Source: Muribaculaceae bacterium
Lineage (GTDB): Bacteria > Bacteroidota > Bacteroidia > Bacteroidales > Muribaculaceae
Reading direction: 5' to 3'
DNA: 64,000 bases
Assembly (NCBI GenBank): GCA_017935045.1
Contig: JAGBIJ010000045.1
Location: 24,269 to 88,268 of the forward strand
How positions within the stretch are numbered: the first letter of the stretch is position 1; each line of letters begins with the position of its first letter. The position numbers and the translations under genes were made by a program. The notes under the pieces are model-generated. The model saw nothing but the letters and a program-made list of their open reading frames with translations. It searched no databases and had not been told where the DNA came from. Below are positions 1 to 64,000 of this stretch, in pieces.

Positions 1-209
1 CGCGCCGCTCGGCGGCGCATAAGCGGTATCTTAAGCCTTCGGGAGTTAAGGCTCGGTGCGTCTCTTGTTTATTGACACATTCCATCTTTCGTTTCCCCTC
101 CTGATTGGGGAGATACTGCTTTGTGCGCTGTCTGCCGCGGCATCTGCCCTGGTAGTGACGGGCTATATACGTGTGTGAACAACTTATTATCTAACAAAAA
201 CTTATCTAT
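1..209. other. 5' flank without a recognisable gene
   Basis: There is a GC hairpin at about 2-18 and a second stem at 34-39/48-53 with an 8-nt loop. Neither is followed by a T-run. A start-less open stretch (50-178, plus frame) translates to a hydrophobic peptide, but no start codon or homology is evident. The last 30 bases before the ATG at 210 are A/T-rich, as in Bacteroidetes leaders. I see no clear promoter. Confidence 0.4.
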
Positions 210-3200
210 ATGTACAGAATTTTTCGCTATCTGACGGTTTTGGTTCTATGCGCCGTCTCGGCGTTGCCGGCCTTGGCTGCAACCGAGGTCTACGACATGC
301 CGAGGAAAGACGGGCAGCATCCGGTCAAGACCGTAGAAGGAGAACTCCTGTTTTATGATATGGGAGGTTCTTCAGGGTCTACACCCGGCTATTTTGCCGG
401 CTACACCCGGTTTGTGCCTGCCGATGAGTCTGGACAGGTGCAGATTTCCTTCAACACTCTCGACCTGACCGGGAGCGCCGCTGTCTATATTTATGACGGC
501 GATATAAACTTTACAGGCTACTATTCCGACATTCCTGAAGGCTATCTGGCCAAGCTGACAGGCTCCGAAGCGGGCGGCACATTTGTCTCAACCACCGGCT
601 CGCTCTCTGTATTGTATCACTGCAAGGGCACCGGAGGCGGCGCCGGATGGGAAGCTCTGGTAACCGAGGTGCCGAGCAAGCAGCAGGAATGGAAAGAGGT
701 GTCAGCGGTCCGCACAGGTCTTCCGGTGGCATATCCCGGGAAACAGGGGCAGCCGCTGATTAAGGTAAACGCCCTTACCGACGGCGGCGCCGAGCCGCTC
801 TCTGTCAGCGAACTTGCCTTTACATTGGGCGGTACGCTGCCTCTGGACAAGCTGTCGAATCTCAGAGTGGTCTACAGCAAGTCGAGCGACGCCCCCGAGG
901 GAGACGCTTTCGGAGTGACAGCTGCCGGCGCGTCCGCGCTCACGTTCAGTGGCGATGTGCCCCTGAAGCATGGCGACAATTACTTCTGGCTGCTGGCCGA
1001 CATAGCCGACGACGCTGCCGCCGGACAGACCGTAGAGGCTACACTGACCGGCCTTACCGCCGGCTCGACACAGCGCGTAGCCTCTCCCGTCGCTCCGGAG
1101 GGAAGCGTGACTTTGGCCAATATGGTGCTTCTCTCATCTACACCAAAGACATGGAAAGTAGGCGACATGCCTATAGATTTTTACGATGACGGCGGTATCG
1201 GCGGCAAGATAAGCGCTGACTTTACGGGTCAGGCCACATTCGTACCCACGACGCCTGGCAGGAAAGTCAGAATCCGCTTTACGAAGCTCGCTCTGTTCAA
1301 TACCTCGTCCACAGGCAAGAATGACGTACTCAAGGTCTACAACGGCACCGCTGCCGACGACGCGCAGCTGCTTGCCACCGTCCTGAAAGACCTGATTACA
1401 GTTCATTCCACCGCCGCCGACGGCTCGCTTACCGTCTCTCTGACAAGCACCACCGGCGTGCCTGCCGACGGATTCGAAGCTGTGGTGGAAGAGTTCACGC
1501 CCCAGCCCATGGAGATAGAGTCCATAGCCGCCTCGCGTCCCGACACAGGCAATGCCGCAGCAGGCGAGGAGGATGTGAGAATACTGCTCTTTAACGTCAG
1601 GACCCGCAATACGGAGCCGGCTCTGACACTCGACAGCTTTGATTTCGCATCGGCTTCCACAGCTCCGGTAAGCGCGGCCCGCCTCTACTTCCTCGGGGCT
1701 GACGCCACGTCTGCCGGCACGCTTGTAGGCTCGGCGCCGGCGCCGGGAGCCACATTCTCCATTGCCGCCGACAGTCCCGTGACCCTGGCTGAGCGCGACA
1801 ACTGGTTCCTGCTATGCTATAATGTGGGACGCGACGCCGTCAACGACCAGACCCTGACAGCCGCTCTTACAGCAGTGGTGTCCGGAGCAATCAAGACCGC
1901 TGCCACGGAAGGCAACCCCGCCGGAGAGCGCAAGATTGAGAACGTATATTACTCACGCACAAAGCACGCCACGTATACCGTCAACGGCACATGGCAGTTC
2001 AAGACCACACCTTCGCAATACAGCTATTACGGCTATGACAACACCGAGGGCGAACAGATTACCACGTTCCTTCCTGCCACCGATGGGATGACCATGGAGA
2101 TAGATTTCTCCAAGTTCAACCTTGCGAGCAGCAACTACGGCACCCCGGCGGTCCTCAAGATAATAGACGGAGAAAGCGCCGACGGCACTGTACTCTGGGA
2201 AATGACATACAGCACCCGCAGTGAGGGTCCCGGCCGCGCGTTGCGTGCCGGCAATGCAGCCGGAGCCCTTACCGTGGTGTTTAACTCCAACGGCAATCGC
2301 GGAGGCTCGGGCCAGGGCTTCGCAGCCACTGTCCGCGAATACCGCTCCCACCCCATGGAGGTAACAGCTGTCGAGGCTGTACAGACCAACACGGACAATA
2401 TCCGGCCCGCTGCGACGGACCAGGAGATAATCAGCGTCAAGGTCACGGCCGACGGCGACCAGAATCCTGTCTCGGTAACTGAGCTTGATATCGATATGAA
2501 AGGCTGTCAGGATATAGTCAAGACAGTGAAAATCTACAGCACGGGCAAAGACCAGACGTTCGCCACCGGCGCTCTCGTAGCCGAGAAGGCTGTGGACCCG
2601 CAGTCTGCCGTACAGAAGATAACACTGGCCAATCCGCTCGCGCTCAATGAGAAAGACAACTGGCTGCATGTAGCCTACGATATGGCCGAGACCCTGCCGT
2701 CCGACCGCAAGGTAGACGCATCTGTGGCTGGTCTGACCGCCGGAGGCAAGAACGTAGCCGTCACTGCCGCCGATCCCGATGGAGAGCGCATGACCAAGAA
2801 TATATATTATTTCGAGGGTGGCGGCAAGACCGTGACCGTAGACGGCTCCATGCTGTTCTACGACAACATGGGCCCCGACGCCAAGTACACCACGGACGCC
2901 CAAGGCTCTGTGACATTCATGCCGACAGAAGGCAAGATAATCCGCTTTATCTTCAAAAACTTCTATACCAACATCCGCGACTACTTCTACATCTACGACG
3001 GAACGGACACCCAGGCCACGCCGCTTCAGAAGCTCTCCGGCTCGAAGAGCGACCTGGCTCCGGTCATCTCTACAGCCGACAACGGCGCGCTTACCGTAGT
3101 ATTCGAACCTACAAAGCCCTACAACGACGGCTGGGAGATAGAGGTGCAGGCTTTTGAACCGCAGCCCCTCGCTGTCAAGCAGGTCAGCACAGAGCCGGTC

Positions 3201-6200
3201 AACGACATAAAGATGCTGCGCGGTTCCGAGAACAACAAGATGCTCAAAGTGGCCGTGGAGATAGCCGGCGACAAGGGTCTTGTCGACCTGACATCTTTCG
3301 ACTTTTCCGCCTTGGCCACAGATATGGCCACACTGCGCGCCGCACGCCTGTGGTACACCGGCGAGAGCGACGTATTCGGCACATATTCGCAATATGGCGA
3401 GACTCTGTATGCCGACCCGCTGGCCTTTAGCGGCTCACAGCAGTACCGTCAGGCCGGAACATATTATTATTGGTTGACTTACGATGTGACGCCCGCCGCC
3501 TCGCTGGACGCGCAGATGCAGGCTCGGCTGGCTTCGCTGACCGCCAACGGCGCGACTGTGACTCCGGCTGAGGAGCGCGATGCCCTGGTCACAGTACAGG
3601 AGGGCATGCACGGCACATTTACCGTAGGTACGTCCGGCCAGGAAGATTACCTCTCCGTGAGCGCCGCTATCGAAGCCATGAAGGGCGGCATCGACGGCCC
3701 TGTGGAGCTGCTGCTCTCTGACGGCAATTACAAGGAGCTGGTCAAGGTGCCTGCCATAAGCGGCTCTTCGGCCATGAATACCATCACCATGCGTTCGGCT
3801 TCGGGCAAGCGCGAGAATACGGTCATCACTTACGATGTCTACACCGATCCCGGCAGCTCGCATTATGCCGACCGCTACGGCGTCTTCACTCTCGACGGAG
3901 TAAGCCACTTCACTCTGCGCGATGTGACTGTGGCCACTGAGGCCCTGAATTTCCCCGGCGTCGTATATGTGCGCAACCAGTCGCGCGACAACACTGTGGA
4001 AAATTGCGTCATCCGCTCCCCCCGCTCCAATGACCAGGGCAAGGGCACAAGCAATGTCTACATGTATGCCAAGAATGAAGCCAACTGCAATTCCGACCGA
4101 TTCACTCTGAAAGACTGCCTGGTGGACGGCGGCCTGATAGGCGTGAACATGGGAGGCACCGGCTACGTGGCTCTCCCGCAGGAACGCGGCGGCCATATTA
4201 CCGGCAATACATTTGTCAATCAAGGCAGCAAGGGCATCTATGTCCACAATGAAGACGATGTCATAATAGAGGGCAACACCGTGTCCAGCGACGGCGAAGG
4301 CACCACCAGCTCGTTCTGGGGCATTGACGTAAGCCTGGGCCACGGACCCACTGTCATCAGTGACAACGTGGTGCGCATGACCGGCCCCGTATCTTCGGCC
4401 CACGGCATGTATGTGCGTGCCAACGACTCCAACTGGCTCAAGGAGCAGACACACCGTATATACAATAATGAGATAAATATCTCCGGTATCAGCTCCGCCG
4501 TGACCGGTCTGCGCGTGAACAACGACCTGCCCGGTGTGGAAATTACCCACAATACCTTCCGTCTGCGCGGCGACAACGCCAATTCCAACGGCATATACTT
4601 CAGCGGTACGATGGCCGAAGGACTGTTTGCCAACAATATAGTGCAGAACGAGGCGGGCGGCACAGTCTACGGAGTGAACCGCGAGGCTTATCTTGCCGAG
4701 CTGCCGATGCGCGGCAATGTAGTCTGGACTTCGGGCGATGTATTCGCTTACGTAAGCCAGAACCGCACGTTCGACGAGTGGAAGGCTGTAGCCACCCTCG
4801 ACACTGACCCGGCGCTGGAGCAGACGCAGTTCCTTTCCGATGAAATTCTGGAGCCGGCTGAGAAAGGCTCGCTGTGCAACGGCAACCCTGTGGACTACGT
4901 GACAACAGACCTCAACGGCAGCGCGCGCGACAAAGAGCATCCCTCTGCCGGAGCCTACGAGTACGGCGAGTCGACAGGCGCTCCGGCTATGGCCGAAGGC
5001 ATGCCCGCCTTCCGCGACATCACTCACGAGAGCGCCATCATGCAGGTAGCCTCTACCATGACCGGCACACTCAATTATTTCGTGACCGACAGCGACGCCG
5101 AAGCTCCCTCGGCAGAGGAGATAACCGGCGAAGATCTGAAACTGGAGCTCCGCAAAGGCCGCACAGCCGAAGTCAAGCTGACAGGACTCAAGCCCAACAA
5201 GACATATAGGGTCTACAGCGTGCTGACCAGTCTGCGCGGCGTGCAGTCGGACGTACTCACATCCGAACCTTTCACTACCACATATACTCCGACCGCCGTC
5301 GCCACGTTCGAAGACGCCGGTATCGTGAACAATGTGATCTACGACGGCACATTCAGCTTCACAGGCTTCACGCTCGAAGACATCACTGACGGCGTAGGCG
5401 AAGCCCCGAACGCCAAGGCCGCCCTGATGGAAGATGGCTATGGAGTTGTCAGGCTGACCAATTCCGATGACCTGAGCCTCGACGGATTCTTCATCAAGAA
5501 TGAAGCCGAAGTTACTCTGACAACCCGCGACGCGTCGCTGCGCGAGCAGAAGACCAAGACAGTGGCCGCCAGCCCTGCCTGGACTTATGTCAACCTGCGC
5601 GACCTGGGTCCCATGACTTATCTCGACTTCGAGAGCGACGGCAATGTAAGCATCGACAATTTCGCCGGCCAGCCGCTGACGCTTGAGGTGACTGTGGACT
5701 TCGACGAGACCGTACGCCTGACCGAAGGCGCGGAGACAAGCGTGCCGGCAAGCATAAGTGGCGGTGTGGGTCCGTATGCCATAGAATGGCGCGACGCCTC
5801 CGGCGCGACTGTAGGTACGACCGGCGCCCTCTCGCTGAAACCCGCACACAGCGCGGCATACACTGTCAGCGTGAGCGACGCCTGGGACAGCAAGGCTTCC
5901 GCCGCGTTCAAGGTCTATGTGGAGGGCGCTCAGTACGCCGCCACTTTCGACGACCTGCAGCTTGAGCCGGAGTCCAACTGGCACGGCGACACCGAGGACG
6001 AGGACTACATGAGCGGCTCGTTCTTCAGCGGCTCGTTTGAGTTCAACAACCTCTACATGGCCGATTGGGACTCGTGGGCTTTCTTCGGTTATTCCAATTC
6101 GACATCGACTTCATTCTCCGACTATTATACTGACCAGTATAATTCGGCTGTCGGCCATGGCCACGGAGACTCGGCCAACTACGGTGTGCTTTACGCTTCC

Positions 6201-7115
6201 GACTTCATGGGACAGAGCGAGGCTACTGTGACCAATTCCGCAGCAGGCCAGACTGTAGAGGGCTGTTGGTTTACCAACTCGGCCTGGGTCGTAAGCGCCA
6301 TACTCAACGGCGACGGCATGAGCGAGGCCTTCGGCAAGGACGACAATCTTATACTCCATATTACGGGCCTTGACTCCAAGGGCGAGACTACCGGCGCTGT
6401 CGATTTCCCGCTGGCCGACTACAGTGCCGACGACGAAAAGGACCGCTGGTACCTCGACAGCTGGCAGTGGTGCGACCTGAAGCCTCTGGGCGCAGTATGC
6501 AAGCTGAGATTCAACATTACCGGCAGCAAGAGCAGCAGCTACGGCCTTACTACTCCCGCGTATGTGTGTCTCGACGACCTGGGCACAGGACGAGAGGTAG
6601 CCGAAGCCGAAACGGTAACATTGCTGACCAACGCGGAGACTCCCTCCGACAGCTTCGCCCTGGAGCCCTATTTCAGCTTCAAGGCAGACGAGGGCACCGT
6701 AAGCTACGTCATAGAGTGTGAGGACAGCCGTGTAAGCCTGAACGACGGCACAGTCACTGTAGAGGCTCCCTCCGGAGAGCAGATGAGTCTTGTGGCCCAC
6801 GCCACGCAGCGCGGCAAACATGAATATGTGCGTATACCTGTCAAGGTTGACGCCCGTCCGCTTGGAGTGGAGACCGTAGAGACGGTAAAATCCGTTGTAT
6901 ACCCGAATCCTGCCCGCGATTATGTCCGCGTAAGCAGCGAGGCGACAGACTATACCGTGACTCTTATAAGCATGGATGGCCGCGCGCTGATAAGCATGAG
7001 CGGATGCAGCGGTACGGTCACCATGGATCTGAACGGCGTCAGCGCCGGCAACTATCTTGTGAAAGTGACATCGGCCGACGGCCGAGCCAAAGTTCACAAG
7101 CTCCTTGTAAAGTAA
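210..7115 (+). CDS. giant modular T9SS-secreted surface protein
   Basis: A predicted cell-surface or secreted protein of 2301 aa with an N-terminal signal peptide (hydrophobic stretch ending near ALAATEV). Residues about 25-1140 hold four tandem modules. Each pairs a CUB-like sandwich (motifs such as YIYDG, DGW, GALTVVF) with a domain like the N-terminal domain of BNR sialidases (DNWFLLCYNV, DNYFWLLADI). Residues about 1140-1500 form a right-handed parallel beta-helix rich in N-containing turns. A fibronectin-III-like segment follows, then a DUF4465-like jelly roll near 1920-2130. The last 75 residues are a type A T9SS sorting domain (VYPNPARDYVRV, GNYLVKV, terminal KLLVK). No catalytic set is clear, so adhesion or glycan binding is inference. 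Only one start fits. It is followed by a strong terminator and appears monocistronic. Confidence 0.85.
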   Translation: MYRIFRYLTVLVLCAVSALPALAATEVYDMPRKDGQHPVKTVEGELLFYDMGGSSGSTPGYFAGYTRFVPADESGQVQISFNTLDLTGSAAVYIYDGDINFTGYYSDIPEGYLAKLTGSEAGGTFVSTTGSLSVLYHCKGTGGGAGWEALVTEVPSKQQEWKEVSAVRTGLPVAYPGKQGQPLIKVNALTDGGAEPLSVSELAFTLGGTLPLDKLSNLRVVYSKSSDAPEGDAFGVTAAGASALTFSGDVPLKHGDNYFWLLADIADDAAAGQTVEATLTGLTAGSTQRVASPVAPEGSVTLANMVLLSSTPKTWKVGDMPIDFYDDGGIGGKISADFTGQATFVPTTPGRKVRIRFTKLALFNTSSTGKNDVLKVYNGTAADDAQLLATVLKDLITVHSTAADGSLTVSLTSTTGVPADGFEAVVEEFTPQPMEIESIAASRPDTGNAAAGEEDVRILLFNVRTRNTEPALTLDSFDFASASTAPVSAARLYFLGADATSAGTLVGSAPAPGATFSIAADSPVTLAERDNWFLLCYNVGRDAVNDQTLTAALTAVVSGAIKTAATEGNPAGERKIENVYYSRTKHATYTVNGTWQFKTTPSQYSYYGYDNTEGEQITTFLPATDGMTMEIDFSKFNLASSNYGTPAVLKIIDGESADGTVLWEMTYSTRSEGPGRALRAGNAAGALTVVFNSNGNRGGSGQGFAATVREYRSHPMEVTAVEAVQTNTDNIRPAATDQEIISVKVTADGDQNPVSVTELDIDMKGCQDIVKTVKIYSTGKDQTFATGALVAEKAVDPQSAVQKITLANPLALNEKDNWLHVAYDMAETLPSDRKVDASVAGLTAGGKNVAVTAADPDGERMTKNIYYFEGGGKTVTVDGSMLFYDNMGPDAKYTTDAQGSVTFMPTEGKIIRFIFKNFYTNIRDYFYIYDGTDTQATPLQKLSGSKSDLAPVISTADNGALTVVFEPTKPYNDGWEIEVQAFEPQPLAVKQVSTEPVNDIKMLRGSENNKMLKVAVEIAGDKGLVDLTSFDFSALATDMATLRAARLWYTGESDVFGTYSQYGETLYADPLAFSGSQQYRQAGTYYYWLTYDVTPAASLDAQMQARLASLTANGATVTPAEERDALVTVQEGMHGTFTVGTSGQEDYLSVSAAIEAMKGGIDGPVELLLSDGNYKELVKVPAISGSSAMNTITMRSASGKRENTVITYDVYTDPGSSHYADRYGVFTLDGVSHFTLRDVTVATEALNFPGVVYVRNQSRDNTVENCVIRSPRSNDQGKGTSNVYMYAKNEANCNSDRFTLKDCLVDGGLIGVNMGGTGYVALPQERGGHITGNTFVNQGSKGIYVHNEDDVIIEGNTVSSDGEGTTSSFWGIDVSLGHGPTVISDNVVRMTGPVSSAHGMYVRANDSNWLKEQTHRIYNNEINISGISSAVTGLRVNNDLPGVEITHNTFRLRGDNANSNGIYFSGTMAEGLFANNIVQNEAGGTVYGVNREAYLAELPMRGNVVWTSGDVFAYVSQNRTFDEWKAVATLDTDPALEQTQFLSDEILEPAEKGSLCNGNPVDYVTTDLNGSARDKEHPSAGAYEYGESTGAPAMAEGMPAFRDITHESAIMQVASTMTGTLNYFVTDSDAEAPSAEEITGEDLKLELRKGRTAEVKLTGLKPNKTYRVYSVLTSLRGVQSDVLTSEPFTTTYTPTAVATFEDAGIVNNVIYDGTFSFTGFTLEDITDGVGEAPNAKAALMEDGYGVVRLTNSDDLSLDGFFIKNEAEVTLTTRDASLREQKTKTVAASPAWTYVNLRDLGPMTYLDFESDGNVSIDNFAGQPLTLEVTVDFDETVRLTEGAETSVPASISGGVGPYAIEWRDASGATVGTTGALSLKPAHSAAYTVSVSDAWDSKASAAFKVYVEGAQYAATFDDLQLEPESNWHGDTEDEDYMSGSFFSGSFEFNNLYMADWDSWAFFGYSNSTSTSFSDYYTDQYNSAVGHGHGDSANYGVLYASDFMGQSEATVTNSAAGQTVEGCWFTNSAWVVSAILNGDGMSEAFGKDDNLILHITGLDSKGETTGAVDFPLADYSADDEKDRWYLDSWQWCDLKPLGAVCKLRFNITGSKSSSYGLTTPAYVCLDDLGTGREVAEAETVTLLTNAETPSDSFALEPYFSFKADEGTVSYVIECEDSRVSLNDGTVTVEAPSGEQMSLVAHATQRGKHEYVRIPVKVDARPLGVETVETVKSVVYPNPARDYVRVSSEATDYTVTLISMDGRALISMSGCSGTVTMDLNGVSAGNYLVKVTSADGRAKVHKLLVK

Positions 7116-7144
7116 TCGTTTTTCTAATTTTTATTCTTTGCCAG

Positions 7145-7179
7145 AAGGGGGCGCGATGTGCCGATCGCGCCCCCTTTTA
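7145..7179 (+). terminator. rho-independent terminator of the giant surface protein
   Basis: A 12-bp perfect GC-rich stem (7145-7156 with 7165-7176), an 8-nt loop and then TTTTAT, 30 bp after the stop of the surface-protein gene. Confidence 0.9.
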
Positions 7180-7306
7180 TCATGCAGACCGTAATCCGGC
7201 TATGGAAATACGCTACAAGTGCAGCATAGTCTTTGGACTGTCGTTTCCTCACACGTGGAAAGGGTAATTTCGGACAATTTTTCGGCCAAAAAGAGCAACG
7301 GAATGA

Positions 7307-7338
7307 TTGCAGTTTCGCGGGGTATTTAGTAATTTTGC
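7307..7338 (+). promoter_or_regulatory. Bacteroidetes-type promoter of pldA
   Basis: A -33-like TTGC at 7307-7310 and a -7 element TAATTTTGC at 7330-7338 are separated by 19 bp. The ATG at 7347 lies only 8 nt beyond the -7 box, so the transcript should be leaderless or nearly so. Confidence 0.7.
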
Positions 7339-7346
7339 AGCCTGAA

Positions 7347-8189
7347 ATGAGAATGATACGAGTCATATTGAGCATATTGTGTGTCATGGCGCTCCCCGTT
7401 GCCGTGTCCGGCCAGATAATCAAAGTAGAGCGTGAGAAAAGTTTTACGGATTCACTGCGTGAGGAATTTGACCGTGGCCCGTATTTCGGTCTGTACAGAG
7501 ACAATTATTTCATTGTCGGCACAGATCCCACGCATAAGCCTACCGCCAATAATTCTGACATAAAGTTTCAGGTCTCAATAGCCCAGAAGCTCACGAAATC
7601 CACACTGCCGGGCAAGACATATCTGTTTCTGACCTATACGCAGAATGTAGCCTGGGACGTATTCAAGCGTTCTATGCCGATGCACGATTTTACATTCAAT
7701 CCCGGCCTGGGTCTGGTCAAGCCCCTGTTCTCACGCGACCGGTTCATAGGCAAGGCCACGCTGCTGATAGAACACATGAGCAACGGACGCGACTCGATTC
7801 AGAGCCGCTCGTGGAACCGTATATCACTGGGCGCGTCGATATTGATAGATGAATTCGTATGTATCGACGGTAAATTCTGGATTCCTATAGTCGATGGAGA
7901 AAACAACCGGGATATCCTGGATTATGTCGGTCTGTTTCAGGGCGGTGTCAGTGTGATGAGCCACAACAGAAAGTTTGGCGGCTCGCTTCATTTCGTGAAG
8001 CGGCGCGGCTGGAACCTGAGCTGCAACACGATTCTGGAGCTGTATTGGCGTCCCTGGGAGCGCGCCAACCAATATTTCTTTCTGCAGTGGTATAACGGAT
8101 ATGGGGAAAATCTGCTGGATTACAACAAATTTCACAATCGTCTGAGGCTGGGTATCGTAATCAAGCCGCGTTTCTTCTCAGAGTTCTGA
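7347..8189 (+). CDS. pldA: outer membrane phospholipase A1 (OMPLA/PldA family)
   Basis: A calcium-dependent beta-barrel phospholipase of the outer membrane that removes phospholipids mislocalised to the outer leaflet. The family catalytic signature is intact: HMSNGRDS supplies the catalytic His and Ser, and SRSWNR supplies the Asn. The barrel ends in Phe, as expected for BAM-assembled proteins. I chose the ATG at 7347 because it begins a clean signal peptide (MRMIRVILSILCVMALP, then SGQ) and follows the promoter directly. An ATG 6 nt downstream is possible, and the open frame further upstream lies before the promoter. The product is 280 aa, close to the family length. The gene converges with the DAHP synthase gene, with a 6-bp gap between stops and no strong terminator. 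Confidence 0.9.
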   Translation: MRMIRVILSILCVMALPVAVSGQIIKVEREKSFTDSLREEFDRGPYFGLYRDNYFIVGTDPTHKPTANNSDIKFQVSIAQKLTKSTLPGKTYLFLTYTQNVAWDVFKRSMPMHDFTFNPGLGLVKPLFSRDRFIGKATLLIEHMSNGRDSIQSRSWNRISLGASILIDEFVCIDGKFWIPIVDGENNRDILDYVGLFQGGVSVMSHNRKFGGSLHFVKRRGWNLSCNTILELYWRPWERANQYFFLQWYNGYGENLLDYNKFHNRLRLGIVIKPRFFSEF

Positions 8190-8195
8190 CCCGAT

Positions 8196-8984
8196 TCATA
8201 CGGGTACGGCAATCGACTCCATAAGCCTGGCCAGAGCTTCGGGCGTGAGTTGCTGCGCCGCATCAGTCATGGCCTCCGCCGGGTTGCAGTGTGTCTCTAT
8301 GATAAGGCCGTCGTAGCCGCGCGACAAGGCTTCGCGGCTCAGTGGCGCGATGTGGCAACGCGCGCCGCCTATGTGCGAGGGGTCGCATAGCATAGGCAGT
8401 TCGGGCAGCTCGGCGCGGAATCTGTCGGCTACTTCCCAAAACGGTGTGTTGCGGTACGGCGGACAAGTGTCGTCTGGACGGATGAAGGTCTTGAAACCGC
8501 GCAATATGGCTCCCAGACGGCTCAGACCGCAGCGGGCGAACCGCTCGACTGCGCCTATCCACAGGTCGAGGTCGGCGCTCGCCGGATTCTTGACAAAGAC
8601 AGGTATGTCTGTACCCCGCAGAGCTTCGGCTATCTCCTGGGTAACGAACGGACAGGCCGTCGTGCGCGCGCCTATCCATACCACGTCTATTCCGGCGCGA
8701 AGGGCGAGCTCGGCATGTCTGGGTGTGCCTACCTCGGTTGCAGTAAGCATCCCGAACCGCTCCTTGACTTCGGCAAGCCAGGGCAGAGCCAGCTCTCCGT
8801 AACCCTCAAATCCGCCGGGACGCGTGCGCGGTTTCCACACGCCGGCGCGGAATATACGCACGCCTGCCCTATGCAGGGCGCCGGCAGTCGTCAGGACCTG
8901 TGTACGGGACTCGGCCGAGCAGGGACCGGCGATAATGAGGGGAGAGCCATCGGTATTCATTATATGTTTCATGTCGGAAATCAT
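8196..8984 (-). CDS. aroF: DAHP synthase (class I-beta, no chorismate mutase domain)
   Basis: 3-deoxy-7-phosphoheptulonate synthase, the first committed step of the shikimate pathway (PEP plus erythrose-4-phosphate), cytosolic. TIM-barrel motifs of the KDO8P/DAHP family are present: GPCSAES near the N-terminus, WKPRTRPGGFEG, WIGARTTACP, FVKNP and CDPSHIGG. At 262 aa it is a bare catalytic barrel. Many Bacteroidetes versions carry a C-terminal chorismate mutase domain, which is absent here. The start at 8984 overlaps the stop of the cytochrome c synthetase gene as ATGA, implying translational coupling. It is the last gene of the eight-gene minus-strand run. Its company with a chorismatase-like gene two positions upstream suggests a dedicated supply role (inference). 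ATG alternatives lie at 8972 and 8960. Confidence 0.88.
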   Translation of the reverse strand: MISDMKHIMNTDGSPLIIAGPCSAESRTQVLTTAGALHRAGVRIFRAGVWKPRTRPGGFEGYGELALPWLAEVKERFGMLTATEVGTPRHAELALRAGIDVVWIGARTTACPFVTQEIAEALRGTDIPVFVKNPASADLDLWIGAVERFARCGLSRLGAILRGFKTFIRPDDTCPPYRNTPFWEVADRFRAELPELPMLCDPSHIGGARCHIAPLSREALSRGYDGLIIETHCNPAEAMTDAAQQLTPEALARLMESIAVPV

Positions 8985-10858
8985 TGATAAGCGTGGAGAG
9001 AGGGAAGATAGTTTACTCCTATGTAAGTCATCAGTATCGAGGCGAAGGCAAGCAACATCAGAGCGCAGAACAGACGCGGGCGGGATGCCGGCGCCAGCGA
9101 CCGATGCAGCGGCAGAGCGTAGAGAAGCATTGTAACCAAAGCCCATGTCTCTTTAGGATCCCAAGCCCAATATCTCCCCCAGCTCTGCTCGGCCCATACG
9201 GCTCCGGTAAATATACCGAGTCCGAGCAGATAGACACCCGGCGCCAGCAGCCGCCGGGCCAGACCGAGCCACCGGTGCGCGGGCTTTATCAGACCGGCTA
9301 TCGCCAGCGGCATTGTAAAGGCAAGCATGGCATAGGCCGTCATCACAATGGAGACATGGATTGTGAGCCACGGCGATGCAAGCACCGGCATAAGCGGCGA
9401 CATTACCGGGTCTTTATAAGAAAGATATGCTACTAACGCTGTAAATCCGCTCATCAGCAGCCCTATGGCCGTAACTGCCGAATCGCGGCGCCCTATAAAC
9501 AGAGTCAGCAGCGCAATGGCTACTGAGAGAAACTGCATAATCTGCGGCGCCCCCGACAGGGACATGGAGCCGTTGACCCACCACGCCCAGATGTAGACTG
9601 CCGTGCCGGTGAGAGCTACTGTCACAGAGAGCGGCAACAAAAACCTCGGTATCCGCTTGCAGGCAAGCGCAATGGCTATGATGCCGCAGACAAGGCTGAG
9701 AATGAAGTACAGTCGCAGAGGCTGGATATGGTTGTACAGTACCTCGGCGCGGATGGAAGCCTGCGGACGCAAAGAGCCGGAATCAGACGGCAGAGGGGTA
9801 AAGAGCCGGCCTTCACATGCCTCGGCAAACAGCACTACCTTCTCGTCCAGGCGTAGTACGGCATCATCGAGCGGGCCGCTGCCTCCCTGATACAGAGCTG
9901 CGGGCCGGTATGCGCCCTCCTCATACAGCTCGACCGGAGAAATGTAGTGCGAGCGTATCCCAAGTGCATCGCGCAAAGGTTCGCTTTTAACGTATATGAA
10001 GCGCTCTTGACTCCATTCTGCCGGATAGAGTATGACGCTTGCGAGAAAACGCTCGGCGCTCAAGCCGGCTACCGAGGAGCTGCCGGTCAGTTTGAGAGTG
10101 AACTCGCGGGCGACGGTACTGTAGGGGACTATACGTCCGCGGAATTCCACCTGACAGGCCTCAAGCGCAGCAGCCGTAGAGTCCGGCACCGCCGGGGCGG
10201 CGGCGGCCGGAACGGCGGCAAGAAATATGGGCGCGAGCCAAAGCGCGGGGCGGAAGCGGCGCAATAGAAATATGAAGCCGGAGACTGCGAACAGTGCGTA
10301 GCCGCAGAACGAGAGAAGCGTACCCCAGAAATCGCTGCGTACGGTCAGTATGCTGCCACCTTTCCCGTCGAACGAGGTCTGATATAACCGGTAGCCCTGT
10401 ATGTCGGCCGGTCTGTTCATGGAAATTTCGATGGATTTTCCGTCCGACACCAGAAGAGAGCGGAAATCACGCGGTATCGTCATACCGGGATAATATTCGG
10501 TTCTGAACTCTTTCAGAGTCAGCCGGCACGGCAGCGGCAGGGTCTCTCCAGTGTCGGAGACGAATGTATCCATTGTTCGCCCCGGCGAGAGATGCAGGCT
10601 ACCGCTGACAGCCGTCAGGGCTGACGCGCCTCCTCCCGCAAGCATCAGCAGAAACGAGAGGTGGAGGGCAAACAGCAGCGGACGCCGCCACAGCCGCGAC
10701 ACCGCCATACCCCATAGCAGACCGGCGCCGACGACGCACCAGAACGCCAGCCACTGCCATGACGAATAGACGGAAGCAGGCATGAGCGACGTGGCGCCGA
10801 CAAACAAGGTCGCCGCCACGCATACGGTCAGAATTATCTTTCTGTCAGAACGCGGCAT
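8981..10858 (-). CDS. ccsBA: CcsBA-type System II cytochrome c synthetase
   Basis: A fused ResB/CcsB-CcsA membrane protein (625 aa) that exports heme and attaches it to CxxCH motifs in the periplasm. The N-terminal third has three hydrophobic segments and a ResB-like extracytoplasmic region, with a further TM near 185-205. The C-terminal part (about 385-615) is a multi-TM CcsA core with the heme-handling WWD-type motif as WGRYWAWDPKETW, and flanking histidines (IHVSIV, YALPLHRS). It overlaps the upstream Rid/chorismatase-like gene by 14 bp and the downstream DAHP synthase gene by 4 bp. Substrates in the same operon are obvious: a two-CxxCH lipoprotein and a one-CxxCH lipoprotein. No nrfHA genes are present, which is the more usual partner in this phylum. 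Confidence 0.9.
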   Translation of the reverse strand: MPRSDRKIILTVCVAATLFVGATSLMPASVYSSWQWLAFWCVVGAGLLWGMAVSRLWRRPLLFALHLSFLLMLAGGGASALTAVSGSLHLSPGRTMDTFVSDTGETLPLPCRLTLKEFRTEYYPGMTIPRDFRSLLVSDGKSIEISMNRPADIQGYRLYQTSFDGKGGSILTVRSDFWGTLLSFCGYALFAVSGFIFLLRRFRPALWLAPIFLAAVPAAAAPAVPDSTAAALEACQVEFRGRIVPYSTVAREFTLKLTGSSSVAGLSAERFLASVILYPAEWSQERFIYVKSEPLRDALGIRSHYISPVELYEEGAYRPAALYQGGSGPLDDAVLRLDEKVVLFAEACEGRLFTPLPSDSGSLRPQASIRAEVLYNHIQPLRLYFILSLVCGIIAIALACKRIPRFLLPLSVTVALTGTAVYIWAWWVNGSMSLSGAPQIMQFLSVAIALLTLFIGRRDSAVTAIGLLMSGFTALVAYLSYKDPVMSPLMPVLASPWLTIHVSIVMTAYAMLAFTMPLAIAGLIKPAHRWLGLARRLLAPGVYLLGLGIFTGAVWAEQSWGRYWAWDPKETWALVTMLLYALPLHRSLAPASRPRLFCALMLLAFASILMTYIGVNYLPSLHAYQ

Positions 10859-11951
10859 AGTCCGTCGTAAGTTTCTTGACAGCCATGCACTCCGTCTCTA
10901 TCAGCCAGCCGGGGCGGCATACAGGCGCGAGGGTAATGACACGCGGTGTGTCGGGGAAACGGGTGTCGAAGATGTCGCGTACGGCGGCATAATCCGCAGT
11001 GTCGCGCAGATAGACTATGAAGTGAGCCACATCGGCAGTCGTGCAGTCAGCTTCAGCAAGAAGAACGGAGATATTCTCCAGCATGCGCTCTGTCTGACCG
11101 AGGATATCGCCGGGATGCACTATCTCGCCCTTGTTGTCTATGCTCGCCGTACCTGATATGTAGACGTGGCGGCGGTCGGCATAGTCTACAGCCGTACCAC
11201 GCTCAAACGCCACACCGTATTCTATGGTCGGATTAAGATGCGTGGCTCCGTAGAGCAGACGCATCTGCCCCGGCTTCAGCGATGTGTCACAGACAGCATT
11301 GAAGCTTACAGACACTGCGGGATCCGGGTTGCGGCCTTCAATCCCTGTGGAGCTGATGAAGTGAGTGTCACGCGAGAGTCCGGCGCGGGCAAACATATCG
11401 TTGCGCCCGGACACTACTCCGGCATAATTCACGTCTACGTCACGTACGAAGAACCATGTCCGCAGGCAGTGGTCAAGCATTGTCGCCCCCCTTTGTCTCA
11501 GAATGGCATCAAGTTTGTCAAGATAGGCGGCTGTAAGGGCGTAAGCGGTATCGCCGCACGGCGGGGTGTCGCCCATCCATATCCGCCCGCGGGGGCTGCT
11601 ATATACTCCGGGCGCGGTACGGGTATAGTCGGCTTCGGCCTCCAATACAATCCATAAGGCCGCTTTGGCGCCGTCGAGGGGCGGCTGCTGCACGGCCGTT
11701 GACGCGCAATCGGCAACAGGGAGCGCCCCGGCCTGATTGGTGGCGTCACTGAGAAACCAACGCATGAAGACAGGCGCCATATCAAGGTCTGCCGCAAGTT
11801 TGCCGGCCATCTCGAGTATGCCTTCTATCTGCGCTGCGAACGGCAGCCGGACATCTTTGCAGCCGACTATGGCGTGGGCCTCCCTGCGACCCGTGTCGCA
11901 AAGCGCGAGGCGGGCGTGGCAACAGGATGTCTCTATATATCTGTAATCCAT
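10845..11951 (-). CDS. tandem Rid/YjgF-fold protein resembling chorismatases
   Basis: A 368-aa cytosolic protein. The C-terminal half is a clear Rid (YjgF/YER057c/UK114) domain (VYISGTASI, GDILGQTERMLENI, VYLRDTADY). The N-terminal half is a degenerate second copy. The layout, the linker motif LRTWFFVRDVDVNY and the YISGTAS block recall the chorismatase family (FkbO, Hyg5, XanB2), which hydrolyses or eliminates chorismate to aromatic or dihydro-aromatic acids. A plain Rid-family enamine/imine deaminase is the alternative. The start at 11951 follows the upstream stop by 4 bp; an in-frame upstream ATG would lie inside the neighbouring gene. Co-transcription with DAHP synthase supports a chorismate link. 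The catalytic assignment needs an alignment I cannot run. Confidence 0.6.
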   Translation of the reverse strand: MDYRYIETSCCHARLALCDTGRREAHAIVGCKDVRLPFAAQIEGILEMAGKLAADLDMAPVFMRWFLSDATNQAGALPVADCASTAVQQPPLDGAKAALWIVLEAEADYTRTAPGVYSSPRGRIWMGDTPPCGDTAYALTAAYLDKLDAILRQRGATMLDHCLRTWFFVRDVDVNYAGVVSGRNDMFARAGLSRDTHFISSTGIEGRNPDPAVSVSFNAVCDTSLKPGQMRLLYGATHLNPTIEYGVAFERGTAVDYADRRHVYISGTASIDNKGEIVHPGDILGQTERMLENISVLLAEADCTTADVAHFIVYLRDTADYAAVRDIFDTRFPDTPRVITLAPVCRPGWLIETECMAVKKLTTDYAAF

Positions 11952-11955
11952 AATA

Positions 11956-12657
11956 TCAATAGTTTGCGCCACTGTTGATCCAGTCGCGGACAAGATTGAG
12001 TTTGACATCGGACACCACTTCTACCGAATGATCATAACTCCACGAAGCCGATTCGGTCGAGGAGAGTATGCGGTACAATACGCTCTGAGAGGCATCGTCC
12101 GGACATACGCGCATACGGTCCGGCTCCTTGAGCGAAGTCACGCCTACAAGCTCGCGGAAACTTACCCCGTCGCCCAGATGGAGTGAGGCCGCGGCATGGG
12201 ACGACGCTCCGTGGCAGTTCACACAGGTGGTATTGAATATGTCATGCTGTATGGTGGCAGACATGGAGACATCCACATTGCCGGCATCGAGAGTAATATC
12301 GGATCCGGAACAAGAGCTGCTGGCAAAGCTGGCCACACGGCGCCGCAGACGGTCGATGACACACAGCTCCACGGTCGACACTTCTGCCGGGATACCTTCG
12401 AGAACCGCATCACAGCTCCCGTCGGAGTCCGGCCTTACATTCTTGCTGATAAGGGCGTAATCATTGCCATAGGCAAAACCGGCGAGAGCCAAGGTATATC
12501 CGTCGCTCCAGCCGTCGGCTCCGGATACGGAAGCGGTCAGACGGGCCGTAGCGCCCGTCTTGTCGGCTATGCCGCTGTCGTCGTATATGCGTCCTTCGTC
12601 GCACCCTGCGAGCATGACTGCCGCGAGAAGCGGACTGATTAAAAACCTGGTCTTCAT
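11956..12657 (-). CDS. mono-heme c-type cytochrome lipoprotein
   Basis: A 233-aa lipoprotein with a lipobox at MLAGC (Cys about 19), so anchored to a membrane outside the cytoplasm. The middle is a beta-rich domain of unknown type. The C-terminal third carries one heme site, CVNCH, followed by a short cytochrome-like fold reminiscent of planctomycete-type cytochrome domains (LHLGD, DWINSGA). It probably passes electrons to or from the di-heme partner (inference). The start codon shares one base with the porin stop (TGATG). It relies on the co-transcribed CcsBA for heme attachment. Confidence 0.75.
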   Translation of the reverse strand: MKTRFLISPLLAAVMLAGCDEGRIYDDSGIADKTGATARLTASVSGADGWSDGYTLALAGFAYGNDYALISKNVRPDSDGSCDAVLEGIPAEVSTVELCVIDRLRRRVASFASSSCSGSDITLDAGNVDVSMSATIQHDIFNTTCVNCHGASSHAAASLHLGDGVSFRELVGVTSLKEPDRMRVCPDDASQSVLYRILSSTESASWSYDHSVEVVSDVKLNLVRDWINSGANY

Positions 12658-13871
12658 CAGAACGTATATTGAGCCATTATGGTAACATTGCTTGTAGCCA
12701 GTCCGAGATTGTCCTCGTCGCGGTCCATCTGCCGGTCGTGGCCGGTGCGCCCCGTGTACTGATACATGCCTTGAAGTTTCAGATTGATTTTATCGAAGAA
12801 ATAGTTGACTCCGATCGCAGGCATATTGAGCAGGCCGCCCTTGCCGGAGGAATTGCGTTCGAATATGTCATAGCGCAGGGCGCCCTGCAGCTTCGGGGTA
12901 ATGAAGTAGCCGGCCTGCGCGTAGCCGCCGTAATAGTCATAGCTCTTGTCTATCTTCTGCCGCTTGGTAAAGCCAACGTGCATGTAGTAGAACTCGGCTC
13001 CGAAATACCAGCGGTCTTTAAGCCATGAAAACTCGGCTCCGAGGCGGAAATCGTTGGTACTCTCGTTCTCGCTCTCTACATTGAGCGAGCCGGAGATACC
13101 TACCAGCATCTTGTTGATCTTCAGGTCTCGCGGACTACCCTGAGAGGCGGGCATCACACCGAAAGGCTGCCACGTGAGACGCGCCGCATAGAGCAGCGAA
13201 GGGATGTGCCAGTCATCGGAAAAGGTCTTGGTCGCCATATTTATGTCAGCTCCGGTACCGTTGAAGATACCGACCTGGTACCCGAATTTCTTGGCGAACA
13301 TGCCGTGTACCTCCACGCCGAGATCAAATCCAGTGCCTATGTGCGGTGTCACGGCGTTGAGCGAATAGGGCAATATTACGGGGGCTGTAAGCGAGGTCGG
13401 CATTACGGGGAACAGAGTCTCGCCCAGCGTGGTAAGATATGCGTGTGAGAAAGGTGTCTTGAACTTGCCTATGCGTACGCCTATCGCTTCTTTGGGGCGA
13501 ATGTCGGCCCAGGCCTGCTGAAGTATCGCTCCTCCTTTGGCCGCCGCATTGATAGAGAGATTGAATGTCACGATTTTAAACGCTTTGCCGGTAAAGCCGA
13601 GTACAGCGTAAGGAATGGCGAATCCGCTGTTGGCTACATTGTCCTGATTGTAAGCGGGGTCGAGGCCGGCATCGTCATAGTAATTATAATTGGCCGACGC
13701 CTGTACGAGCAGGTAGGGCTTGAACAGGAAGTCGCCGCTCTTAGTTTCAAAGGTAAAACCCTTGTGTCCGGCCAGCGACACGACACCGTTTTCAGTATCG
13801 GCGTCATACTGGGCGAGAGCCGGAAAGACAGCTGTGAGGGAGAGAAGAAATATGGTAATCAGTTTTTTCAT
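12657..13871 (-). CDS. outer membrane porin, OprO/OprP-like (operon copy 2)
   Basis: A 404-aa beta-barrel with signal peptide (cleavage near ALAQYDA). Alternating aromatic strands, the RIGKFKTPFS segment and a C-terminal Phe (MAQYTF) match the OprO/OprP porin superfamily. The cargo is not evident. Because it sits between a di-heme oxidoreductase and a heme lipoprotein, it may admit the substrate of that redox pair (inference). It lies 30 bp downstream of the di-heme gene and is joined to the next gene by a TGATG overlap. Confidence 0.75.
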   Translation of the reverse strand: MKKLITIFLLSLTAVFPALAQYDADTENGVVSLAGHKGFTFETKSGDFLFKPYLLVQASANYNYYDDAGLDPAYNQDNVANSGFAIPYAVLGFTGKAFKIVTFNLSINAAAKGGAILQQAWADIRPKEAIGVRIGKFKTPFSHAYLTTLGETLFPVMPTSLTAPVILPYSLNAVTPHIGTGFDLGVEVHGMFAKKFGYQVGIFNGTGADINMATKTFSDDWHIPSLLYAARLTWQPFGVMPASQGSPRDLKINKMLVGISGSLNVESENESTNDFRLGAEFSWLKDRWYFGAEFYYMHVGFTKRQKIDKSYDYYGGYAQAGYFITPKLQGALRYDIFERNSSGKGGLLNMPAIGVNYFFDKINLKLQGMYQYTGRTGHDRQMDRDEDNLGLATSNVTIMAQYTF

Positions 13872-13901
13872 GTCTTGATGTTGATATGGTTGAGAAATAG
13901 A

Positions 13902-15332
13902 TCAGAGTGACTGTAGGAATTTTACAAGAGCGTTACGGTCGTCGCGGGGCATCTGCCTGAATTTGTTTTTAGAGGCTTCTCCTTCGCCTCCGTGCCACAT
14001 TATGGCTTCGACGAAATTGCGGGCACGGCCGTCATGCAGAAAGTAAGTGTGACCGTTGACCTTCTCCTGCAGTCCTATGCCCCAGAGCGGAGTGGTGCGC
14101 CACTCGTTGCCTCGGGCCAGGCCTGAGACATAGTTGTCATTGAGACCTACGCCCATTATCTCCGAGCCCATGTCGTGGAGCAGAAAATCCGAATATGGAT
14201 GTATGGTCTGGTTGCCCAGCCAGGGCAGCTGTGTGCCGGCCAGCAGCGTGGCACCGCGCGGACGCGTGTGGAGAGTCGTGACATGGCACAGATGACACCC
14301 GGCCTGATAAAACATCTGCTCGCCCCGCTTTACCTGCGGATCGTCGGTATTGCGGCGTGCCGGCACGCCGAGCGAGTGCATGTACAGGTCCACATTCTCC
14401 ATATCTTCGGTCGAGACATCGAGCTTGTCGTAGGCGAGTCCCATCATCGAGCCTTCAGTCATCTGCATCTGGCCCTCGCATATCTCTTCGGGATAGCGGC
14501 TGTTGGTCACGCCCATATCGGAAGAAAAGCCGAGTTCGACGGTCAGGTCGGCATGCTGCGCCTTGTTGCCGGAAAGGCCCAGGCAGAGTTTGCCGCGTTC
14601 GGTAACATAGTTGCAGCGGCCGGAGATACCCCATTCGGGATAGTTGCTCTGAGCGGCGAGACGCTCGATTTCCGCCGGGTCGAGAGCCATCATCTGTCCC
14701 ATGCCTACGTGGCGCAGAGGCACACGCACGGTGCAGAAGAGGTCTTCGGGAGCGATTTCATCGGCATACCAGTCGGTAATAGTGTATTGCGGATATGCCA
14801 GCTCGTAGGTGTCTCCGTCAGGAAATGAGAATGTCTGGTATTTCCAGTCGACCTTCAGTTTTCCTTCGGGCTTTACCCCATATATGGCCTGATCATGGAG
14901 GACACGGCCATATTGGCGGAAGAAGGCGCCGTTGTGGCGCGTGATATATATCAGCATTGCCGAAAAACCATAACTGCCCGAACCGCCGTCATTCCAGAGC
15001 CCGGGACGGGTGCGTCCGGCGTTGCGGTGGCAGCTGCCGCAAGAATAACCGGCATATACGGGGCCGAGGCCTCCGCCCTCGCCGGCAGCAGATGTGCGCA
15101 CATCGTCATAGAGACGGTCGCCTCTTACAAACCGCGTCAGATAATCGCCGGATACCCACGGCGCCTCGGAATCGTAAGCCACCGACGAGTTCAGGAATAT
15201 AGTGGAAGTGCCCGCCGACAATTCATAGCCGGCGGGAACCTCCACATCTATCATATCCAGGCCGTCGTCATCACACGCGGAGAGCAGCGGCGTAAGGATA
15301 AGGGTCAGAAAAAACTGTTTCGTGAGATTCAT
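13902..15332 (-). CDS. di-heme oxidoreductase lipoprotein (DHOR/DUF1111 family)
   Basis: A 476-aa lipoprotein (lipobox LLSAC) of the putative di-heme peroxidase or thiol-oxidoreductase family. Two heme c sites are visible: CGSCH near residue 100 and CHLCH near residue 345. The conserved family context is present around them (RTRPG, TTPLWGIG, YFLHDGRARN, AIMWHGGEGE). Members of this family are repeatedly found with imelysins in iron-responsive gene clusters, although their true substrate is unsettled. The start at 15332 shares a base with the imelysin stop (TGATG). A TTG one codon upstream is in frame but less likely. It needs the operon's CcsBA for maturation. Confidence 0.88.
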   Translation of the reverse strand: MNLTKQFFLTLILTPLLSACDDDGLDMIDVEVPAGYELSAGTSTIFLNSSVAYDSEAPWVSGDYLTRFVRGDRLYDDVRTSAAGEGGGLGPVYAGYSCGSCHRNAGRTRPGLWNDGGSGSYGFSAMLIYITRHNGAFFRQYGRVLHDQAIYGVKPEGKLKVDWKYQTFSFPDGDTYELAYPQYTITDWYADEIAPEDLFCTVRVPLRHVGMGQMMALDPAEIERLAAQSNYPEWGISGRCNYVTERGKLCLGLSGNKAQHADLTVELGFSSDMGVTNSRYPEEICEGQMQMTEGSMMGLAYDKLDVSTEDMENVDLYMHSLGVPARRNTDDPQVKRGEQMFYQAGCHLCHVTTLHTRPRGATLLAGTQLPWLGNQTIHPYSDFLLHDMGSEIMGVGLNDNYVSGLARGNEWRTTPLWGIGLQEKVNGHTYFLHDGRARNFVEAIMWHGGEGEASKNKFRQMPRDDRNALVKFLQSL

Positions 15333-16483
15333 CAATTCTGGGTTTTGCGGGGAACACCGTCCTTGAACAACAGGAATTCAAGGGTATGGAAACCACGTAC
15401 TGACTGTACGGCCTCTATCTTGTCGTCACCGTCGCCGTCAGTCCAGTTGAGATTGTCGTAATTGCCGGAGTTCAGAATCTGTACAATGGCATCCTGGTCA
15501 AGCGGCCAGCTGTCCATGTTGGGGTCGAGTCCGAGAGCGTCTACGGGACCGAACAGGAATGCCTCGCTCTTCTCCCAGGGCTGGCGGGCCTTGAGCCATG
15601 CGTCGCAGGCAGCTGCGAAATTGGCGTCGGAGGGGGCGGAATTGAATTTCACTACAGCATCGTAGAGAGCGGAATTGAGGTCGCGCAGCTCAGTGTAAGT
15701 GGGAATAACCACGGCATCCACGAAATTGTCGACTACGGCCTGCAGGCGGGTGTCATCGGCATTGAAGGCCATTACCGCGTTTTTAAGATCTTTCGACAGA
15801 ATCTCCTCAAGGTCTGCGCATGCAGTCATGGCAGCACGGGCCTCAGCGCTGTTGATATTGTTACGGAAGGGCTGGGGAATGGCCAGAATGACCTCTGCGG
15901 CTGTCGATATAGCCTCTTGCACACGCCGGTTCAAAGCGGGATTCCGGGCGGCTACCAGCGCGGACAGGGATTTGGGGCTTACTGTACCGTCGAGAGAACC
16001 ATAGTAGGAATTGCGGATAGAGTATATATTGTTGGTATAGTCTTCACGCGAATGCCAGCTGTACCATGACTCCACGGCGTAGAGGGCACGCTCTATCTCG
16101 CCGGAGATATACAGATGGTAGGGGTCGCCTATCTTGGCTGTGCCCACTTCGTTGGCTATGTCTGCGCAGCCGTCGATAATCTGCTCCACGCAGCTCAGAG
16201 CCGACGAGTAGTCTCCGCCCTTATGCTGCTTGAATTGCTCTGCGAACGATTCGCCGCCGTTGTAGGACACGGTCCAGTTGCTGTGCAGGTCTGCCGCGTC
16301 CTTTTTGAGCAGGGCGCCGACCTGTGTCATATAGTTACCCCAGGATTTGGCGTTTTTGGCAGTGTAGTCGATGGCGGCGCTGTCGGCCTCTCCGGGGCCG
16401 GGAGCGGGCTTAGGATCATCGTCGGAGCATGCCGCCAGAGTCAAGCCCATCAGGGCGTAGATGGATAAGTGTTTCAGTTTCAT
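15332..16483 (-). CDS. imelysin-family (M75) lipoprotein
   Basis: A 383-aa lipoprotein (lipobox TLAAC, then DDDPKPAPGPG linker) of the imelysin family, periplasmic helical-bundle proteins linked to iron or other metal uptake rather than to proteolysis. The hallmark GxHxxE motif is present as RGFHTLEF near the C-terminus, together with the family block RQPWEKSEAFLFGP. It is the second gene of the operon, directly upstream of the di-heme partner with which imelysins usually travel. Metal or heme binding is predicted from the family, and regulation by iron is expected but no Fur box was found. Confidence 0.88.
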   Translation of the reverse strand: MKLKHLSIYALMGLTLAACSDDDPKPAPGPGEADSAAIDYTAKNAKSWGNYMTQVGALLKKDAADLHSNWTVSYNGGESFAEQFKQHKGGDYSSALSCVEQIIDGCADIANEVGTAKIGDPYHLYISGEIERALYAVESWYSWHSREDYTNNIYSIRNSYYGSLDGTVSPKSLSALVAARNPALNRRVQEAISTAAEVILAIPQPFRNNINSAEARAAMTACADLEEILSKDLKNAVMAFNADDTRLQAVVDNFVDAVVIPTYTELRDLNSALYDAVVKFNSAPSDANFAAACDAWLKARQPWEKSEAFLFGPVDALGLDPNMDSWPLDQDAIVQILNSGNYDNLNWTDGDGDDKIEAVQSVRGFHTLEFLLFKDGVPRKTQN

Positions 16484-16513
16484 ATCGTTTTGTTTTATTG
16501 TTTTTGATTTATC

Positions 16514-17866
16514 TTATTTTTTCAGGAACCAGGCGATGTATGCCACTCCTATTGAAAACTCGTTTTCAGAATTATAGGGGCCTTTGCCGAACATGGATGC
16601 GGTGCCTAACTGCCGGGTGGTATAGTCGGCCTTGACCACAAGATTGGGAAGCGCGTACCAGTTCAGGCCGAATTGCCATTGGCTTGTCTCCAGGCGCTTG
16701 TCCATAGTCTGCTTGCCCTGGCCGCGGTACTGCGGATTATAGTATTCGTAACGGACGTAGGGATAGATTACCGGGCATTTGCGGGTGCCTGCGAGCGCGG
16801 CTATGTTTACCCCGACCTCAGCGCCATAGCTCAGGGCGTTTTTGGCTATAGGGACAAGACGCGAATAGGGGCTCTTGTTGGAGAGCATGCGGTTGGCCTC
16901 GGAGAGCGCCGCGGAATTGCCCACGTAGCCGTAAGTCACATTGGCGCGTGCCGTCACATATTTATTGCGATACTGGGCGTCCCAGGTGCCTATGGCCACC
17001 GGGATGCGTCCGATGGACTTGTATGTCTGCTCCTTGTCGGCATTGCTGCCTGCGTCACGGCAATAATAGAATGACACGCCGGTACGCAGGCCCGGCACGC
17101 CGGTGTAGTCAACGCGGGCCACGTAGCCGGGAGAGGTAAAGTTGTCTGTCTCAAAATATCCGGCCTTTCCGCCGATAATCCACTCGTTGCGGTCGAAGCC
17201 GTTGGCATTGAGACCGGCCACTACCATCAGCTGATAGTCGAATCGGGTATAGTCGCGGCCGAAGGATCCGAACAGCTCGATACCTGTCTCGTGCCATGTG
17301 GAGGGCAGCAGAGCCGTCTCGGCCTGCCGACGCTGTGTGCCGAAGAAATTGATGGGTTCGTGGTGGGCGTTCGTCAGTCCGACCGGCACTATCAGATGAC
17401 CTGCGCGGACGTTGATCTGCGGTATGATGAGGCGAGTGATATGGAATTGCTCCAGCGCTACCTCGCCACCTTTTTCTATCTCAGTCTCGTATTCTCCGTT
17501 TTCGCTGTTTTCAATCTCTACGGCGCTGCCTACGCCGCCTGCCTCAAACTCAATCTCTGCGCCAAGTATCCACTTGGGATTGAATTTGTAATCGAAGGCC
17601 AGGACGAAGCGGGGTATCTCTATCTTGTTGCGGTGGGTGCGCGTGTTGCCCGAGGAGACTCCGGCAAACCGGTTGATGCCGTAATCCATGAAAGAGGCGC
17701 GCATCTCTCCGTATCCACCGAAGCGAAATTTGTTATAACCGGCTGTATCAGCCTGAGTAGCCGGCAGCTGGTGTCGGTCTGAAGTCGTCTGCTGAGCGGA
17801 TGCCGCCGCGCCGCCTCCGGCCAGGGAGACGGCTGCGCACATCGCTATCTTCAAAATCAAATTCAT
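16514..17866 (-). CDS. outer membrane porin, OprO/OprP-like (operon copy 1)
   Basis: A 450-aa beta-barrel with signal peptide (cleavage near ASAQQ). Features of phosphate-selective-type porins include NPKWILGAEIEFEAGG, RAGHLIVPVG with a following NxxHEPINFFG loop, and a barrel repeat pattern to the end (VAYIAWFLKK). It is the first gene of the minus-strand operon, 30 bp ahead of the imelysin gene. Two different porins in one operon is unusual and suggests separate entry routes for two solutes or a solute and a carrier (inference). Its 5' leader contains the inverted-repeat element described separately. Confidence 0.78.
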   Translation of the reverse strand: MNLILKIAMCAAVSLAGGGAAASAQQTTSDRHQLPATQADTAGYNKFRFGGYGEMRASFMDYGINRFAGVSSGNTRTHRNKIEIPRFVLAFDYKFNPKWILGAEIEFEAGGVGSAVEIENSENGEYETEIEKGGEVALEQFHITRLIIPQINVRAGHLIVPVGLTNAHHEPINFFGTQRRQAETALLPSTWHETGIELFGSFGRDYTRFDYQLMVVAGLNANGFDRNEWIIGGKAGYFETDNFTSPGYVARVDYTGVPGLRTGVSFYYCRDAGSNADKEQTYKSIGRIPVAIGTWDAQYRNKYVTARANVTYGYVGNSAALSEANRMLSNKSPYSRLVPIAKNALSYGAEVGVNIAALAGTRKCPVIYPYVRYEYYNPQYRGQGKQTMDKRLETSQWQFGLNWYALPNLVVKADYTTRQLGTASMFGKGPYNSENEFSIGVAYIAWFLKK

Positions 17867-17884
17867 TGCTTAAGGTTGAGTGTT

Positions 17885-18206
17885 AGAGGCTGTTTAATAA
17901 CAAATGTGAATTATGGGGCGGCGGATTTTCAGGCAGAATCCGGTTAAGTCGATGGAGCATAGCGGGCTATGCGACTGAGACGCGGCCGGATTCTGACGAA
18001 AATCCGGCGGACATTGCAAATTATCCTTATTTTTTATCATTGTGTGTAAAATTATTCAACTAAGTTATTATTGCGCGGTCTCGAAATCGCAAATGTATTT
18101 TGCCCTTTGTCTCAGTCGCATAGCCCGCTATGCTCCTTCGTCTGCATGACAAAATCCAAGTTGCGATTTCGACCCCATAATTCACATTTGTTATTAAACA
18201 GCCTCT
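17885..18206. mobile_element. 322-bp non-coding inverted-repeat (MITE-like) element
   Basis: Perfect 34-bp terminal inverted repeats lie at 17885-17918 and 18173-18206 (ends AGAGGCTGTTTAATAAC). Counted from GAGG, the element is flanked by TTA on both sides (17883-17885 and 18206-18208), consistent with a 3-bp target duplication. Inside are two arms. Arm 1 (17922-18008) folds on itself. Arm 2 (18081-18172) has a 12-bp closing stem (18081-18092 with 18161-18172). The arms share a 28-bp inverted copy (17954-17981 and 18109-18136), each holding a GCATAGC/GCTATGC hairpin. There is no coding capacity. TNA target duplications occur in the IS1031 group of IS5, so it may be an IS5-related MITE (inference). 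Confidence 0.8.
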
Positions 18207-18218
18207 TAGTTTCCGGGT

Positions 18219-18227
18219 GCAAAATTA
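18219..18227 (-). promoter_or_regulatory. -7 element of the porin-imelysin-cytochrome operon
   Basis: TAATTTTGC reads on the minus strand, with a weak TTTC about 20 bp upstream. It is the only good -7 box upstream of the operon. The inverted-repeat element lies between it and the first ATG at 17866, giving a leader of roughly 345 nt. Confidence 0.6.
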
Positions 18228-18282
18228 CTATGCGGCCGGAAAGTGGGAAATACCTTAAAAAAAGTAAAAATACAGGGACGAA

Positions 18283-18318
18283 AAAAGGCCGCCTACTGCT
18301 TTCGCGGTAGACGGCTTT
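18283..18318 (-). terminator. terminator of the lipoprotein esterase gene
   Basis: A GC-rich stem of GCCG(T)CTAC paired with GTAG(G)CGGC, followed on the minus strand by TTTTTTC, 20 bp past the esterase stop. It separates that gene from the downstream operon promoter. Confidence 0.8.
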
Positions 18319-18337
18319 TGTGAAAATCTGTAAATTA

Positions 18338-19177
18338 TCAGCGGCGGCGGGTGTAGATCCAGCGCATGAACTCGTCGGTCTTGAAAAGGTGGAAACCGTT
18401 GTGTCCGCCCGTGGGGTAACTGCGGTAGACCACGTCAGCGCCCATCTTCTCCAGCTCCTCGGCCAGCTTCCGGTCAGGCTCGGCGCTGACCGATCCGTCG
18501 TCGTCGCAATGCTCTAACCATAGCGAGGACTTGGCCAGCTCAGGCGCGCGGGACTTGTTGATTGCTCCGGCTATAGATGCCACACCGGCAAATCGATGCG
18601 GTTCGCGCGAAGCTATGTCGAGCGTATTGATAGCTCCCATGGAGAAGCCTGCCAGGATTATACGGTTCGGATTGATGGGGTATTCCGCCGTAATCCTGTC
18701 AATCAGCTTGTTGAGGGCCGGATAATACCATGTCGTAATATCAAACCAAGGCATTTCTGCTGAGTCGAAAGGCACAGGACGCTTAGGTATGCACCAATAG
18801 AAGTCGGGATGGCACTGCGGATACAGTACGTAGGCGGGATACTCCTTGTTGAGCGCGGCGAAATATGCGCCGCCGTGCTTGAGCTGCTTGCTGTTGTCGG
18901 TGCCCCGCTCTCCGGTGCCGTGGAGGAAAACCACAAGAGGGAATCCCCCTTTGGGCGGTTTGGACGTGGAAGCGGGAGCGAGCAAACGATAGGGAATATC
19001 GCATCCGCTTTCGTATGTGAAAGTGCCTGATGAATATAGGCGGTCAGGATCAATGTCTTCCGCGTTGACCGGAACAGGCGGCTTAAGCTCGGCCGTCGCG
19101 TCCGAGCCACAGCTGCTGAGCGCTATGAAAACGAGGCTAAGAAGCAATAAACGGCGTATGTTACGGAGATTTTTCAT
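18338..19177 (-). CDS. alpha/beta-hydrolase lipoprotein (carboxylesterase/phospholipase-like)
   Basis: A 279-aa lipoprotein (lipobox LSSC) with an alpha/beta-hydrolase fold like secreted predicted-peptidase/esterase proteins. VVFLHGTGERG is the oxyanion strand-loop, GFSMGA near residue 175 supplies the nucleophile Ser, CDDDGSV probably the Asp, and TGGHNGF near the end the His. Substrates in the family include acylated carbohydrates and phospholipids, and none can be assigned here. A degenerate -7 (ATATTTTGC, 19187-19195) lies 9 nt before the ATG, so the mRNA may be nearly leaderless. It is divergent from the M6 protease gene. Confidence 0.8.
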   Translation of the reverse strand: MKNLRNIRRLLLLSLVFIALSSCGSDATAELKPPVPVNAEDIDPDRLYSSGTFTYESGCDIPYRLLAPASTSKPPKGGFPLVVFLHGTGERGTDNSKQLKHGGAYFAALNKEYPAYVLYPQCHPDFYWCIPKRPVPFDSAEMPWFDITTWYYPALNKLIDRITAEYPINPNRIILAGFSMGAINTLDIASREPHRFAGVASIAGAINKSRAPELAKSSLWLEHCDDDGSVSAEPDRKLAEELEKMGADVVYRSYPTGGHNGFHLFKTDEFMRWIYTRRR

Positions 19178-19229
19178 GGGCAGGATGCAAAATATTATAT
19201 CGGATTACAAAGATAACCAAAATAATTGG

Positions 19230-19238
19230 TATATTTGC
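19230..19238 (+). promoter_or_regulatory. -7 element of the M6 protease gene
   Basis: TATATTTGC lies 53 bp before the ATG at 19292. The divergent esterase promoter lies within 45 bp, so the two may compete. Confidence 0.6.
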
Positions 19239-19291
19239 ATGCCGAAACGTGTATCTCACTAAAAATTATTTACAACATATAAATTAACCTA

Positions 19292-21688
19292 ATGGATAAA
19301 GTCAAATCATTACTGTTGGCCGGTCTGTGCGCCAGCTCCTTAGTCGCTTCGGCCATACCGGCCAGACGCGGGCCGCAGACCGTCACGCAGCCTGACGGCA
19401 CTACGATAAGTATCTGCAAGACAGGCGATGAATTCTCTCATTTTATAACAACTGCCGACGGTCTGTTGTTGAGTCGTGACACCGACGGAACCTGGTGTTA
19501 CGGACGTATGGATGTATCTGGCCGGGTGACCAGCACTGGTATAAAGGCCGTGGATGCCGCCGTACGTAAGTCGGTGCCTCCGCAGGCAATGAAACTGCAG
19601 GAGGCTGCGGCCGTGCGCCGTGCCGCGGCCGGACATCCGCGCCGCGCCATAGCCCAGAACGGCATGGGTCTGTATAACACCAATTTTCCCACTATAGGAG
19701 ATGTAAATGTACTGGTGCTGCTCGTAGAGTATAAGGACGTGAAATTCACACTTGATCATCCGTATGAATATTTCAACGCCATGCTCAACGAGGAAGGGTT
19801 CTCACAGTATGGAGGCACCGGCTCATGCAAGGACTATTTCCGCGATAATTCCAACGATAAGTTCCGTCCTCATTTCGATGTGTTCGGTCCCATTACGCTG
19901 GAAAAGAACATGGCTGCCTATGGAGCCAACGATATCTATGGCGAAGACGTGGCTCCGGACCAGATGGTGGCCGACGCCTGCCGGTTGGCCGACGGCCAGA
20001 TAGATTTCTCCCGCTATGATATGGACAACGACGGATACGTGGACAATGTATATGTATTCTACGCAGGCCAGGCGGAATCGAGTTATGGCGATGAAGATAC
20101 TATATGGCCGCACAGCTGGAACATACAGAGCTATCTTTCGCTGGACGGCAAGGTAATATCCAAATATGCGTGCAGCAGCGAGATGGAGGGAGACCGTCCG
20201 GACGGCATCGGCACATTCGTACACGAGTTCAGCCACGTCATGGGTCTTCCCGACCTGTATTCAACTGAGTACAACGACGCCTGTACGCCGGGGGCATACA
20301 GTGTAATGGACTACGGCCCCTACAACAACGATGGCTGTACGCCTCCCAGCTATTCCATCTACGAACGCAATGCCTTGAGATGGATGGAGCCGGAGGTAAT
20401 AGACGGCCCGATGAACGCCCGGCTTGAGAACCTCGCCGAGTCGAACCACGGCTATATAGTCCAGACACGCAAAGACAATGAGTTCTTCCTGTTTGAGAAC
20501 AGACAGCAGAAAGGCTGGGACAAATATCTGCCCGGCCACGGCATGCTGATATGGCATATAGACTTCAATCAGGGAATCTGGGACAGGAATGAAGTCAACA
20601 ACACAACATCGCATCAGTATGTCGACCTGATGGAAGCAAATAACTATACAGCAAGCAACAACGCCCCCAATCTGCTACGCAACTGGCCGTTCCCGGGCGA
20701 ATCAGGCAAATATACAAGCTTTACCGCCGAGACTACCCCCTCGATGCGCACCTGGGACAACGCCCGCCTGAATCTGCCTCTTACCGAAATATCAGAAAGC
20801 AAAGACGGAATAATCACATTCCTTGTGGACGGCGGCGTGGCCAAAATCGAGCGTCCGACGCTCAATCCCGAGACCGAGGTGGGAGATACCTGGTTCGTAG
20901 CCGACTGGAATCCTGTAGACAATGCAACCGACTACCTGATCAGCGTCTATGTCTGCGGTAAGGGCGACGGCGGTATCGTAAAGCTGGATATGGGCAGCGG
21001 CTCCAGTCTCGACCTCGGCGAGTGGACATCAAGCTCGGCTGACTGCTACAAGTCCGCCGGCAACTACGGACAGGCTTCTCCCTCGCTCAAGCTGTCGAAA
21101 GACGGCGCATGGCTTGAGTCGCCCACGCTTCCCGGCGACGCTACTGCCATCAAATTCTGGTGCAAGGGACAGAACACCGATGACTCACACCTGAGCATAT
21201 CCGGTCTGGCCGGAGGAAGCTGGACCCGTCTGCAGGACTATGTGCCGCTTAAGAACAAGGCCGAGGAAGTGGTCATAACCGATATACCCTCCAATGTGAC
21301 CAAGATTCGTTTTGAATACAAGAAATATGGCGGCAATGTCGGCATTGACGACATTGAGATAGAGTGTGGCGAATCCGACAAACTGCTCGCTCCATACGAC
21401 CGGATGAGTACGCAGGGCAGCACTACATTCCGCGTTGATGTACCTCAGGAGCATGCTTTGTCGTCATTGCGCTATTATGTAGTGGCTACCGACGGCACCG
21501 ACGAATCGCGTGCTTCGGCTCCGGCCGTAGTGACACTCAAGGCAAGCGGCATAAGCAGCATGCTGACCGAAACACCGGTCCGCACCGAGTATTATGATTT
21601 GCTCGGACGCCGAGTTCTCCGTCCCGCCAAAGGCGACATACTGATTATGCGCCGCGGCCACGAAGTACGCAAAATCATCATCCGCTGA
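19292..21688 (+). CDS. secreted M6-family metalloprotease with T9SS-like tail
   Basis: A 798-aa secreted zinc endopeptidase of the M6 (immune inhibitor A-like) family. Signal peptide to about residue 22 (VASA), then a propeptide-like region. The zinc site is HEFSHVMGLPDLY with His311, Glu312 and His315, and the Met-turn region is YSVMDYG. Residues about 565-700 look like a cleaved-adhesin/jelly-roll domain (WLESPTLPG, KIRFEYKKYGGNVGIDDIEI). The end has a truncated T9SS sorting motif (YYDLLGRRV, terminal VRKIIIR). It probably degrades proteins at the cell surface or in the medium. It has its own promoter, and the TPR gene follows 71 bp later. Confidence 0.9.
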   Translation: MDKVKSLLLAGLCASSLVASAIPARRGPQTVTQPDGTTISICKTGDEFSHFITTADGLLLSRDTDGTWCYGRMDVSGRVTSTGIKAVDAAVRKSVPPQAMKLQEAAAVRRAAAGHPRRAIAQNGMGLYNTNFPTIGDVNVLVLLVEYKDVKFTLDHPYEYFNAMLNEEGFSQYGGTGSCKDYFRDNSNDKFRPHFDVFGPITLEKNMAAYGANDIYGEDVAPDQMVADACRLADGQIDFSRYDMDNDGYVDNVYVFYAGQAESSYGDEDTIWPHSWNIQSYLSLDGKVISKYACSSEMEGDRPDGIGTFVHEFSHVMGLPDLYSTEYNDACTPGAYSVMDYGPYNNDGCTPPSYSIYERNALRWMEPEVIDGPMNARLENLAESNHGYIVQTRKDNEFFLFENRQQKGWDKYLPGHGMLIWHIDFNQGIWDRNEVNNTTSHQYVDLMEANNYTASNNAPNLLRNWPFPGESGKYTSFTAETTPSMRTWDNARLNLPLTEISESKDGIITFLVDGGVAKIERPTLNPETEVGDTWFVADWNPVDNATDYLISVYVCGKGDGGIVKLDMGSGSSLDLGEWTSSSADCYKSAGNYGQASPSLKLSKDGAWLESPTLPGDATAIKFWCKGQNTDDSHLSISGLAGGSWTRLQDYVPLKNKAEEVVITDIPSNVTKIRFEYKKYGGNVGIDDIEIECGESDKLLAPYDRMSTQGSTTFRVDVPQEHALSSLRYYVVATDGTDESRASAPAVVTLKASGISSMLTETPVRTEYYDLLGRRVLRPAKGDILIMRRGHEVRKIIIR

Positions 21689-21759
21689 CTCTCTGAGAGT
21701 CAACTGCAAGAGGCTGTATAAGACACCCAAAAAGCAATATTATAAAGTTTTCAATTGAC

Positions 21760-22602
21760 GTGAAGAAGATTTTAGCCAGCCTGCTTCTGGGCACCGTCTG
21801 CATGACATCGGCATACTCTGCCGAGCCCGACTGCGAAGCCTATCGTAACGGCGTAAAGGAATATGACTCCTGTCATTACGCATCTGCTCTCGACAACTTT
21901 GTAGAAGCGAATAAATTGTTTCCTGAAAACGGATATATTTATTACTACATTGGCCAGATCATGTATATGGCAAACGAGTACCAGAAAGCGTTTGATTACG
22001 CAATCGAATCGTTGCAATATTTCAAGCCTGAAGACGCAATCGCATCCTCTGACGTATATCAATTCCTTGGGCTTATGGCCACTAATTCGTCAGATGAAAT
22101 CACAGACCTTTCCAGCGAAGATACGGCAAAATTCTATGACTCAGCTGTGGAAATAGCTCCGGATTACTGGAAAGCATATCTTGAGCGTGGAACCTGGTAC
22201 GACATCTATCGGAATGAATACTCTCGCTCGGACGCAGACTATCTGAAGGCCATAAATCTAAATGCCAAAGAGATAGAGCCATACTCACGTCTTATCTGGA
22301 GTTATGAGGAGCGCGGGATGTATGATGAGGCCGAGAAAATATGCCGTATGTGCATAGCAGCCGATTTTGAATATCCCCACCACTACGACATCCTTTCCAA
22401 ATTGCTTCTGAGAAAAGGGCAGAGGGATGAAGCCCGCGACACGCTTTGGAAAGCTTTTATGAAAAGCAATGGTTATTATTTCCAAGGTATGGAAACAGTA
22501 GACGCTTTCCCTGAAGAAGACCAACAATGGTTTATCAATCAGATACGCAGCCAGGCCGAAGCGCATCCGGATCAGACATACTGGAAGGAATATCTTGAAT
22601 AG
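21760..22602 (+). CDS. periplasmic tetratricopeptide-repeat protein
   Basis: A 280-aa protein with signal peptide (cleavage near AYSAEP) and at least four TPR-like helix pairs (ALDNFVEANKLFPENGYIYY, YIGQIMYMANEYQKAFDYAI, EEAEKICRMCI-like segments). It probably scaffolds protein contacts in the periplasm; no partner is evident. The start is a GTG at 21760, chosen because the signal peptide begins there. It may be co-transcribed with the M6 protease gene. The short gap carries an AGAGGCTGT motif resembling the end of the inverted-repeat element. Confidence 0.7.
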   Translation: MKKILASLLLGTVCMTSAYSAEPDCEAYRNGVKEYDSCHYASALDNFVEANKLFPENGYIYYYIGQIMYMANEYQKAFDYAIESLQYFKPEDAIASSDVYQFLGLMATNSSDEITDLSSEDTAKFYDSAVEIAPDYWKAYLERGTWYDIYRNEYSRSDADYLKAINLNAKEIEPYSRLIWSYEERGMYDEAEKICRMCIAADFEYPHHYDILSKLLLRKGQRDEARDTLWKAFMKSNGYYFQGMETVDAFPEEDQQWFINQIRSQAEAHPDQTYWKEYLE

Positions 22603-22613
22603 GCAGCAATATG

Positions 22614-22640
22614 GAAAGACCCCGGTGGACGGGGGCTTTC
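22614..22640. terminator. bidirectional terminator between convergent genes
   Basis: The stem GAAAG-a-CCCC/GGGG-g-CTTTC with a 7-nt loop lies in the 39-bp gap between the stops of the TPR gene (plus) and the small lipoprotein gene (minus). Confidence 0.75.
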
Positions 22641-22641
22641 T

Positions 22642-22794
22642 TCATTTTACGCTGTCCTGATGCGTCTGCTGCAGCATCTCGTGAGCCTGCGCATGGGCAT
22701 TGTTGATTTGTTCTACAGAGGCTTCGCTCTTGCGCCCGCAGGCGCCCAGTCCGAGGGCCGTAAGACACACGACCGCAAATATCAGTTTTTTCAT
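22642..22794 (-). CDS. 50-residue small lipoprotein
   Basis: The frame encodes MKKLIFAVVCLTALGLGAC followed by about 30 polar residues (Gln/His/Glu-rich, ending QDSVK). The N-terminus is a textbook lipoprotein signal with a lipobox LGAC, leaving a mature peptide of about 32 residues. A perfect -7 box (TAAATTTGC, 22807-22815) lies 12 nt upstream and a terminator directly follows, so it looks like a complete transcription unit. No family is recognised. Role unknown. Confidence 0.7.
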   Translation of the reverse strand: MKKLIFAVVCLTALGLGACGRKSEASVEQINNAHAQAHEMLQQTHQDSVK

Positions 22795-22803
22795 CTCGAT
22801 TTT

Positions 22804-22837
22804 TTTGCAAATTTAGCTAAAAAATTCGTATATTTGC
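22804..22837. promoter_or_regulatory. interlocking divergent promoters (small lipoprotein / rsmI)
   Basis: Plus strand: TTTG (22804-22807), 21 bp, TATATTTGC (22829-22837) for the methyltransferase gene at 22878. Minus strand: TAAATTTGC at 22807-22815 for the small lipoprotein. The plus -33 and the minus -7 overlap, so both cannot be occupied at once. Confidence 0.65.
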
Positions 22838-22877
22838 ATCCTGACTCCATAAATCTCGCCTCGTCTTATCTACTCGC

Positions 22878-23594
22878 ATGGAAAATAAGCCTGTACTCTA
22901 CCTTATACCCGTCAATCTCAGCGACGCGCCTCTCGCGTCTGCGCTGCCGGCCCGAAACCTGGAGCTGGTAAGCCGTCTGAAGCATTATGTGGTCGAGAAT
23001 CTGCGTACGGCGCGCCGCTTCCTGAAGAAATGCGACCGCTCTATCGACATCGATTCCCTGACTTTCGCCGAACTCAACGTTCACTCTGACCCGGCCAAGG
23101 TGCCGGCCATGCTCGCTCCCATGGAGCGCGGCGAGGACATGGGGCTGATGAGTGAGGCCGGATGCCCGGCCGTAGCCGATCCGGGCGCGCTGCTCGTGGC
23201 CGAGGCTCAGAGACGCGGCTACCGGGTGGTGCCGCTGGTCGGGCCGTCGAGCATACTTATGGGGCTGATGGCTTCCGGATTCAACGGCCAGGGATTCTCT
23301 TTCCATGGTTATCTGCCCATTCAGTCCGCCGACCGCGACAGGAAAATCAAGGAGCTGGAAGCCGCCGCGCGCCGCACAGGCATGACCCAGATTTTCATCG
23401 AGACTCCTTACCGCAATGACCGCATGCTGGCTCAGCTCGCGCATCTGCTGCAGCCCGACACCCTGCTATGCGTGGCCTCGGCCATTACCGATCCGGAGCG
23501 CGAGAGCATAGTCACTATGCCGGCCGCGCGCTGGAAGACACCGCCACGCTCTTACGACAAGATTCCCACCATATTTCTGATTTCACGCCCATGA
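22878..23594 (+). CDS. rsmI: RsmI-type SAM-dependent methyltransferase
   Basis: A 238-aa tetrapyrrole-methylase-fold enzyme related to RsmI, which 2'-O-methylates C1402 of 16S rRNA. The RsmI-like loop reads SEAGCPAVADPG, followed by the VVPLVGPSSILMGLMASG block and the ETPYRNDRM motif. It is a little shorter than E. coli RsmI and differs in the N-terminal glycine loop, as the Bacteroidetes branch does, so exact target identity is uncertain. Its stop overlaps the start of the next gene as ATGA, indicating coupling. Confidence 0.78.
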   Translation: MENKPVLYLIPVNLSDAPLASALPARNLELVSRLKHYVVENLRTARRFLKKCDRSIDIDSLTFAELNVHSDPAKVPAMLAPMERGEDMGLMSEAGCPAVADPGALLVAEAQRRGYRVVPLVGPSSILMGLMASGFNGQGFSFHGYLPIQSADRDRKIKELEAAARRTGMTQIFIETPYRNDRMLAQLAHLLQPDTLLCVASAITDPERESIVTMPAARWKTPPRSYDKIPTIFLISRP

Positions 23595-24583
23595 CCGACG
23601 CACGACAGTTCTCTATAAAATTCGATGAATGGGACCTGCCCGCAGAGGCGCCCAAGGACGGCCGCCCCGATACTCCGGCAAATACAGACACGCGCTCCAT
23701 GGCCATGCGTGCCAAGATAGCCGAAGACGAAAAGAAGCGGCAGGAGCCCGTCTGCTACATCTCTTTCGGAAGCGGGTCGAGCGGCAACAGCTGCTATATC
23801 GGCACCCGCCGCGCCGGCGTAATAGTAGACTGCGGAGTGAATCCGGACATCATAGAGAGAACGCTGGAGGCCAACGGTGTGGGCATGACTGCTGTCGTCG
23901 GCGTATGCCTCACGCATGACCATTCGGACCATGTGCGCTTCGTCTACAAACTGCTCCGGACTCATCGCCACCTGCGCGTCTACTGTACCAACCGTGTCCT
24001 AAACGCCATGCTGCGCCACCACGGCATATCGAAGCGCATCAAGGACTATCACAAGCCGGTATTCAAGGAGTTTCCTTTCACTCTCGGAGACTTTGAGATA
24101 ACTGCTTTCGACGTGCCTCACGACGCTGCCGACAACTCCGGATACTGCTTTCAGACCGGGCAGCTCCGTTTCGTCATAGCCACCGACTTAGGCGCCGTAT
24201 CCGAGCGTGCCGAATACTACATGAAGGATGCCGACTATCTCGTCATCGAAGCAAACTATGACCGCGACATGCTGCGCCACGGCCCCTATCCCGAATATCT
24301 GAAAGCACGTATCGCAACCGACCACGGCCACCTTGACAACGCCGACACCGCCGCCTTTCTGAGCCGCATAGCTCCGGGCAGCAAGCTCAAGCATATCTTC
24401 CTCTGTCATCTGAGCAATGACAACAATACCCCCGAAAAAGCGCTTGCCACTGTCCGCACAGCGCTTGAGGCCGCAGGTCTGACCGTAGGCGACGGCAACG
24501 ATACTCTCGCCGACCGCGCCGCTGACCTCCAGCTTCAGGCTCTGCCTCGGCTTCAGCCAACACGTTGGTACGTGCTACGCTAA
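23591..24583 (+). CDS. metallo-beta-lactamase-fold hydrolase (YycJ/WalJ-like)
   Basis: A 330-aa cytosolic protein. Residues about 55-290 carry the MBL fold with the metal-binding motif LTHDHSDHV. Further ligands are likely in FDVPHDA, the IATDLG strand and the late CHLSNDNN motif. The GSGSSGNSCYI opening is typical of the YycJ/WalJ group, proposed to act as DNA or RNA exonucleases. The first 50 residues are polar and probably disordered. The start at 23591 overlaps the rsmI stop by 4 bp; an upstream in-frame extension lies entirely inside rsmI. Confidence 0.8.
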   Translation: MTDARQFSIKFDEWDLPAEAPKDGRPDTPANTDTRSMAMRAKIAEDEKKRQEPVCYISFGSGSSGNSCYIGTRRAGVIVDCGVNPDIIERTLEANGVGMTAVVGVCLTHDHSDHVRFVYKLLRTHRHLRVYCTNRVLNAMLRHHGISKRIKDYHKPVFKEFPFTLGDFEITAFDVPHDAADNSGYCFQTGQLRFVIATDLGAVSERAEYYMKDADYLVIEANYDRDMLRHGPYPEYLKARIATDHGHLDNADTAAFLSRIAPGSKLKHIFLCHLSNDNNTPEKALATVRTALEAAGLTVGDGNDTLADRAADLQLQALPRLQPTRWYVLR

Positions 24584-24613
24584 GCTCCCCCCCGTATCTT
24601 CAATCGGCTCCCC

Positions 24614-26278
24614 TTACTCCGAATAACCAAATTTCTTCAGATTGTTTTTAGCATTTTGCTGACCCTGCTTGGCCGCCAATCGCCACAACCTTACAGCCTC
24701 ATCATTGTTTTGCGTAACTCCGTTGCCATTCCAATAGCAATTACCTAGACTGCATTGCGCCCGGGCATTCCCCTGCTCGGCGCTCTTTCTGTACCATTTC
24801 ACGGCCTCGGCGTATGACTGAGCCACTCCGTTGCCATTCGCGTAGCACAAACCAAGATTACACTGCGCATCGGCGTTCCCCTGCTCGGCACTCTTTCTGT
24901 ACCATTTCACGGCCTCGGCGTATGACTGAGCCACTCCTTGGCCATTCGCGTAGCGCACGCCAAGACTGCATTGCGCATCGGCGTTCCCCTGCTCGGCGCC
25001 CTTTCTGTACCATTTCACGGCCTCGGCGTATGACTGAGCGACTCCATTTCCGGTAGAGTACATCCAGCCAATGAAAAATTGCGCCCTGGCATTACCCTGC
25101 TCTGCGAACTGGAGGTAGATGGGAGCGGCTTTGGCGTATTCCTTGTTGTCATAGTATCGGTCGGCTTCGGCCAGGGTGTGAGACGAGGAAGCGGTCGGCG
25201 TGCGGACGGTATTGGCGGTCAGCTCGCCGGCGATACGCAAGGGAGTGTTCTCGGTCAGAGTGATCTGCCGGCGGTGGGGCTGGTAGCCGTCGGCCGCGAT
25301 TTCCAATGTGTGGACGCCGGCAGTCAGATTGTTGAGAGCCAGCGGAGTGGTCCCGACGCTCTTGCCGTCAATTATTACCCGGCTGTCATGCGGATAGTAA
25401 TCTACCTGAAGTACTGCATAAACAGGGCTGAGAGCCGGTATGGTCACAGTCCTGTTCTCTCCTTCGGGCATCACGAAAGCGGTGGTGTACGGGCGGTGCC
25501 CATCCAAGGTGGCTTCGAGAGAATAGTTGCCGGCCACAAGTGGCCCTGACCATGAGTCTACGCCTCGCTGCCGTCCGTTGAGGGCTATTTTCGTGCCGGG
25601 AGTCTCGGCTTTTACGGTAAGCGTACCCATAGCCGAACGAAGGACAACGCTTCGCTTTACCTTACCGCCGTTACGGCTGACGGTAATGGTGCCGGAATCG
25701 GCGATATAGCCCGGAGCCTCGACAGAGTAGTGATGGTCGCCATAGGAAAGGAATTCGCTCAACTCCCCGTCGCGGGTCGCTTTCAGCACGCCGTCTATCC
25801 GGACCACCACGTTCTCCTTGGGTGTCACGGAGAGCATCAGATAGTCGCCGCCGAGATCGGCTGGACCGGCGGCGCGGCCGTAGAGGATGTCGCGGGGAAC
25901 ATCGAGGGTCAGCTCATAGACTCCTTTGGATTTGAGCTGAGGTATTCCGAAGTCGGAGAAGTCCACTCGCAGTGTGGGCGCGCCGGGACAACGCACGTCG
26001 AACATCGAGGTGCCGCTGCCGGCGGCATCTCCTTCAAGCCATACCCAGTATTCGCTGCCGTAGTACTCCGGCTCCCCTATCAGGTTGCCGTCGAAGCTGG
26101 CTCCCGGCACCGGCAGCAACACCTTGACCACGGCGGCCTCGGCGCCGTTGACATCCTGACGGAGCTGCTTGCCGTGGAGTACGTCGCCCACGGGTCTGAA
26201 TCCCTTGACCGACAGGGTCTGCGCCGACAGTGTGAGTACTGCGGCCAGCAGTAATGCAAATATGGCTAAACGTCTCAT
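24614..26278 (-). CDS. secreted PEGA + Sel1-repeat protein
   Basis: A 554-aa protein with signal peptide (cleavage near LSAQTLS). Residues about 22-125 form an N-terminal domain shared with the protein at 34102-35535 (VKGFRPVGDV, ASFDGNLIGEP, VWLEG, TLRVDFSDFGI). Residues about 145-370 contain three PEGA-type beta domains. Residues about 385-545 hold four to five Sel1 repeats (YAEAVKWYRKSAEQGNADAQ), three of them almost identical in DNA. Such proteins usually act as envelope scaffolds. It starts 34 bp after sufS and may be the last gene of the suf transcript, though a functional link is not evident. Confidence 0.8.
   Translation of the reverse strand: MRRLAIFALLLAAVLTLSAQTLSVKGFRPVGDVLHGKQLRQDVNGAEAAVVKVLLPVPGASFDGNLIGEPEYYGSEYWVWLEGDAAGSGTSMFDVRCPGAPTLRVDFSDFGIPQLKSKGVYELTLDVPRDILYGRAAGPADLGGDYLMLSVTPKENVVVRIDGVLKATRDGELSEFLSYGDHHYSVEAPGYIADSGTITVSRNGGKVKRSVVLRSAMGTLTVKAETPGTKIALNGRQRGVDSWSGPLVAGNYSLEATLDGHRPYTTAFVMPEGENRTVTIPALSPVYAVLQVDYYPHDSRVIIDGKSVGTTPLALNNLTAGVHTLEIAADGYQPHRRQITLTENTPLRIAGELTANTVRTPTASSSHTLAEADRYYDNKEYAKAAPIYLQFAEQGNARAQFFIGWMYSTGNGVAQSYAEAVKWYRKGAEQGNADAQCSLGVRYANGQGVAQSYAEAVKWYRKSAEQGNADAQCNLGLCYANGNGVAQSYAEAVKWYRKSAEQGNARAQCSLGNCYWNGNGVTQNNDEAVRLWRLAAKQGQQNAKNNLKKFGYSE
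24727..25060 (-). repeat. 108-bp tandem repeats encoding Sel1 units
   Basis: Three near-identical units recur at exactly 108-bp spacing (the same CCTCGGCGTATGACTG anchor at 24805, 24913 and 25021), equal to 36 codons. Copy-number change would keep the frame. Confidence 0.85.
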
Positions 26279-26312
26279 AGCGAAAGGTATTCCGGTAATA
26301 ATATCTATATGT

Positions 26313-27516
<1,204 letters not shown>

Positions 27517-27530
<14 letters not shown>

Positions 27531-28890
27531 AATCGTCACAGTTTAACGAGGCGCAGGCGGCACAGTCCGAAGCCGGGGAGTCGCCGGCAAGCCTCATGTC
27601 GACAAGATGGCGCAGGCGGTCACGAAGCACGCCGAGGCGCACCGGCTCTATGACATCGGCCATAAACGCCTGGCGCAGCAGTGTCTTGGCCGTACTCTCG
27701 CTCAGGCCGCGCGTACGCATATAGAATATCTGCATCGGGTCAAGCTGACCTATGGCGGTGCCGTGCGAGCATTTGACATCGTCGGCATAAATCTCAAGCT
27801 GGGGTTTGGAGAACATACGCGCATCCGGAGAGGCGACAAGATTGCGGTTGGCCTGATATGCCTCGGTTTTCTGGGCATCGGGAGCCACATATATGCGCCC
27901 GGTAAAAGCGCCGACAGACCGGTCGTCGACCACATATTTAAAGAGTTCGTGGCTTGTACATCCGCCCGTCTCGTGGCGTATCAGCGTATAGTTGTCAAGA
28001 CGGCGGTCCTCATCCTCTATACCCATGCCGAGCAGCCGCAGTTCCGCACCCCGGCCGCGCAGAGTGACGTATGTCTCGTTGCGCGTGACGCCGTTGAACA
28101 GCGTTATGCCGTCCACCAGAAGGTTGGCCCGCTCGTCGAGCGAGGCATAGAGACTGCCCAGCCGAGTCGTGAGACGGGAGGACTCCTCCAGCTCGTAGAT
28201 GTCGAAGCGGGAATCGTGACCGCAGAATATCTCTGTGGTCTGCAAGTTCAGACACGGAGTCTGCTCCCCCTGGGTATGGTCGCAGCAGAGCAGACAGGCT
28301 TCGGCTCCCGGCTCCAGTACAATCAGCAGACGGCGTACAGCCATCATCGGTATCTTGTCGCCAAGTATGGCTACGAGCTGCAACGGTTTCTCTACTTTGA
28401 CCCCGGCGGCCACATGGATAAAAAGGCCGTCCTGCGCCAACATGGTGTTGAGCGCGACAAGCGGATTGTCGAGCGGAGCGAGCCGACCGTAATAGCGTTC
28501 CACAAGTTCGGGCTGTGTCAGAGCCGCGTGACGCAGGGAGCAGACGGTAATACCCTCAGGAAGCTGATTGCAGGAATTGGCAGTGGCGCCGAAGCTGTCG
28601 CCGCGCAGGAAAAACAACGCGGTACTCAGGTTAGGCACACGGCACGAAAAAGTCTCGGCGGGATTTATGTCAAGAGAGCGGCGGCCGAGATTAAGGCCGT
28701 AGTCGGGGGCGAGCAGAGCGGGCAGATCAGTCTGCTCGTAGTTCTCGCTTCCCTTGGCGGGGAGCTTGACAGCACGCAGGGTCTCGGCGGCGCGGTCGCG
28801 CCAGGCATTGAGCGCCGGAGCCCCGCCGGCGTCTATCAGCGAGCCTTCCGCCTCATACAGCTCTATGTATTGACTGAGCGGATTCTTCAT
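27517..28890 (-). CDS. sufD: Fe-S assembly scaffold component SufD
   Basis: A 457-aa partner of SufB in the SufBC2D complex. The C-terminal half is the SufBD beta-helix (LRGRGAELRLLGMG, HETGGCTSHELFKYVVDDRS, TGRIYVAPDAQKTEA, FSKPQLEIYADDVKCSHG). The N-terminal half is the helical SufD-type domain, poorly conserved. The C-terminal FMADVIEP motif is typical. It overlaps sufC by 4 bp (ATGA) and sufS by 14 bp. Confidence 0.92.
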
Positions 28891-29663
28891 ACTGCACCCT
28901 CCTTTTCGGCGTCGCGTATGATGGGATCGAAGCCATTTTTCTCTATAAAGGCAGCTAATTCCGGACCGTCGGTACGGATTATGCGGCCTTTGTAAAGTAT
29001 ATGTATTACCTGCGGCTGCAGATAGTCGAGCAGACGCTGGTAGTGGGTAATCACTATTGTGGCGTTGTCGGCGGACTTGAGTTTGTTGACGCCGTCGGCT
29101 ACGATACGCAGCGCGTCGACATCAAGACCCGAGTCTGTCTCGTCCAGGATAGAGAGACGCGGTTCGAGTACCGCCATCTGAAATATCTCGTTGCGCTTCT
29201 TCTCACCGCCGGAGAAACCCTCGTTGACCGAGCGCGAGGCAAGCTTGCTGTCAAGCTCTACTATCGAGCGCTTCTCGCGCATCAGCTTCAGGAAGTCTGT
29301 GGCGCTCATCGGGGGCAGTCCGAGGAATTTGCGCTTCTCGGTCACGGCGGCGCGCATGAAGTTCATCATGCTCACACCCGGAATCTCCACCGGATACTGG
29401 AAACCGAGAAACAGCCCCTCGTGGCTGCGTGTCTCGGGAGGCATAGCCAGCAGATCCTTGCCCATGAAGGTAGCTGTACCGCGTGTGACGGTATATGCGG
29501 GATTACCGGCCAGCACCATCGACAGCGTACTCTTGCCGGAGCCGTTGGGCCCCATTATGGCGTGTACCTCGCCGGCCTTAACTTCGAGATTTATACCTTT
29601 GAGTATCTCTTTGCCGCCTGTCTCGGCGTACAGATCAGATACTTTCAACATATCTTGTGCCAT
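28887..29663 (-). CDS. sufC: Fe-S assembly ATPase SufC
   Basis: A 258-aa ABC-type ATPase of the Suf complex. Walker A GPNGSGKST, signature FSGGEKKRNEI, Walker B LSILDETDSGLDVDAL, and switch His in IVITHYQRLL. It normally follows sufB in Bacteroidetes, but here the upstream neighbour is cvpA, 48 bp away, with no sufB remnant visible. The downstream sufD overlaps by 4 bp. An ATG four codons in is an alternative start. Confidence 0.95.
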   Translation of the reverse strand: MAQDMLKVSDLYAETGGKEILKGINLEVKAGEVHAIMGPNGSGKSTLSMVLAGNPAYTVTRGTATFMGKDLLAMPPETRSHEGLFLGFQYPVEIPGVSMMNFMRAAVTEKRKFLGLPPMSATDFLKLMREKRSIVELDSKLASRSVNEGFSGGEKKRNEIFQMAVLEPRLSILDETDSGLDVDALRIVADGVNKLKSADNATIVITHYQRLLDYLQPQVIHILYKGRIIRTDGPELAAFIEKNGFDPIIRDAEKEGAV

Positions 29664-29711
29664 ATATTATGCTTGTATTCTAAGGATATTTTGTGTCTTT
29701 AGTATATAACG

Positions 29712-30257
29712 TCAATCGAAACTTATGGTTTTCGCCTCCTCCTGCTGACGCCGATGCTCCAGATCGTCGGGACTCTCGGTGCCGAACAAGGCGGGGGAGA
29801 CAGCCATTACCAGCTCCACCACATTGCCGTCGCCATCGTCGCAGTAGTCGGCCAGACGTGAATCGGGACTCAGACCCAGCCACAGATTAAGGATGACGCT
29901 GAGTACCACCACCCACTTCATCAGCGAGAACGCAGCTCCGGCTATGGAGTTGAGAGCGCCCAGACGAAATATGCAGAGCGCGCTATTGAGGACCGTAGCA
30001 AGAAGCGAGAAAAGCATATAGACCACTCCGAAGACTATGGCGGCCGCCACCATTGAATATGTATATTCCGGGAAAATACCGCGGCCTAACTGCGGACATG
30101 TCTCCTGCAGCCACAGCGAGACATCCGAGCCGAAGATGCGTACGAAGACTATGCCGAAGGCCAGGCCGAGCAGCGTAGCCAACTGATGAAGCAGCCCGCG
30201 CGACCATCCGCGCCACACGGCGAAAGCCAGAACCAATATGATGATAAGCGGATACAT
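29712..30257 (-). CDS. CvpA-family membrane protein
   Basis: A 181-aa inner-membrane protein with four predicted helices (residues about 1-20, 25-45, 65-90, 105-128) and a charged C-terminal tail. The helix pattern and the WRGWSRGLLHQLATLLG opening match the CvpA/colicin V production family, whose biochemical role is unclear but which sits ahead of suf genes in several Bacteroidetes. It is the first gene of the suf transcript, with its own promoter upstream. Confidence 0.8.
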   Translation of the reverse strand: MYPLIIILVLAFAVWRGWSRGLLHQLATLLGLAFGIVFVRIFGSDVSLWLQETCPQLGRGIFPEYTYSMVAAAIVFGVVYMLFSLLATVLNSALCIFRLGALNSIAGAAFSLMKWVVVLSVILNLWLGLSPDSRLADYCDDGDGNVVELVMAVSPALFGTESPDDLEHRRQQEEAKTISFD

Positions 30258-30297
30258 ACTTTTTTTGCCGACTGAGAGCCGAAGCCCCCAATAGTCT

Positions 30298-30306
30298 GCA
30301 AATTTA
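30298..30306 (-). promoter_or_regulatory. -7 element of the cvpA-suf operon
   Basis: TAAATTTGC on the minus strand, 40 nt before the cvpA ATG. The -33 element is weak. No IscR- or Fur-like operator was recognised. Confidence 0.6.
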
Positions 30307-30340
30307 GCAAAAAAATCTCAGACGAGACGCCCGCATAAAC

Positions 30341-30376
30341 CAAAAAGCGTCTCAGGCCTCGACCCGGGACGCTTTA
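30341..30376 (-). terminator. terminator downstream of the CoA-transferase gene
   Basis: The stem AAAGCGTC/GACGCTTT, with additional pairing in the loop, is followed by TTTTTGG on the minus strand, about 140 bp past the CoA-transferase stop. A second hairpin (AAGGGCG/CGCCCTT, 30417-30442) lies between the stop and this terminator. Confidence 0.75.
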
Positions 30377-30515
30377 AGGTTAATGAAGCAAAGACTTGTC
30401 TTATCTTTACAACCTGAAGGGCGGGCGCATTGTCTCGCCCTTATATCTTTATTACAAACGAATGGCCTGAAAGTTTAACCGGCCTCGTCCGATTTAACAT
30501 CTATTAACCGTAGGC

Positions 30516-32012
30516 TCAGACACCGTACTTAGAGTAGTCGGCCTGCAGCATGTCGCCCGTAGCCTCGAAAGCTTCGTGCAGGGCGAAAGCGGCACGCAGC
30601 GTGTGGGGAGTGTGTCCGCCTTTCGAGAGCTTCAGATAATCCCACATCAGCTCCTTGTACATCGGATGCACGCAGTTCTCGATGATGGTCTGGGCACGCT
30701 GTATGGGGTCTTTGCCGCGCAGGTCGGCCACACCCTGCTCCGTGACGAGAATCTTGACAGAATGTTCGGAGTGATCCACATGGCTGGCCATGGGGACGAT
30801 GGCCGATATCTTGCCGCCCTTCTGGATAGAGGGGCAGGAGAAAATCGACAGATAGGCGTTGCGTGAGAAGTCGGCCGAGCCGCCTATGCCGTTCATCATC
30901 TTGGTGCCGCACACATGCGTAGAGTTGACGTTGCCGAAGATGTCGGCCTCCAGAGCCGTGTTCATGGCTATCAGTCCCAGTCGGCGTACGATTTCCGGAG
31001 AATTGGAAATCTCGCCCGGACGCATCAGTATCTTGTCGCGGAAGAAGTCGATATTGTCCATGAAGTGCAGCATGGCGTCGTCGGAGAACGTCAGCGCGCA
31101 GGTGGAAGCGAACTTACATTTGCCCTGCTCCATCAGGTGCATGACGGCATCCTGGATTACCTCGGTGTACATCTCGAAGCGAGGTATCTCCGGGTTCTCG
31201 CCCAGACCGTAGAGTACTGCGTTGGCCACGTTGCCCACACCGCTCTGTATCGGCAGGAACTCCTTGGGCATCTTGCCGTCGCGCAGCTGCTGCGCCAGGA
31301 AGTGGCATACGTTGTCGCCTATCTTCTGCGTTACCTCGTCGGCGGCAGTGAAAGCGTGGATGCTCTCGGAGGCGTTGGAGGGAACGATACCGATAATCTT
31401 GGCGGGGTCTATCTTCAGCACTGTCGAGCCGATGCGGTCCGACGGACGGTAGATAGGTATCTCGCGGCGGCGCGGCGGGTCAAGCGGAATATAGTTGTCA
31501 TGGAATCCGCGGAACGAAGTGCGGTAATAGGAGCTGTATTCTATTATGACCTTCTTGGCCATGCGGGCGATAGTGGGAGCCATGCCCAGACCGGCGCCGA
31601 GGATTACCTCGCCGTTCGGGCTCATCTCCGTAGCCTCGATGATGGCTATATCTATGTCGCCGTAAAAGCCGTAACGCAGGTCCTGGGAAAGATGGGAGAG
31701 ATGGGTGTCGACGTATGAAATCTGGCCCCGGTTGATGGCGTTGCGCGCATCTTTGTGGCCCTGATAAGGGATACGGAGATTTACCGCCTCAGCTCGCGCG
31801 AGCTCGCCGTCCACATGGTCATTGGTGCTGGCGCCCGTAAACAGATTGATCTTGAACGGTTCGCCTTTTTCATGGAGCTCCTTGGCACGCTGAGCCAGAG
31901 CTACCGTTACAACCTTGGGTGTACCGGATGCGGTAAAACCGGAAAATCCCACATTGTCGCCGTTTTTAATGTAGCTGGCAGCTTCTTCAGCTGTAATAAA
32001 AGGGATACTCAT
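30516..32012 (-). CDS. acetyl-CoA hydrolase/succinyl-CoA:acetate (propionate) CoA-transferase
   Basis: A 498-aa class I CoA-transferase. Features: FSGFTASGTPK near the N-terminus, GFYGDIDIAIIEA, the QSGVGNVANAV glycine motif, and the catalytic Glu region of the second half (FEMYTEVIQDAV). The FTASGTPK..TGAS pattern is that of the succinyl-CoA:acetate/propionyl-CoA:succinate branch. In Bacteroidales this enzyme closes the succinate-propionate fermentation cycle, so that is the likely role. The ATG at 32012 is chosen because it starts the conserved region and lies after the promoter. Monocistronic. Confidence 0.88.
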   Translation of the reverse strand: MSIPFITAEEAASYIKNGDNVGFSGFTASGTPKVVTVALAQRAKELHEKGEPFKINLFTGASTNDHVDGELARAEAVNLRIPYQGHKDARNAINRGQISYVDTHLSHLSQDLRYGFYGDIDIAIIEATEMSPNGEVILGAGLGMAPTIARMAKKVIIEYSSYYRTSFRGFHDNYIPLDPPRRREIPIYRPSDRIGSTVLKIDPAKIIGIVPSNASESIHAFTAADEVTQKIGDNVCHFLAQQLRDGKMPKEFLPIQSGVGNVANAVLYGLGENPEIPRFEMYTEVIQDAVMHLMEQGKCKFASTCALTFSDDAMLHFMDNIDFFRDKILMRPGEISNSPEIVRRLGLIAMNTALEADIFGNVNSTHVCGTKMMNGIGGSADFSRNAYLSIFSCPSIQKGGKISAIVPMASHVDHSEHSVKILVTEQGVADLRGKDPIQRAQTIIENCVHPMYKELMWDYLKLSKGGHTPHTLRAAFALHEAFEATGDMLQADYSKYGV

Positions 32013-32077
32013 TTGTAACGTTTTAGATTTTATGGTAATTTTGCACAAAATTAATTATTAAATCCGAATTACACCAA
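32012..32077. promoter_or_regulatory. interlocking divergent promoters (CoA-transferase / miaB)
   Basis: Plus strand: TTTG (32012-32015), 20 bp, TAATTTTGC (32036-32044). Minus strand: TTGG (32074-32077), 20 bp, TAATTTTG (32046-32053). The two -7 boxes sit back to back in a near-palindrome. The plus -33 overlaps the CoA-transferase start codon. Confidence 0.7.
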
Positions 32078-32079
32078 TT

Positions 32080-33450
32080 ATGAACCCATTTTTTTCACAC
32101 GAAAGCGATAAAAATTGCACACATTCCCGTAAAGTGCGCATTGAAACGTACGGATGCCAGATGAATGTCGCTGACAGTGAGGTAATTGCGACTATGATGG
32201 GAGAAGCCGGATACTCTCTGACCGAAATTGACTCTGAGGCGGACGCCGTAATCATAAATACATGCTCCATCCGCGACAACGCCGAGCAAAAGATTTTCTC
32301 TCGCCTGCAATACTGGAACGCGCTCCGACGCAAAGAGGGGCGACGCATCATCATCGGCGTGGCGGGCTGCATGGCCGAGCGCGTAAAGCGAGAACTGATT
32401 GACAACCACGGCGTAGACCTCGTGGCCGGGCCTGACTCCTATCTCGATCTGCCCAATCTCGTAGGGGCGGCCGAGACGGGAAATCCCGCCATCAACATAG
32501 AGCTGTCGACTACAGAGACATACCGCGACGTCATACCCTCGCGCATAGGCACCGGACGCATCTCCGGCTACATCTCCATCATGCGCGGATGCAACAATTT
32601 CTGCTCCTACTGTATCGTCCCCTACACCCGTGGGCGCGAACGCTCGCGCGAGCCACGAAGCATCATGGCCGAGCTGGCCGACCTGCGTGACCGAGGATTC
32701 AAGGAGGCTATACTTCTGGGACAGAATGTCAATTCATATTCTTATACCGACCCCGCCACCAGACTGACAACCGACTTCCCGGCCCTGCTCGCCATGGTTG
32801 CCCAGGCCGCCCCGCAGATGCGCATACGATTTACCACATCCCACCCCAAGGATATGAGCGACGAAACGCTGCACGTCATAGCTGCCCACCCCAATCTGGC
32901 CCGCCACATACATCTGCCCGTGCAGAGCGGTTCGGACAAAGTGCTGAAAGCCATGAACCGCAAATATACCCGCGCCTGGTACATGGACCGCATCCAAGCC
33001 ATACGGCGCATACTGCCCGGCTGCGGCATATCGTCTGACCTCTTTACCGGCTTCCACGATGAGACGGAGGAAGACTTCGCCCAGACGCTCTCGCTAATGC
33101 GCGAAGCGCGCTTCGACAGCTCATTCATGTTCAAATACTCCGAGCGGCCCGGCACTTTCGCCTCAAAGCATCTGCCGGACAATGTACCGGAAGATGTGAA
33201 AATAGACCGACTGAACCGCATGATAGCCGTGCAGAACGAGCTCTCGGCTGCCTCCAACAAAGCCGATATCGGCAAGCGCTTCGAAATCCTGGTCGAAGGA
33301 CGCAGCAAGCGCTCGGCCGACGACCTCTACGGCCGCACCAGCCAGAACAAAGTCGTGGTCTTCCCCGCCGCAGGCCATCATCCCGGCGAATTTGTCACAG
33401 TCGAAGTTACCGGCGCCACCTCCGCCACACTCCTCGGCCGCGCCATCTGA
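32080..33450 (+). CDS. miaB: tRNA-2-methylthio-N6-dimethylallyladenosine synthase MiaB
   Basis: A 456-aa radical-SAM methylthiotransferase acting on A37 of tRNAs. N-terminal UPF0004 domain with three Cys (ETYGCQMN, NTCSIRDNA, AGCMAER), radical-SAM Cys cluster CNNFCSYC in MRGCNNFCSYCIVPYTRG, central block LLGQNVNSY, and a C-terminal TRAM domain (residues about 385-450). Full length for the family. A terminator follows. Confidence 0.95.
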   Translation: MNPFFSHESDKNCTHSRKVRIETYGCQMNVADSEVIATMMGEAGYSLTEIDSEADAVIINTCSIRDNAEQKIFSRLQYWNALRRKEGRRIIIGVAGCMAERVKRELIDNHGVDLVAGPDSYLDLPNLVGAAETGNPAINIELSTTETYRDVIPSRIGTGRISGYISIMRGCNNFCSYCIVPYTRGRERSREPRSIMAELADLRDRGFKEAILLGQNVNSYSYTDPATRLTTDFPALLAMVAQAAPQMRIRFTTSHPKDMSDETLHVIAAHPNLARHIHLPVQSGSDKVLKAMNRKYTRAWYMDRIQAIRRILPGCGISSDLFTGFHDETEEDFAQTLSLMREARFDSSFMFKYSERPGTFASKHLPDNVPEDVKIDRLNRMIAVQNELSAASNKADIGKRFEILVEGRSKRSADDLYGRTSQNKVVVFPAAGHHPGEFVTVEVTGATSATLLGRAI

Positions 33451-33490
33451 AAGGTCGTATATTTACGCAGCCTCCAGACAGTATCTACGC

Positions 33491-33524
33491 CAAGACGCTG
33501 AGCTGATTCCCGGCTCGGTGTCTT
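33491..33524. terminator. terminator between convergent miaB and the protease operon
   Basis: A 13-bp stem with two wobble pairs (33491-33503 with 33512-33524) in the 80-bp gap between converging stops. Short T-rich tracts follow on both strands, so it may serve both directions. Confidence 0.75.
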
Positions 33525-33530
33525 GTTAAT

Positions 33531-34094
33531 CTATCGTTTAAAGCCGCTCATCGGATCTTCCTGCTCGGGAGCGGTAATTAGCTTCATTTTTTCCAATTCC
33601 TCTATAAACTTTTCCCAATTCTCAGGAATAGGCACATCCGAGTAAGACAGATGTCCGTCGTTGAGAGCCTGCCCTAATATACACATATTAGCATCCATGT
33701 CTTCTAAGGCCAACGTCTTTTCGCATGTATAAATGTCAAAACCATTCTTTCTCGTGACAAAAGCCAAATAATAACATTCTGTTAACCCCGTCGGGTCGGG
33801 CATAGTCCACACCACAACTTCGTTACCAGCCACATCCTTCTTATTCGCCACTATCTCCTCTGCTTTGAACGGAGCTTCATAACCATTCGTCTCCGTAAGC
33901 ATAATGATTGCATCGGGCATTGTCCAGAACGATGCATTCTCCGTACCGATATTGGCCGCCACTACCGGAAGCCATCTGTACTCAAAATCATATACTCTGA
34001 GTTTCTTCAAGCCCGCTTTCTGCGTTCCCTCGTCTGCGACTGCCCCCAGCACGGTCAGTAACGTCAGTACCATTGTCAGTAATCTTTTTTTCAT
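33531..34094 (-). CDS. secreted protein of unknown function, last gene of the C10 protease operon
   Basis: A 187-aa protein with signal peptide (cleavage near AVADEG). The mature part mixes strands and helices (YDFEYRWLPVV, FWTMPDAIIMLTE, EVVVWTMPDPTGL) and ends in a helical, acidic tail. No family recognised. It lies 7 bp after the Sel1/TonB gene. Secreted proteins next to C10 proteases can be their inhibitors in other species, but nothing in this sequence proves it. Confidence 0.65.
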   Translation of the reverse strand: MKKRLLTMVLTLLTVLGAVADEGTQKAGLKKLRVYDFEYRWLPVVAANIGTENASFWTMPDAIIMLTETNGYEAPFKAEEIVANKKDVAGNEVVVWTMPDPTGLTECYYLAFVTRKNGFDIYTCEKTLALEDMDANMCILGQALNDGHLSYSDVPIPENWEKFIEELEKMKLITAPEQEDPMSGFKR

Positions 34095-34101
34095 AACTGT
34101 T

Positions 34102-35535
34102 TTATTTAAAATTAAACGTTATCACACCCTTTCTCGGCTCCTCTCCCCCAAAGCTGCTCCACTTGCTCAGCATTGCAGCCTGACAGCACTGTTTCCCGAT
34201 GCCCGCATCGACAACATCAATCAGTTTCACGCTTGCAACCGTTCCATCCGAATTTACCATACACTCAACCCTTATAGTCTGTGGAGATTTAACCTTTACC
34301 ATCGGTGTCGGATACGCTAACAGTCTTAACCCGCCGGAGCCTTCATCCCCGGGTGCGCCGGACTTATCCTCCCCCGCTTCCATGTCCTTACCTCGGTCTA
34401 AATTCTTCAGTCTTACAGCGGCCACCCTGTCGCCCAATGCAGCAGCCCTCTCCAGCAGCTCCGCCCCCTTTTTCTCATCCCGGACGACACCCTTTCCCTC
34501 CAGATAATAAATGCCCAGATTGCACAGCGCGTCAGACAGGGTGGACTTATCCCCTGCCGGCGCGTTTTTTATAGTCATCTCGTACCAATGCGCGGCCTCC
34601 TTATAGTCGCGCTGCATTTTCTTCTCCTTAGGCAGGAAAATGTGAGGTTGCGAGTAGATATGCGCCAGCCTGAACGCGGCGTGATACCTGCCCTGACCGG
34701 CTGCCATGCGCAGATACCGCAGCCCCTCGGCTACATTTTTCTTCACATCTATCCCGTACAGCAACCGACGGCCCATCTCCTCCTGCGCCTTGTCATCGCC
34801 GGAGTCAGCTGCCTTACCGAGCAGCGAGATACCCTCTTTCTTCTTTCCCTTGTCGAGCAGGGCGAGTGCCTGGGCGCACATCTTGACGGGGTCGGGCTGC
34901 TCCGATTCGGGCGGCAGCGGAGTCAGCTCCAGATTTATGGCGAAATTACGACGTTCGGGACTGAGCGTGAATTTGCCTTCGGAAGTCTTGTACCCGGGCG
35001 CGCCGGCTGACCATACATGCTCTCCATACGGCAGCGCTTCCGCCACTACCCCGTCAGTCGCCGTACACACCCTGCCGTCCACGCTGACTGAAGCATAAGT
35101 CGGCTTAAGCAACAAGGTAAAGATACCGTTCTCTCCAGACATACCCAATAGCGCAGCCGGCACGTCGAGCCTCAGCGTGTAGCCCGTCTTCGGCTCCAGC
35201 CTCTCCACGCCGTAATCCTCGAAATAGACACGCAGGGTCTCGGCGCGCGGACACTTTATTTCCACCATACGGCAGCCGGCCTCAAGCCAGACTATATACT
35301 CGTTGACATCAAATAGCGGGTCTCCTATAAGATCGCCGTCAAAACCGGCTCCCTCTATCGGCAGCTTCACTCGCACCACAGCGGCGGGGATGCCGTTGGC
35401 ATCCTCGCGTATCAGAGAACCGTAGATGACGTCACCGTTAGGCTCTATCCCCTTGACTCCCAGTTTAGCCTGCTGCGCCGGCGCGAGCGCCGCCATGAGG
35501 CATATCAGCGATAATGTCAGCAGCGCCCGCCTCAT
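34102..35535 (-). CDS. secreted Sel1-repeat protein with TonB-like C-terminal domain
   Basis: A 477-aa protein with signal peptide (cleavage near APAQQAK). Residues about 22-125 are paralogous to the N-terminus of the PEGA/Sel1 protein at 24614-26278 (VKGIEPNGDV, GAGFDGDLIGDP, VWLEAG, TLRVYFEDYGV). Sel1-like repeats span about 210-375. The last 75 residues resemble a TonB C-terminal domain (IRVECMVNSDGTVASVKLID, GVITFNF). There is no N-terminal TM helix, so it cannot act as a classical TonB. The start at 35535 overlaps the upstream stop as ATGA. Confidence 0.75.
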   Translation of the reverse strand: MRRALLTLSLICLMAALAPAQQAKLGVKGIEPNGDVIYGSLIREDANGIPAAVVRVKLPIEGAGFDGDLIGDPLFDVNEYIVWLEAGCRMVEIKCPRAETLRVYFEDYGVERLEPKTGYTLRLDVPAALLGMSGENGIFTLLLKPTYASVSVDGRVCTATDGVVAEALPYGEHVWSAGAPGYKTSEGKFTLSPERRNFAINLELTPLPPESEQPDPVKMCAQALALLDKGKKKEGISLLGKAADSGDDKAQEEMGRRLLYGIDVKKNVAEGLRYLRMAAGQGRYHAAFRLAHIYSQPHIFLPKEKKMQRDYKEAAHWYEMTIKNAPAGDKSTLSDALCNLGIYYLEGKGVVRDEKKGAELLERAAALGDRVAAVRLKNLDRGKDMEAGEDKSGAPGDEGSGGLRLLAYPTPMVKVKSPQTIRVECMVNSDGTVASVKLIDVVDAGIGKQCCQAAMLSKWSSFGGEEPRKGVITFNFK

Positions 35536-36032
35536 CCGGCAAACATAATATCGACTAAGTACCAACGTCCGCCTATGCGCTTGAAAGTCGCTGACAGAGT
35601 ACCGCCACCTGTTTCTTCATCCACATCGTCCGATTCCGCAACGTAATCTTCAAACGTATCGTCGGCGCTGTAATACACCACTGAGTCAGCAGTGGCGTCC
35701 TGCCACGTGGAGTAACTGTAAATGTTCTGCCAATACTTTGCCTCCACCGGGAACTCACATTCCTCCATTCCTTTAGGAATCAGTAACTCATACACAAATT
35801 CCGATACATCAGAATATGGCAGTTTCAGCCGTGAGTCCCTGAATTTCTTGTCACTGCAGAATTTCTTCAGAAACACACGGAATGGCTCGGCACCCTTGTT
35901 CAGCGCGGACTTCGGATTCTCTACCGCGTCGCAGGCTTTTCTGTCTATTTTGGCCGCTACCTCTTCGAAGCTATGCGCATAAGCGCTCACAGCCGTCAGC
36001 ACGGCGGCCATAAGCAAAATCAATTTTTTCAT
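35532..36032 (-). CDS. secreted protein, possibly DUF4348-like
   Basis: A 166-aa protein with signal peptide (cleavage near AYAHSF). The central FRVFLKKFCSDKKFRDSRLKLPY block resembles small Bacteroidetes secreted families such as DUF4348, and the end (TFKRIGGRWYLVDIMF) is like NTF2-type folds. Function unknown. It overlaps by 4 bp with both neighbours, so translation is coupled to the C10 peptidase upstream. An inhibitor or chaperone role for that protease is a speculation from context. Confidence 0.6.
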   Translation of the reverse strand: MKKLILLMAAVLTAVSAYAHSFEEVAAKIDRKACDAVENPKSALNKGAEPFRVFLKKFCSDKKFRDSRLKLPYSDVSEFVYELLIPKGMEECEFPVEAKYWQNIYSYSTWQDATADSVVYYSADDTFEDYVAESDDVDEETGGGTLSATFKRIGGRWYLVDIMFAG

Positions 36033-38134
36033 AACACATTTATTCTAACAGGTTTATTATCGTCAGCGCTCACAAGATAAATACCCGGAGCCCAGCCGCT
36101 GCAATCTATCTCTACCGTCGCGCCGTCAGACTTGACCGAGGCAACCGTCATGCCGGACATGCCGCATACACTCACACAGCCCCCAGCTTTCAGGCCTCCG
36201 ACTGTCAGCGTCCGGGACGCGGCGCTGTACCGCACCATGGCTTCTGCCGCTGCCGCCCCCTTCACTCCCGACTGACCAGCCGTAATTTCGTAGAATATCT
36301 GCCCGGTGCCTGTGGCCAGACACAGATAGCTTCCTTCAGCCACGGCGACGGGAACCTTGCACGGTATGCTTACAGTCTTCGTCACTCTCTTCCCTATCTT
36401 TATCGGCTCGGACTGACCCAGAATCGAGGCGCTTCCGTCAGGAGCCACAATCATAGCCATGATTTCATCCTCAAACACTTCATACTGGCATTTCACTGAC
36501 GGTGTAAGCGTGAACTCATCCCCGCTCTGCAGCCGCAGCGGCACATCTACGCCGGTCGCGGTAAGCAGCATCTTGTCAGACATAGAGTTGCCCGACGATG
36601 AATACAGCCGGCCCACATGTACATCTATCGAATCTTCCTTGCGGTCAGGCACATGCACACGGGTCCAGTTTCCGGAAGGCTTGCCCCCGAGGTCAGCGCA
36701 CACTACGGCGTAAGCCTTGTAGTTCCCCGCCGGCACCTCACTGCTGGACAGCGACACGCTGACTGACTGTGTTCTGCCGTTCATCTCCAGAGTGGTCAGG
36801 TCCGGCTCCGCCACATAGCGGCTCGTGCCGTCGGCCGTGGAGACGAACTCCACGCCCTGCCAGTATTCCGACCGGGTCTGTGGAATGGAATTGATGAATC
36901 CGGCACGCGTGCCGTATCTGGTCACAACCGACAGCTCCCCGCCGTCGTTTCTCATCCCTTCTCCCCCTGTTATATTGCCGTCAGCCACCACGTTGACTTT
37001 TGCTTCGTCGCCGGGTCGCGGAGGGCGGATTCCGAAAATAGCCGCCTGATTGGACGTATAATCCATAGTGATGCCGGGATTCAGATAGAATTCAGGCGTC
37101 AGAGCCGTAAGGGCATAATAGCCGTCGCCCGATGCGCTGTAGCCCCAGTTGAAGTGAAACATCCCGGTGGCCGCCTCATAACCGTCGCAGATGAAAGCGT
37201 GGCCGCCCAGCATCATGTGCCCCTCATACAGCAGCGGACGGCCTTCCGACAACTCGGCATACAGCTTGTCGGCCCACTCCGCCTCGGTGTAATGCTGCTT
37301 CTGCTCATAATACAGAGCCGGCGAATAGTTGAAATTATCTATCAGACCTTTGGCCGCCATCAGTAGCGTCGCCGAACTGCTGTTCTGCCCCATATTGTTG
37401 TAGTCCATCTCCATAGACACGCCTAAATCCGCCAGCAGCCGGGCGACGGCCTGCCGCGACGCCGCAGATGCAGTCTCGTCATAGACATCCACCATCGACG
37501 CCCAGTCGTAGCGGCTGGATCCGAAGTCGGCCGTCAGCGTTACCTCCTTGCCGCAGATTTCGTCGGTATAAGTATGGGTTCCGCGACCCTGCTCCGGATA
37601 ACGATGCAGGTACATTATCTGCGCGGCAGCCGTGGCCACGCAGCCCGAAACGCAATTCTCCTCAGCGCTGAAAGGCGGACACAGGTCGCTGAAAGGCGAC
37701 GACTGATCCCAGCGGGCGCTTATCAGAACAGGTATGTCGTGCCGCTCTGCCGCAACCGTTTCCTCCCTGTAAGCCGACGCGCCTGCGGCTATCGCCGCGC
37801 TTATCTGCTCACGGTATGTTTCCAGCCACAGCCTCATGGGTTCGGGTAGCGGCTCAGAGCCCAGAGGCGCATCGCCGTAACCCAACACCGGACGGCTGCA
37901 GTCATCGGCCGACAGCAGTATGAATCCCGTTCCGCCACCGAACAGATAGACGCAGTTGTTGCCTTTATTATCTTTTAACGTCAGTCTGGGAGCCGTCGGG
38001 CAGTACGCAGCGACACGTTGTCCGAAGCCTCCGGCGGCACGCGCCAACGCCTCGCCCGGCGTAAGCTGCCTGGCTGCCGAGGGAAACGCCCCGACAGCCG
38101 CGGAAGCCAGAAGTATGTATCCGATACGTCTCAT
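36029..38134 (-). CDS. C10 (streptopain-like) cysteine peptidase, copy C
   Basis: A 701-aa secreted papain-fold protease. Signal peptide, Spi-like prodomain to about residue 135, then the C10 catalytic domain. Cys165 lies in VSGCVATAAAQIMY, His312 in GGHAFICDGY, and Asn329-Trp330 in HFNWGY. Residues about 400-620 are beta-rich modules, and the tail (APGIYLVSADD, ending RINVL) looks like a degenerate T9SS sorting domain. Start 38134 is chosen because the sequence before it (ATTGAAATGAGA) is shared with copy B; an ATG at 38146 is in frame. One base separates it from copy B. Confidence 0.9.
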   Translation of the reverse strand: MRRIGYILLASAAVGAFPSAARQLTPGEALARAAGGFGQRVAAYCPTAPRLTLKDNKGNNCVYLFGGGTGFILLSADDCSRPVLGYGDAPLGSEPLPEPMRLWLETYREQISAAIAAGASAYREETVAAERHDIPVLISARWDQSSPFSDLCPPFSAEENCVSGCVATAAAQIMYLHRYPEQGRGTHTYTDEICGKEVTLTADFGSSRYDWASMVDVYDETASAASRQAVARLLADLGVSMEMDYNNMGQNSSSATLLMAAKGLIDNFNYSPALYYEQKQHYTEAEWADKLYAELSEGRPLLYEGHMMLGGHAFICDGYEAATGMFHFNWGYSASGDGYYALTALTPEFYLNPGITMDYTSNQAAIFGIRPPRPGDEAKVNVVADGNITGGEGMRNDGGELSVVTRYGTRAGFINSIPQTRSEYWQGVEFVSTADGTSRYVAEPDLTTLEMNGRTQSVSVSLSSSEVPAGNYKAYAVVCADLGGKPSGNWTRVHVPDRKEDSIDVHVGRLYSSSGNSMSDKMLLTATGVDVPLRLQSGDEFTLTPSVKCQYEVFEDEIMAMIVAPDGSASILGQSEPIKIGKRVTKTVSIPCKVPVAVAEGSYLCLATGTGQIFYEITAGQSGVKGAAAAEAMVRYSAASRTLTVGGLKAGGCVSVCGMSGMTVASVKSDGATVEIDCSGWAPGIYLVSADDNKPVRINVL

Positions 38135-38147
38135 TTCAATATACATT

Positions 38148-40271
38148 TCATTTCAATATAAATGTAACATTTCCGATGGACGTAGTTATCACATATAGGC
38201 CACGCTGCAACTCCGAACAATCAATCGTGATTCGGCTGCTGCCGGGAGTCTCGTCCACCACTTTATAGCCCGATGCGCTGTACACCCTTATCGGTTCGCC
38301 AGGAGCCACACCGTCGATCGTCAGCATATTGTCCTTGATACGAAGCGCAGGCTTGAGGTTTTTTACAGTTTCCACACCACTGGACAATTCGCGTTCATAG
38401 AAAATTTCGTTGCCGTCCGCAAGAGCCAGCACGCATCCTTCGGGCGGTGTGAAACGTATGGTGCAATCTATGGATATGCTGGCCGTTTGGCCGGCCTCAA
38501 GCTGCAATTCCGGACCGGCATACGCGCCGAGCTCGCCCTGAGTGCCGTTCGGACTGACCAGTACTACACGCGGAGCCGGGCTGCTGCCGGCATAATGGGA
38601 TGTGATATCGGCAGTCACAGTAAACTCCTGACCGGCTGCAAGTTTATCCGGAATATCAGCATTGCTTGCTTTAAGCAGAGCCTGAGAAGTCAGCGAGTTC
38701 TCAAAAGTGGCGTAATGGTGTCCGACATGCACGTCAATCGTACTGACTTTATCGGCGCCGATACCTATACGACGCCATTTGCCGGAAGGCTTGCCGGCAT
38801 CATCCGTACAAACTACAGGACGCGCAATATAGTCGCCTGCCGGCAGTACATCGCGGGTAATGCCGGCCGAGATATAGTAATTCCCGTAATAAGGTTCAAG
38901 CATATTGCTCGAACGCTCGGATATATAATAAGCCGTGCCGTCAGTCTTGGAGACGAACTCCGCTCCCGTCCACAGAGGGATGGTCTCCGGCGAGAGAGTG
39001 TCGTTGTAGAACGCAGGACTTTGGGTATTGGCCATACCCATTATCATGTACATATCCAGATTGCCTATCGGAGTAGTGCTTACAAGGTCGCCGTAAGTAA
39101 AAAACACCGGGATGGTCTCGTCTCCCTGCTGCGCCGGGCGCACCCCGAACAGCGCGGCCTGCCCCTGCGTGAAATCATTGCCACCGCCCGCCTGATCGCT
39201 GCCGTTGGGCGTGAGCGCGGTCAGAGGGAAATAACCGTCGGCTGTGCCGCCCCATCCCCAGTTGAAATGAAACATGCCGCTCTCCGCGTTATAGCCGTCG
39301 CAGACGAAGCAATGGCCGCCGCTCTCCGAACTGCCCTCATAGATCACAGGGCGTCCGCCGGTCAGCTCACTATAAAGCATTCCGGTCCAATCGCTGTCCG
39401 TATAGTTGGCCTTCATCTCATGGCGTATGGAGGGAGAATAGCCGAAATACTTCAGCAGAGCCACGCCGGCCTTACGCAGCGGAGTGCCGCTCTGATTATA
39501 TCCGCCGTAGAAATAGTCCATCTCCGTGGCCACACCTAAATGCGCCATCAGCTTAGCCACTTCGGCGCAAGACTCGGCACTGCTGTCGCCGTTATAGACG
39601 GGCTGCATAAGCGACCAGTCGTATGCGCTGCCGCCGAAATCAGCCGACAGCGTATAGCTCTTTCCGTTGATATCATCAGTATAGCTATGGCTACCCGTGC
39701 CCTTAGCAGGGAATTTATGATAATACATTACCTGAGCCGTGGCCGTGACCACGCAGCCCGTCACACACAGATCCTTGTCACTGCAAGGCGGACACTGATT
39801 ATTGTATGGCCATGACTGGTTCCAGCGCGACTCAAGCATCGGAGCTATATCGGCATAGCTTTCTGCCCCGATGCCGGTATAGGCAGAAGCGCCGACGCTT
39901 ATGGCGCCCTCGATCTGACGCATGTAGCCCCTTACCCACGCGCGCATGGCCGGAGGCATCTGCACCGTGTCAGTCAGCGGAGTGTCGCCGTAGCCTAACA
40001 CCGGAGCCGCGCAATCATCGGCCGACAGCAGCATGAACCCGCCCCCGTCGCTGAACAGATACACGCAGTTGTTACCCTGCCTGTCCCGAAGTGTCATCTT
40101 AGGGCTGATTCCCTTGTAAGCGGCCGCACGCTGCCCCTGACGGACTGCCGCCCCTCCCTTACTCTCCTTCGCAACCCTATCCAGGGCCTCTGCCGGGCTC
40201 AGCTGCCGGGCTTCTGCGTTTATTCCGCAAAAGGCTGCCGCAACAGCAGCCGCAATCATATATCCTCTCAT
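38148..40271 (-). CDS. C10 (streptopain-like) cysteine peptidase, copy B
   Basis: A 707-aa secreted cysteine protease, paralogue of its two neighbours. Prodomain with the block GNNCVYLFSDGGGFMLLSAD, catalytic Cys173 in CVTGCVVTATAQ, His320 in SGGHCFVCDGY, then HFNWGWGG. Beta-rich modules follow from about residue 400, and the T9SS-like end reads RGLYVITTSIGNVTFILK. Bacteroides C10 enzymes are processed by removal of the prodomain and act on host proteins, so a similar surface or extracellular role is likely. It is 9 bp downstream of copy A. Confidence 0.9.
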   Translation of the reverse strand: MRGYMIAAAVAAAFCGINAEARQLSPAEALDRVAKESKGGAAVRQGQRAAAYKGISPKMTLRDRQGNNCVYLFSDGGGFMLLSADDCAAPVLGYGDTPLTDTVQMPPAMRAWVRGYMRQIEGAISVGASAYTGIGAESYADIAPMLESRWNQSWPYNNQCPPCSDKDLCVTGCVVTATAQVMYYHKFPAKGTGSHSYTDDINGKSYTLSADFGGSAYDWSLMQPVYNGDSSAESCAEVAKLMAHLGVATEMDYFYGGYNQSGTPLRKAGVALLKYFGYSPSIRHEMKANYTDSDWTGMLYSELTGGRPVIYEGSSESGGHCFVCDGYNAESGMFHFNWGWGGTADGYFPLTALTPNGSDQAGGGNDFTQGQAALFGVRPAQQGDETIPVFFTYGDLVSTTPIGNLDMYMIMGMANTQSPAFYNDTLSPETIPLWTGAEFVSKTDGTAYYISERSSNMLEPYYGNYYISAGITRDVLPAGDYIARPVVCTDDAGKPSGKWRRIGIGADKVSTIDVHVGHHYATFENSLTSQALLKASNADIPDKLAAGQEFTVTADITSHYAGSSPAPRVVLVSPNGTQGELGAYAGPELQLEAGQTASISIDCTIRFTPPEGCVLALADGNEIFYERELSSGVETVKNLKPALRIKDNMLTIDGVAPGEPIRVYSASGYKVVDETPGSSRITIDCSELQRGLYVITTSIGNVTFILK

Positions 40272-40280
40272 TTCAATACT

Positions 40281-43055
40281 TTATTTCAATATAAACTTGA
40301 TGACCTTGTTGCCTGATTTGAGCAGATAGAGGCCGGCAGGGAATGTCGCTGCATCCATCGCCATACTCTCCTCAAGGGCTGTCCATTCCGCAATCTTAGC
40401 TCCGGAGATACTGTATATCGCGGCTGTACGGCCTGGCGTCAGCCCGTAGATGGCCACTCTGTCGCCTGATACATCGACACGCAGCCCTCCGGACTGCTCT
40501 ACGCCTTCCACACTGCCTTCCCGGTCTATCTGCAGAGGCAGCGGCCCGGCTATGTCCACACCTGATTCTGCGAGAGCGTCCTCGGTAACATACATATACA
40601 TCCGGTATTTGCCGTCAGGTAAATCGGACGAATGTTCCAGGCTGACAAACGTCGGTATTCCTTTATCTAATTTTACCGCCTTCTGAGCACTCAGATAGCA
40701 ATAAGGCTCTCCGGTATCCTCACGCTCGTACCGCAGATTGATGATGCCATCATAGCTGTTGCCATAACCAAGGGTAAGATATGCGTTTACCTCTCTATAC
40801 TCCATATCTTTGTTTACCTCCATATACGAAATGTCGCTTACATCAATCCGCCTGTCCTTGACCGTGACATACAGATCGGTCTCCACTTCCCGCGCATCGA
40901 ATTTCACAATCAGCCTGTACTGACCCTCCTGATCGATAGCCGGTATACGATATTGGACCTTCTTACCGTAACCGGGCCCAATAATGACGACATACCCGTC
41001 CGGACTTTGAGAGACAGTCTTACCCTGCTCGTCAACAAGTCTGCATGTCACGTAAGCCTCCTGCTCAATGTATGGAGATTCAACATTAAAGCTCAATATG
41101 AAATCCTCGCCTGTGACTGCATCACCCTCCGTTTCCAGTTCACTTATTGTCAACTCACTGGGAGACATTTCAAACTCTCCGCCCTCATAGAAAATTTCTT
41201 TGGAGTCGGTCAATACAAGTATACAGCCGTCAGACAAGGGCTCCTGCAGACAGCAATCTATGCTTATGCTTACGGTCTGTTCCTTACCGATGCCGAATTT
41301 GTGGCCGGTTCCGAGTCTAAAGTATTCGCCATTTGGAGCGACGGCATAAACATACGGCTCCACCTGGCTTTCGGCATGGCGCGCCGTAACGTCGGCCGTC
41401 ACTGTAAACGGCTCGCCCAACTGCAGCTTTTCAGGATACTTCACATTGTTGGCTGTCAACACCACTTTAGTGGTAAGAGAGTTCGCGAATGTGGCATAAA
41501 ACTTGCCGACATGTACGTCAAAAGCGTCCGCGCAGCCGTATTGCACCTTTATCGGCTTCCAGTTTTCAGGCAGGTTTTCATCACTGTCCAGTCTAACCAC
41601 CGGCCGCGCCGTGTAATCCCCTTCCGGGACATCATTATCCCATACGTTGACCTGTATATTCCATGAGCCATTATTTGACGGCACGTCGCTAACCATATTT
41701 TCACTCACATAATACTTCGTGCCGTCAGCCTTGGATTCAAGCTCCATTCCGTTCCAGTATCTGAGTGTCGGCCCCTCAGATACGGTATGATTGAAGAAGC
41801 CGTCATATTCAAAACTGCGCGTGCTTATTATCGCATAGTCATTATATTCTACATTAGGATATTCGGCATACAGATCGCCGTAAGTTACTACTATCGGCTC
41901 GGTCTTGTCCCCCTCGCGGGCGGGTCGCAGGCCGAACAGTCCGCTCTGGCCCTCGTTGAAATCATAGCCCGCGCCTCCGGCCTGTCCGCTTGTATTAGGA
42001 TTGAGAGCCGACAGAATAAAATAGCCATCGGCAGCGCCGCCCCATCCCCAGTTGAAATGAAACATATCGCTGTCGGCGGCATATCCATCGCATACGAAAG
42101 AGTGTCCTCCCTGGATTGATTCCCCTTCGTACAGCACCGGACGCCCCTCAGCCAGCTCCGCATGGAGCTTCGAGCGCCATTCATCCTCCGAATAGCTTGA
42201 CTTCAGTTCGTAAGTCATAGCCGGAGAATACCCGAAGTATTTTAACATTGCCTCGCAGGCCCTGAGTTGCGGCGTTCCGCTCTGGTTGCTGTTCTGATAG
42301 CCATACATCATCTCGGTGGCTACGCCTAAATGCGCCATCAGCTTGGCGACCTCGGCGTTGCTTTCGGTGCTGTTTTTGTCGTCATAGACAGGCTGCATCA
42401 GCGCCCAGTCATACGTAGTGGAGCCGAAATCCGCTGAAAGTTCCTCGGTTCTGCCTTTGATATATGCCGTATAGCTATGGCTCCCCTTGCCTTGCGCCGG
42501 GAATTTATGATAATACATCAGCTGCGCTGTAGCGGTAGCGACGCAGCCGGTCACACAACGAGACTCCTCGTCATACATCGGGCACTGGTCATTGAAAGGC
42601 GCACCCTGATTCCATTTCGACTGAATAAGCGGAGCGACATCGGCAAGCTGACTTGCCTCACTGTCAGAATACACCGGAATACCGGCCATAATGCCCTCCT
42701 CTATCTGGCGGGTGTAGCCGGAGAGCCACGCACGCATGGCCGGAGGCATCTGCACCGTGTCAGTCAGAGGAGTATCGCCGTAGCCCAAAACCGGAGCCCC
42801 GCAATCATCGGCAGACAGCAGCATGAACCCGCTCCCGTCGCTGAACAGATACACGCAGTTGTTACCCTGCCTGTCCCGCAGCGTCATCTTAGGGCCGACA
42901 CCCCTGTAAGCAGCCGCACGCCGGCTCTGGCCGGCAGCCACGCTTCCCGCAGCTTTCGCCGCAACTCTTCCTACAGCCTCCTCCGGAGACAGCTGCCGGG
43001 CGTATCCCCCGGTCCACAATGCCACTATAACGCCGGCCAATAATATCCTTTTCAT
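40281..43055 (-). CDS. C10 (streptopain-like) cysteine peptidase with extended C-terminus, copy A
   Basis: A 924-aa secreted protease, first gene of a six-gene operon. The prodomain and catalytic core parallel copy B (CVTGCVATATAQLMYYHKFP with the nucleophile Cys; GGHSFVCDGY with the His; HFNWGWGG). It is about 220 residues longer because of added beta-sandwich modules at about 640-840 (SELTISELETEGDAVTG, VSLEHSSDLPDGKYRMYMYV). The tail is a T9SS sorting motif (PAGLYLLKSGNKVIKFILK). The start MKRILLAG at 43055 gives the cleanest signal peptide; an ATG two codons upstream is possible. Confidence 0.9.
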   Translation of the reverse strand: MKRILLAGVIVALWTGGYARQLSPEEAVGRVAAKAAGSVAAGQSRRAAAYRGVGPKMTLRDRQGNNCVYLFSDGSGFMLLSADDCGAPVLGYGDTPLTDTVQMPPAMRAWLSGYTRQIEEGIMAGIPVYSDSEASQLADVAPLIQSKWNQGAPFNDQCPMYDEESRCVTGCVATATAQLMYYHKFPAQGKGSHSYTAYIKGRTEELSADFGSTTYDWALMQPVYDDKNSTESNAEVAKLMAHLGVATEMMYGYQNSNQSGTPQLRACEAMLKYFGYSPAMTYELKSSYSEDEWRSKLHAELAEGRPVLYEGESIQGGHSFVCDGYAADSDMFHFNWGWGGAADGYFILSALNPNTSGQAGGAGYDFNEGQSGLFGLRPAREGDKTEPIVVTYGDLYAEYPNVEYNDYAIISTRSFEYDGFFNHTVSEGPTLRYWNGMELESKADGTKYYVSENMVSDVPSNNGSWNIQVNVWDNDVPEGDYTARPVVRLDSDENLPENWKPIKVQYGCADAFDVHVGKFYATFANSLTTKVVLTANNVKYPEKLQLGEPFTVTADVTARHAESQVEPYVYAVAPNGEYFRLGTGHKFGIGKEQTVSISIDCCLQEPLSDGCILVLTDSKEIFYEGGEFEMSPSELTISELETEGDAVTGEDFILSFNVESPYIEQEAYVTCRLVDEQGKTVSQSPDGYVVIIGPGYGKKVQYRIPAIDQEGQYRLIVKFDAREVETDLYVTVKDRRIDVSDISYMEVNKDMEYREVNAYLTLGYGNSYDGIINLRYEREDTGEPYCYLSAQKAVKLDKGIPTFVSLEHSSDLPDGKYRMYMYVTEDALAESGVDIAGPLPLQIDREGSVEGVEQSGGLRVDVSGDRVAIYGLTPGRTAAIYSISGAKIAEWTALEESMAMDAATFPAGLYLLKSGNKVIKFILK

Positions 43056-43112
43056 GGTCATATCAATTACAATTTTTCTTACGAGCCGCCATACAGCTCC
43101 CCATTTTCAACT

Positions 43113-43121
43113 GCAAATATA
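43113..43121 (-). promoter_or_regulatory. -7 element of the C10 protease operon
   Basis: TATATTTGC on the minus strand, about 57 nt before the first ATG. A TTGG lies 18 bp upstream at 43140-43143. The gaps between the six genes downstream are 9 bp or less, or overlaps, so this is probably the only promoter. Confidence 0.6.
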
Positions 43122-43162
43122 GTGCTTTTTATTCAAATTCCAATACATTCGCTCGGCGACAG

Positions 43163-43813
43163 TCAGATTTTATCATTAAAATCCGTGCGATAGCGGGTGC
43201 GCGCCTTGTACATCTGCTCCTTTATGCCGCCTTTGCTCACGAAGTCGGCCTGCTGCCGTTCTATCAGTTTACGCAGCAGATAGGTGGTTTGATTAATCAG
43301 GGTTATGCACAGATTGCAGTATTCCTCAGCGTTGTAGGTCTGCGCGAACTCTGTCGGGCAAGAGCGGAACCGCTCTGATTTCAGATAGCTACGGAGCGCG
43401 GTTATGCGGGGCGAGTCTTTGCCCCAGATGGCGGAATTATGCTGACGCAGATAGTCCTCATAGTCGAGCAGAAGCTCTTCAAGCGAAGCCTTGGCCACAT
43501 TAGTGAGCTTGATTTCCATCTCCTTGGAGGTAGCCGAGGCCGCGCTTCCTTCTGCTATGTTCTGTTTGCCGGAACGGGCGGCCTGCTCCATCTGGTCGCA
43601 GGTACGGCTATACGCCGGCACAAATCTCTTGACAAAAATTACCGTCAGGTCACAGATAGCCTCTGCCATGCCGTAGACACGCAGTTTGCGGTAGCCGCCC
43701 GCCTTGGGCAGAAACGTCAGCGGCCGGGTCGGACAAGTCTGACCTGTCTGACCTGTCTGACTCGTCCGACAAGTCTGATTCGTCTGACCCTGCTGTAGCT
43801 CTTGCGGCAGCAT
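43163..43813 (-). CDS. four-helix-bundle (S23/IVS-like) protein
   Basis: A 216-aa cytosolic protein. Residues about 40-150 match the 23S rRNA-intervening-sequence/S23 four-helix family (YRKLRVYGMAEAICDL, RSGKQNIAEGSAA, SLEELLLDYEDYLRQ), of unknown cellular role. The variant with a longer C-terminal helical suffix is seen here. The first 30 residues are a Thr/Gln-rich repeat encoded by a 9-bp microsatellite. It lies 7 bp after the coiled-coil membrane protein gene and ends the operon. Confidence 0.8.
   Translation of the reverse strand: MLPQELQQGQTNQTCRTSQTGQTGQTCPTRPLTFLPKAGGYRKLRVYGMAEAICDLTVIFVKRFVPAYSRTCDQMEQAARSGKQNIAEGSAASATSKEMEIKLTNVAKASLEELLLDYEDYLRQHNSAIWGKDSPRITALRSYLKSERFRSCPTEFAQTYNAEEYCNLCITLINQTTYLLRKLIERQQADFVSKGGIKEQMYKARTRYRTDFNDKI
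43726..43788 (-). repeat. 9-bp microsatellite inside the four-helix-bundle gene
   Basis: Seven consecutive 9-bp units of the form nnGTCTGAC (43726, 43735, 43744, 43753, 43762, 43771, 43780) encode QT-x tripeptides near the protein's N-terminus. The unit length keeps the reading frame on expansion or loss. Confidence 0.85.
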
Positions 43814-43820
43814 GGGGGCG

Positions 43821-44786
43821 TTATTTCAGTGTGCAGTGGCGCGTAGCCAGACACTGCCCGTCGCAGAATACGCGCACGGTGTAGTCGCCGGGAGTCAGCG
43901 AAGTGTTGACGTCCCAGTAAACCGAGGTGCTGACCTCTTCATTGGCGTATTCTACCTGACGGCGGGCCGTGGCCTGCAGAGTCGTGCCCTCGGCGCTGAA
44001 CGAGCCTCCGCCCGGCAGCATCTGTCCTTCGGGAGTCTTGATTATGATGTAGAAATCCTTCATGCCGGGCTTGGCGGCATTGTTGGCTGTCACGGTAAAC
44101 GAGACACCTAATTTCTTGGCCTTGGTCACATTTTTCTCGTTCTTACCCTTCTTGTTGTAGGCTGTCAGCGAGACACCGGTCAGCACGAGTCGCTGGGCAT
44201 TTGTTACCTTGGTGGTCAGCTCCTCGTTCTTGGCATTGGCTGCGCTCACTGTCTCGGAAAGCACACGGTTCTGCTCCGTCAACGCATTGTTTTTCTGCAC
44301 CTCCTCCTCGTACTTGACATTTAGATCCGTAAGCCGCTGAAGCAACTCCTTGCAGTAATCCTTCAGCTCGCCTATCTGCCCCTCCAGCTCCTTGATGCGG
44401 GCCAGATGCTCTTGGTTTTTGCTCTTTTCCTTGGAGGTGTTGGCCTTTTCCTGCTTGAGTTGAGCCAGCAATGACTCGATTTTATTGCGGGCCTCGTTGT
44501 ATTTGTTGACTATCTCCTGCTGGTCAGCCTGGAGGTTGAGTCCCTGGGTCTCCTGGAAATTGGGCAGCGAGTCGAGCGAACGCGACAGATTCTCAATCTG
44601 CATCATGTCGTTGACCATGCGCAGCGAGTCAAGCTCGGCCTGCAGAGCCGCGTCATCGGTCTGTCCGCCGGCAGTGTCTTCGGAAGCGGAGCCGCCACCG
44701 CCGAATATTACCCACACCAGCATACCCAACAATATTATTACCACTCCTATACCGGAGAAAAGTACGATTTTTTGCTTCTTGTCCAT
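43821..44786 (-). CDS. membrane-anchored coiled-coil protein
   Basis: A 321-aa protein. One N-terminal TM helix (residues 8-29) with a short positive cytoplasmic end, then a long coiled coil (about 45-205, Leu/Glu/Lys heptads) and a C-terminal beta-sandwich (about 205-321; FTVTANNAAKPGMKDFYI, SLTPGDYTVRVFCDGQCLA). The topology suggests the coiled coil and sandwich project into the periplasm. No defined family. It lies between rlmN (19-bp gap) and the four-helix gene (7-bp gap). Confidence 0.75.
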   Translation of the reverse strand: MDKKQKIVLFSGIGVVIILLGMLVWVIFGGGGSASEDTAGGQTDDAALQAELDSLRMVNDMMQIENLSRSLDSLPNFQETQGLNLQADQQEIVNKYNEARNKIESLLAQLKQEKANTSKEKSKNQEHLARIKELEGQIGELKDYCKELLQRLTDLNVKYEEEVQKNNALTEQNRVLSETVSAANAKNEELTTKVTNAQRLVLTGVSLTAYNKKGKNEKNVTKAKKLGVSFTVTANNAAKPGMKDFYIIIKTPEGQMLPGGGSFSAEGTTLQATARRQVEYANEEVSTSVYWDVNTSLTPGDYTVRVFCDGQCLATRHCTLK

Positions 44787-44805
44787 AGTCAGTCAGTAAG
44801 TTTAA

Positions 44806-45867
44806 TTAGAGATCCGCACGGCCTTTGCCCTTGCCGGCGAGCATGCCGCAGGCTGCCATTATGTCTTCGCCACGGGAAGCGCGGATGGTACAGATTATTC
44901 CTTTTGAGTTAAGATAGTTGCGGAAGATTATCATCTTCTCCTCGCTTGAGGGCACCAGCTCGACCCCGGGAATGGCGTGGAAACGGATCAGGTTGACCCT
45001 GCACTCTATGTCTCCTATGAGCGAGGCCAGCAGATTGGCGTGAGCCAGGTCGTCGTTGACGTTGCGCCACATGATATATTCAAGCGAGAGACGACGCTGG
45101 TGAGAGAAATCGTATGCGCTCAGCAGCTTCATTACCGAGGCTATCGGATAGGCTCGCTGCGCGGGCATCATACTCTGGCGCTGCGCGGCATCGGCGCTGT
45201 GGACGCTGACGGCGATATGCACCTGTGTCTTGTCAAGCAGCTCCTTCAGCTCGGTCAGCTTGCCTACCGTAGAGACGGTAATGCGCTTCGGGCTCCAGGC
45301 CATGCCCCAGGGAGCCGTCATTATCTCCAGCACGGGCAGCAGCGACTGCATATTGTCAAGCGGCTCGCCCATACCCATGAACACAACGTTGGTAAGCGGC
45401 GTGAGCGGCTCTATTCCTTTCGCCGGCTCAGGCGGAATACTCAGTATCTGGTCCATGATCTGCGCAGGCGTAAGATTGCCCTTGAATCCCTGCTTGCCTG
45501 TCATGCAGAAATAGCAATTCATGCGGCAGCCGGCCTGTGATGACACGCACAGCGTGGCGCGGTCACGGTCAGGGATGTAGACCGACTCTATCTTCTTGCC
45601 CTCGCCGAAATCAAACATGTATTTCACTGTGCCGTCTTCCGACTTCAGCGAGACGGCAGGCGAGGTGCGGCCCACTGTATAATAAGTAGAGAGCCACTGT
45701 TGGTTCTTCTTGGATATGTTGGCCATCTGGCTGAAGTCGGTCACACGCTTTTCGTAGAGCCACTGGGCGAGCTGCTTGGCCACGAAGCGGGGCATGCCGC
45801 CCTCCTTTACCACCTGCTCAAGCTGCGTGAGCGTCATGCCTATTAGGGGCTTTCTGTTGTCTTTCAT
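44806..45867 (-). CDS. rlmN: dual-specificity rRNA/tRNA adenine-C2 methyltransferase RlmN
   Basis: A radical-SAM enzyme (353 aa) methylating C2 of A2503 in 23S rRNA and A37 in some tRNAs. The cluster motif is CRMNCYFC in SSQAGCRMNCYFCMTG, preceded by KYMFDFGEGKKIESVYIP. Other blocks are NVVFMGMGEPLDN, SPKRITVSTVG and the C-terminal catalytic Cys region (IRASRGEDIMAACGML). MKDNRKPLIG at 45867 is the preferred start; an upstream in-frame ATG adds a basic stretch not typical of the family. Confidence 0.95.
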   Translation of the reverse strand: MKDNRKPLIGMTLTQLEQVVKEGGMPRFVAKQLAQWLYEKRVTDFSQMANISKKNQQWLSTYYTVGRTSPAVSLKSEDGTVKYMFDFGEGKKIESVYIPDRDRATLCVSSQAGCRMNCYFCMTGKQGFKGNLTPAQIMDQILSIPPEPAKGIEPLTPLTNVVFMGMGEPLDNMQSLLPVLEIMTAPWGMAWSPKRITVSTVGKLTELKELLDKTQVHIAVSVHSADAAQRQSMMPAQRAYPIASVMKLLSAYDFSHQRRLSLEYIMWRNVNDDLAHANLLASLIGDIECRVNLIRFHAIPGVELVPSSEEKMIIFRNYLNSKGIICTIRASRGEDIMAACGMLAGKGKGRADL

Positions 45868-45965
45868 TTCCTTGGCGTTACGGGACGCGGGCCGCAGGCG
45901 CCGCCCCATTATCAGCAGAGGCTGAATTAATCAAAATTCAACCTCTATAAAAACTGGATATGGAT

Positions 45966-45995
45966 TCCGGCAAGTCTCTGCGAGACATTGCCGGA
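45966..45995 (-). terminator. hairpin between the PpiD-like gene and rlmN
   Basis: CCGGCAA/TTGCCGG plus GTCTC/GAGAC with a TGC loop, 27 bp past the stop of the PpiD-like gene on the minus strand. No T-run follows, so it may be an mRNA-processing or attenuating stem rather than a full terminator. Confidence 0.5.
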
Positions 45996-46022
45996 TTGTT
46001 GTTCTGTCTATCTTCCGCGGGC

Positions 46023-48149
46023 TTACTTGCTACCCATCTGGAATATATAGTTCTTGACGCGGTTATTGCCGCGCAGCATATTGAACAGCACGTTCATGCT
46101 GCCCTTGAACTGACGGTTGTACGCATCGGCGCTCTGCTGCTCGAAGTAAGTGGTCTCGGAGGGGTTCTTGGACTTCACTGAGTAAGCGTAGACACCGTTG
46201 TCGCCCTTTACCACCTTGGTCTGGCCGGCGGGAGTGCCGGTCATGCGAGCTGCCACCTTGGAGTCCTGGACAGCAGCGGAGCCCTGGAAGCGAAGCTGAT
46301 TGTCAGTAGCGGGAGTCACGCCCATGGCCTGAGCCGTAGCCTGCACATTACCCTTGCCGCTGTACTGCTTTACCCAGGCGTCGCCGGCCTTGGAGCGGCG
46401 TACGCGATCCTCAAGCATCTTGCGCACCTCGGTATCGGAAACGGGCATGAAGTCGTCATACTCATTCTCCACAAGGGCGATATATATTACGGGAGCCTGC
46501 TTGTCTTCGTTGGTAAATACGGCCGATACCTCGCCGGGCTTACCGTCAGACATTACCCAGCTTACGACGTCGCGGCTGCGCGGATAGTAGCTGCGCTGAC
46601 CGTTCATCGGGTTCATGCCGGCCACGAAGGCGGGGGTAGATGCGTTGACAGGCACTGTGCTTACCTCATAACCGTTCTTCTGGGCATTGGCGGTAAACTT
46701 AGCCATCGTATTATTGGCGGCGGCATACTTGGCCAGTTTGTCCATCTCGGTGTCGACAGTATCGTCGGAGGGATAGAGGTCATAATAGGTGTCCTCGTAT
46801 GTGTAGACAGTCACACGCGGCTTGGTATCCTTGACGTATGCGAGTACTGCGCCTTCGTCAGACTCCTGAGCCGTAATCACGGCGCCACCGCTTACCGTAT
46901 CGAGAGCGGCCACTACAGTAGAGGAGAGCGCTCCGAGCTGCTGACGGGCCTGAGCGTTCTGCACGCTTACCCAGTCGAGCTGGCCGGCGGATACCTGGTC
47001 AGCGGCATACTTGGAGGCCAGTGAGTCTACTGCCATTCCGGCTGCCAGGTCTGCCTTGACAGCGGCGAGCTGAGCCTTGGCTACCTGCATGAAAGCAAGC
47101 TGAACGGAGTCGTTGGCCTCGGCAGCGCCGGTAATCTTCACAATATGGAATGAGCCGTTGCGGTCGAACAGAGCCACAGAATCCTTGGGAGCGGTCTTCA
47201 GGAAGCTCTGGAGCTGATAGTCGCCGGCACCGGCGGCTGTAGTGGTACGGGTATCGAAGCGCACGCCTTCTTTCTGCAATTTTTTGTCAAGCGGCTTTCC
47301 GGCCTTCACATCCTTCAGCACGGCTGCCTGCAGCGCCTGGGCGGCCTTGAGGTCGGCTGCGGAAGGCTGTATGCTCTTGGCGATGAAGCCTACGGTCTTG
47401 GTCGGCTCCTTGACCGCGAACATATTCTTGTTCTTGTCATATTCGGCCTGAATCTCCTGGTCGGATACAGGGTATTTCTTCTTGTCAAGCTCGCCGAAAG
47501 GCTTGAAAGCCACATCCACGGTATAGCTCTCGGAGTTCTGGGCGAAGATTGCCTGCTTGTCCAGATCGTTGGGCTGGATGGTCATAGCCACGAGGTTGGC
47601 GTATATATTGCGGGCGGCGGCAGCCTTGGTGTCTTTCTCCATAGCGAGCCAGGCCTGCTTGAGTCCGGCCACCTGGTCGGCAGTCAGACCATATTTCTCG
47701 GGAGAGAAAATCATGCTGTAGACCATGGTCGGGGTAAGCTGGGCATTGGGATAAAGCTGCTGAAGCGAGCGGCCATAGCTCTGCATGAAAAGCTGCATGG
47801 GAGCCAGCGGCTGCTCCAATATATAATAAGTGGTCTGTTCGTCACTGACCTCGATACCGAGCTTGCGGGCTGCCTGGTCGAGCAATTTTTCGTTAAGCAG
47901 CGCGTCGATAGCGGCCTGCTGCAGTTCCTGAGCATCGGCATCGGGATTGGCCTCCTGAAGCATGTTCAGGCGTTGCTGATATTCGGAGATGTCGACCTTG
48001 GCGTCGCCTACCTGGGCAACAGTGGAGCCGTGTCCGAACAGCGAGCGGCCGTTGGTAAGTGCGTCGCCTACGATGAAAGCGAGCAACGCGATACCGATGA
48101 TCACAATGAGAAATACAGATTTACTTCTGATTTTTTCAAGTGTTGCCAT
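46023..48149 (-). CDS. PpiD/SurA-like periplasmic folding chaperone
   Basis: A 708-aa membrane-anchored peptidyl-prolyl isomerase-type chaperone. One TM helix at residues 13-30 (SVFLIVIIGIALLAFIVGDA), then a SurA-N-like helical domain (about 40-230, with VDISEYQQRLNML and DALLNEKLLDQAARKLGIEV). Rotamase-like domains lie at about 240-470, and a C-terminal helical region closes the chaperone cradle. It resembles the PpiD proteins that bind emerging envelope clients at the translocon. It has its own promoter with a long leader. Confidence 0.82.
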   Translation of the reverse strand: MATLEKIRSKSVFLIVIIGIALLAFIVGDALTNGRSLFGHGSTVAQVGDAKVDISEYQQRLNMLQEANPDADAQELQQAAIDALLNEKLLDQAARKLGIEVSDEQTTYYILEQPLAPMQLFMQSYGRSLQQLYPNAQLTPTMVYSMIFSPEKYGLTADQVAGLKQAWLAMEKDTKAAAARNIYANLVAMTIQPNDLDKQAIFAQNSESYTVDVAFKPFGELDKKKYPVSDQEIQAEYDKNKNMFAVKEPTKTVGFIAKSIQPSAADLKAAQALQAAVLKDVKAGKPLDKKLQKEGVRFDTRTTTAAGAGDYQLQSFLKTAPKDSVALFDRNGSFHIVKITGAAEANDSVQLAFMQVAKAQLAAVKADLAAGMAVDSLASKYAADQVSAGQLDWVSVQNAQARQQLGALSSTVVAALDTVSGGAVITAQESDEGAVLAYVKDTKPRVTVYTYEDTYYDLYPSDDTVDTEMDKLAKYAAANNTMAKFTANAQKNGYEVSTVPVNASTPAFVAGMNPMNGQRSYYPRSRDVVSWVMSDGKPGEVSAVFTNEDKQAPVIYIALVENEYDDFMPVSDTEVRKMLEDRVRRSKAGDAWVKQYSGKGNVQATAQAMGVTPATDNQLRFQGSAAVQDSKVAARMTGTPAGQTKVVKGDNGVYAYSVKSKNPSETTYFEQQSADAYNRQFKGSMNVLFNMLRGNNRVKNYIFQMGSK

Positions 48150-48186
48150 TCGTTGATGATACTATAAGTATGTAGTTAAGTTAATT

Positions 48187-48221
48187 ATTCATGCGTAACA
48201 CCGCCCAGATTGCGCATGAAT
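48187..48221 (-). promoter_or_regulatory. hairpin in the leader of the PpiD-like gene
   Basis: A perfect 9-bp inverted repeat (ATTCATGCG/CGCATGAAT) with a 17-nt loop, in the middle of a leader of about 138 nt. No T-run is present. Regulatory function is inferred only from position. Confidence 0.4.
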
Positions 48222-48292
48222 ATACGCAACGGGAGGATTAAAAACATTGCCTTGCCACGCCCTTAGCCTGCGCACAGGCATAGTTTTAGCAC

Positions 48293-48324
48293 GCAAAGAT
48301 AGTATTTTTTACCGACATGGCAAA
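48293..48324 (-). promoter_or_regulatory. consensus promoter of the PpiD-like gene
   Basis: TTTG (48321-48324), 19 bp, TATCTTTGC (48293-48301) on the minus strand. This is one of the best -33/-7 pairs in the window. Confidence 0.75.
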
Positions 48325-48351
48325 CCACATCAGCTGAAAATTGTATTTTTT

Positions 48352-49566
48352 CTATTTTCGCGTCGTCTTTGCAGACACACGATAATAGGGCACGAAGACA
48401 TTCCAGAAGCCATCTTCGCCGAAGCCGGTAAGGTCGCCGCCGGGATAATTGACCCGGTATCCGCCTTTGTCCAAAGCTAAGGTAAAGGGGAGAGTCAGGT
48501 CATCCCAGCCGGCTTCGCCGTAAGCGGGCTTCACGAAGTCGGGCCCGACGCAATGTACATCAGCAAAAGCGCTGAACACCTCTTCCACCGTCATATTCCG
48601 GTCACGCGCTATCGCCTCGGCGACAGCCTTTTTCATCTTGCGCAGCTGCCTCTTGGAGAATGTCTTTTCGGGAGAGAGAGGCACGCCGGTACGTTTGTCG
48701 AAAGAACGGTAGACGGTCTGCGACGAGCGACCTCCGCCAGCCTGGTAGCAGGCGTTTTCGGTCATGGCCAGCGTCAGAACCCGGGGCGACTCCCATACGT
48801 AATCGATGGCCACCACCTCAGTCTCCGTCGCCATCGGCGTGTAGAACGTAAGCGGCGGCAGAGGTTGCGGCTCCTTCTGACAGGTCAGAGCCATCAGCTC
48901 GGCGTCCAGCTCCACCATGTCACGAAACGAAGTGACCTTCCTGACAGGGACATAGACCGTATCCCGGTACTGCTTCGGATAAGGCAGCATGCTGTCTATC
49001 ATCTTCAGCACCGTCCTGCGCAAAACGGGGTCACGGGGCAGTTCCGCCTCCAGGGTGCGCCTCTTTACGCCAAACGGCTCATCGTACTCCGGATCTACCA
49101 TGCCGTAGCTGTACGACTCGCGTGTCCAGCCTTTGGGCGGAGAGACAAGGGCGCGAATCCTGCGGACGGCGCCAGGGGCGGAGATATCGACAGTCAGAGG
49201 CTTGCCCAGACGACTAAGCGTCATACGCGAGGCGCACGAGTCTCCGGGAACCACGCGCAGGGCCGCGTCGGCGACAATCAGGGAGTCTCCCAGCCATACG
49301 CAATGCTTGAGATAGTTGTAATCATAGCCTGCGCGTGCCGTAAGAGCCCCGGAGGCGGCTATCTGATACGGGCCGCCCCAGTTGGGCTCTCCGCTGCCGA
49401 AACCGATGGTGTCGCGGTACATGTATTGCGGCAGCACCGGGACAGTAGCTATTTCCGTACGCGGTCCACGCGAGGGAATCTTTATCTCAATTTCGCTCCG
49501 GGCTGCCGGAGCAGATGACAGCAGCATAGCGCAGACAAGCATCGCCGCATAACTGAGAGACTTCAT
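48352..49566 (-). CDS. secreted protein of unknown function downstream of metK
   Basis: A 404-aa protein with signal peptide (cleavage near AARSEIE). The mature region has a DUF3298/RsiV-like feel in its C-terminal half (EVFSAFADVHCVGPDFVKPAYGE, LTLPFTLALDKGGYRVNYPG) but I cannot assign it. Two Cys near FYTP..NACYQAGG and the late DVHC could pair. It lies 30 bp after metK and shares its transcript, although no methionine link is apparent. The start at 49566 is the first ATG; a TTG two codons earlier is unlikely. Confidence 0.6.
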   Translation of the reverse strand: MKSLSYAAMLVCAMLLSSAPAARSEIEIKIPSRGPRTEIATVPVLPQYMYRDTIGFGSGEPNWGGPYQIAASGALTARAGYDYNYLKHCVWLGDSLIVADAALRVVPGDSCASRMTLSRLGKPLTVDISAPGAVRRIRALVSPPKGWTRESYSYGMVDPEYDEPFGVKRRTLEAELPRDPVLRRTVLKMIDSMLPYPKQYRDTVYVPVRKVTSFRDMVELDAELMALTCQKEPQPLPPLTFYTPMATETEVVAIDYVWESPRVLTLAMTENACYQAGGGRSSQTVYRSFDKRTGVPLSPEKTFSKRQLRKMKKAVAEAIARDRNMTVEEVFSAFADVHCVGPDFVKPAYGEAGWDDLTLPFTLALDKGGYRVNYPGGDLTGFGEDGFWNVFVPYYRVSAKTTRK

Positions 49567-49596
49567 AAGCAAATAGTTATCAGAGGTTATCGATTA

Positions 49597-50925
49597 TCAT
49601 TTGTCAAGACCGAAGGCTTCGCGCAGAGCCGGCACCATATCCTCCTTCTCCCAGGCGAACAGCTCCACCTCGCGCACTATCGGCTTATCGCCTTCGTAGC
49701 GCGAGCAGAAGGTCTTGGTCACTGTCTGCGGTTCGCGTCCTACGTGGCCGTAGGTAGCTGTCTCGCTATAAATAGGGGCACGCAGGCCGAAACGTTTCTC
49801 TATGGCGTATGGCCTCATGTCGAACAGGCGGTCGACCACGGCGGCTATCTCGCTGTCGGAACAGGGTACGAGCGCTTTACCGAAAGTGTTGACAAAGATA
49901 TTGACCGGACGAGCCACACCGATGGCGTAAGATACCTGTACGAGAGCCTCGCGCGTCACGCCGGCAGCCACCAGATTCCGGGCTATATGTCGGGCGGCAT
50001 ACGCAGCCGAGCGGTCTACTTTCGAGGGGTCTTTGCCAGAGAAGGCCCCGCCGCCATGCGCGCCGCGTCCGCCGTAAGTGTCGACTATTATCTTGCGGCC
50101 TGTCAGACCTGTGTCTCCGTGAGGGCCGCCGATGACGAATTTGCCAGTGGGATTGACGTGCAGCGTATATCCCTTGCCGAAGAGAGCCTTGACCTTATCC
50201 GGCTGGGCGGCCACGACGCGCGGAATCAGCACATTCTCCACATCTTTGCGGATTATATCAATCATGCGTGCATCGGCCTGTCGCTGCGCTTCGGGAGAGT
50301 CGTCGGCCGGCTTGATGAAATCATCATGCTGTGTGCTGATGACTATAGTGTCGATACGCAGCGGAGTGCCGTCGTCGTCATACTCAACGGTAACCTGGCT
50401 TTTGGAGTCGGGACGCAGATAAGTTACCTCGCGTCCTTTGCGCTCGTATGTCATCTGCTTGCCTTCACGGCGTATGTCGGCCAATTCCCGGAGCAGCTTG
50501 TGGCTCAAGTCAAGTGTCAGCGGCATATAGTCGGGAGTCTCGTCTACGGCATATCCGAACATCATGCCCTGGTCACCGGCGCCCTGATTCTCGGCATCCT
50601 CACGCTCGACACCGCGATTGATGTCGCCGCTCTGCTCGTGGACAGCACAAAGGATGCCGCAGGAGTCGCCATCGAATCGGTAAGCTCCACGGTTGTAGCC
50701 TATCTTGTTGATTACCTCTCGCACCACCGAGGGTATGTCGACGTAAGCCGTACTCTTGACCTCTCCGGCTACCACCACCTGACCGGTAGTACACAGGGTC
50801 TCAATCGCCACCTTGCTCTGAGGGTCGCGTGCGAGGAAATTATCGAGGAGGGCGTCGCTGATCTGGTCCGCCACTTTGTCGGGATGACCTTCCGACACTG
50901 ATTCAGAAGTGAATAAGTAACTCAT
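49597..50925 (-). CDS. metK: S-adenosylmethionine synthetase
   Basis: A 442-aa cytosolic enzyme making SAM from methionine and ATP. Family motifs: [29 protein letters not shown] (the hexapeptide loop), P-loop-like [19 protein letters not shown], and [15 protein letters not shown]. It is about 50 residues longer than E. coli MetK, as in many Bacteroidetes, with the insertion near residues 170-260 ([16 protein letters not shown]). Expression is probably controlled by the SAM-II-like leader upstream. Confidence 0.95.
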
Positions 50926-50940
50926 AATTAAATGTCATAA

Positions 50941-50993
50941 TTGCGGATGCTTCCGCCGAACTAAAAAATGAAAATTATCTGTTACCTCCGCAA
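50941..50993 (-). promoter_or_regulatory. alternative hairpins before metK (candidate expression platform)
   Basis: A local hairpin GCGGA-AGCA-UCCGC (50943-50956) sits 17 nt before the metK ATG. The same UCCGCAA strand (50941-50947) can instead pair with UUGCGGA at 50987-50993. The two pairings are mutually exclusive, as in a translational switch. Confidence 0.5.
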
Positions 50994-51023
50994 AACCGGC
51001 AGCCGAAGCGAAGCCGGGGAGAC

Positions 51024-51078
51024 GTGCAGTTTTAGCATTTTTTAGAGTGGTTGCAAGCAGCCAAATTTTTCCACCAAT
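51024..51078 (-). ncRNA. SAM-II-like riboswitch aptamer in the metK leader
   Basis: On the minus strand a P1 stem GGUGG/CCACU encloses a loop AUUUGGCUGCUUGCA. It is followed by an A-rich stretch and UGCUAAAA, then CUGC. This mirrors the SAM-II (metA) pseudoknot: AUUU, UUGCA at the 3' side of the loop, and the conserved GCUAAA downstream, with GCUG/CUGC as a possible second stem containing a U-U mismatch. It lies just after a -7 box (51088-51096) and about 100 nt before metK. The assignment is by eye. Confidence 0.6.
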
Positions 51079-51087
51079 TTTGTGAGT

Positions 51088-51096
51088 GCAAAATTA
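51088..51096 (-). promoter_or_regulatory. -7 element of metK
   Basis: TAATTTTGC on the minus strand, immediately upstream of the aptamer-like sequence, with a weak TTTC about 18 bp before it. Confidence 0.6.
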
Positions 51097-51119
51097 ATAC
51101 AAAAACAGACGCGGCAGAA

Positions 51120-51297
51120 AGGGTAATGTGAAAATTAGGCCGAATGGTATCGCAAACAACTGGTAATCAGAGGAAAAGAGTTGCTGTATTTAACATAAAT
51201 TAATATTTTAAAGGATTATTTTACAATCGAACAAAGGCAATGCGGTTAGGGGCTCTGATTGTATTTCCGTACGTAATAAGATTTATAATTTTTATAA
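51120..51297. other. AT-rich gap between metK promoter and RND fragment
   Basis: About 180 bp of A/T-rich DNA with no open frame, hairpin terminator or promoter that I can support. Its composition differs from both neighbours. Confidence 0.4.
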
Positions 51298-51450
51298 GTA
51301 GTCTTCGGCATGGCCATGAACGCAATAATCGGCACCTTGTTCGTGCCTAACTTCTGGGAGCTGATGCAGACAGTCCAGGAAAAGTATCTGAGCCGCATGT
51401 TCGGCGGCAAAAGCGGAAAGAGCGGCGCAACGCAGGGCGGCGAAGTGTGA
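51298..51450 (+). pseudogene. 3'-end remnant resembling an RND efflux pump
   Basis: An open frame after an in-frame TAA (51295-51297) encodes VVFGMAMNAIIGTLFVPNFWEL and a basic tail ending at 51450. The pattern (FGM, small residues, GTLFVP, F, then a charged helix) is that of the last TM helix and cytoplasmic tail of AcrB-type RND transporters. Everything upstream of that helix is missing. An ATG at 51310 would give a 46-residue peptide, so a genuine small membrane protein is the alternative. No promoter was found. Confidence 0.45.
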
Positions 51451-51488
51451 TTTAAGATTTATTAACGGGGCGTTACGCGGATTTTCCG

Positions 51489-51497
51489 TATATTTGC
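51489..51497 (+). promoter_or_regulatory. -7 element of nudC
   Basis: TATATTTGC, with the ATG at 51505 only 7 nt after it, implying a leaderless or nearly leaderless mRNA. Confidence 0.65.
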
Positions 51498-51504
51498 GTC
51501 CGTA

Positions 51505-52242
51505 ATGGACAGACTTATAATCATAGAAGGAGCGACGCTTGCGTTCGCGGAATGTGGCGAAAATCTCAGGCTGCCCGGACCGGAGGAATGTCCGGAAGCC
51601 CGGGCAGCCTTCAGTTTCACTCGCGGCTGTCACAGCTGTAAGGTAGCCTACATGGCGGCTCCCGCGGGTATGACGTCTCTGGGACTGCGCGAGGTTTGGC
51701 CTCGGCTTGACTCCGAAGAATACGCGCTGGCGGCCAAAGGGCTGGAGCTGGCCAACTGGGACCGCTCGTCGCGCTTCTGCCCGCGATGCGGCGCACCGGT
51801 ACGCTGGCACTCCCCTATCAGCAAAATGTGTGAAAACTGCAGTCACGAGTATTTTCCGCAGCTTTCGCCTGCTATCATCGTACTGATAAGGCGCGGAGAT
51901 GAAGCTCTGCTGGTTCACGCGCGCACATTCACGCGGCCGTTTTTCGGTCTGGTAGCCGGCTTTGTGGAGACAGGCGAGACTCTGGAGGAGTGTGTGGAGC
52001 GCGAGGTAATGGAGGAAACCTCGCTGCGCATAAAGAATGTAAGATACGCGGGTTCGCAGGCGTGGCCCTATCCGTCGAACCTGATGATAGGCTTCACTGC
52101 CGACTACGCCGGCGGAGAGCTTCGCTTCGCCGATGGAGAGCTGACCGAAGGAGGCTTCTTTGACCGGGAGCATCTGCCTCCGCTGCCTACGCCTCCGAGC
52201 ATAGCGCGCAGATTGATTGATGAATGGATAAGTAACTTTTAA
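51505..52242 (+). CDS. nudC: NAD(+) diphosphatase NudC
   Basis: A 245-aa Nudix hydrolase cleaving NAD(H) to NMN(H) and AMP, and in E. coli removing NAD caps from RNA. A four-Cys zinc ribbon is visible (CPRCG and CENCSHEYFPQ near residues 90-115). The Nudix box reads GFVETGETLEECVEREVMEE (residues about 152-171). The NudC-type SQAWPYPSNLMIGF motif follows it. Full length for the family. The GH35 gene starts 14 bp after its stop and may be read through. Confidence 0.92.
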   Translation: MDRLIIIEGATLAFAECGENLRLPGPEECPEARAAFSFTRGCHSCKVAYMAAPAGMTSLGLREVWPRLDSEEYALAAKGLELANWDRSSRFCPRCGAPVRWHSPISKMCENCSHEYFPQLSPAIIVLIRRGDEALLVHARTFTRPFFGLVAGFVETGETLEECVEREVMEETSLRIKNVRYAGSQAWPYPSNLMIGFTADYAGGELRFADGELTEGGFFDREHLPPLPTPPSIARRLIDEWISNF

Positions 52243-52256
52243 GAGGCTGTTTATTG

Positions 52257-54554
52257 ATGAAAACCAGAGATATAGCCGTAGCGCTGGCCATCGTGGCCGC
52301 AGCGGCGGCATGCCCCGGCGCGGCGGTGGCGTCGGGCCGCTTCGAAGCCGGCAAAGGGCAATTCACTCTTGACGGCAAGCCCTTTACGATCAAAGCCGCC
52401 GAGCTGCACTATCCGCGCATACCCAGACCCTACTGGGAACAGCGCATACAGATGTGCAAGGCATTGGGCATGAATACGATATGCCTGTACGTATTCTGGA
52501 ACGCGCATGAGAGCGAGCCGGGCAAATTTGACTTCACGGGTCAGAACGACCTGCGCGAGTTCGTGAAGCTGTGTCAGAAAAACGGCATGAAGGTAATACT
52601 GCGTCCCGGGCCATACGTCTGCGCCGAATGGGAAATGGGCGGACTGCCCTGGTGGCTGCTTAAGGACAAGGATATCAGGCTTCGTGAAGGAGACCCGAGA
52701 TTCCTGCAGGCTGTGGACCGGTTTGAGAAAGAGGTGGCCGCGCAGGTCGGCGACCTGACTGTAGACAAAGGGGGGCCGATACTGATGGTGCAGGTGGAGA
52801 ACGAGTATGGCTCTTACGGCACCGACAAGCCTTACGTGTCGGCCATACGCGATATGCTGAGGAAGTACTGGGGCAAGCAGACAGTGATGTTTCAGTGCGA
52901 CTGGGCATCGAATTTTCTAAACAACGGACTGGATGACCTGATATGGACCATGAATTTCGGTACGGGCACCGATATCGACAGTCAGTTTGCCGAGCTTAGG
53001 AAAGCGCGCCCCGACTCTCCGCTGATGTGTTCGGAGTACTGGAGCGGCTGGTTTGACAAATGGGGCGCCAATCATGAGACACGCCCGGCAGAGGCCATGA
53101 CGGCCGGCATAGACGAGATGCTGTCCAAAGGAATATCGTTCAGCCTGTATATGACCCACGGCGGCACAAACTGGGGACACTGGGCCGGTGCCAATTCGCC
53201 CGGCTACGCGCCTGATGTCACTTCTTACGACTACGACGCTCCCATCAATGAGGCCGGGCGGCCGACACCTAAATATTATATGCTGCGCGATGTACTCTCA
53301 CGCTACGCCGAGGAGGAGCTGCCCGGGGTGCCGGACACCATTCCATCGGCGGCCATACCGGCGTTCGCGCTGACCGAAGCAGCTCCGCTGATGCAGAACA
53401 TGCCTGACGCAATAGTGACCGACAGACCGATGCCTATGGAGGAACTCGGTCAGGGATTCGGCTCGGCGCTGTACCGCACTCTGATACCGGAGGAGGGCGC
53501 GGACAGCCTGATTACGGAAGGGGTACATGATTTTGCCATTGTGTCTGTCAACGGACGCAAGGCCGGTACCATAGACCGGCGTATCGGACAGACGTCGCTC
53601 GCGCTGCCCGCCACGCAGAAGGGGGACACGCTGGACATCTTCGTCGAGGCCACGGGGCGCATCAATTTCGGACGCGCGATAAAGGACTATAAGGGTCTGA
53701 CCGGCGATGTGACCCTATCGAAAGGGGGACGTCGCATAGAGCCTCAGCAGTGGGAGACTTATCTGTATCCTGACGACAAGGCTTTATTCGACACTTACGG
53801 CTACATGCCGGTAACAGGGCCGGACTATCCGGCCGGAGTCTACCGGGGGACATTCATCGTGCCGGAAGAAGCGGCGGGCGCCGACACTTTCCTTGACTTC
53901 AGCACATGGGGCAAGGGGCTGGTCTATGTCAACGGCCACGCCTTGGGCCGCATCTGGAACATAGGCCCGCAGCAGACCCTCTACACTCCCGGCTGCTGGC
54001 TAAAGGCGGGAGAAAACGAAATCTCCGTACTCGATGTACTGGGACCGCGCGAACCGCGCGTGCAGGGATTGGCCGCGCCCATACTCGACCGTGTGACGGC
54101 CGGGAGCGAAGACACGGAGCTTGACGGTGTGCCGCAGGATGCCGTGATGGCTGCCGAATATATACTGAAATACGGCAACGGCTGGAGTGAGCTGGAGCTG
54201 CCGGAAGGCGCCAAAGGCCGATACCTGTATATAGAGATACTGAGCGGCAACTCTCTGGAGGAGTCGTCGGTGGCTGAAATACATCTGAGGGACAGCAAAG
54301 GGGAGCGCGTAGGCCGCGAGCAATGGAAGAGTTTGGGGAGCGACAGCAGCAATACGGCGGAGAATCACGGCGTGACCAAAGCTTTCGACCAGCAGGAGTC
54401 GACCTATTGGGAGAGCGCTCCGGGGCACGATTATCCGCACCTTATCGCCGTGGACCTCGGGAGAGTAACCGACGCATCGGCAGTGGAGCTGCTGCCACGC
54501 ACTGAGAGCGGAGCGCCCGGAAGCCCGACACACGTACGCATCTATCTGCGCTGA
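52257..54554 (+). CDS. GH35 beta-galactosidase, secreted
   Basis: A 765-aa exo-glycosidase with a signal peptide (about residues 1-24). The GH35 catalytic domain spans about 28-345: AELHYPRIPRPYWEQRI, LRPGPYVCAEWEMGGLPWWL, the acid/base Glu in QVENEYGSYG, and the nucleophile Glu in MCSEYWSGWFDKWG. The GGTNWGHWAGAN loop is typical. Beta-galactosidase jelly-roll domains follow (about 390-600, ending GRIWNIGPQQTLYTPGCWL), then a C-terminal F5/8-type (discoidin-like) domain at about 630-765. It probably trims beta-galactosides from host or dietary glycans. No sus genes are nearby. The ATG at 52257 is preferred to a TTG one codon upstream. Confidence 0.92.
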   Translation: MKTRDIAVALAIVAAAAACPGAAVASGRFEAGKGQFTLDGKPFTIKAAELHYPRIPRPYWEQRIQMCKALGMNTICLYVFWNAHESEPGKFDFTGQNDLREFVKLCQKNGMKVILRPGPYVCAEWEMGGLPWWLLKDKDIRLREGDPRFLQAVDRFEKEVAAQVGDLTVDKGGPILMVQVENEYGSYGTDKPYVSAIRDMLRKYWGKQTVMFQCDWASNFLNNGLDDLIWTMNFGTGTDIDSQFAELRKARPDSPLMCSEYWSGWFDKWGANHETRPAEAMTAGIDEMLSKGISFSLYMTHGGTNWGHWAGANSPGYAPDVTSYDYDAPINEAGRPTPKYYMLRDVLSRYAEEELPGVPDTIPSAAIPAFALTEAAPLMQNMPDAIVTDRPMPMEELGQGFGSALYRTLIPEEGADSLITEGVHDFAIVSVNGRKAGTIDRRIGQTSLALPATQKGDTLDIFVEATGRINFGRAIKDYKGLTGDVTLSKGGRRIEPQQWETYLYPDDKALFDTYGYMPVTGPDYPAGVYRGTFIVPEEAAGADTFLDFSTWGKGLVYVNGHALGRIWNIGPQQTLYTPGCWLKAGENEISVLDVLGPREPRVQGLAAPILDRVTAGSEDTELDGVPQDAVMAAEYILKYGNGWSELELPEGAKGRYLYIEILSGNSLEESSVAEIHLRDSKGERVGREQWKSLGSDSSNTAENHGVTKAFDQQESTYWESAPGHDYPHLIAVDLGRVTDASAVELLPRTESGAPGSPTHVRIYLR

Positions 54555-54580
54555 ACCGCAGGCATGACATCTGTAAGCAT

Positions 54581-54607
54581 GAAGGACGCGCCCAGGGCGC
54601 GTCCTTC
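54581..54607. terminator. perfect GC hairpin between GH35 and the converging gene
   Basis: A 13-bp perfect inverted repeat (54581-54593 with 54595-54607), practically loop-less in DNA, in the 80-bp gap between converging stops. T-runs are poor, so it may act as a processing stem or weak terminator. Confidence 0.6.
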
Positions 54608-54634
54608 GCTTGTATATGCAACCGGGTTACGGTA

Positions 54635-55981
54635 TTACTTTACCACTACCTTGACAGCCTTGCTTCCGGTTTTGACTATGTATATACCCGGAGTCAGATC
54701 TGTGGAACCGGTGACCGCCCCCTGAGTGTTGAAGATGAGCGCGTCGGCGGGAGCCACGATGCAGCCTTGGCCGCCGTAGACGGGAGCGGCGGTATCCGGG
54801 TTCACGCCCTGTACAGAACCGGACGGATCTGACATATCGGTCATGAACTTAGCCAGCTCGCCGGTCCAGGAGGAGGTAATCTTATCGCCTTCGGGGGTGG
54901 TCAGATTGAACTTGAATGTGAATATGTCGCCCTCGCGCGTGACATCGATCGTACCGCCGGTGGCAAGACCGGTCTTATAGTCACCGGATGCATCGTAGGC
55001 CATCAGCGCCGTGCCTACAGGCGCGAAATATCCGCCGTAGACTTCGTACCATACGCCTTCGACAAACTTGCCGGGGATGCCGCCGCCTACTTCAAAAGCG
55101 TCAAAGGGCTCGAACGTATCCACCAGATCCTCAAGGTTCATGGGATTGCTCTCGTCGGTATAAATCTCGCAGTTGAGAAGATCTCCGGCACCGATGATAA
55201 AGCCGTCTTCATCGAGAGGCACGTTGTAGAAGGCTATGGAATACAGACCCTGGGAATAACGGCCCGAGCAATTCGGGAAAACCGGAGCCGCGTCTCCGCC
55301 GAGAGGGGTATAGCCATGGATGTCATCATATTTTATTTCGCCACTGTACAGAGCGGTACATTCTGCAGTGTCCAGAGAATTACCGTTCTCATCCAGCAAG
55401 TCGCCGGTAAATACAGCCTGTACAGTATACTTGCCGTCTTTCTCGGCAATCCTGATCGAACCGCCTTCCGCAGCCTGGTAAACATAACCTACAAGGGTCG
55501 GATCCTCAGGGTCGTCGGGATTGAAGAAGATATCCATGAACTCTGTGTTATCCGGATAATATGTGCCGGCCTCTCCCGACACTTCGCCGGCAAAGGTGCC
55601 TGTAGGCAGCGGAGGAATCTGCTCGGAGCCTGTATATTTCTCCGCTACGATCAAGGCCCGTAGCATCTGTCCCTCATCGGTGGGATTGCCTTTTCTGATA
55701 CCTGCGGAAGATAAGAAGATGTAGTAACAGTCCGTGCCGTTCTGGAATAAATCGCCGAGGTAATAGTACGATGCCTCGCTGGCCTCCAGATCAGTCTGAG
55801 GTTCCTCAGCCGAACGCGTAGGGAGCATTGTCTTGATATCGGCTGCAGGCAACTTAGCCGACACGACATTTTGTTGAGTTTGCAACCATGACGGTGTCTT
55901 CAGCGCCCAAGGCTGCACCTGAGCCGCATTCAGAGTAATAGCGGCAGCGACAGACAATGCTGTCAAATAAAAATGCTTCAT
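54635..55981 (-). CDS. T9SS-secreted protein of unknown function
   Basis: A 448-aa protein with signal peptide (cleavage near LNAAQVQ) and a short T9SS-type sorting tail (LTPGIYIVKTGSKAVKVVVK). Between them are beta-rich repeats of acidic, Gly/Tyr-rich character (PTGTFAGEVSGEAGTYYPD, GKFVEGVWYEVYGGY, IDVTREGDIFTFKFNLTT), probably two sandwich domains. No enzyme signature is recognised. It lies 39 bp after the small lipoprotein gene and may be the end of that transcript. Confidence 0.7.
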   Translation of the reverse strand: MKHFYLTALSVAAAITLNAAQVQPWALKTPSWLQTQQNVVSAKLPAADIKTMLPTRSAEEPQTDLEASEASYYYLGDLFQNGTDCYYIFLSSAGIRKGNPTDEGQMLRALIVAEKYTGSEQIPPLPTGTFAGEVSGEAGTYYPDNTEFMDIFFNPDDPEDPTLVGYVYQAAEGGSIRIAEKDGKYTVQAVFTGDLLDENGNSLDTAECTALYSGEIKYDDIHGYTPLGGDAAPVFPNCSGRYSQGLYSIAFYNVPLDEDGFIIGAGDLLNCEIYTDESNPMNLEDLVDTFEPFDAFEVGGGIPGKFVEGVWYEVYGGYFAPVGTALMAYDASGDYKTGLATGGTIDVTREGDIFTFKFNLTTPEGDKITSSWTGELAKFMTDMSDPSGSVQGVNPDTAAPVYGGQGCIVAPADALIFNTQGAVTGSTDLTPGIYIVKTGSKAVKVVVK

Positions 55982-56020
55982 GTTTGAAAAATTTGGTTAA
56001 TGAATATCAGGTGTAAATTA

Positions 56021-56521
56021 TCACATCTGTTTATAGTCCGCGACTTTTCCATCCTCGACCTTAATACGGGTCTTCCCGGATGTACCCATATCCAGATAGG
56101 ATACTTCGTACCAGCCGTCGTGGTCGGCCTCTATGCCGGTAATTTTGGACGCTCCGTCGCCATCCTGGGCGCCGGTACGCAATTCCCAGATGGCACAACC
56201 GTCTTCGCCATACTCGTCCTTATAGATTTTCTTGAGCCGGGCAATCACGGCCGGGGTAAAGTATTTTTTGTAATTACATTCGTTCATCCCCAGCACATAT
56301 TTGCTGTACAGTTCATTAAGCATGGCGATGTCTGCCGTTTCCATGCTTTCCGGGATACGTTCGGCTTCTATGGTGTCCGGCGCCGCCGTGACCGGAGTGT
56401 CTGCAGTCTGCGCAGGAATCGTATCGGAGGAAACGGTATCTGTGGAAACTGATTTGTTGCCGCAGGCCGACAGGGCGGCAATCAGCAATGTGGCGGCTAC
56501 AGCGCCGGTAATCTTCTTCAT
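56021..56521 (-). CDS. lipoprotein of unknown function
   Basis: A 166-aa lipoprotein (lipobox LSAC), then a Thr/Ser/Pro-rich linker to about residue 60 and a small alpha+beta domain (LYSKYVLGMNECNYKKYFTP, YEVSYLDMGTSGKTRIKVEDGKV) like DUF3828-type folds. It is probably periplasmic-facing or on the surface. It lies 33 bp after the coiled-coil gene. Confidence 0.6.
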   Translation of the reverse strand: MKKITGAVAATLLIAALSACGNKSVSTDTVSSDTIPAQTADTPVTAAPDTIEAERIPESMETADIAMLNELYSKYVLGMNECNYKKYFTPAVIARLKKIYKDEYGEDGCAIWELRTGAQDGDGASKITGIEADHDGWYEVSYLDMGTSGKTRIKVEDGKVADYKQM

Positions 56522-56554
56522 ATCTTCTATAATTAGGGTTATATTTGGTTATGT

Positions 56555-57133
56555 TTAAATGTCAAGGGGCTTGTACCAGTCGTCTTCGGCAGCAGCGGGA
56601 AACGTAGCCTCGCGCTTCGGAGGGGAGACTGGCGGAGCCGAAGATTGATAAAATCCTCTCGGCCGCAGATTGACGGGGACAATATCTTCGTCCTTGACGG
56701 CGCGGCGGTCGGAGAGCCGCTTTTTGGCCTGCTCCAACTGGCCGCGCAGCAGGGCTATCTTCTTCTTGTAGCGCTCGTGGGCGTCCATCATCTGCTTGAA
56801 CTGCCGGGCCACGGTATCTATCTGCTCCTGCTGGACAGCCAGCGCGGTGTCGCTGTCGCGGAGGCGGGCGGATATTATTTCTATTTTAGCATCGCGCTCG
56901 GCTATCTCTTTAGCCGCTTCAAGCTCTCTGCGTGCCATCTCAGCCCGAAGGCTGTCAAGGTTCTCCTGCAGTCCGTCGGCCCTGCGGAGTGCCTGCCCGG
57001 CATTTGAGCGCGCTATCTCGGCGTCGCGGCCGCTCTGTTCGGCAGCAGCCGTGGCGGCGGACAGGGCTTCACGTAGCCTGCGCAGCTCCTGACGCGTACG
57101 CCACGGGTGGAATATTATACCGAACACCGACAT
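56555..57133 (-). CDS. cytosolic coiled-coil protein
   Basis: A 192-aa protein with no signal peptide. Residues about 15-150 are a continuous charged coiled coil (RRADGLQENLDSLRAEMARR, and KKIALLRGQLEQAKKRLSDR); the tail is proline-rich and ends in DDWYKPLDI. It starts 8 bp after the PPDK_N protein's stop; an in-frame TTG inside that stop region is rejected. It may be a partner of that large protein, by context only. Confidence 0.6.
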   Translation of the reverse strand: MSVFGIIFHPWRTRQELRRLREALSAATAAAEQSGRDAEIARSNAGQALRRADGLQENLDSLRAEMARRELEAAKEIAERDAKIEIISARLRDSDTALAVQQEQIDTVARQFKQMMDAHERYKKKIALLRGQLEQAKKRLSDRRAVKDEDIVPVNLRPRGFYQSSAPPVSPPKREATFPAAAEDDWYKPLDI

Positions 57134-57141
57134 GCCTGTAT

Positions 57142-60129
57142 TCAATCTATACCTTCTTTCATTACTATTCCGAGCGATTTGCGCCCGTTGATGGCTATGG
57201 TCAGCGGTTTGTCGAAAGCCACGACGCGAAGATAGTCATCCTCGTATTCGGCAGGACGGCTGTCGAGGTATGCCACGTCAAAGAGGCCTCCGCCCTGGCG
57301 GGTCGGATTGACCGTGAAATAGCCTACGCCAAAGGAGGTCAGATTCTGGAAGAAGTGGGTACCCTGGCTGGGCTCTATGCTGTAGCCGGGCAGGGCAGTC
57401 TCCACTATCAGGCGGGCGGCAGCTATCTGAGGCCACTTGACGGGTATGCCCAAGGCCGGGTCAGATGAACCCCACCGGCCCGGACCAATCAGAATATAGC
57501 CCTCGCCCCGCTCTACGAATCGCTTGTTCAGACGCTCTATCTCGGCCGCAAGCTGCGGATTGCGCATGGAGTCGAAAGCTTCGGGACGCACATAGACCAC
57601 GTGACGCACATTATCCATGAGGCCGTGGCCCAGCGCTGTGTCGGAGCGCAGGAGCAGGTCCTGGTCGGGATGAGCCATGATGGAGTCGTCAAGCATCTCT
57701 TTTTTGTCTACTATCGGGCGTATCTGGAGCCAATAGAGCGTGCCTTTATCGTCAGAACCTGATGCGCCGGGGGCTATGTTGCCGGCAAACTCTATTTCCA
57801 CTGGACGCCCCATGGATTGCTGGCCTGTGGATAACATGAACTCCACACTGGGCGCAAGCGGAAACACATCGTGCTTCAAGACGTTGGCAAACGTCACCAC
57901 CTTGCGGCCGCGCCCCTGGTCTGTGTCGCGCATTATGCGGTCTATGCCGTCGTAGGTGCTGACCATGTAGCGCAACGCTCCGGTCTTGGCGGCCTCGGAT
58001 ATGTCCAGACGCACGATGTTGAAATCGTCTTTTACCGAGAACCGCAGGTCTCCGGGGTCTCCTCCGGGCAGGGCGAAGAACCGGGTCTGGGTGTCACGCA
58101 GGGCGAGGTCGAGAGTGGAGGTCTGCAGTACACTCGATGGATGGCGGGGACTGAACCGAAGCGCGCGGCTGCCGTCGACGATATATTTGCCAAGTCCCAC
58201 AGCGACCTCGGCGACACCCTCTTCGGGAACCTCGGCGCCTATCGGATAGTAGTTGATGGAGCGGCCTACGCCTGAGAACGATGGATAATAATATCCGTCA
58301 TGGTTCTCTCCCACCACCTCCTGGATGATGACGGCCATCTTCTCCTGGTCTATGACGTTGCGCGTGGCGTTCATATAAGCTTTTGAATCTGTGAAGAATA
58401 CAGATGCGTAGACACCCTTTATGGCGTCTGTCAGGAGCTTGAGCATCTTTTCGCCATCAGCCAGACGCGGTATCATATATGTCGAGTAGACTCCGGCGAA
58501 AGGCTGGTAATGGGAATCTTCAAGCAGCGAGGAGGAGCGTATGGCCAATGGCGAGTCTATCACGTCGAACAGCGCCATTAGATCGTCACGCACCCATTCA
58601 GGCAGCCGGCACTTGAGGAAGGCGTCGAGTATCTCGGCATCGGAAGCATCCGAGAGTGCGATGCGGTACAGGTCATTGTTCTCCATGAACGCATCGAAAA
58701 TGTCAGTGCATATAACTACGGTGCGGGGGATGGTAATCTGTATGCCCTTGAAGTCCTCACATTCCGGATGACGCTTGATGATTGAATCGATGAAGGCCAG
58801 ACCGCGGCCTTTGCCTCCGAGCGAACCCTGCCCTATACGGGCGAAGTTGGAGTAACGGTCGAACCGGTCTTTCTTAAAGACTGCGACCACGCCGCGGTTC
58901 TTCATCCGGCGATATTTCACTATTACTTCAAAAATCAGTCGCCGCAAAGCAGGCGCCTGCTCCATCTCGGTAAAGCGCAATGTCTTTAAAGCCGAAGCTA
59001 TGGGAAACAGTGCGCGGGAATAAAGCCAGCGCGAGATATCGTTGGTCTTAGAATGAAAGAACAGAGCGTCGGAAGGTATGTTGTAGATATTCTTCTGCAG
59101 GTCCTTGAGATTGCGTATACGCATTATTTCCTTGCCTGTCTCCGGACTCTTGACTACGAAATCGCCGAATCCGAAGTATTTGCGTACGGCCTCACGCAAT
59201 TCCTGAGGAAGTGTTTTGGATGTCTTGTCAATAAATATTCCGCCGAAATCCCCTACCTTGCCGCGATTATGTATCTCGCTGCTCTCTATGATGATGGGGA
59301 TAGTCGCGTCCTTGGCGCGTACGTAACGCGCGAATTTCAGTCCGGCCTCGCGGTCCTTGACACCCTCCCGGTTGAATGAGACATCGCTCACTATGCCGAG
59401 CATACGGTTGGAATAGCGGTCATAAAGTTCCACAGCCTCTTCGTAGTCGCGCGCCAGTATTACTTTCGGACGCCCGCGCATACGCAGCATCTGCTCATGC
59501 TCGTTCAGGGCTTCTGTGCTGAACTCGCGCGACTGCGTAAGCAGGAAGCGGAACAGATGGGGAAGCACTGCGGAGTAGAAACGCACGGAGTCCTCTACCA
59601 GAAGAATGGCCTGCACGCCTACATCCTCAATGTCGGTAGGCGCATTCATTTTGTCCTCAAGCAGCTTGATGATGGCGAGAATCAGGTCTACATTCCCCAG
59701 CCAGGAGAATACATAGTCCACTCCCGAAAGATCTTCGTTTTCCAGACGGCGGCTTACCTCCTTACTGAAGGGGGTAAGGACTACAAACGGGATGTCCGGA
59801 TAAAGTCTGTCTATCTCCTTGGCCTGCCGGAAGGTCTCGCTGATGTCCACGCCCGGCATTGCGATAATGAGATCAAAAGGCTTGGTCTCCAGCTCCAGAC
59901 GGGCCTGCGTGAAGTCGGCGGCCTTGGTAAAGCGTGGCGGCGAAGACAGATTCAGTGAGACGTATTCGAAATATACCTGCTCCTCGACCCTGCCGTCCTC
60001 CTCCATCATAAAGGCGTCGTAAGGTGTGGCCACCAGCAGGACATTGAATATGCGCCGCTGCATAAGGTCTTGAAACGCAGTGTCTTTAAGATACAATCGG
60101 CTCATAGCCGTCTCATTGATTCGATCCAT
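57142..60129 (-). CDS. REC-REC-PPDK_N protein (PEP/pyruvate-binding domain)
   Basis: A 995-aa cytosolic protein. Two response-regulator-like folds come first: about 28-160 (IFNVLLVATPYDAF, FDLIIAMPGVD) and about 172-330 (QAILLVEDSVRFYS, MLGIVSDVSFNREG, ATIPIIIESS). The C-terminal two thirds carry the PEP-synthase/PPDK nucleotide-binding domain (IGQGSLGGKGRGLAFI, DSPLAIRSSSLLEDS, AGVYSTYM). There is no swivelling phosphohistidine domain (no TSHAA-type motif) and no PEP-binding barrel, so it cannot be a complete PEP synthase. A kinase or sensor role is inference. Such proteins are common in Bacteroidales and uncharacterised as far as I know. Confidence 0.8.
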   Translation of the reverse strand: MDRINETAMSRLYLKDTAFQDLMQRRIFNVLLVATPYDAFMMEEDGRVEEQVYFEYVSLNLSSPPRFTKAADFTQARLELETKPFDLIIAMPGVDISETFRQAKEIDRLYPDIPFVVLTPFSKEVSRRLENEDLSGVDYVFSWLGNVDLILAIIKLLEDKMNAPTDIEDVGVQAILLVEDSVRFYSAVLPHLFRFLLTQSREFSTEALNEHEQMLRMRGRPKVILARDYEEAVELYDRYSNRMLGIVSDVSFNREGVKDREAGLKFARYVRAKDATIPIIIESSEIHNRGKVGDFGGIFIDKTSKTLPQELREAVRKYFGFGDFVVKSPETGKEIMRIRNLKDLQKNIYNIPSDALFFHSKTNDISRWLYSRALFPIASALKTLRFTEMEQAPALRRLIFEVIVKYRRMKNRGVVAVFKKDRFDRYSNFARIGQGSLGGKGRGLAFIDSIIKRHPECEDFKGIQITIPRTVVICTDIFDAFMENNDLYRIALSDASDAEILDAFLKCRLPEWVRDDLMALFDVIDSPLAIRSSSLLEDSHYQPFAGVYSTYMIPRLADGEKMLKLLTDAIKGVYASVFFTDSKAYMNATRNVIDQEKMAVIIQEVVGENHDGYYYPSFSGVGRSINYYPIGAEVPEEGVAEVAVGLGKYIVDGSRALRFSPRHPSSVLQTSTLDLALRDTQTRFFALPGGDPGDLRFSVKDDFNIVRLDISEAAKTGALRYMVSTYDGIDRIMRDTDQGRGRKVVTFANVLKHDVFPLAPSVEFMLSTGQQSMGRPVEIEFAGNIAPGASGSDDKGTLYWLQIRPIVDKKEMLDDSIMAHPDQDLLLRSDTALGHGLMDNVRHVVYVRPEAFDSMRNPQLAAEIERLNKRFVERGEGYILIGPGRWGSSDPALGIPVKWPQIAAARLIVETALPGYSIEPSQGTHFFQNLTSFGVGYFTVNPTRQGGGLFDVAYLDSRPAEYEDDYLRVVAFDKPLTIAINGRKSLGIVMKEGID

Positions 60130-60158
60130 AGCTTCTCCCTGTTAATAGATACTGAAGT

Positions 60159-60198
60159 GCAAATATACAACTTTTTCGGCATTTTTTAGTAATTTTGC
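60159..60198. promoter_or_regulatory. divergent -7 elements (PPDK_N protein / DUF2723 protein)
   Basis: Minus strand: TATATTTGC (60159-60167), 30 nt before the ATG at 60129. Plus strand: TAATTTTGC (60190-60198), 3 nt before the GTG at 60202. -33 boxes are weak on both sides. Confidence 0.55.
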
Positions 60199-60201
60199 GG
60201 C

Positions 60202-63200
60202 GTGATATTGACAGAAAAGTACATATTGGAGCGGACTTACCGTAAACTGAGTTTCTGGATCGGCATGGTTGTGCTGGCCGTAGGATTGCTTACATATATG
60301 CTCACTCTTGAGCCTACGGCATCATACTGGGATTGTCCCGAGTACATAGCCGTGGCCACAGGCATGCAACCGGGTCATCCGCCGGGCAATCCGGTATGGA
60401 TGCTCGCGGCCCGATTCTTCATAAACTTTTCTCCCGCGCCGCAATACGACGCTCTCGCTGTCAATATACTGAGCGGCGTATGCTCGGCTCTTACCGTATG
60501 GATTCTGTACCTGACCATACTATGGATGGCCCGCAGACTTATCATCCGCGAAGAGAGGATAACAGCTGACAAAGCCCTGATTTCCATTGGGGCAGCCGGC
60601 GCCGGCGCACTGGTATTCTGCTGGAGCGACACGTTCTGGTTCTCGGCCGTGGAGGCCGAGGTCTACGCCTTCTCCTCACTATGCACCGCTCTGCTGTTCA
60701 GACTCGCTTTAGTATGGTACGACCGTCGCCGCGAACCACATTCCGACCGATGGCTGATACTTATAGCTTACCTCACAGGGTTGTCGCTGGGTGTCCACGA
60801 GCTCAATCTGCTCTGTCTGCCGGCCATAGCGGCAGTAGTCATCTTCGGTCTGTATCCCCGGCCCGGGGCGGCAAGACTTACGGCGGGCATCCTCCTCTCG
60901 CTCGGCGCAGTGGCACTCGTACTCTACGGACTGATACCGGGCTTCATGGCATTGGCCAAAGCGATGGAGCTGTGGTGCGTCAACGGAGCAGGACTGCCTT
61001 TCAACTCCGGCTTACTGCTGGCCTGGATACTGGTCATGGGCTTTCTCATTGCCGGCGCGATCAGACTGCCCGGCTGCGGACTGAGCCCCCGCCTGGCGCG
61101 TGCCGTCTCAGTCTGCCTCTGGTCTGCGGCAATGCTGCTATTGGGTTTCTCCTCTTACGCGGTCATCATCATCCGGGCCAATGCCAATCCCCCGCTGAAT
61201 ACGGGCAATCCCTCAGACATCTTCGCTTTCGCCAATTATTTCTCACGCGAACAGTACGGCAAGTCGCCGCTGCTCTACGGCGCACCGTTTACCGCCGAGC
61301 CGCTGCGCGAGCGCAGCTGGACCACCGACAGCGCCGGCTCGCGTCAGCCTCAATTCTCGCGTTATAGACTGACGGGGCACAAAGCTGTCTACACGCGGGG
61401 AGCCGCGGCGATGCCACCCACACCCCGCTCGCAGTTCGCCACCAAGGAGGATTCGGCGGAAAACGCACGTCTGCAGCGGCGCGGCGGCGACCGTTATCTC
61501 ATTAAAGAATATACCTTCCGGCTCGCCTACCAGCCTGAGCTCGACATGGTGCTTCCGCGCATGCACTCACACGCATCCGACGATGTGGAGGGGTACTACA
61601 ACTGGCTCGGCGCCACCGAAGACGATATGTACCACCCGGACTCCGTAACAAGAGCCGTAGACAGTCTGGGAAATCCGGTCAGCGTACCCGGTGCCGAGAA
61701 GTGGGCCGCAAAGCCAGCTTTCCGCCCTACATACCTGCAAAACCTACAGTATCTGACAGTATATCAGTGTGGATTCATGTATTGGCGCTATTTCCTTTGG
61801 AATTTCGCAGGGCGGCAGAATGACGTTTCGGGTCACGGCGAACCGGATGCCGGCAATTTCGTTACCGGCATTGCCCCGCTGGACCGCGCCATGCTCGACA
61901 ACACGTCAGGCGCACCAGCGCCCGATGGCCGCGACAATCCGGGACACAACGTATATTACTTCCTGCCGCTGCTGCTCGGCATTCTCGGCATAGCGGCTCA
62001 GATGCGCGCAGGCCACGAAGGGCGCCGGCAGGCTCTCGCCGTTACCATGCTTTTTCTGCTTACGGGCATAGCCATAGTCCTCTATCTCAATCAGGGTCCC
62101 GTGCAGGCCCGTGACCGCGACTACGCTTTCGCCGGCTCGTTCTACGCTTTCGCCATCTGGGCAGGGCTCGGAGCTATACCCCTCTGCCACTGGATGCAGC
62201 GGCTCATACGCCGACCCCTGGCCGGAGCCGCCGCAGGCACCCTGCTGTCCTTGGCCGTGCCGCTTCAGATGCTGTCGCAGACCGCCGACGACCACGACCG
62301 CTCAGGCCGTACAGCCACCCCCGACATGGCCCGCGATATGCTCGCGGCCATGTCCCGCGACGCCATATTCTTTGCTACCGACGACAACTCCATTTTCCCC
62401 GCCTGGTACATGCAGGAGACCGAAGGTTACCGTACCGACATACGCGCCATCAGCACTCCCTATCTCAACAGCGCCTGGTATCACTCTCAGCTTGTGTCGC
62501 ACATGCGCGAGTCCTCGCCCATACCGCTGACCCTGCCGCGCGAAATGCTCCCGCTGCTGCGCAGCCCCTACATATCGCTGCGCGACTCGGATCTGAACTG
62601 GACCCCGGCACTCCCCGCCCTGCGCAGGCTCTACACCTCGCTGCCCGATGTCCGGCACGACGCATACCCTGTAATAAGCACTCCCCGACTCTTCTTCACT
62701 CTCGGGGCAGACACCGTATTCATAGACTTGCGCAAGGCCGACAGCGGCTCTCTCTCTCGCTTCTGCAATATCGGCTCGCTGCTTACGGTCGACATGCTGG
62801 CCACGTCGGCTGCTTCCCCTCGTCCCCGCGATTTCTACTGGACCGTATCCGGAGGCATGCTCGCCCTCGGCGGCCAGCTCAAAGACAAGATGGAGCAAAT
62901 AGGCAATGTATCGCGCCTCAACCCGGCCAATCCCGGACTGAACGCCGATGCCACGGGGCACCTCGCTCTCGACAGCTACCGCTACGGCGGCGCAGGCAAC
63001 CCATCGCGTCCCTACTTCGACCCCGTGGCCGCCCATCAGGTCTCCTTGCTGCGTCGCGCCATTCTGCAGTCTGCTCTGATACTAAGTGAACGCGACAACC
63101 GCCACGACGCGCTGACGGCACGCCGCCTGCTGGAGAAATGCGAGGCCGAGATGCCCGCGCGCACAGTACCCTACGAAGGTTTCTACGATTACGACCGCAA

Positions 63201-63444
63201 TCACTACACCGACGAAGGCTTGATAACCGCCGAGACATGGCAGCGCATCGGCGCGACTCTAAGCGACCCATCGCTTAGTGCCAAAGGCGACCGCCTGCTC
63301 GCCGGCCGACGCGACTATCTGCGATGCCTGGCCGCCTTCCGCGACGCCATGCGCCCCGCCTACCGTCCCTACATCACTACCCGCGTCGACCAGCAGATAC
63401 AGGCTCTCCCCCTGGCCGACTCCCTGCTCCAGTCTGCGAATTGA
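60202..63444 (+). CDS. DUF2723-family multi-TM membrane protein
   Basis: A 1080-aa inner-membrane protein, probably a GT-C-type glycosyltransferase relative. About nine to eleven TM helices lie in residues 15-340 and 585-690. The family signature follows the first helix: LEPTASYWDCPEYI and QPGHPPGNPVWML. A second conserved block (YLNQGPVQARDRDYAFAGSFYAFA) lies near residue 640. The long C-terminal part is soluble and probably periplasmic (FFATDDNSIFPAWYMQE). The start is a GTG directly after the promoter; the next ATG would remove the conserved N-terminal cytoplasmic segment. It is monocistronic. Confidence 0.8.
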   Translation: MILTEKYILERTYRKLSFWIGMVVLAVGLLTYMLTLEPTASYWDCPEYIAVATGMQPGHPPGNPVWMLAARFFINFSPAPQYDALAVNILSGVCSALTVWILYLTILWMARRLIIREERITADKALISIGAAGAGALVFCWSDTFWFSAVEAEVYAFSSLCTALLFRLALVWYDRRREPHSDRWLILIAYLTGLSLGVHELNLLCLPAIAAVVIFGLYPRPGAARLTAGILLSLGAVALVLYGLIPGFMALAKAMELWCVNGAGLPFNSGLLLAWILVMGFLIAGAIRLPGCGLSPRLARAVSVCLWSAAMLLLGFSSYAVIIIRANANPPLNTGNPSDIFAFANYFSREQYGKSPLLYGAPFTAEPLRERSWTTDSAGSRQPQFSRYRLTGHKAVYTRGAAAMPPTPRSQFATKEDSAENARLQRRGGDRYLIKEYTFRLAYQPELDMVLPRMHSHASDDVEGYYNWLGATEDDMYHPDSVTRAVDSLGNPVSVPGAEKWAAKPAFRPTYLQNLQYLTVYQCGFMYWRYFLWNFAGRQNDVSGHGEPDAGNFVTGIAPLDRAMLDNTSGAPAPDGRDNPGHNVYYFLPLLLGILGIAAQMRAGHEGRRQALAVTMLFLLTGIAIVLYLNQGPVQARDRDYAFAGSFYAFAIWAGLGAIPLCHWMQRLIRRPLAGAAAGTLLSLAVPLQMLSQTADDHDRSGRTATPDMARDMLAAMSRDAIFFATDDNSIFPAWYMQETEGYRTDIRAISTPYLNSAWYHSQLVSHMRESSPIPLTLPREMLPLLRSPYISLRDSDLNWTPALPALRRLYTSLPDVRHDAYPVISTPRLFFTLGADTVFIDLRKADSGSLSRFCNIGSLLTVDMLATSAASPRPRDFYWTVSGGMLALGGQLKDKMEQIGNVSRLNPANPGLNADATGHLALDSYRYGGAGNPSRPYFDPVAAHQVSLLRRAILQSALILSERDNRHDALTARRLLEKCEAEMPARTVPYEGFYDYDRNHYTDEGLITAETWQRIGATLSDPSLSAKGDRLLAGRRDYLRCLAAFRDAMRPAYRPYITTRVDQQIQALPLADSLLQSAN

Positions 63445-63748
63445 GACAAGACAAAGACTAAATAATCAGATAATTATAAACTAATAAATCTGCTCAATCT
63501 TCATCTTGAATTTGTTTACGCCTATTATTTAATGAGAAATGTATAGCCATATAATTAAATCCACCACAAACCGCAAAAGATACACTATATGATATAGCTA
63601 AACTTTACTTAATTGAGACAATGCAAATATTCGCTGTATTTGACATAAATACAATAATAATGAATCAAAGAAGTCTCCATCTCTGTATTGAAAAAACGCG
63701 GATATTTAAGCTAATAATTTGAAACCTAAATGTTCCACAGGATTTTCC

Positions 63749-63780
63749 TTTGTTTAATCAGAGATTATTTGTAATTTTGC
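63749..63780 (+). promoter_or_regulatory. consensus promoter without an obvious gene
   Basis: TTTG (63749-63752), 19 bp, TAATTTTGC (63772-63780). The match is complete in both boxes. Confidence 0.65.
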
Positions 63781-63803
63781 AAATGACATCATAAAAGTGT
63801 ACC

Positions 63804-63893
63804 ATGTCAGATACAGTATTTTTTATAGGACATAAAAGAATCAATCGGTTAAAAATCATATTGAAGTTGTCTAAACTTATTTCGAGATGTTAA
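63804..63893 (+). CDS. possible 29-residue basic peptide
   Basis: An ATG 24 nt after the promoter opens a 29-codon frame starting MSDTVFFIGHKRINRLKI, with eight Lys/Arg and hydrophobic runs. No family is recognised. It could be a small peptide, the eroded start of a larger gene, or chance within a small-RNA gene. Confidence 0.25.
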   Translation: MSDTVFFIGHKRINRLKIILKLSKLISRC

Positions 63894-64000
63894 TGATACA
63901 GTAAAATAATTAAAATACAGCGCATTCCGCAAAGGACGCACTATATTATAGTTACCACACTCTAATATACTGTACCCATGCCAGAATACGCTGTACTCGA

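Follow-up and report, generated by a model that had tools for sequence, protein, structure and literature searches.

We found that a Muribaculaceae genome (GCA_017935045.1) carries an eight-gene operon in which a permuted imelysin and a di-haem DUF1111 lipoprotein are joined to a chorismatase-like protein, and that the order of its first seven genes is conserved beyond chance in Bacteroidales. From its gene content and its likeness to described systems, the operon is best read as an iron-acquisition system. The pairing of the chorismatase-like protein with permuted imelysins, its chorismatase signature residues and a linked second DAHP synthase together suggest synthesis of an aromatic compound from chorismate under iron starvation.

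A seven-gene core is conserved across Bacteroidales

The eight genes lie on the minus strand at positions 8196-17866 of the window, the 64,000-nucleotide stretch of DNA that we analysed, with gaps of 30 nt or less, in agreement with a sequence-only reading of this DNA. That reading had most stop and start codons overlapping; the signed gaps from POR1 to DAHPS are 30, -1, 30, -1, 4, -14 and 8 nt, an overlap at only three of the seven junctions, with the remaining four gaps at or below 30 nt. Pfam or NCBIfam models assign a recognisable family to seven of the eight genes, the exception being the mono-haem protein. Upstream on the same strand, a promoter-like TTTG-N19-TAnnTTTG site (18220..18250, one mismatch) is identified by its match alone to what we take to be the promoter consensus; the window holds six such matches, with 1.91 expected by chance. 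Between this site and POR1 lies a MITE-like repeat with 34-nt perfect inverted ends (17885..18206, minus strand). A sigma-70 scan upstream of the operon gave one match, with 1.2 expected.

We collected related loci through a search for the Rid protein, which biases this set toward Rid. Of 559 confirmed relatives in public genomes the best 80 were retained, so that the context counts for public relatives cover that part. Among 79 operon-type loci, 64 have the full seven-gene order POR1, IME, DHOR, POR2, MONO, RID, CCS; once identical Rid sequences are collapsed, this is 56 of 70 distinct loci across Bacteroidales (public relatives: best 80 of 559). The other distinct loci either lack a recognised CCS (5/70) or are partial (9/70; same public set). 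We consider the order to be conserved more than chance would produce, even though the Rid proteins of this family share only 40-62% identity with that of the window. Holders of the operon include B. finegoldii, B. muris and Prevotella; B. faecalis and B. cellulosilyticus also hold it, with a frame broken or masked, and Alistipes and Parabacteroides hold it without a recognised CCS. Across the phylum, a Rid search matched 8 of 395 genomes, our own counted. A gene order unique to one strain, or unrelated neighbours in related genomes, had been named as fatal to the original proposal; the seven-gene core shows neither, whereas DAHPS and the Rid copies outside the operon do in part have other neighbours.

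The operon encodes haem lipoproteins, a permuted imelysin and their putative maturation factor

IME (15332..16483, minus strand) is a lipoprotein in which PF09375 matches with 187 bits in two swapped segments, indicating a circular permutation, and it aligns with the B. ovatus protein PIBO (3n8u) at E 2e-143. Its GxHxxE motif lies near the C-terminus and is present in all 75 operon imelysin homologues. This permuted GxHxxE domain and its di-haem DUF1111 partner are both features of the PIBO/IrpA type. The partner, DHOR (13902..15332, minus strand; PF06537, 210 bits), carries the haem sites CGSCH and CHLCH, and MONO (11956..12657, minus strand; no Pfam match) carries CVNCH, all three as first read from the sequence; two CxxCH motifs recur in 76 of 77 operon homologues of DHOR, and one in 80 of 80 homologues of MONO. 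At least two of the five residues after the lipidated cysteine are acidic in 57/69, 56/67 and 64/65 lipobox-detected sequences of IME, DHOR and MONO, respectively (drawn from 75, 77 and 80 sequences, duplicates counted), a pattern that we take to be a surface-export signal.

CCS (8981..10858, minus strand; PF05140 and PF01578) is a ResB-CcsA fusion of the CcsBA (System II) type and the only ResB match that we found in this genome. It contains the WWD motif, presumably diagnostic of CcsBA, as do 67 of 74 homologues, and scores 125.7 against the curated CcsB model TIGR03144, below its cutoff of 187.6.

Two porins had been proposed. POR2 (12657..13871, minus strand) is indeed a Porin_O_P barrel (PF07396, 170 bits), while for POR1 (16514..17866, minus strand, 450 aa) the label depends on a sub-threshold Porin_O_P score (17, threshold 20.9) together with an AlphaFold2 model (pLDDT 82.8) that forms a barrel and matches solved porins in Foldseek. 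This predicted outer-membrane beta-barrel has 15 glutamates that are invariant (34/34 rows), 11 of them within residues 104-139, including E104/106/108 and E125/127/129/131. E104/106/108 fall in a predicted strand, but pLDDT drops below 50 at residues 111-122 and 125-133, too low to orient the glutamates, so that a pore-lining path is at most a candidate.

The operon resembles iron-starvation-induced systems

An apparent B. thetaiotaomicron counterpart, BT2473-BT2482, is reported in the sections of PMC10434189 used here to rise 62.7-323.7-fold in iron starvation, and to be highly upregulated in colitis as well as under iron depletion. We liken the two loci through product names and order, not sequence: the products given there (CcsA, hypothetical, porin, thiol oxidoreductase, peptidase M75, hypothetical; PMC10434189) fit, and at the B. 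finegoldii locus (L165) a frame read as fimbrillin-like follows CCS, which also fits. No chorismatase is named for BT2473-BT2482 in those sections of PMC10434189, and the words "chorismate" and "shikimate" do not occur in its main text. Of the 70 distinct loci, 18 have a divergent gene for a fused haemerythrin-LuxR regulator upstream of the operon (public relatives: best 80 of 559); in this genome the regulator gene does not adjoin the operon. The haemerythrin/regulator pair BT0519-BT0520 is reported to rise 16-20-fold, and P. intermedia is reported to have a fused form. The metal-uptake half of the sequence-only reading is thus well supported by the conserved order, the PIBO-type imelysin, induction of the apparent counterpart in iron starvation (in the same part of PMC10434189) and the divergent regulator.

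Known relatives share parts of this architecture. PIBO/IrpA-family systems (PMC3143127) have the permuted imelysin, GxHxxE, the lipoprotein character and a DUF1111 neighbour in common with it; the present operon adds POR2, the mono-haem lipoprotein, the chorismatase-like protein, CcsBA and, here, DAHPS, and the main text of PMC3143127 has no occurrence of "porin", "endoribonuclease" or "cytochrome c". EfeUOB likewise combines an imelysin-like with a peroxidase-like protein, but the EfeU permease is absent from our eight genes, which encode lipoproteins and barrels instead. A canonical four-gene operon of POR1, imelysin, DHOR and CcsBA, from the same family, shares the core but lacks POR2, the mono-haem protein and Rid; all 25 of its POR1 homologues have acidic residues at the eleven glutamate positions within 104-139.

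Rid resembles Hyg5-type chorismatases

RID (10845..11951, minus strand) encodes 368 aa from the ATG at 11951, without an apparent signal peptide; its open frame reaches 12008. Its sole Pfam match is Ribonuc_L-PSP, and RidA sequence matches cover only about its last 100 residues, so that Rid differs from a single RidA/YjgF domain of ~130 residues. The AlphaFold2 model (pLDDT 95.2) has a two-domain chorismatase fold over its full length: chorismatases take each of the first seven ranks among its PDB matches in Foldseek (E 5e-18 to 9e-17, TMq 0.63-0.69) and align over 331-386 columns, versus about 130-143 for RidA structures. Hyg5 residues G173, G240, C327 and E334, comprising the catalytic Glu and the CH-II Gly, Gly and Cys, align with Rid G203, G267, C345 and E352 (numbered from ATG 11951). 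No row departs from these four residues in either of two partly overlapping sets (50/50 and 43/43 rows). In FkbO, Ala occupies the second and third of these positions; this residue comparison covers the Hyg5 and FkbO types. According to section 9 of PMC7170507, the Hyg5-type signature marks chorismatases that form 3-hydroxybenzoate, and PMC3949708, in the part used here, cautions that the chorismatase reaction cannot be accurately predicted by sequence alignment alone.

Compared with the Hyg5/FkbO enzymes (5ag3, 5a3k, 4bps), with which it shares the fold and the four Hyg5-type residues, Rid is 17-21% identical, and its score against TIGR04444 (42.5 bits) is far below the curated cutoff of 325; we therefore call it chorismatase-like and place it outside that curated subfamily. 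Judged from sequence and model, Rid acting on chorismate would yield pyruvate and an aromatic, either 3-hydroxybenzoate or a relative. In open-access literature on Bacteroides, iron uptake or imelysin operons, we found no description of a chorismatase-like gene at this locus.

Rid is linked to permuted imelysins and to CcsBA

In a count of sampled genomes of the family, seeded with imelysin and so free of the bias toward Rid, Rid accompanies permuted imelysins in 35 of 35 genomes and canonical imelysins in 9 of 59. We rejected Rid as a partner of imelysins generally: the canonical-imelysin genomes are not significantly enriched compared with imelysin-free ones (18/201; p 0.22), so we claim the partnership for the permuted system only. 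Among Rid-positive genomes judged to have no Rid-CcsBA neighbourhood, 5 of the 16 assigned from contig numbers alone, imelysin is present in 8/16 versus 52/235 Rid-negative genomes, a weakly positive association (p 0.028). Here and below, p values are from Fisher tests that ignore genome kinship.

An alternative is that Rid serves c-type cytochromes or haem attachment as a CcsBA partner, not iron chelation, with a product or activity on which a class of haem lipoproteins depends. Two counts weigh against our iron reading: 55 of 125 distinct loci have Rid but not the operon, 14 of them near PD40-haem/DUF6057 genes, and 18 of 62 Rid-positive genomes give no imelysin match. For the cytochrome alternative speak these 14 loci, 17 distinct loci outside the operon where a same-strand CcsBA gene is at most five genes away from Rid (public relatives throughout: best 80 of 559), and one locus (L084) where Rid adjoins an HZS_alpha-like/MauG-like haem pair. 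ResB is commoner in Rid-positive (54/62) than in Rid-negative genomes (63/235; p 3e-18). Seven of the eight remaining Rid-positive genomes have a match to CcsA, a second family tried on Rid-positive genomes only. This co-occurrence suggested an obligate partnership, but in 20 Rid-negative genomes chosen from the 63 with ResB, CcsBA accompanies the canonical imelysin-DHOR operon in 17 and lies beside multi-haem (Nrf-like) genes in 3. CcsBA and di-haem proteins thus do not always need Rid, and we consider this alternative unlikely.

DAHPS (8196..8972, minus strand) bears on a second alternative, in which the iron operon is ordinary, Rid feeds general metabolism, and an insertion of DAHPS in one lineage replaces a feedback-sensitive supply, both genes being hitch-hikers. 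DAHPS is a single-domain type I enzyme (PF00793, 117.7 bits, above cutoff) with the KPRT and metal-ligand motifs that we take to mark DAHP synthases; NCBIfam DAHP synthase models match it below their cutoffs, and its best PDB relatives are 4c1l, 4c1k and 1zco. It is a second copy, since a fused DAHPS-chorismate mutase is encoded elsewhere in the genome (G000:C14), and at only 10 of 70 distinct loci is it found next to the operon (public relatives: best 80 of 559); both observations favour hitch-hiking, and DAHPS is a lineage-specific accessory outside the conserved core. Against this stand the constant pairing of Rid with permuted imelysins and the placement of second DAHPS copies, all 11 of which, among 297 genomes, adjoin this operon or a CcsBA gene. 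Ten are in the 62 Rid-positive genomes and one in the 235 Rid-negative genomes (p 8e-7), the latter following CcsBA at a contig end. We regard hitch-hiking as quite improbable.

A reading of Rid as some repair enzyme, such as a RidA-like enamine/imine deaminase, with a chorismatase likeness due to ancestry alone, we think very unlikely: the Ribonuc_L-PSP match, NCBIfam models RutC and TIGR00004 (Rid) outscoring TIGR04444 (all three below cutoff) and the Arg and Glu of its C-terminal motif, presumably common to RidA, speak for it, but the full-length chorismatase fold, the invariance of three Hyg5 residues (the Gly of TGI, the Gly of SGTAS, and the Cys), and the linked DAHP synthase speak against it.

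A model for aromatic synthesis within the iron-starvation response

The explanation that we prefer, although we hold it at somewhat below even chances, is that this Bacteroidales operon, induced by iron starvation, serves iron acquisition at the envelope and combines a permuted imelysin and di-haem DUF1111 core with a dedicated metabolic arm. The imelysin and the di-haem and mono-haem lipoproteins would be placed at the outer membrane, probably exposed to the outside; POR1 would form an acidic channel for cations, and CcsBA would attach the haems of the lipoproteins. Rid would act on chorismate as proposed above, and the unfused DAHP synthase would raise chorismate supply. In the least certain step, the aromatic may leave the cell and, by diffusing as a ligand, reductant or carrier of electrons, aid both the release and the uptake of iron by the haem/imelysin complex.

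The proposal that the transcript also boosts synthesis of an aromatic compound is supported with regard to the enzymes, given the chorismatase fold and signature and the placement of second DAHPS copies; the compound and its use we infer. 3-Hydroxybenzoate alone is not a strong iron chelator. Both the TIGR04444 score and the eight genes, none of which converts 3-hydroxybenzoate to a strong chelator, argue against the proposed aromatic synthesis from chorismate. The eight include no NRPS, NIS synthetase or aryl-adenylating enzyme, as a siderophore cluster would; nor do Pfam and NCBIfam identify any adenylating enzyme, hydroxylase or exporter among them, and the polyketide and pigment genes of Hyg5/FkbO systems are absent.

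According to the discussion of PMC13227078, host-associated Bacteroidota do not produce siderophores, which makes an aromatic-making enzyme in an iron-scarcity gene set unexpected. We tentatively propose, as a doubtful but specific possibility, that gut Bacteroidales in iron starvation make a dedicated chorismate-derived aromatic, 3-hydroxybenzoate or a relative. It would diffuse and serve haem-imelysin complexes of the outer membrane as a reductant or as a shuttle for electrons or iron, which would amount to acquiring iron by means of a small molecule that is not a siderophore. If the chorismatase-like enzyme works, dominant gut bacteria would make an aromatic metabolite within their iron-starvation response. 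If true, this would offer a single-gene entry to the imelysin/DUF1111 mechanism, and also to the question of which substances Bacteroidales release when the gut is inflamed.

The operon and its surroundings

The eight-gene operon runs from 17866 to 8196 on the minus strand of the window, in the order POR1 (a predicted outer-membrane beta-barrel), imelysin lipoprotein, DHOR (a di-haem DUF1111 lipoprotein), POR2 (a Porin_O_P barrel), mono-haem lipoprotein, chorismatase-like protein (Rid), CcsBA (a ResB-CcsA fusion) and DAHP synthase. With the Rid start taken as the ATG at 11951, the signed gaps between successive genes are 30, -1, 30, -1, 4, -14 and 8 nt. The haem motifs named in the sequence-only reading, CGSCH and CHLCH in DHOR and CVNCH in the mono-haem lipoprotein, agree with the sequence. 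A phospholipase A1-family gene (7350-8189, plus strand; PF02253, 146 bits) converges on the operon, and 6 nt separate its end at 8189 from that of the DAHP synthase gene. Ahead of POR1, 18 nt from its start, lies a MITE-like repeat (17885-18206) whose inverted ends match perfectly over 34 nt and enclose a further pair of 35 nt; it has at least 77 matching places in the host genome (2.22 Mb in 62 contigs, 89.9% complete), 15 of which are at least 285 nt long, the window copy counted. Its insertion may have separated the operon from a Bacteroidetes-type promoter-like site at 18220-18250. Elsewhere in the window we found a SAM-II riboswitch (51022-51080, minus strand, 61.8 bits).

Seven genes form a conserved order

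We found Rid homologues in 62 of 297 same-family genomes, the host counted, at 40-62% identity with the window itself excepted. We fetched 136 loci: 56 of the 62 listed same-family places other than the window's, plus the best 80 among 559 confirmed relatives in public genomes, labelled Muribaculaceae, Porphyromonadaceae, Bacteroides and Prevotella, among others. We classed as operon type the 79 of the 136 loci in which a mono-haem gene precedes Rid on its strand. POR1 through CcsBA is whole in 64 of these, five have the first six genes without a recognised CcsBA gene, and ten are partial; eight of the ten reach a contig end, and L079 and L146 are broken by an overlapping or masked frame. Merging identical Rid sequences left 125 distinct loci, 70 of them operon type, with five lacking a recognised CcsBA gene and nine partial. 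Record titles place operon-type loci in B. finegoldii and B. muris, among others, as well as in B. faecalis, where POR1 reads as two frames, and in B. cellulosilyticus, where a stretch of the locus is masked. The sequence-only reading had proposed that the whole eight-gene order be checked for conservation; the seven-gene order through CcsBA held up, being complete in 56 of the 70 distinct loci, but the DAHP synthase gene adjoins only 10 of the 70 (7 after CcsBA, 3 divergent; window left out) and is not part of the operon core.

A second DAHP synthase tracks the operon

The operon DAHP synthase has a single domain. The host genome also holds a fused DAHP synthase-chorismate mutase (locus L034) and a further aldolase read as KDO8P synthase. 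A second DAHP synthase copy, defined as two matches at E 1e-45 or better, occurs in 11 of 297 genomes. Ten of these are Rid-positive, with the extra gene next to the operon in each (7 after CcsBA, window counted; 3 divergent upstream); the eleventh copy follows a CcsBA gene at a contig end. Because ten of the eleven second copies sit beside the operon, and they occur in 10/62 Rid-positive versus 1/235 Rid-negative genomes (p = 8e-7), the enzyme is a lineage-specific supplement that tracks the operon, as selection by extra chorismate demand would give.

Rid accompanies the permuted imelysin

Since these loci were seeded from Rid, a second test used the imelysin as seed. Of the 297 genomes, 96 have a PF09375 match: 35 with a two-segment, circularly permuted protein (host counted), 59 with a canonical full-length one and 2 with neither. 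Match coordinates show the segment order swapped in all 35 two-segment proteins, and the window imelysin is permuted in the manner of B. ovatus PIBO (3n8u, E = 2e-143). Rid is present in 35/35 genomes with a permuted imelysin, 9/59 with a canonical one and 18/201 without imelysin; Rid therefore goes with the permuted-imelysin system and not with imelysins in general. Among 20 Rid-negative genomes hand-picked from 63 with ResB, the CcsBA context is a four-gene POR1-canonical imelysin-DHOR-CcsBA operon in 17 (L187-L193, L195-L200 and L203-L206) and multi-haem Nrf-like genes in 3.

Rid loci outside the operon leave room for a possible wider link of the protein to haem lipoproteins. Among distinct non-operon loci, 17 have CcsBA on the strand of Rid no more than five genes away, 14 lie near PD40-haem lipoprotein or DUF6057 genes, three (L107, L154, L172) adjoin canonical imelysin-DHOR genes, and others have varied neighbours; some are on short contigs. 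At L084 (1725-6050), Rid and CcsBA have as neighbours one protein whose domain resembles hydrazine synthase alpha and one MauG/CCP-like di-haem protein. At L082, L083, L127, L133, L140, L163 and others, Rid lies within a cytochrome cluster of repeated pairs, in each of which a mono-haem PD40 lipoprotein with a CxNCH motif accompanies a membrane protein of the DUF6057 family.

Rid is a predicted 3-hydroxybenzoate-type chorismatase

An AlphaFold model of Rid built with 43 sequences (pLDDT 95.2, pTM 0.93) retrieved only FkbO and Hyg5 structures at Foldseek places 1-7; RidA entries rank below the chorismatases, aligned over 130-143 columns. The CH-Hyg5 subfamily is marked by Gly164, Gly231 and Cys318 of Nat-hyg5 (PMC7170507, section 9), whose Glu325 corresponds to the Hyg5 active-site Glu334 (section 7); this offset of nine places the marks at Hyg5 G173, G240 and C327. 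In a profile alignment to 5ag3, the marks and Glu334 align with Rid G203, G267, C345 and E352, numbered from the ATG at 11951 (alternatively G221, G285, C363 and E370). All four are invariant in 50/50 rows and in 43/43 of a second, partly overlapping set. Because the Hyg5 marks are invariant and alanine replaces the second and third of them in FkbO, we predict that Rid is a 3-hydroxybenzoate-type chorismatase. Against this prediction stand its TIGR04444 score of 42.5 (cutoff 325) and a statement in PMC3949708 that the chorismatase reaction is not accurately predictable from alignment alone.

Link to iron and a proposed mechanism

PMC10434189 reports B. thetaiotaomicron BT2473-BT2482 as 62.7-323.7-fold up in iron starvation, a range given as 69.4-323.7 in the wording of the paper, and raised in colitis too. 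This locus is the apparent counterpart of the operon, judged by product names and gene order and by a fimbrillin-like frame after CcsBA in B. finegoldii. A fused haemerythrin-LuxR protein (Pfam) is encoded at 28/79 operon-type versus 5/57 other loci (distinct, 25/70 versus 5/55). Its gene is divergent and upstream of POR1 at 21/79 operon-type loci (18/70 distinct), in 19 of the 21 at 100-250 nt from POR1; the closest match in the host genome sits on a contig other than the operon's. The fusion resembles the make-up of the fused CdhR-type regulator of P. intermedia, and the unfused B. thetaiotaomicron haemerythrin/regulator pair is 16-20-fold up without iron (both from PMC10434189). Flavodoxin or DUF2023 genes, also described there as strongly iron-induced, lie near the operon in 5/79 loci. 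PMC3143127 ties imelysins to DUF1111 peroxidases and iron uptake, but also reports that ferric ion had no significant effect on PIBO.

POR1 (16514-17866) has 15 glutamates invariant in 34/34 rows. Eleven of the 15 fall within residues 104-139, and these 11 sites are acidic in 25/25 POR1 homologues of the second locus set. Several glutamates fall in alternating E-x-E-x-E runs, and those at 104-139 are conserved in both eight-gene and four-gene imelysin operons. Such conservation makes POR1 a candidate dedicated cation/iron barrel, and the glutamates would suit a cation path, in a region (residues 104-139) much of which is modelled with low confidence.

Most likely, iron starvation would turn the operon on, CcsBA would put haem into the two outer-membrane lipoproteins, and the handling of iron at the outer membrane would fall to the imelysin, DHOR and acidic barrel. 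The chorismatase-like enzyme, aided here by its own DAHP synthase, would most likely produce an aromatic that, we infer, acts as a reductant, ligand or carrier. Both the iron-induced locus and the pairing of imelysin with DUF1111 proteins were known before; in the open-access literature searched we found no published description of the locus's chorismatase-like gene or the linked DAHP synthase.
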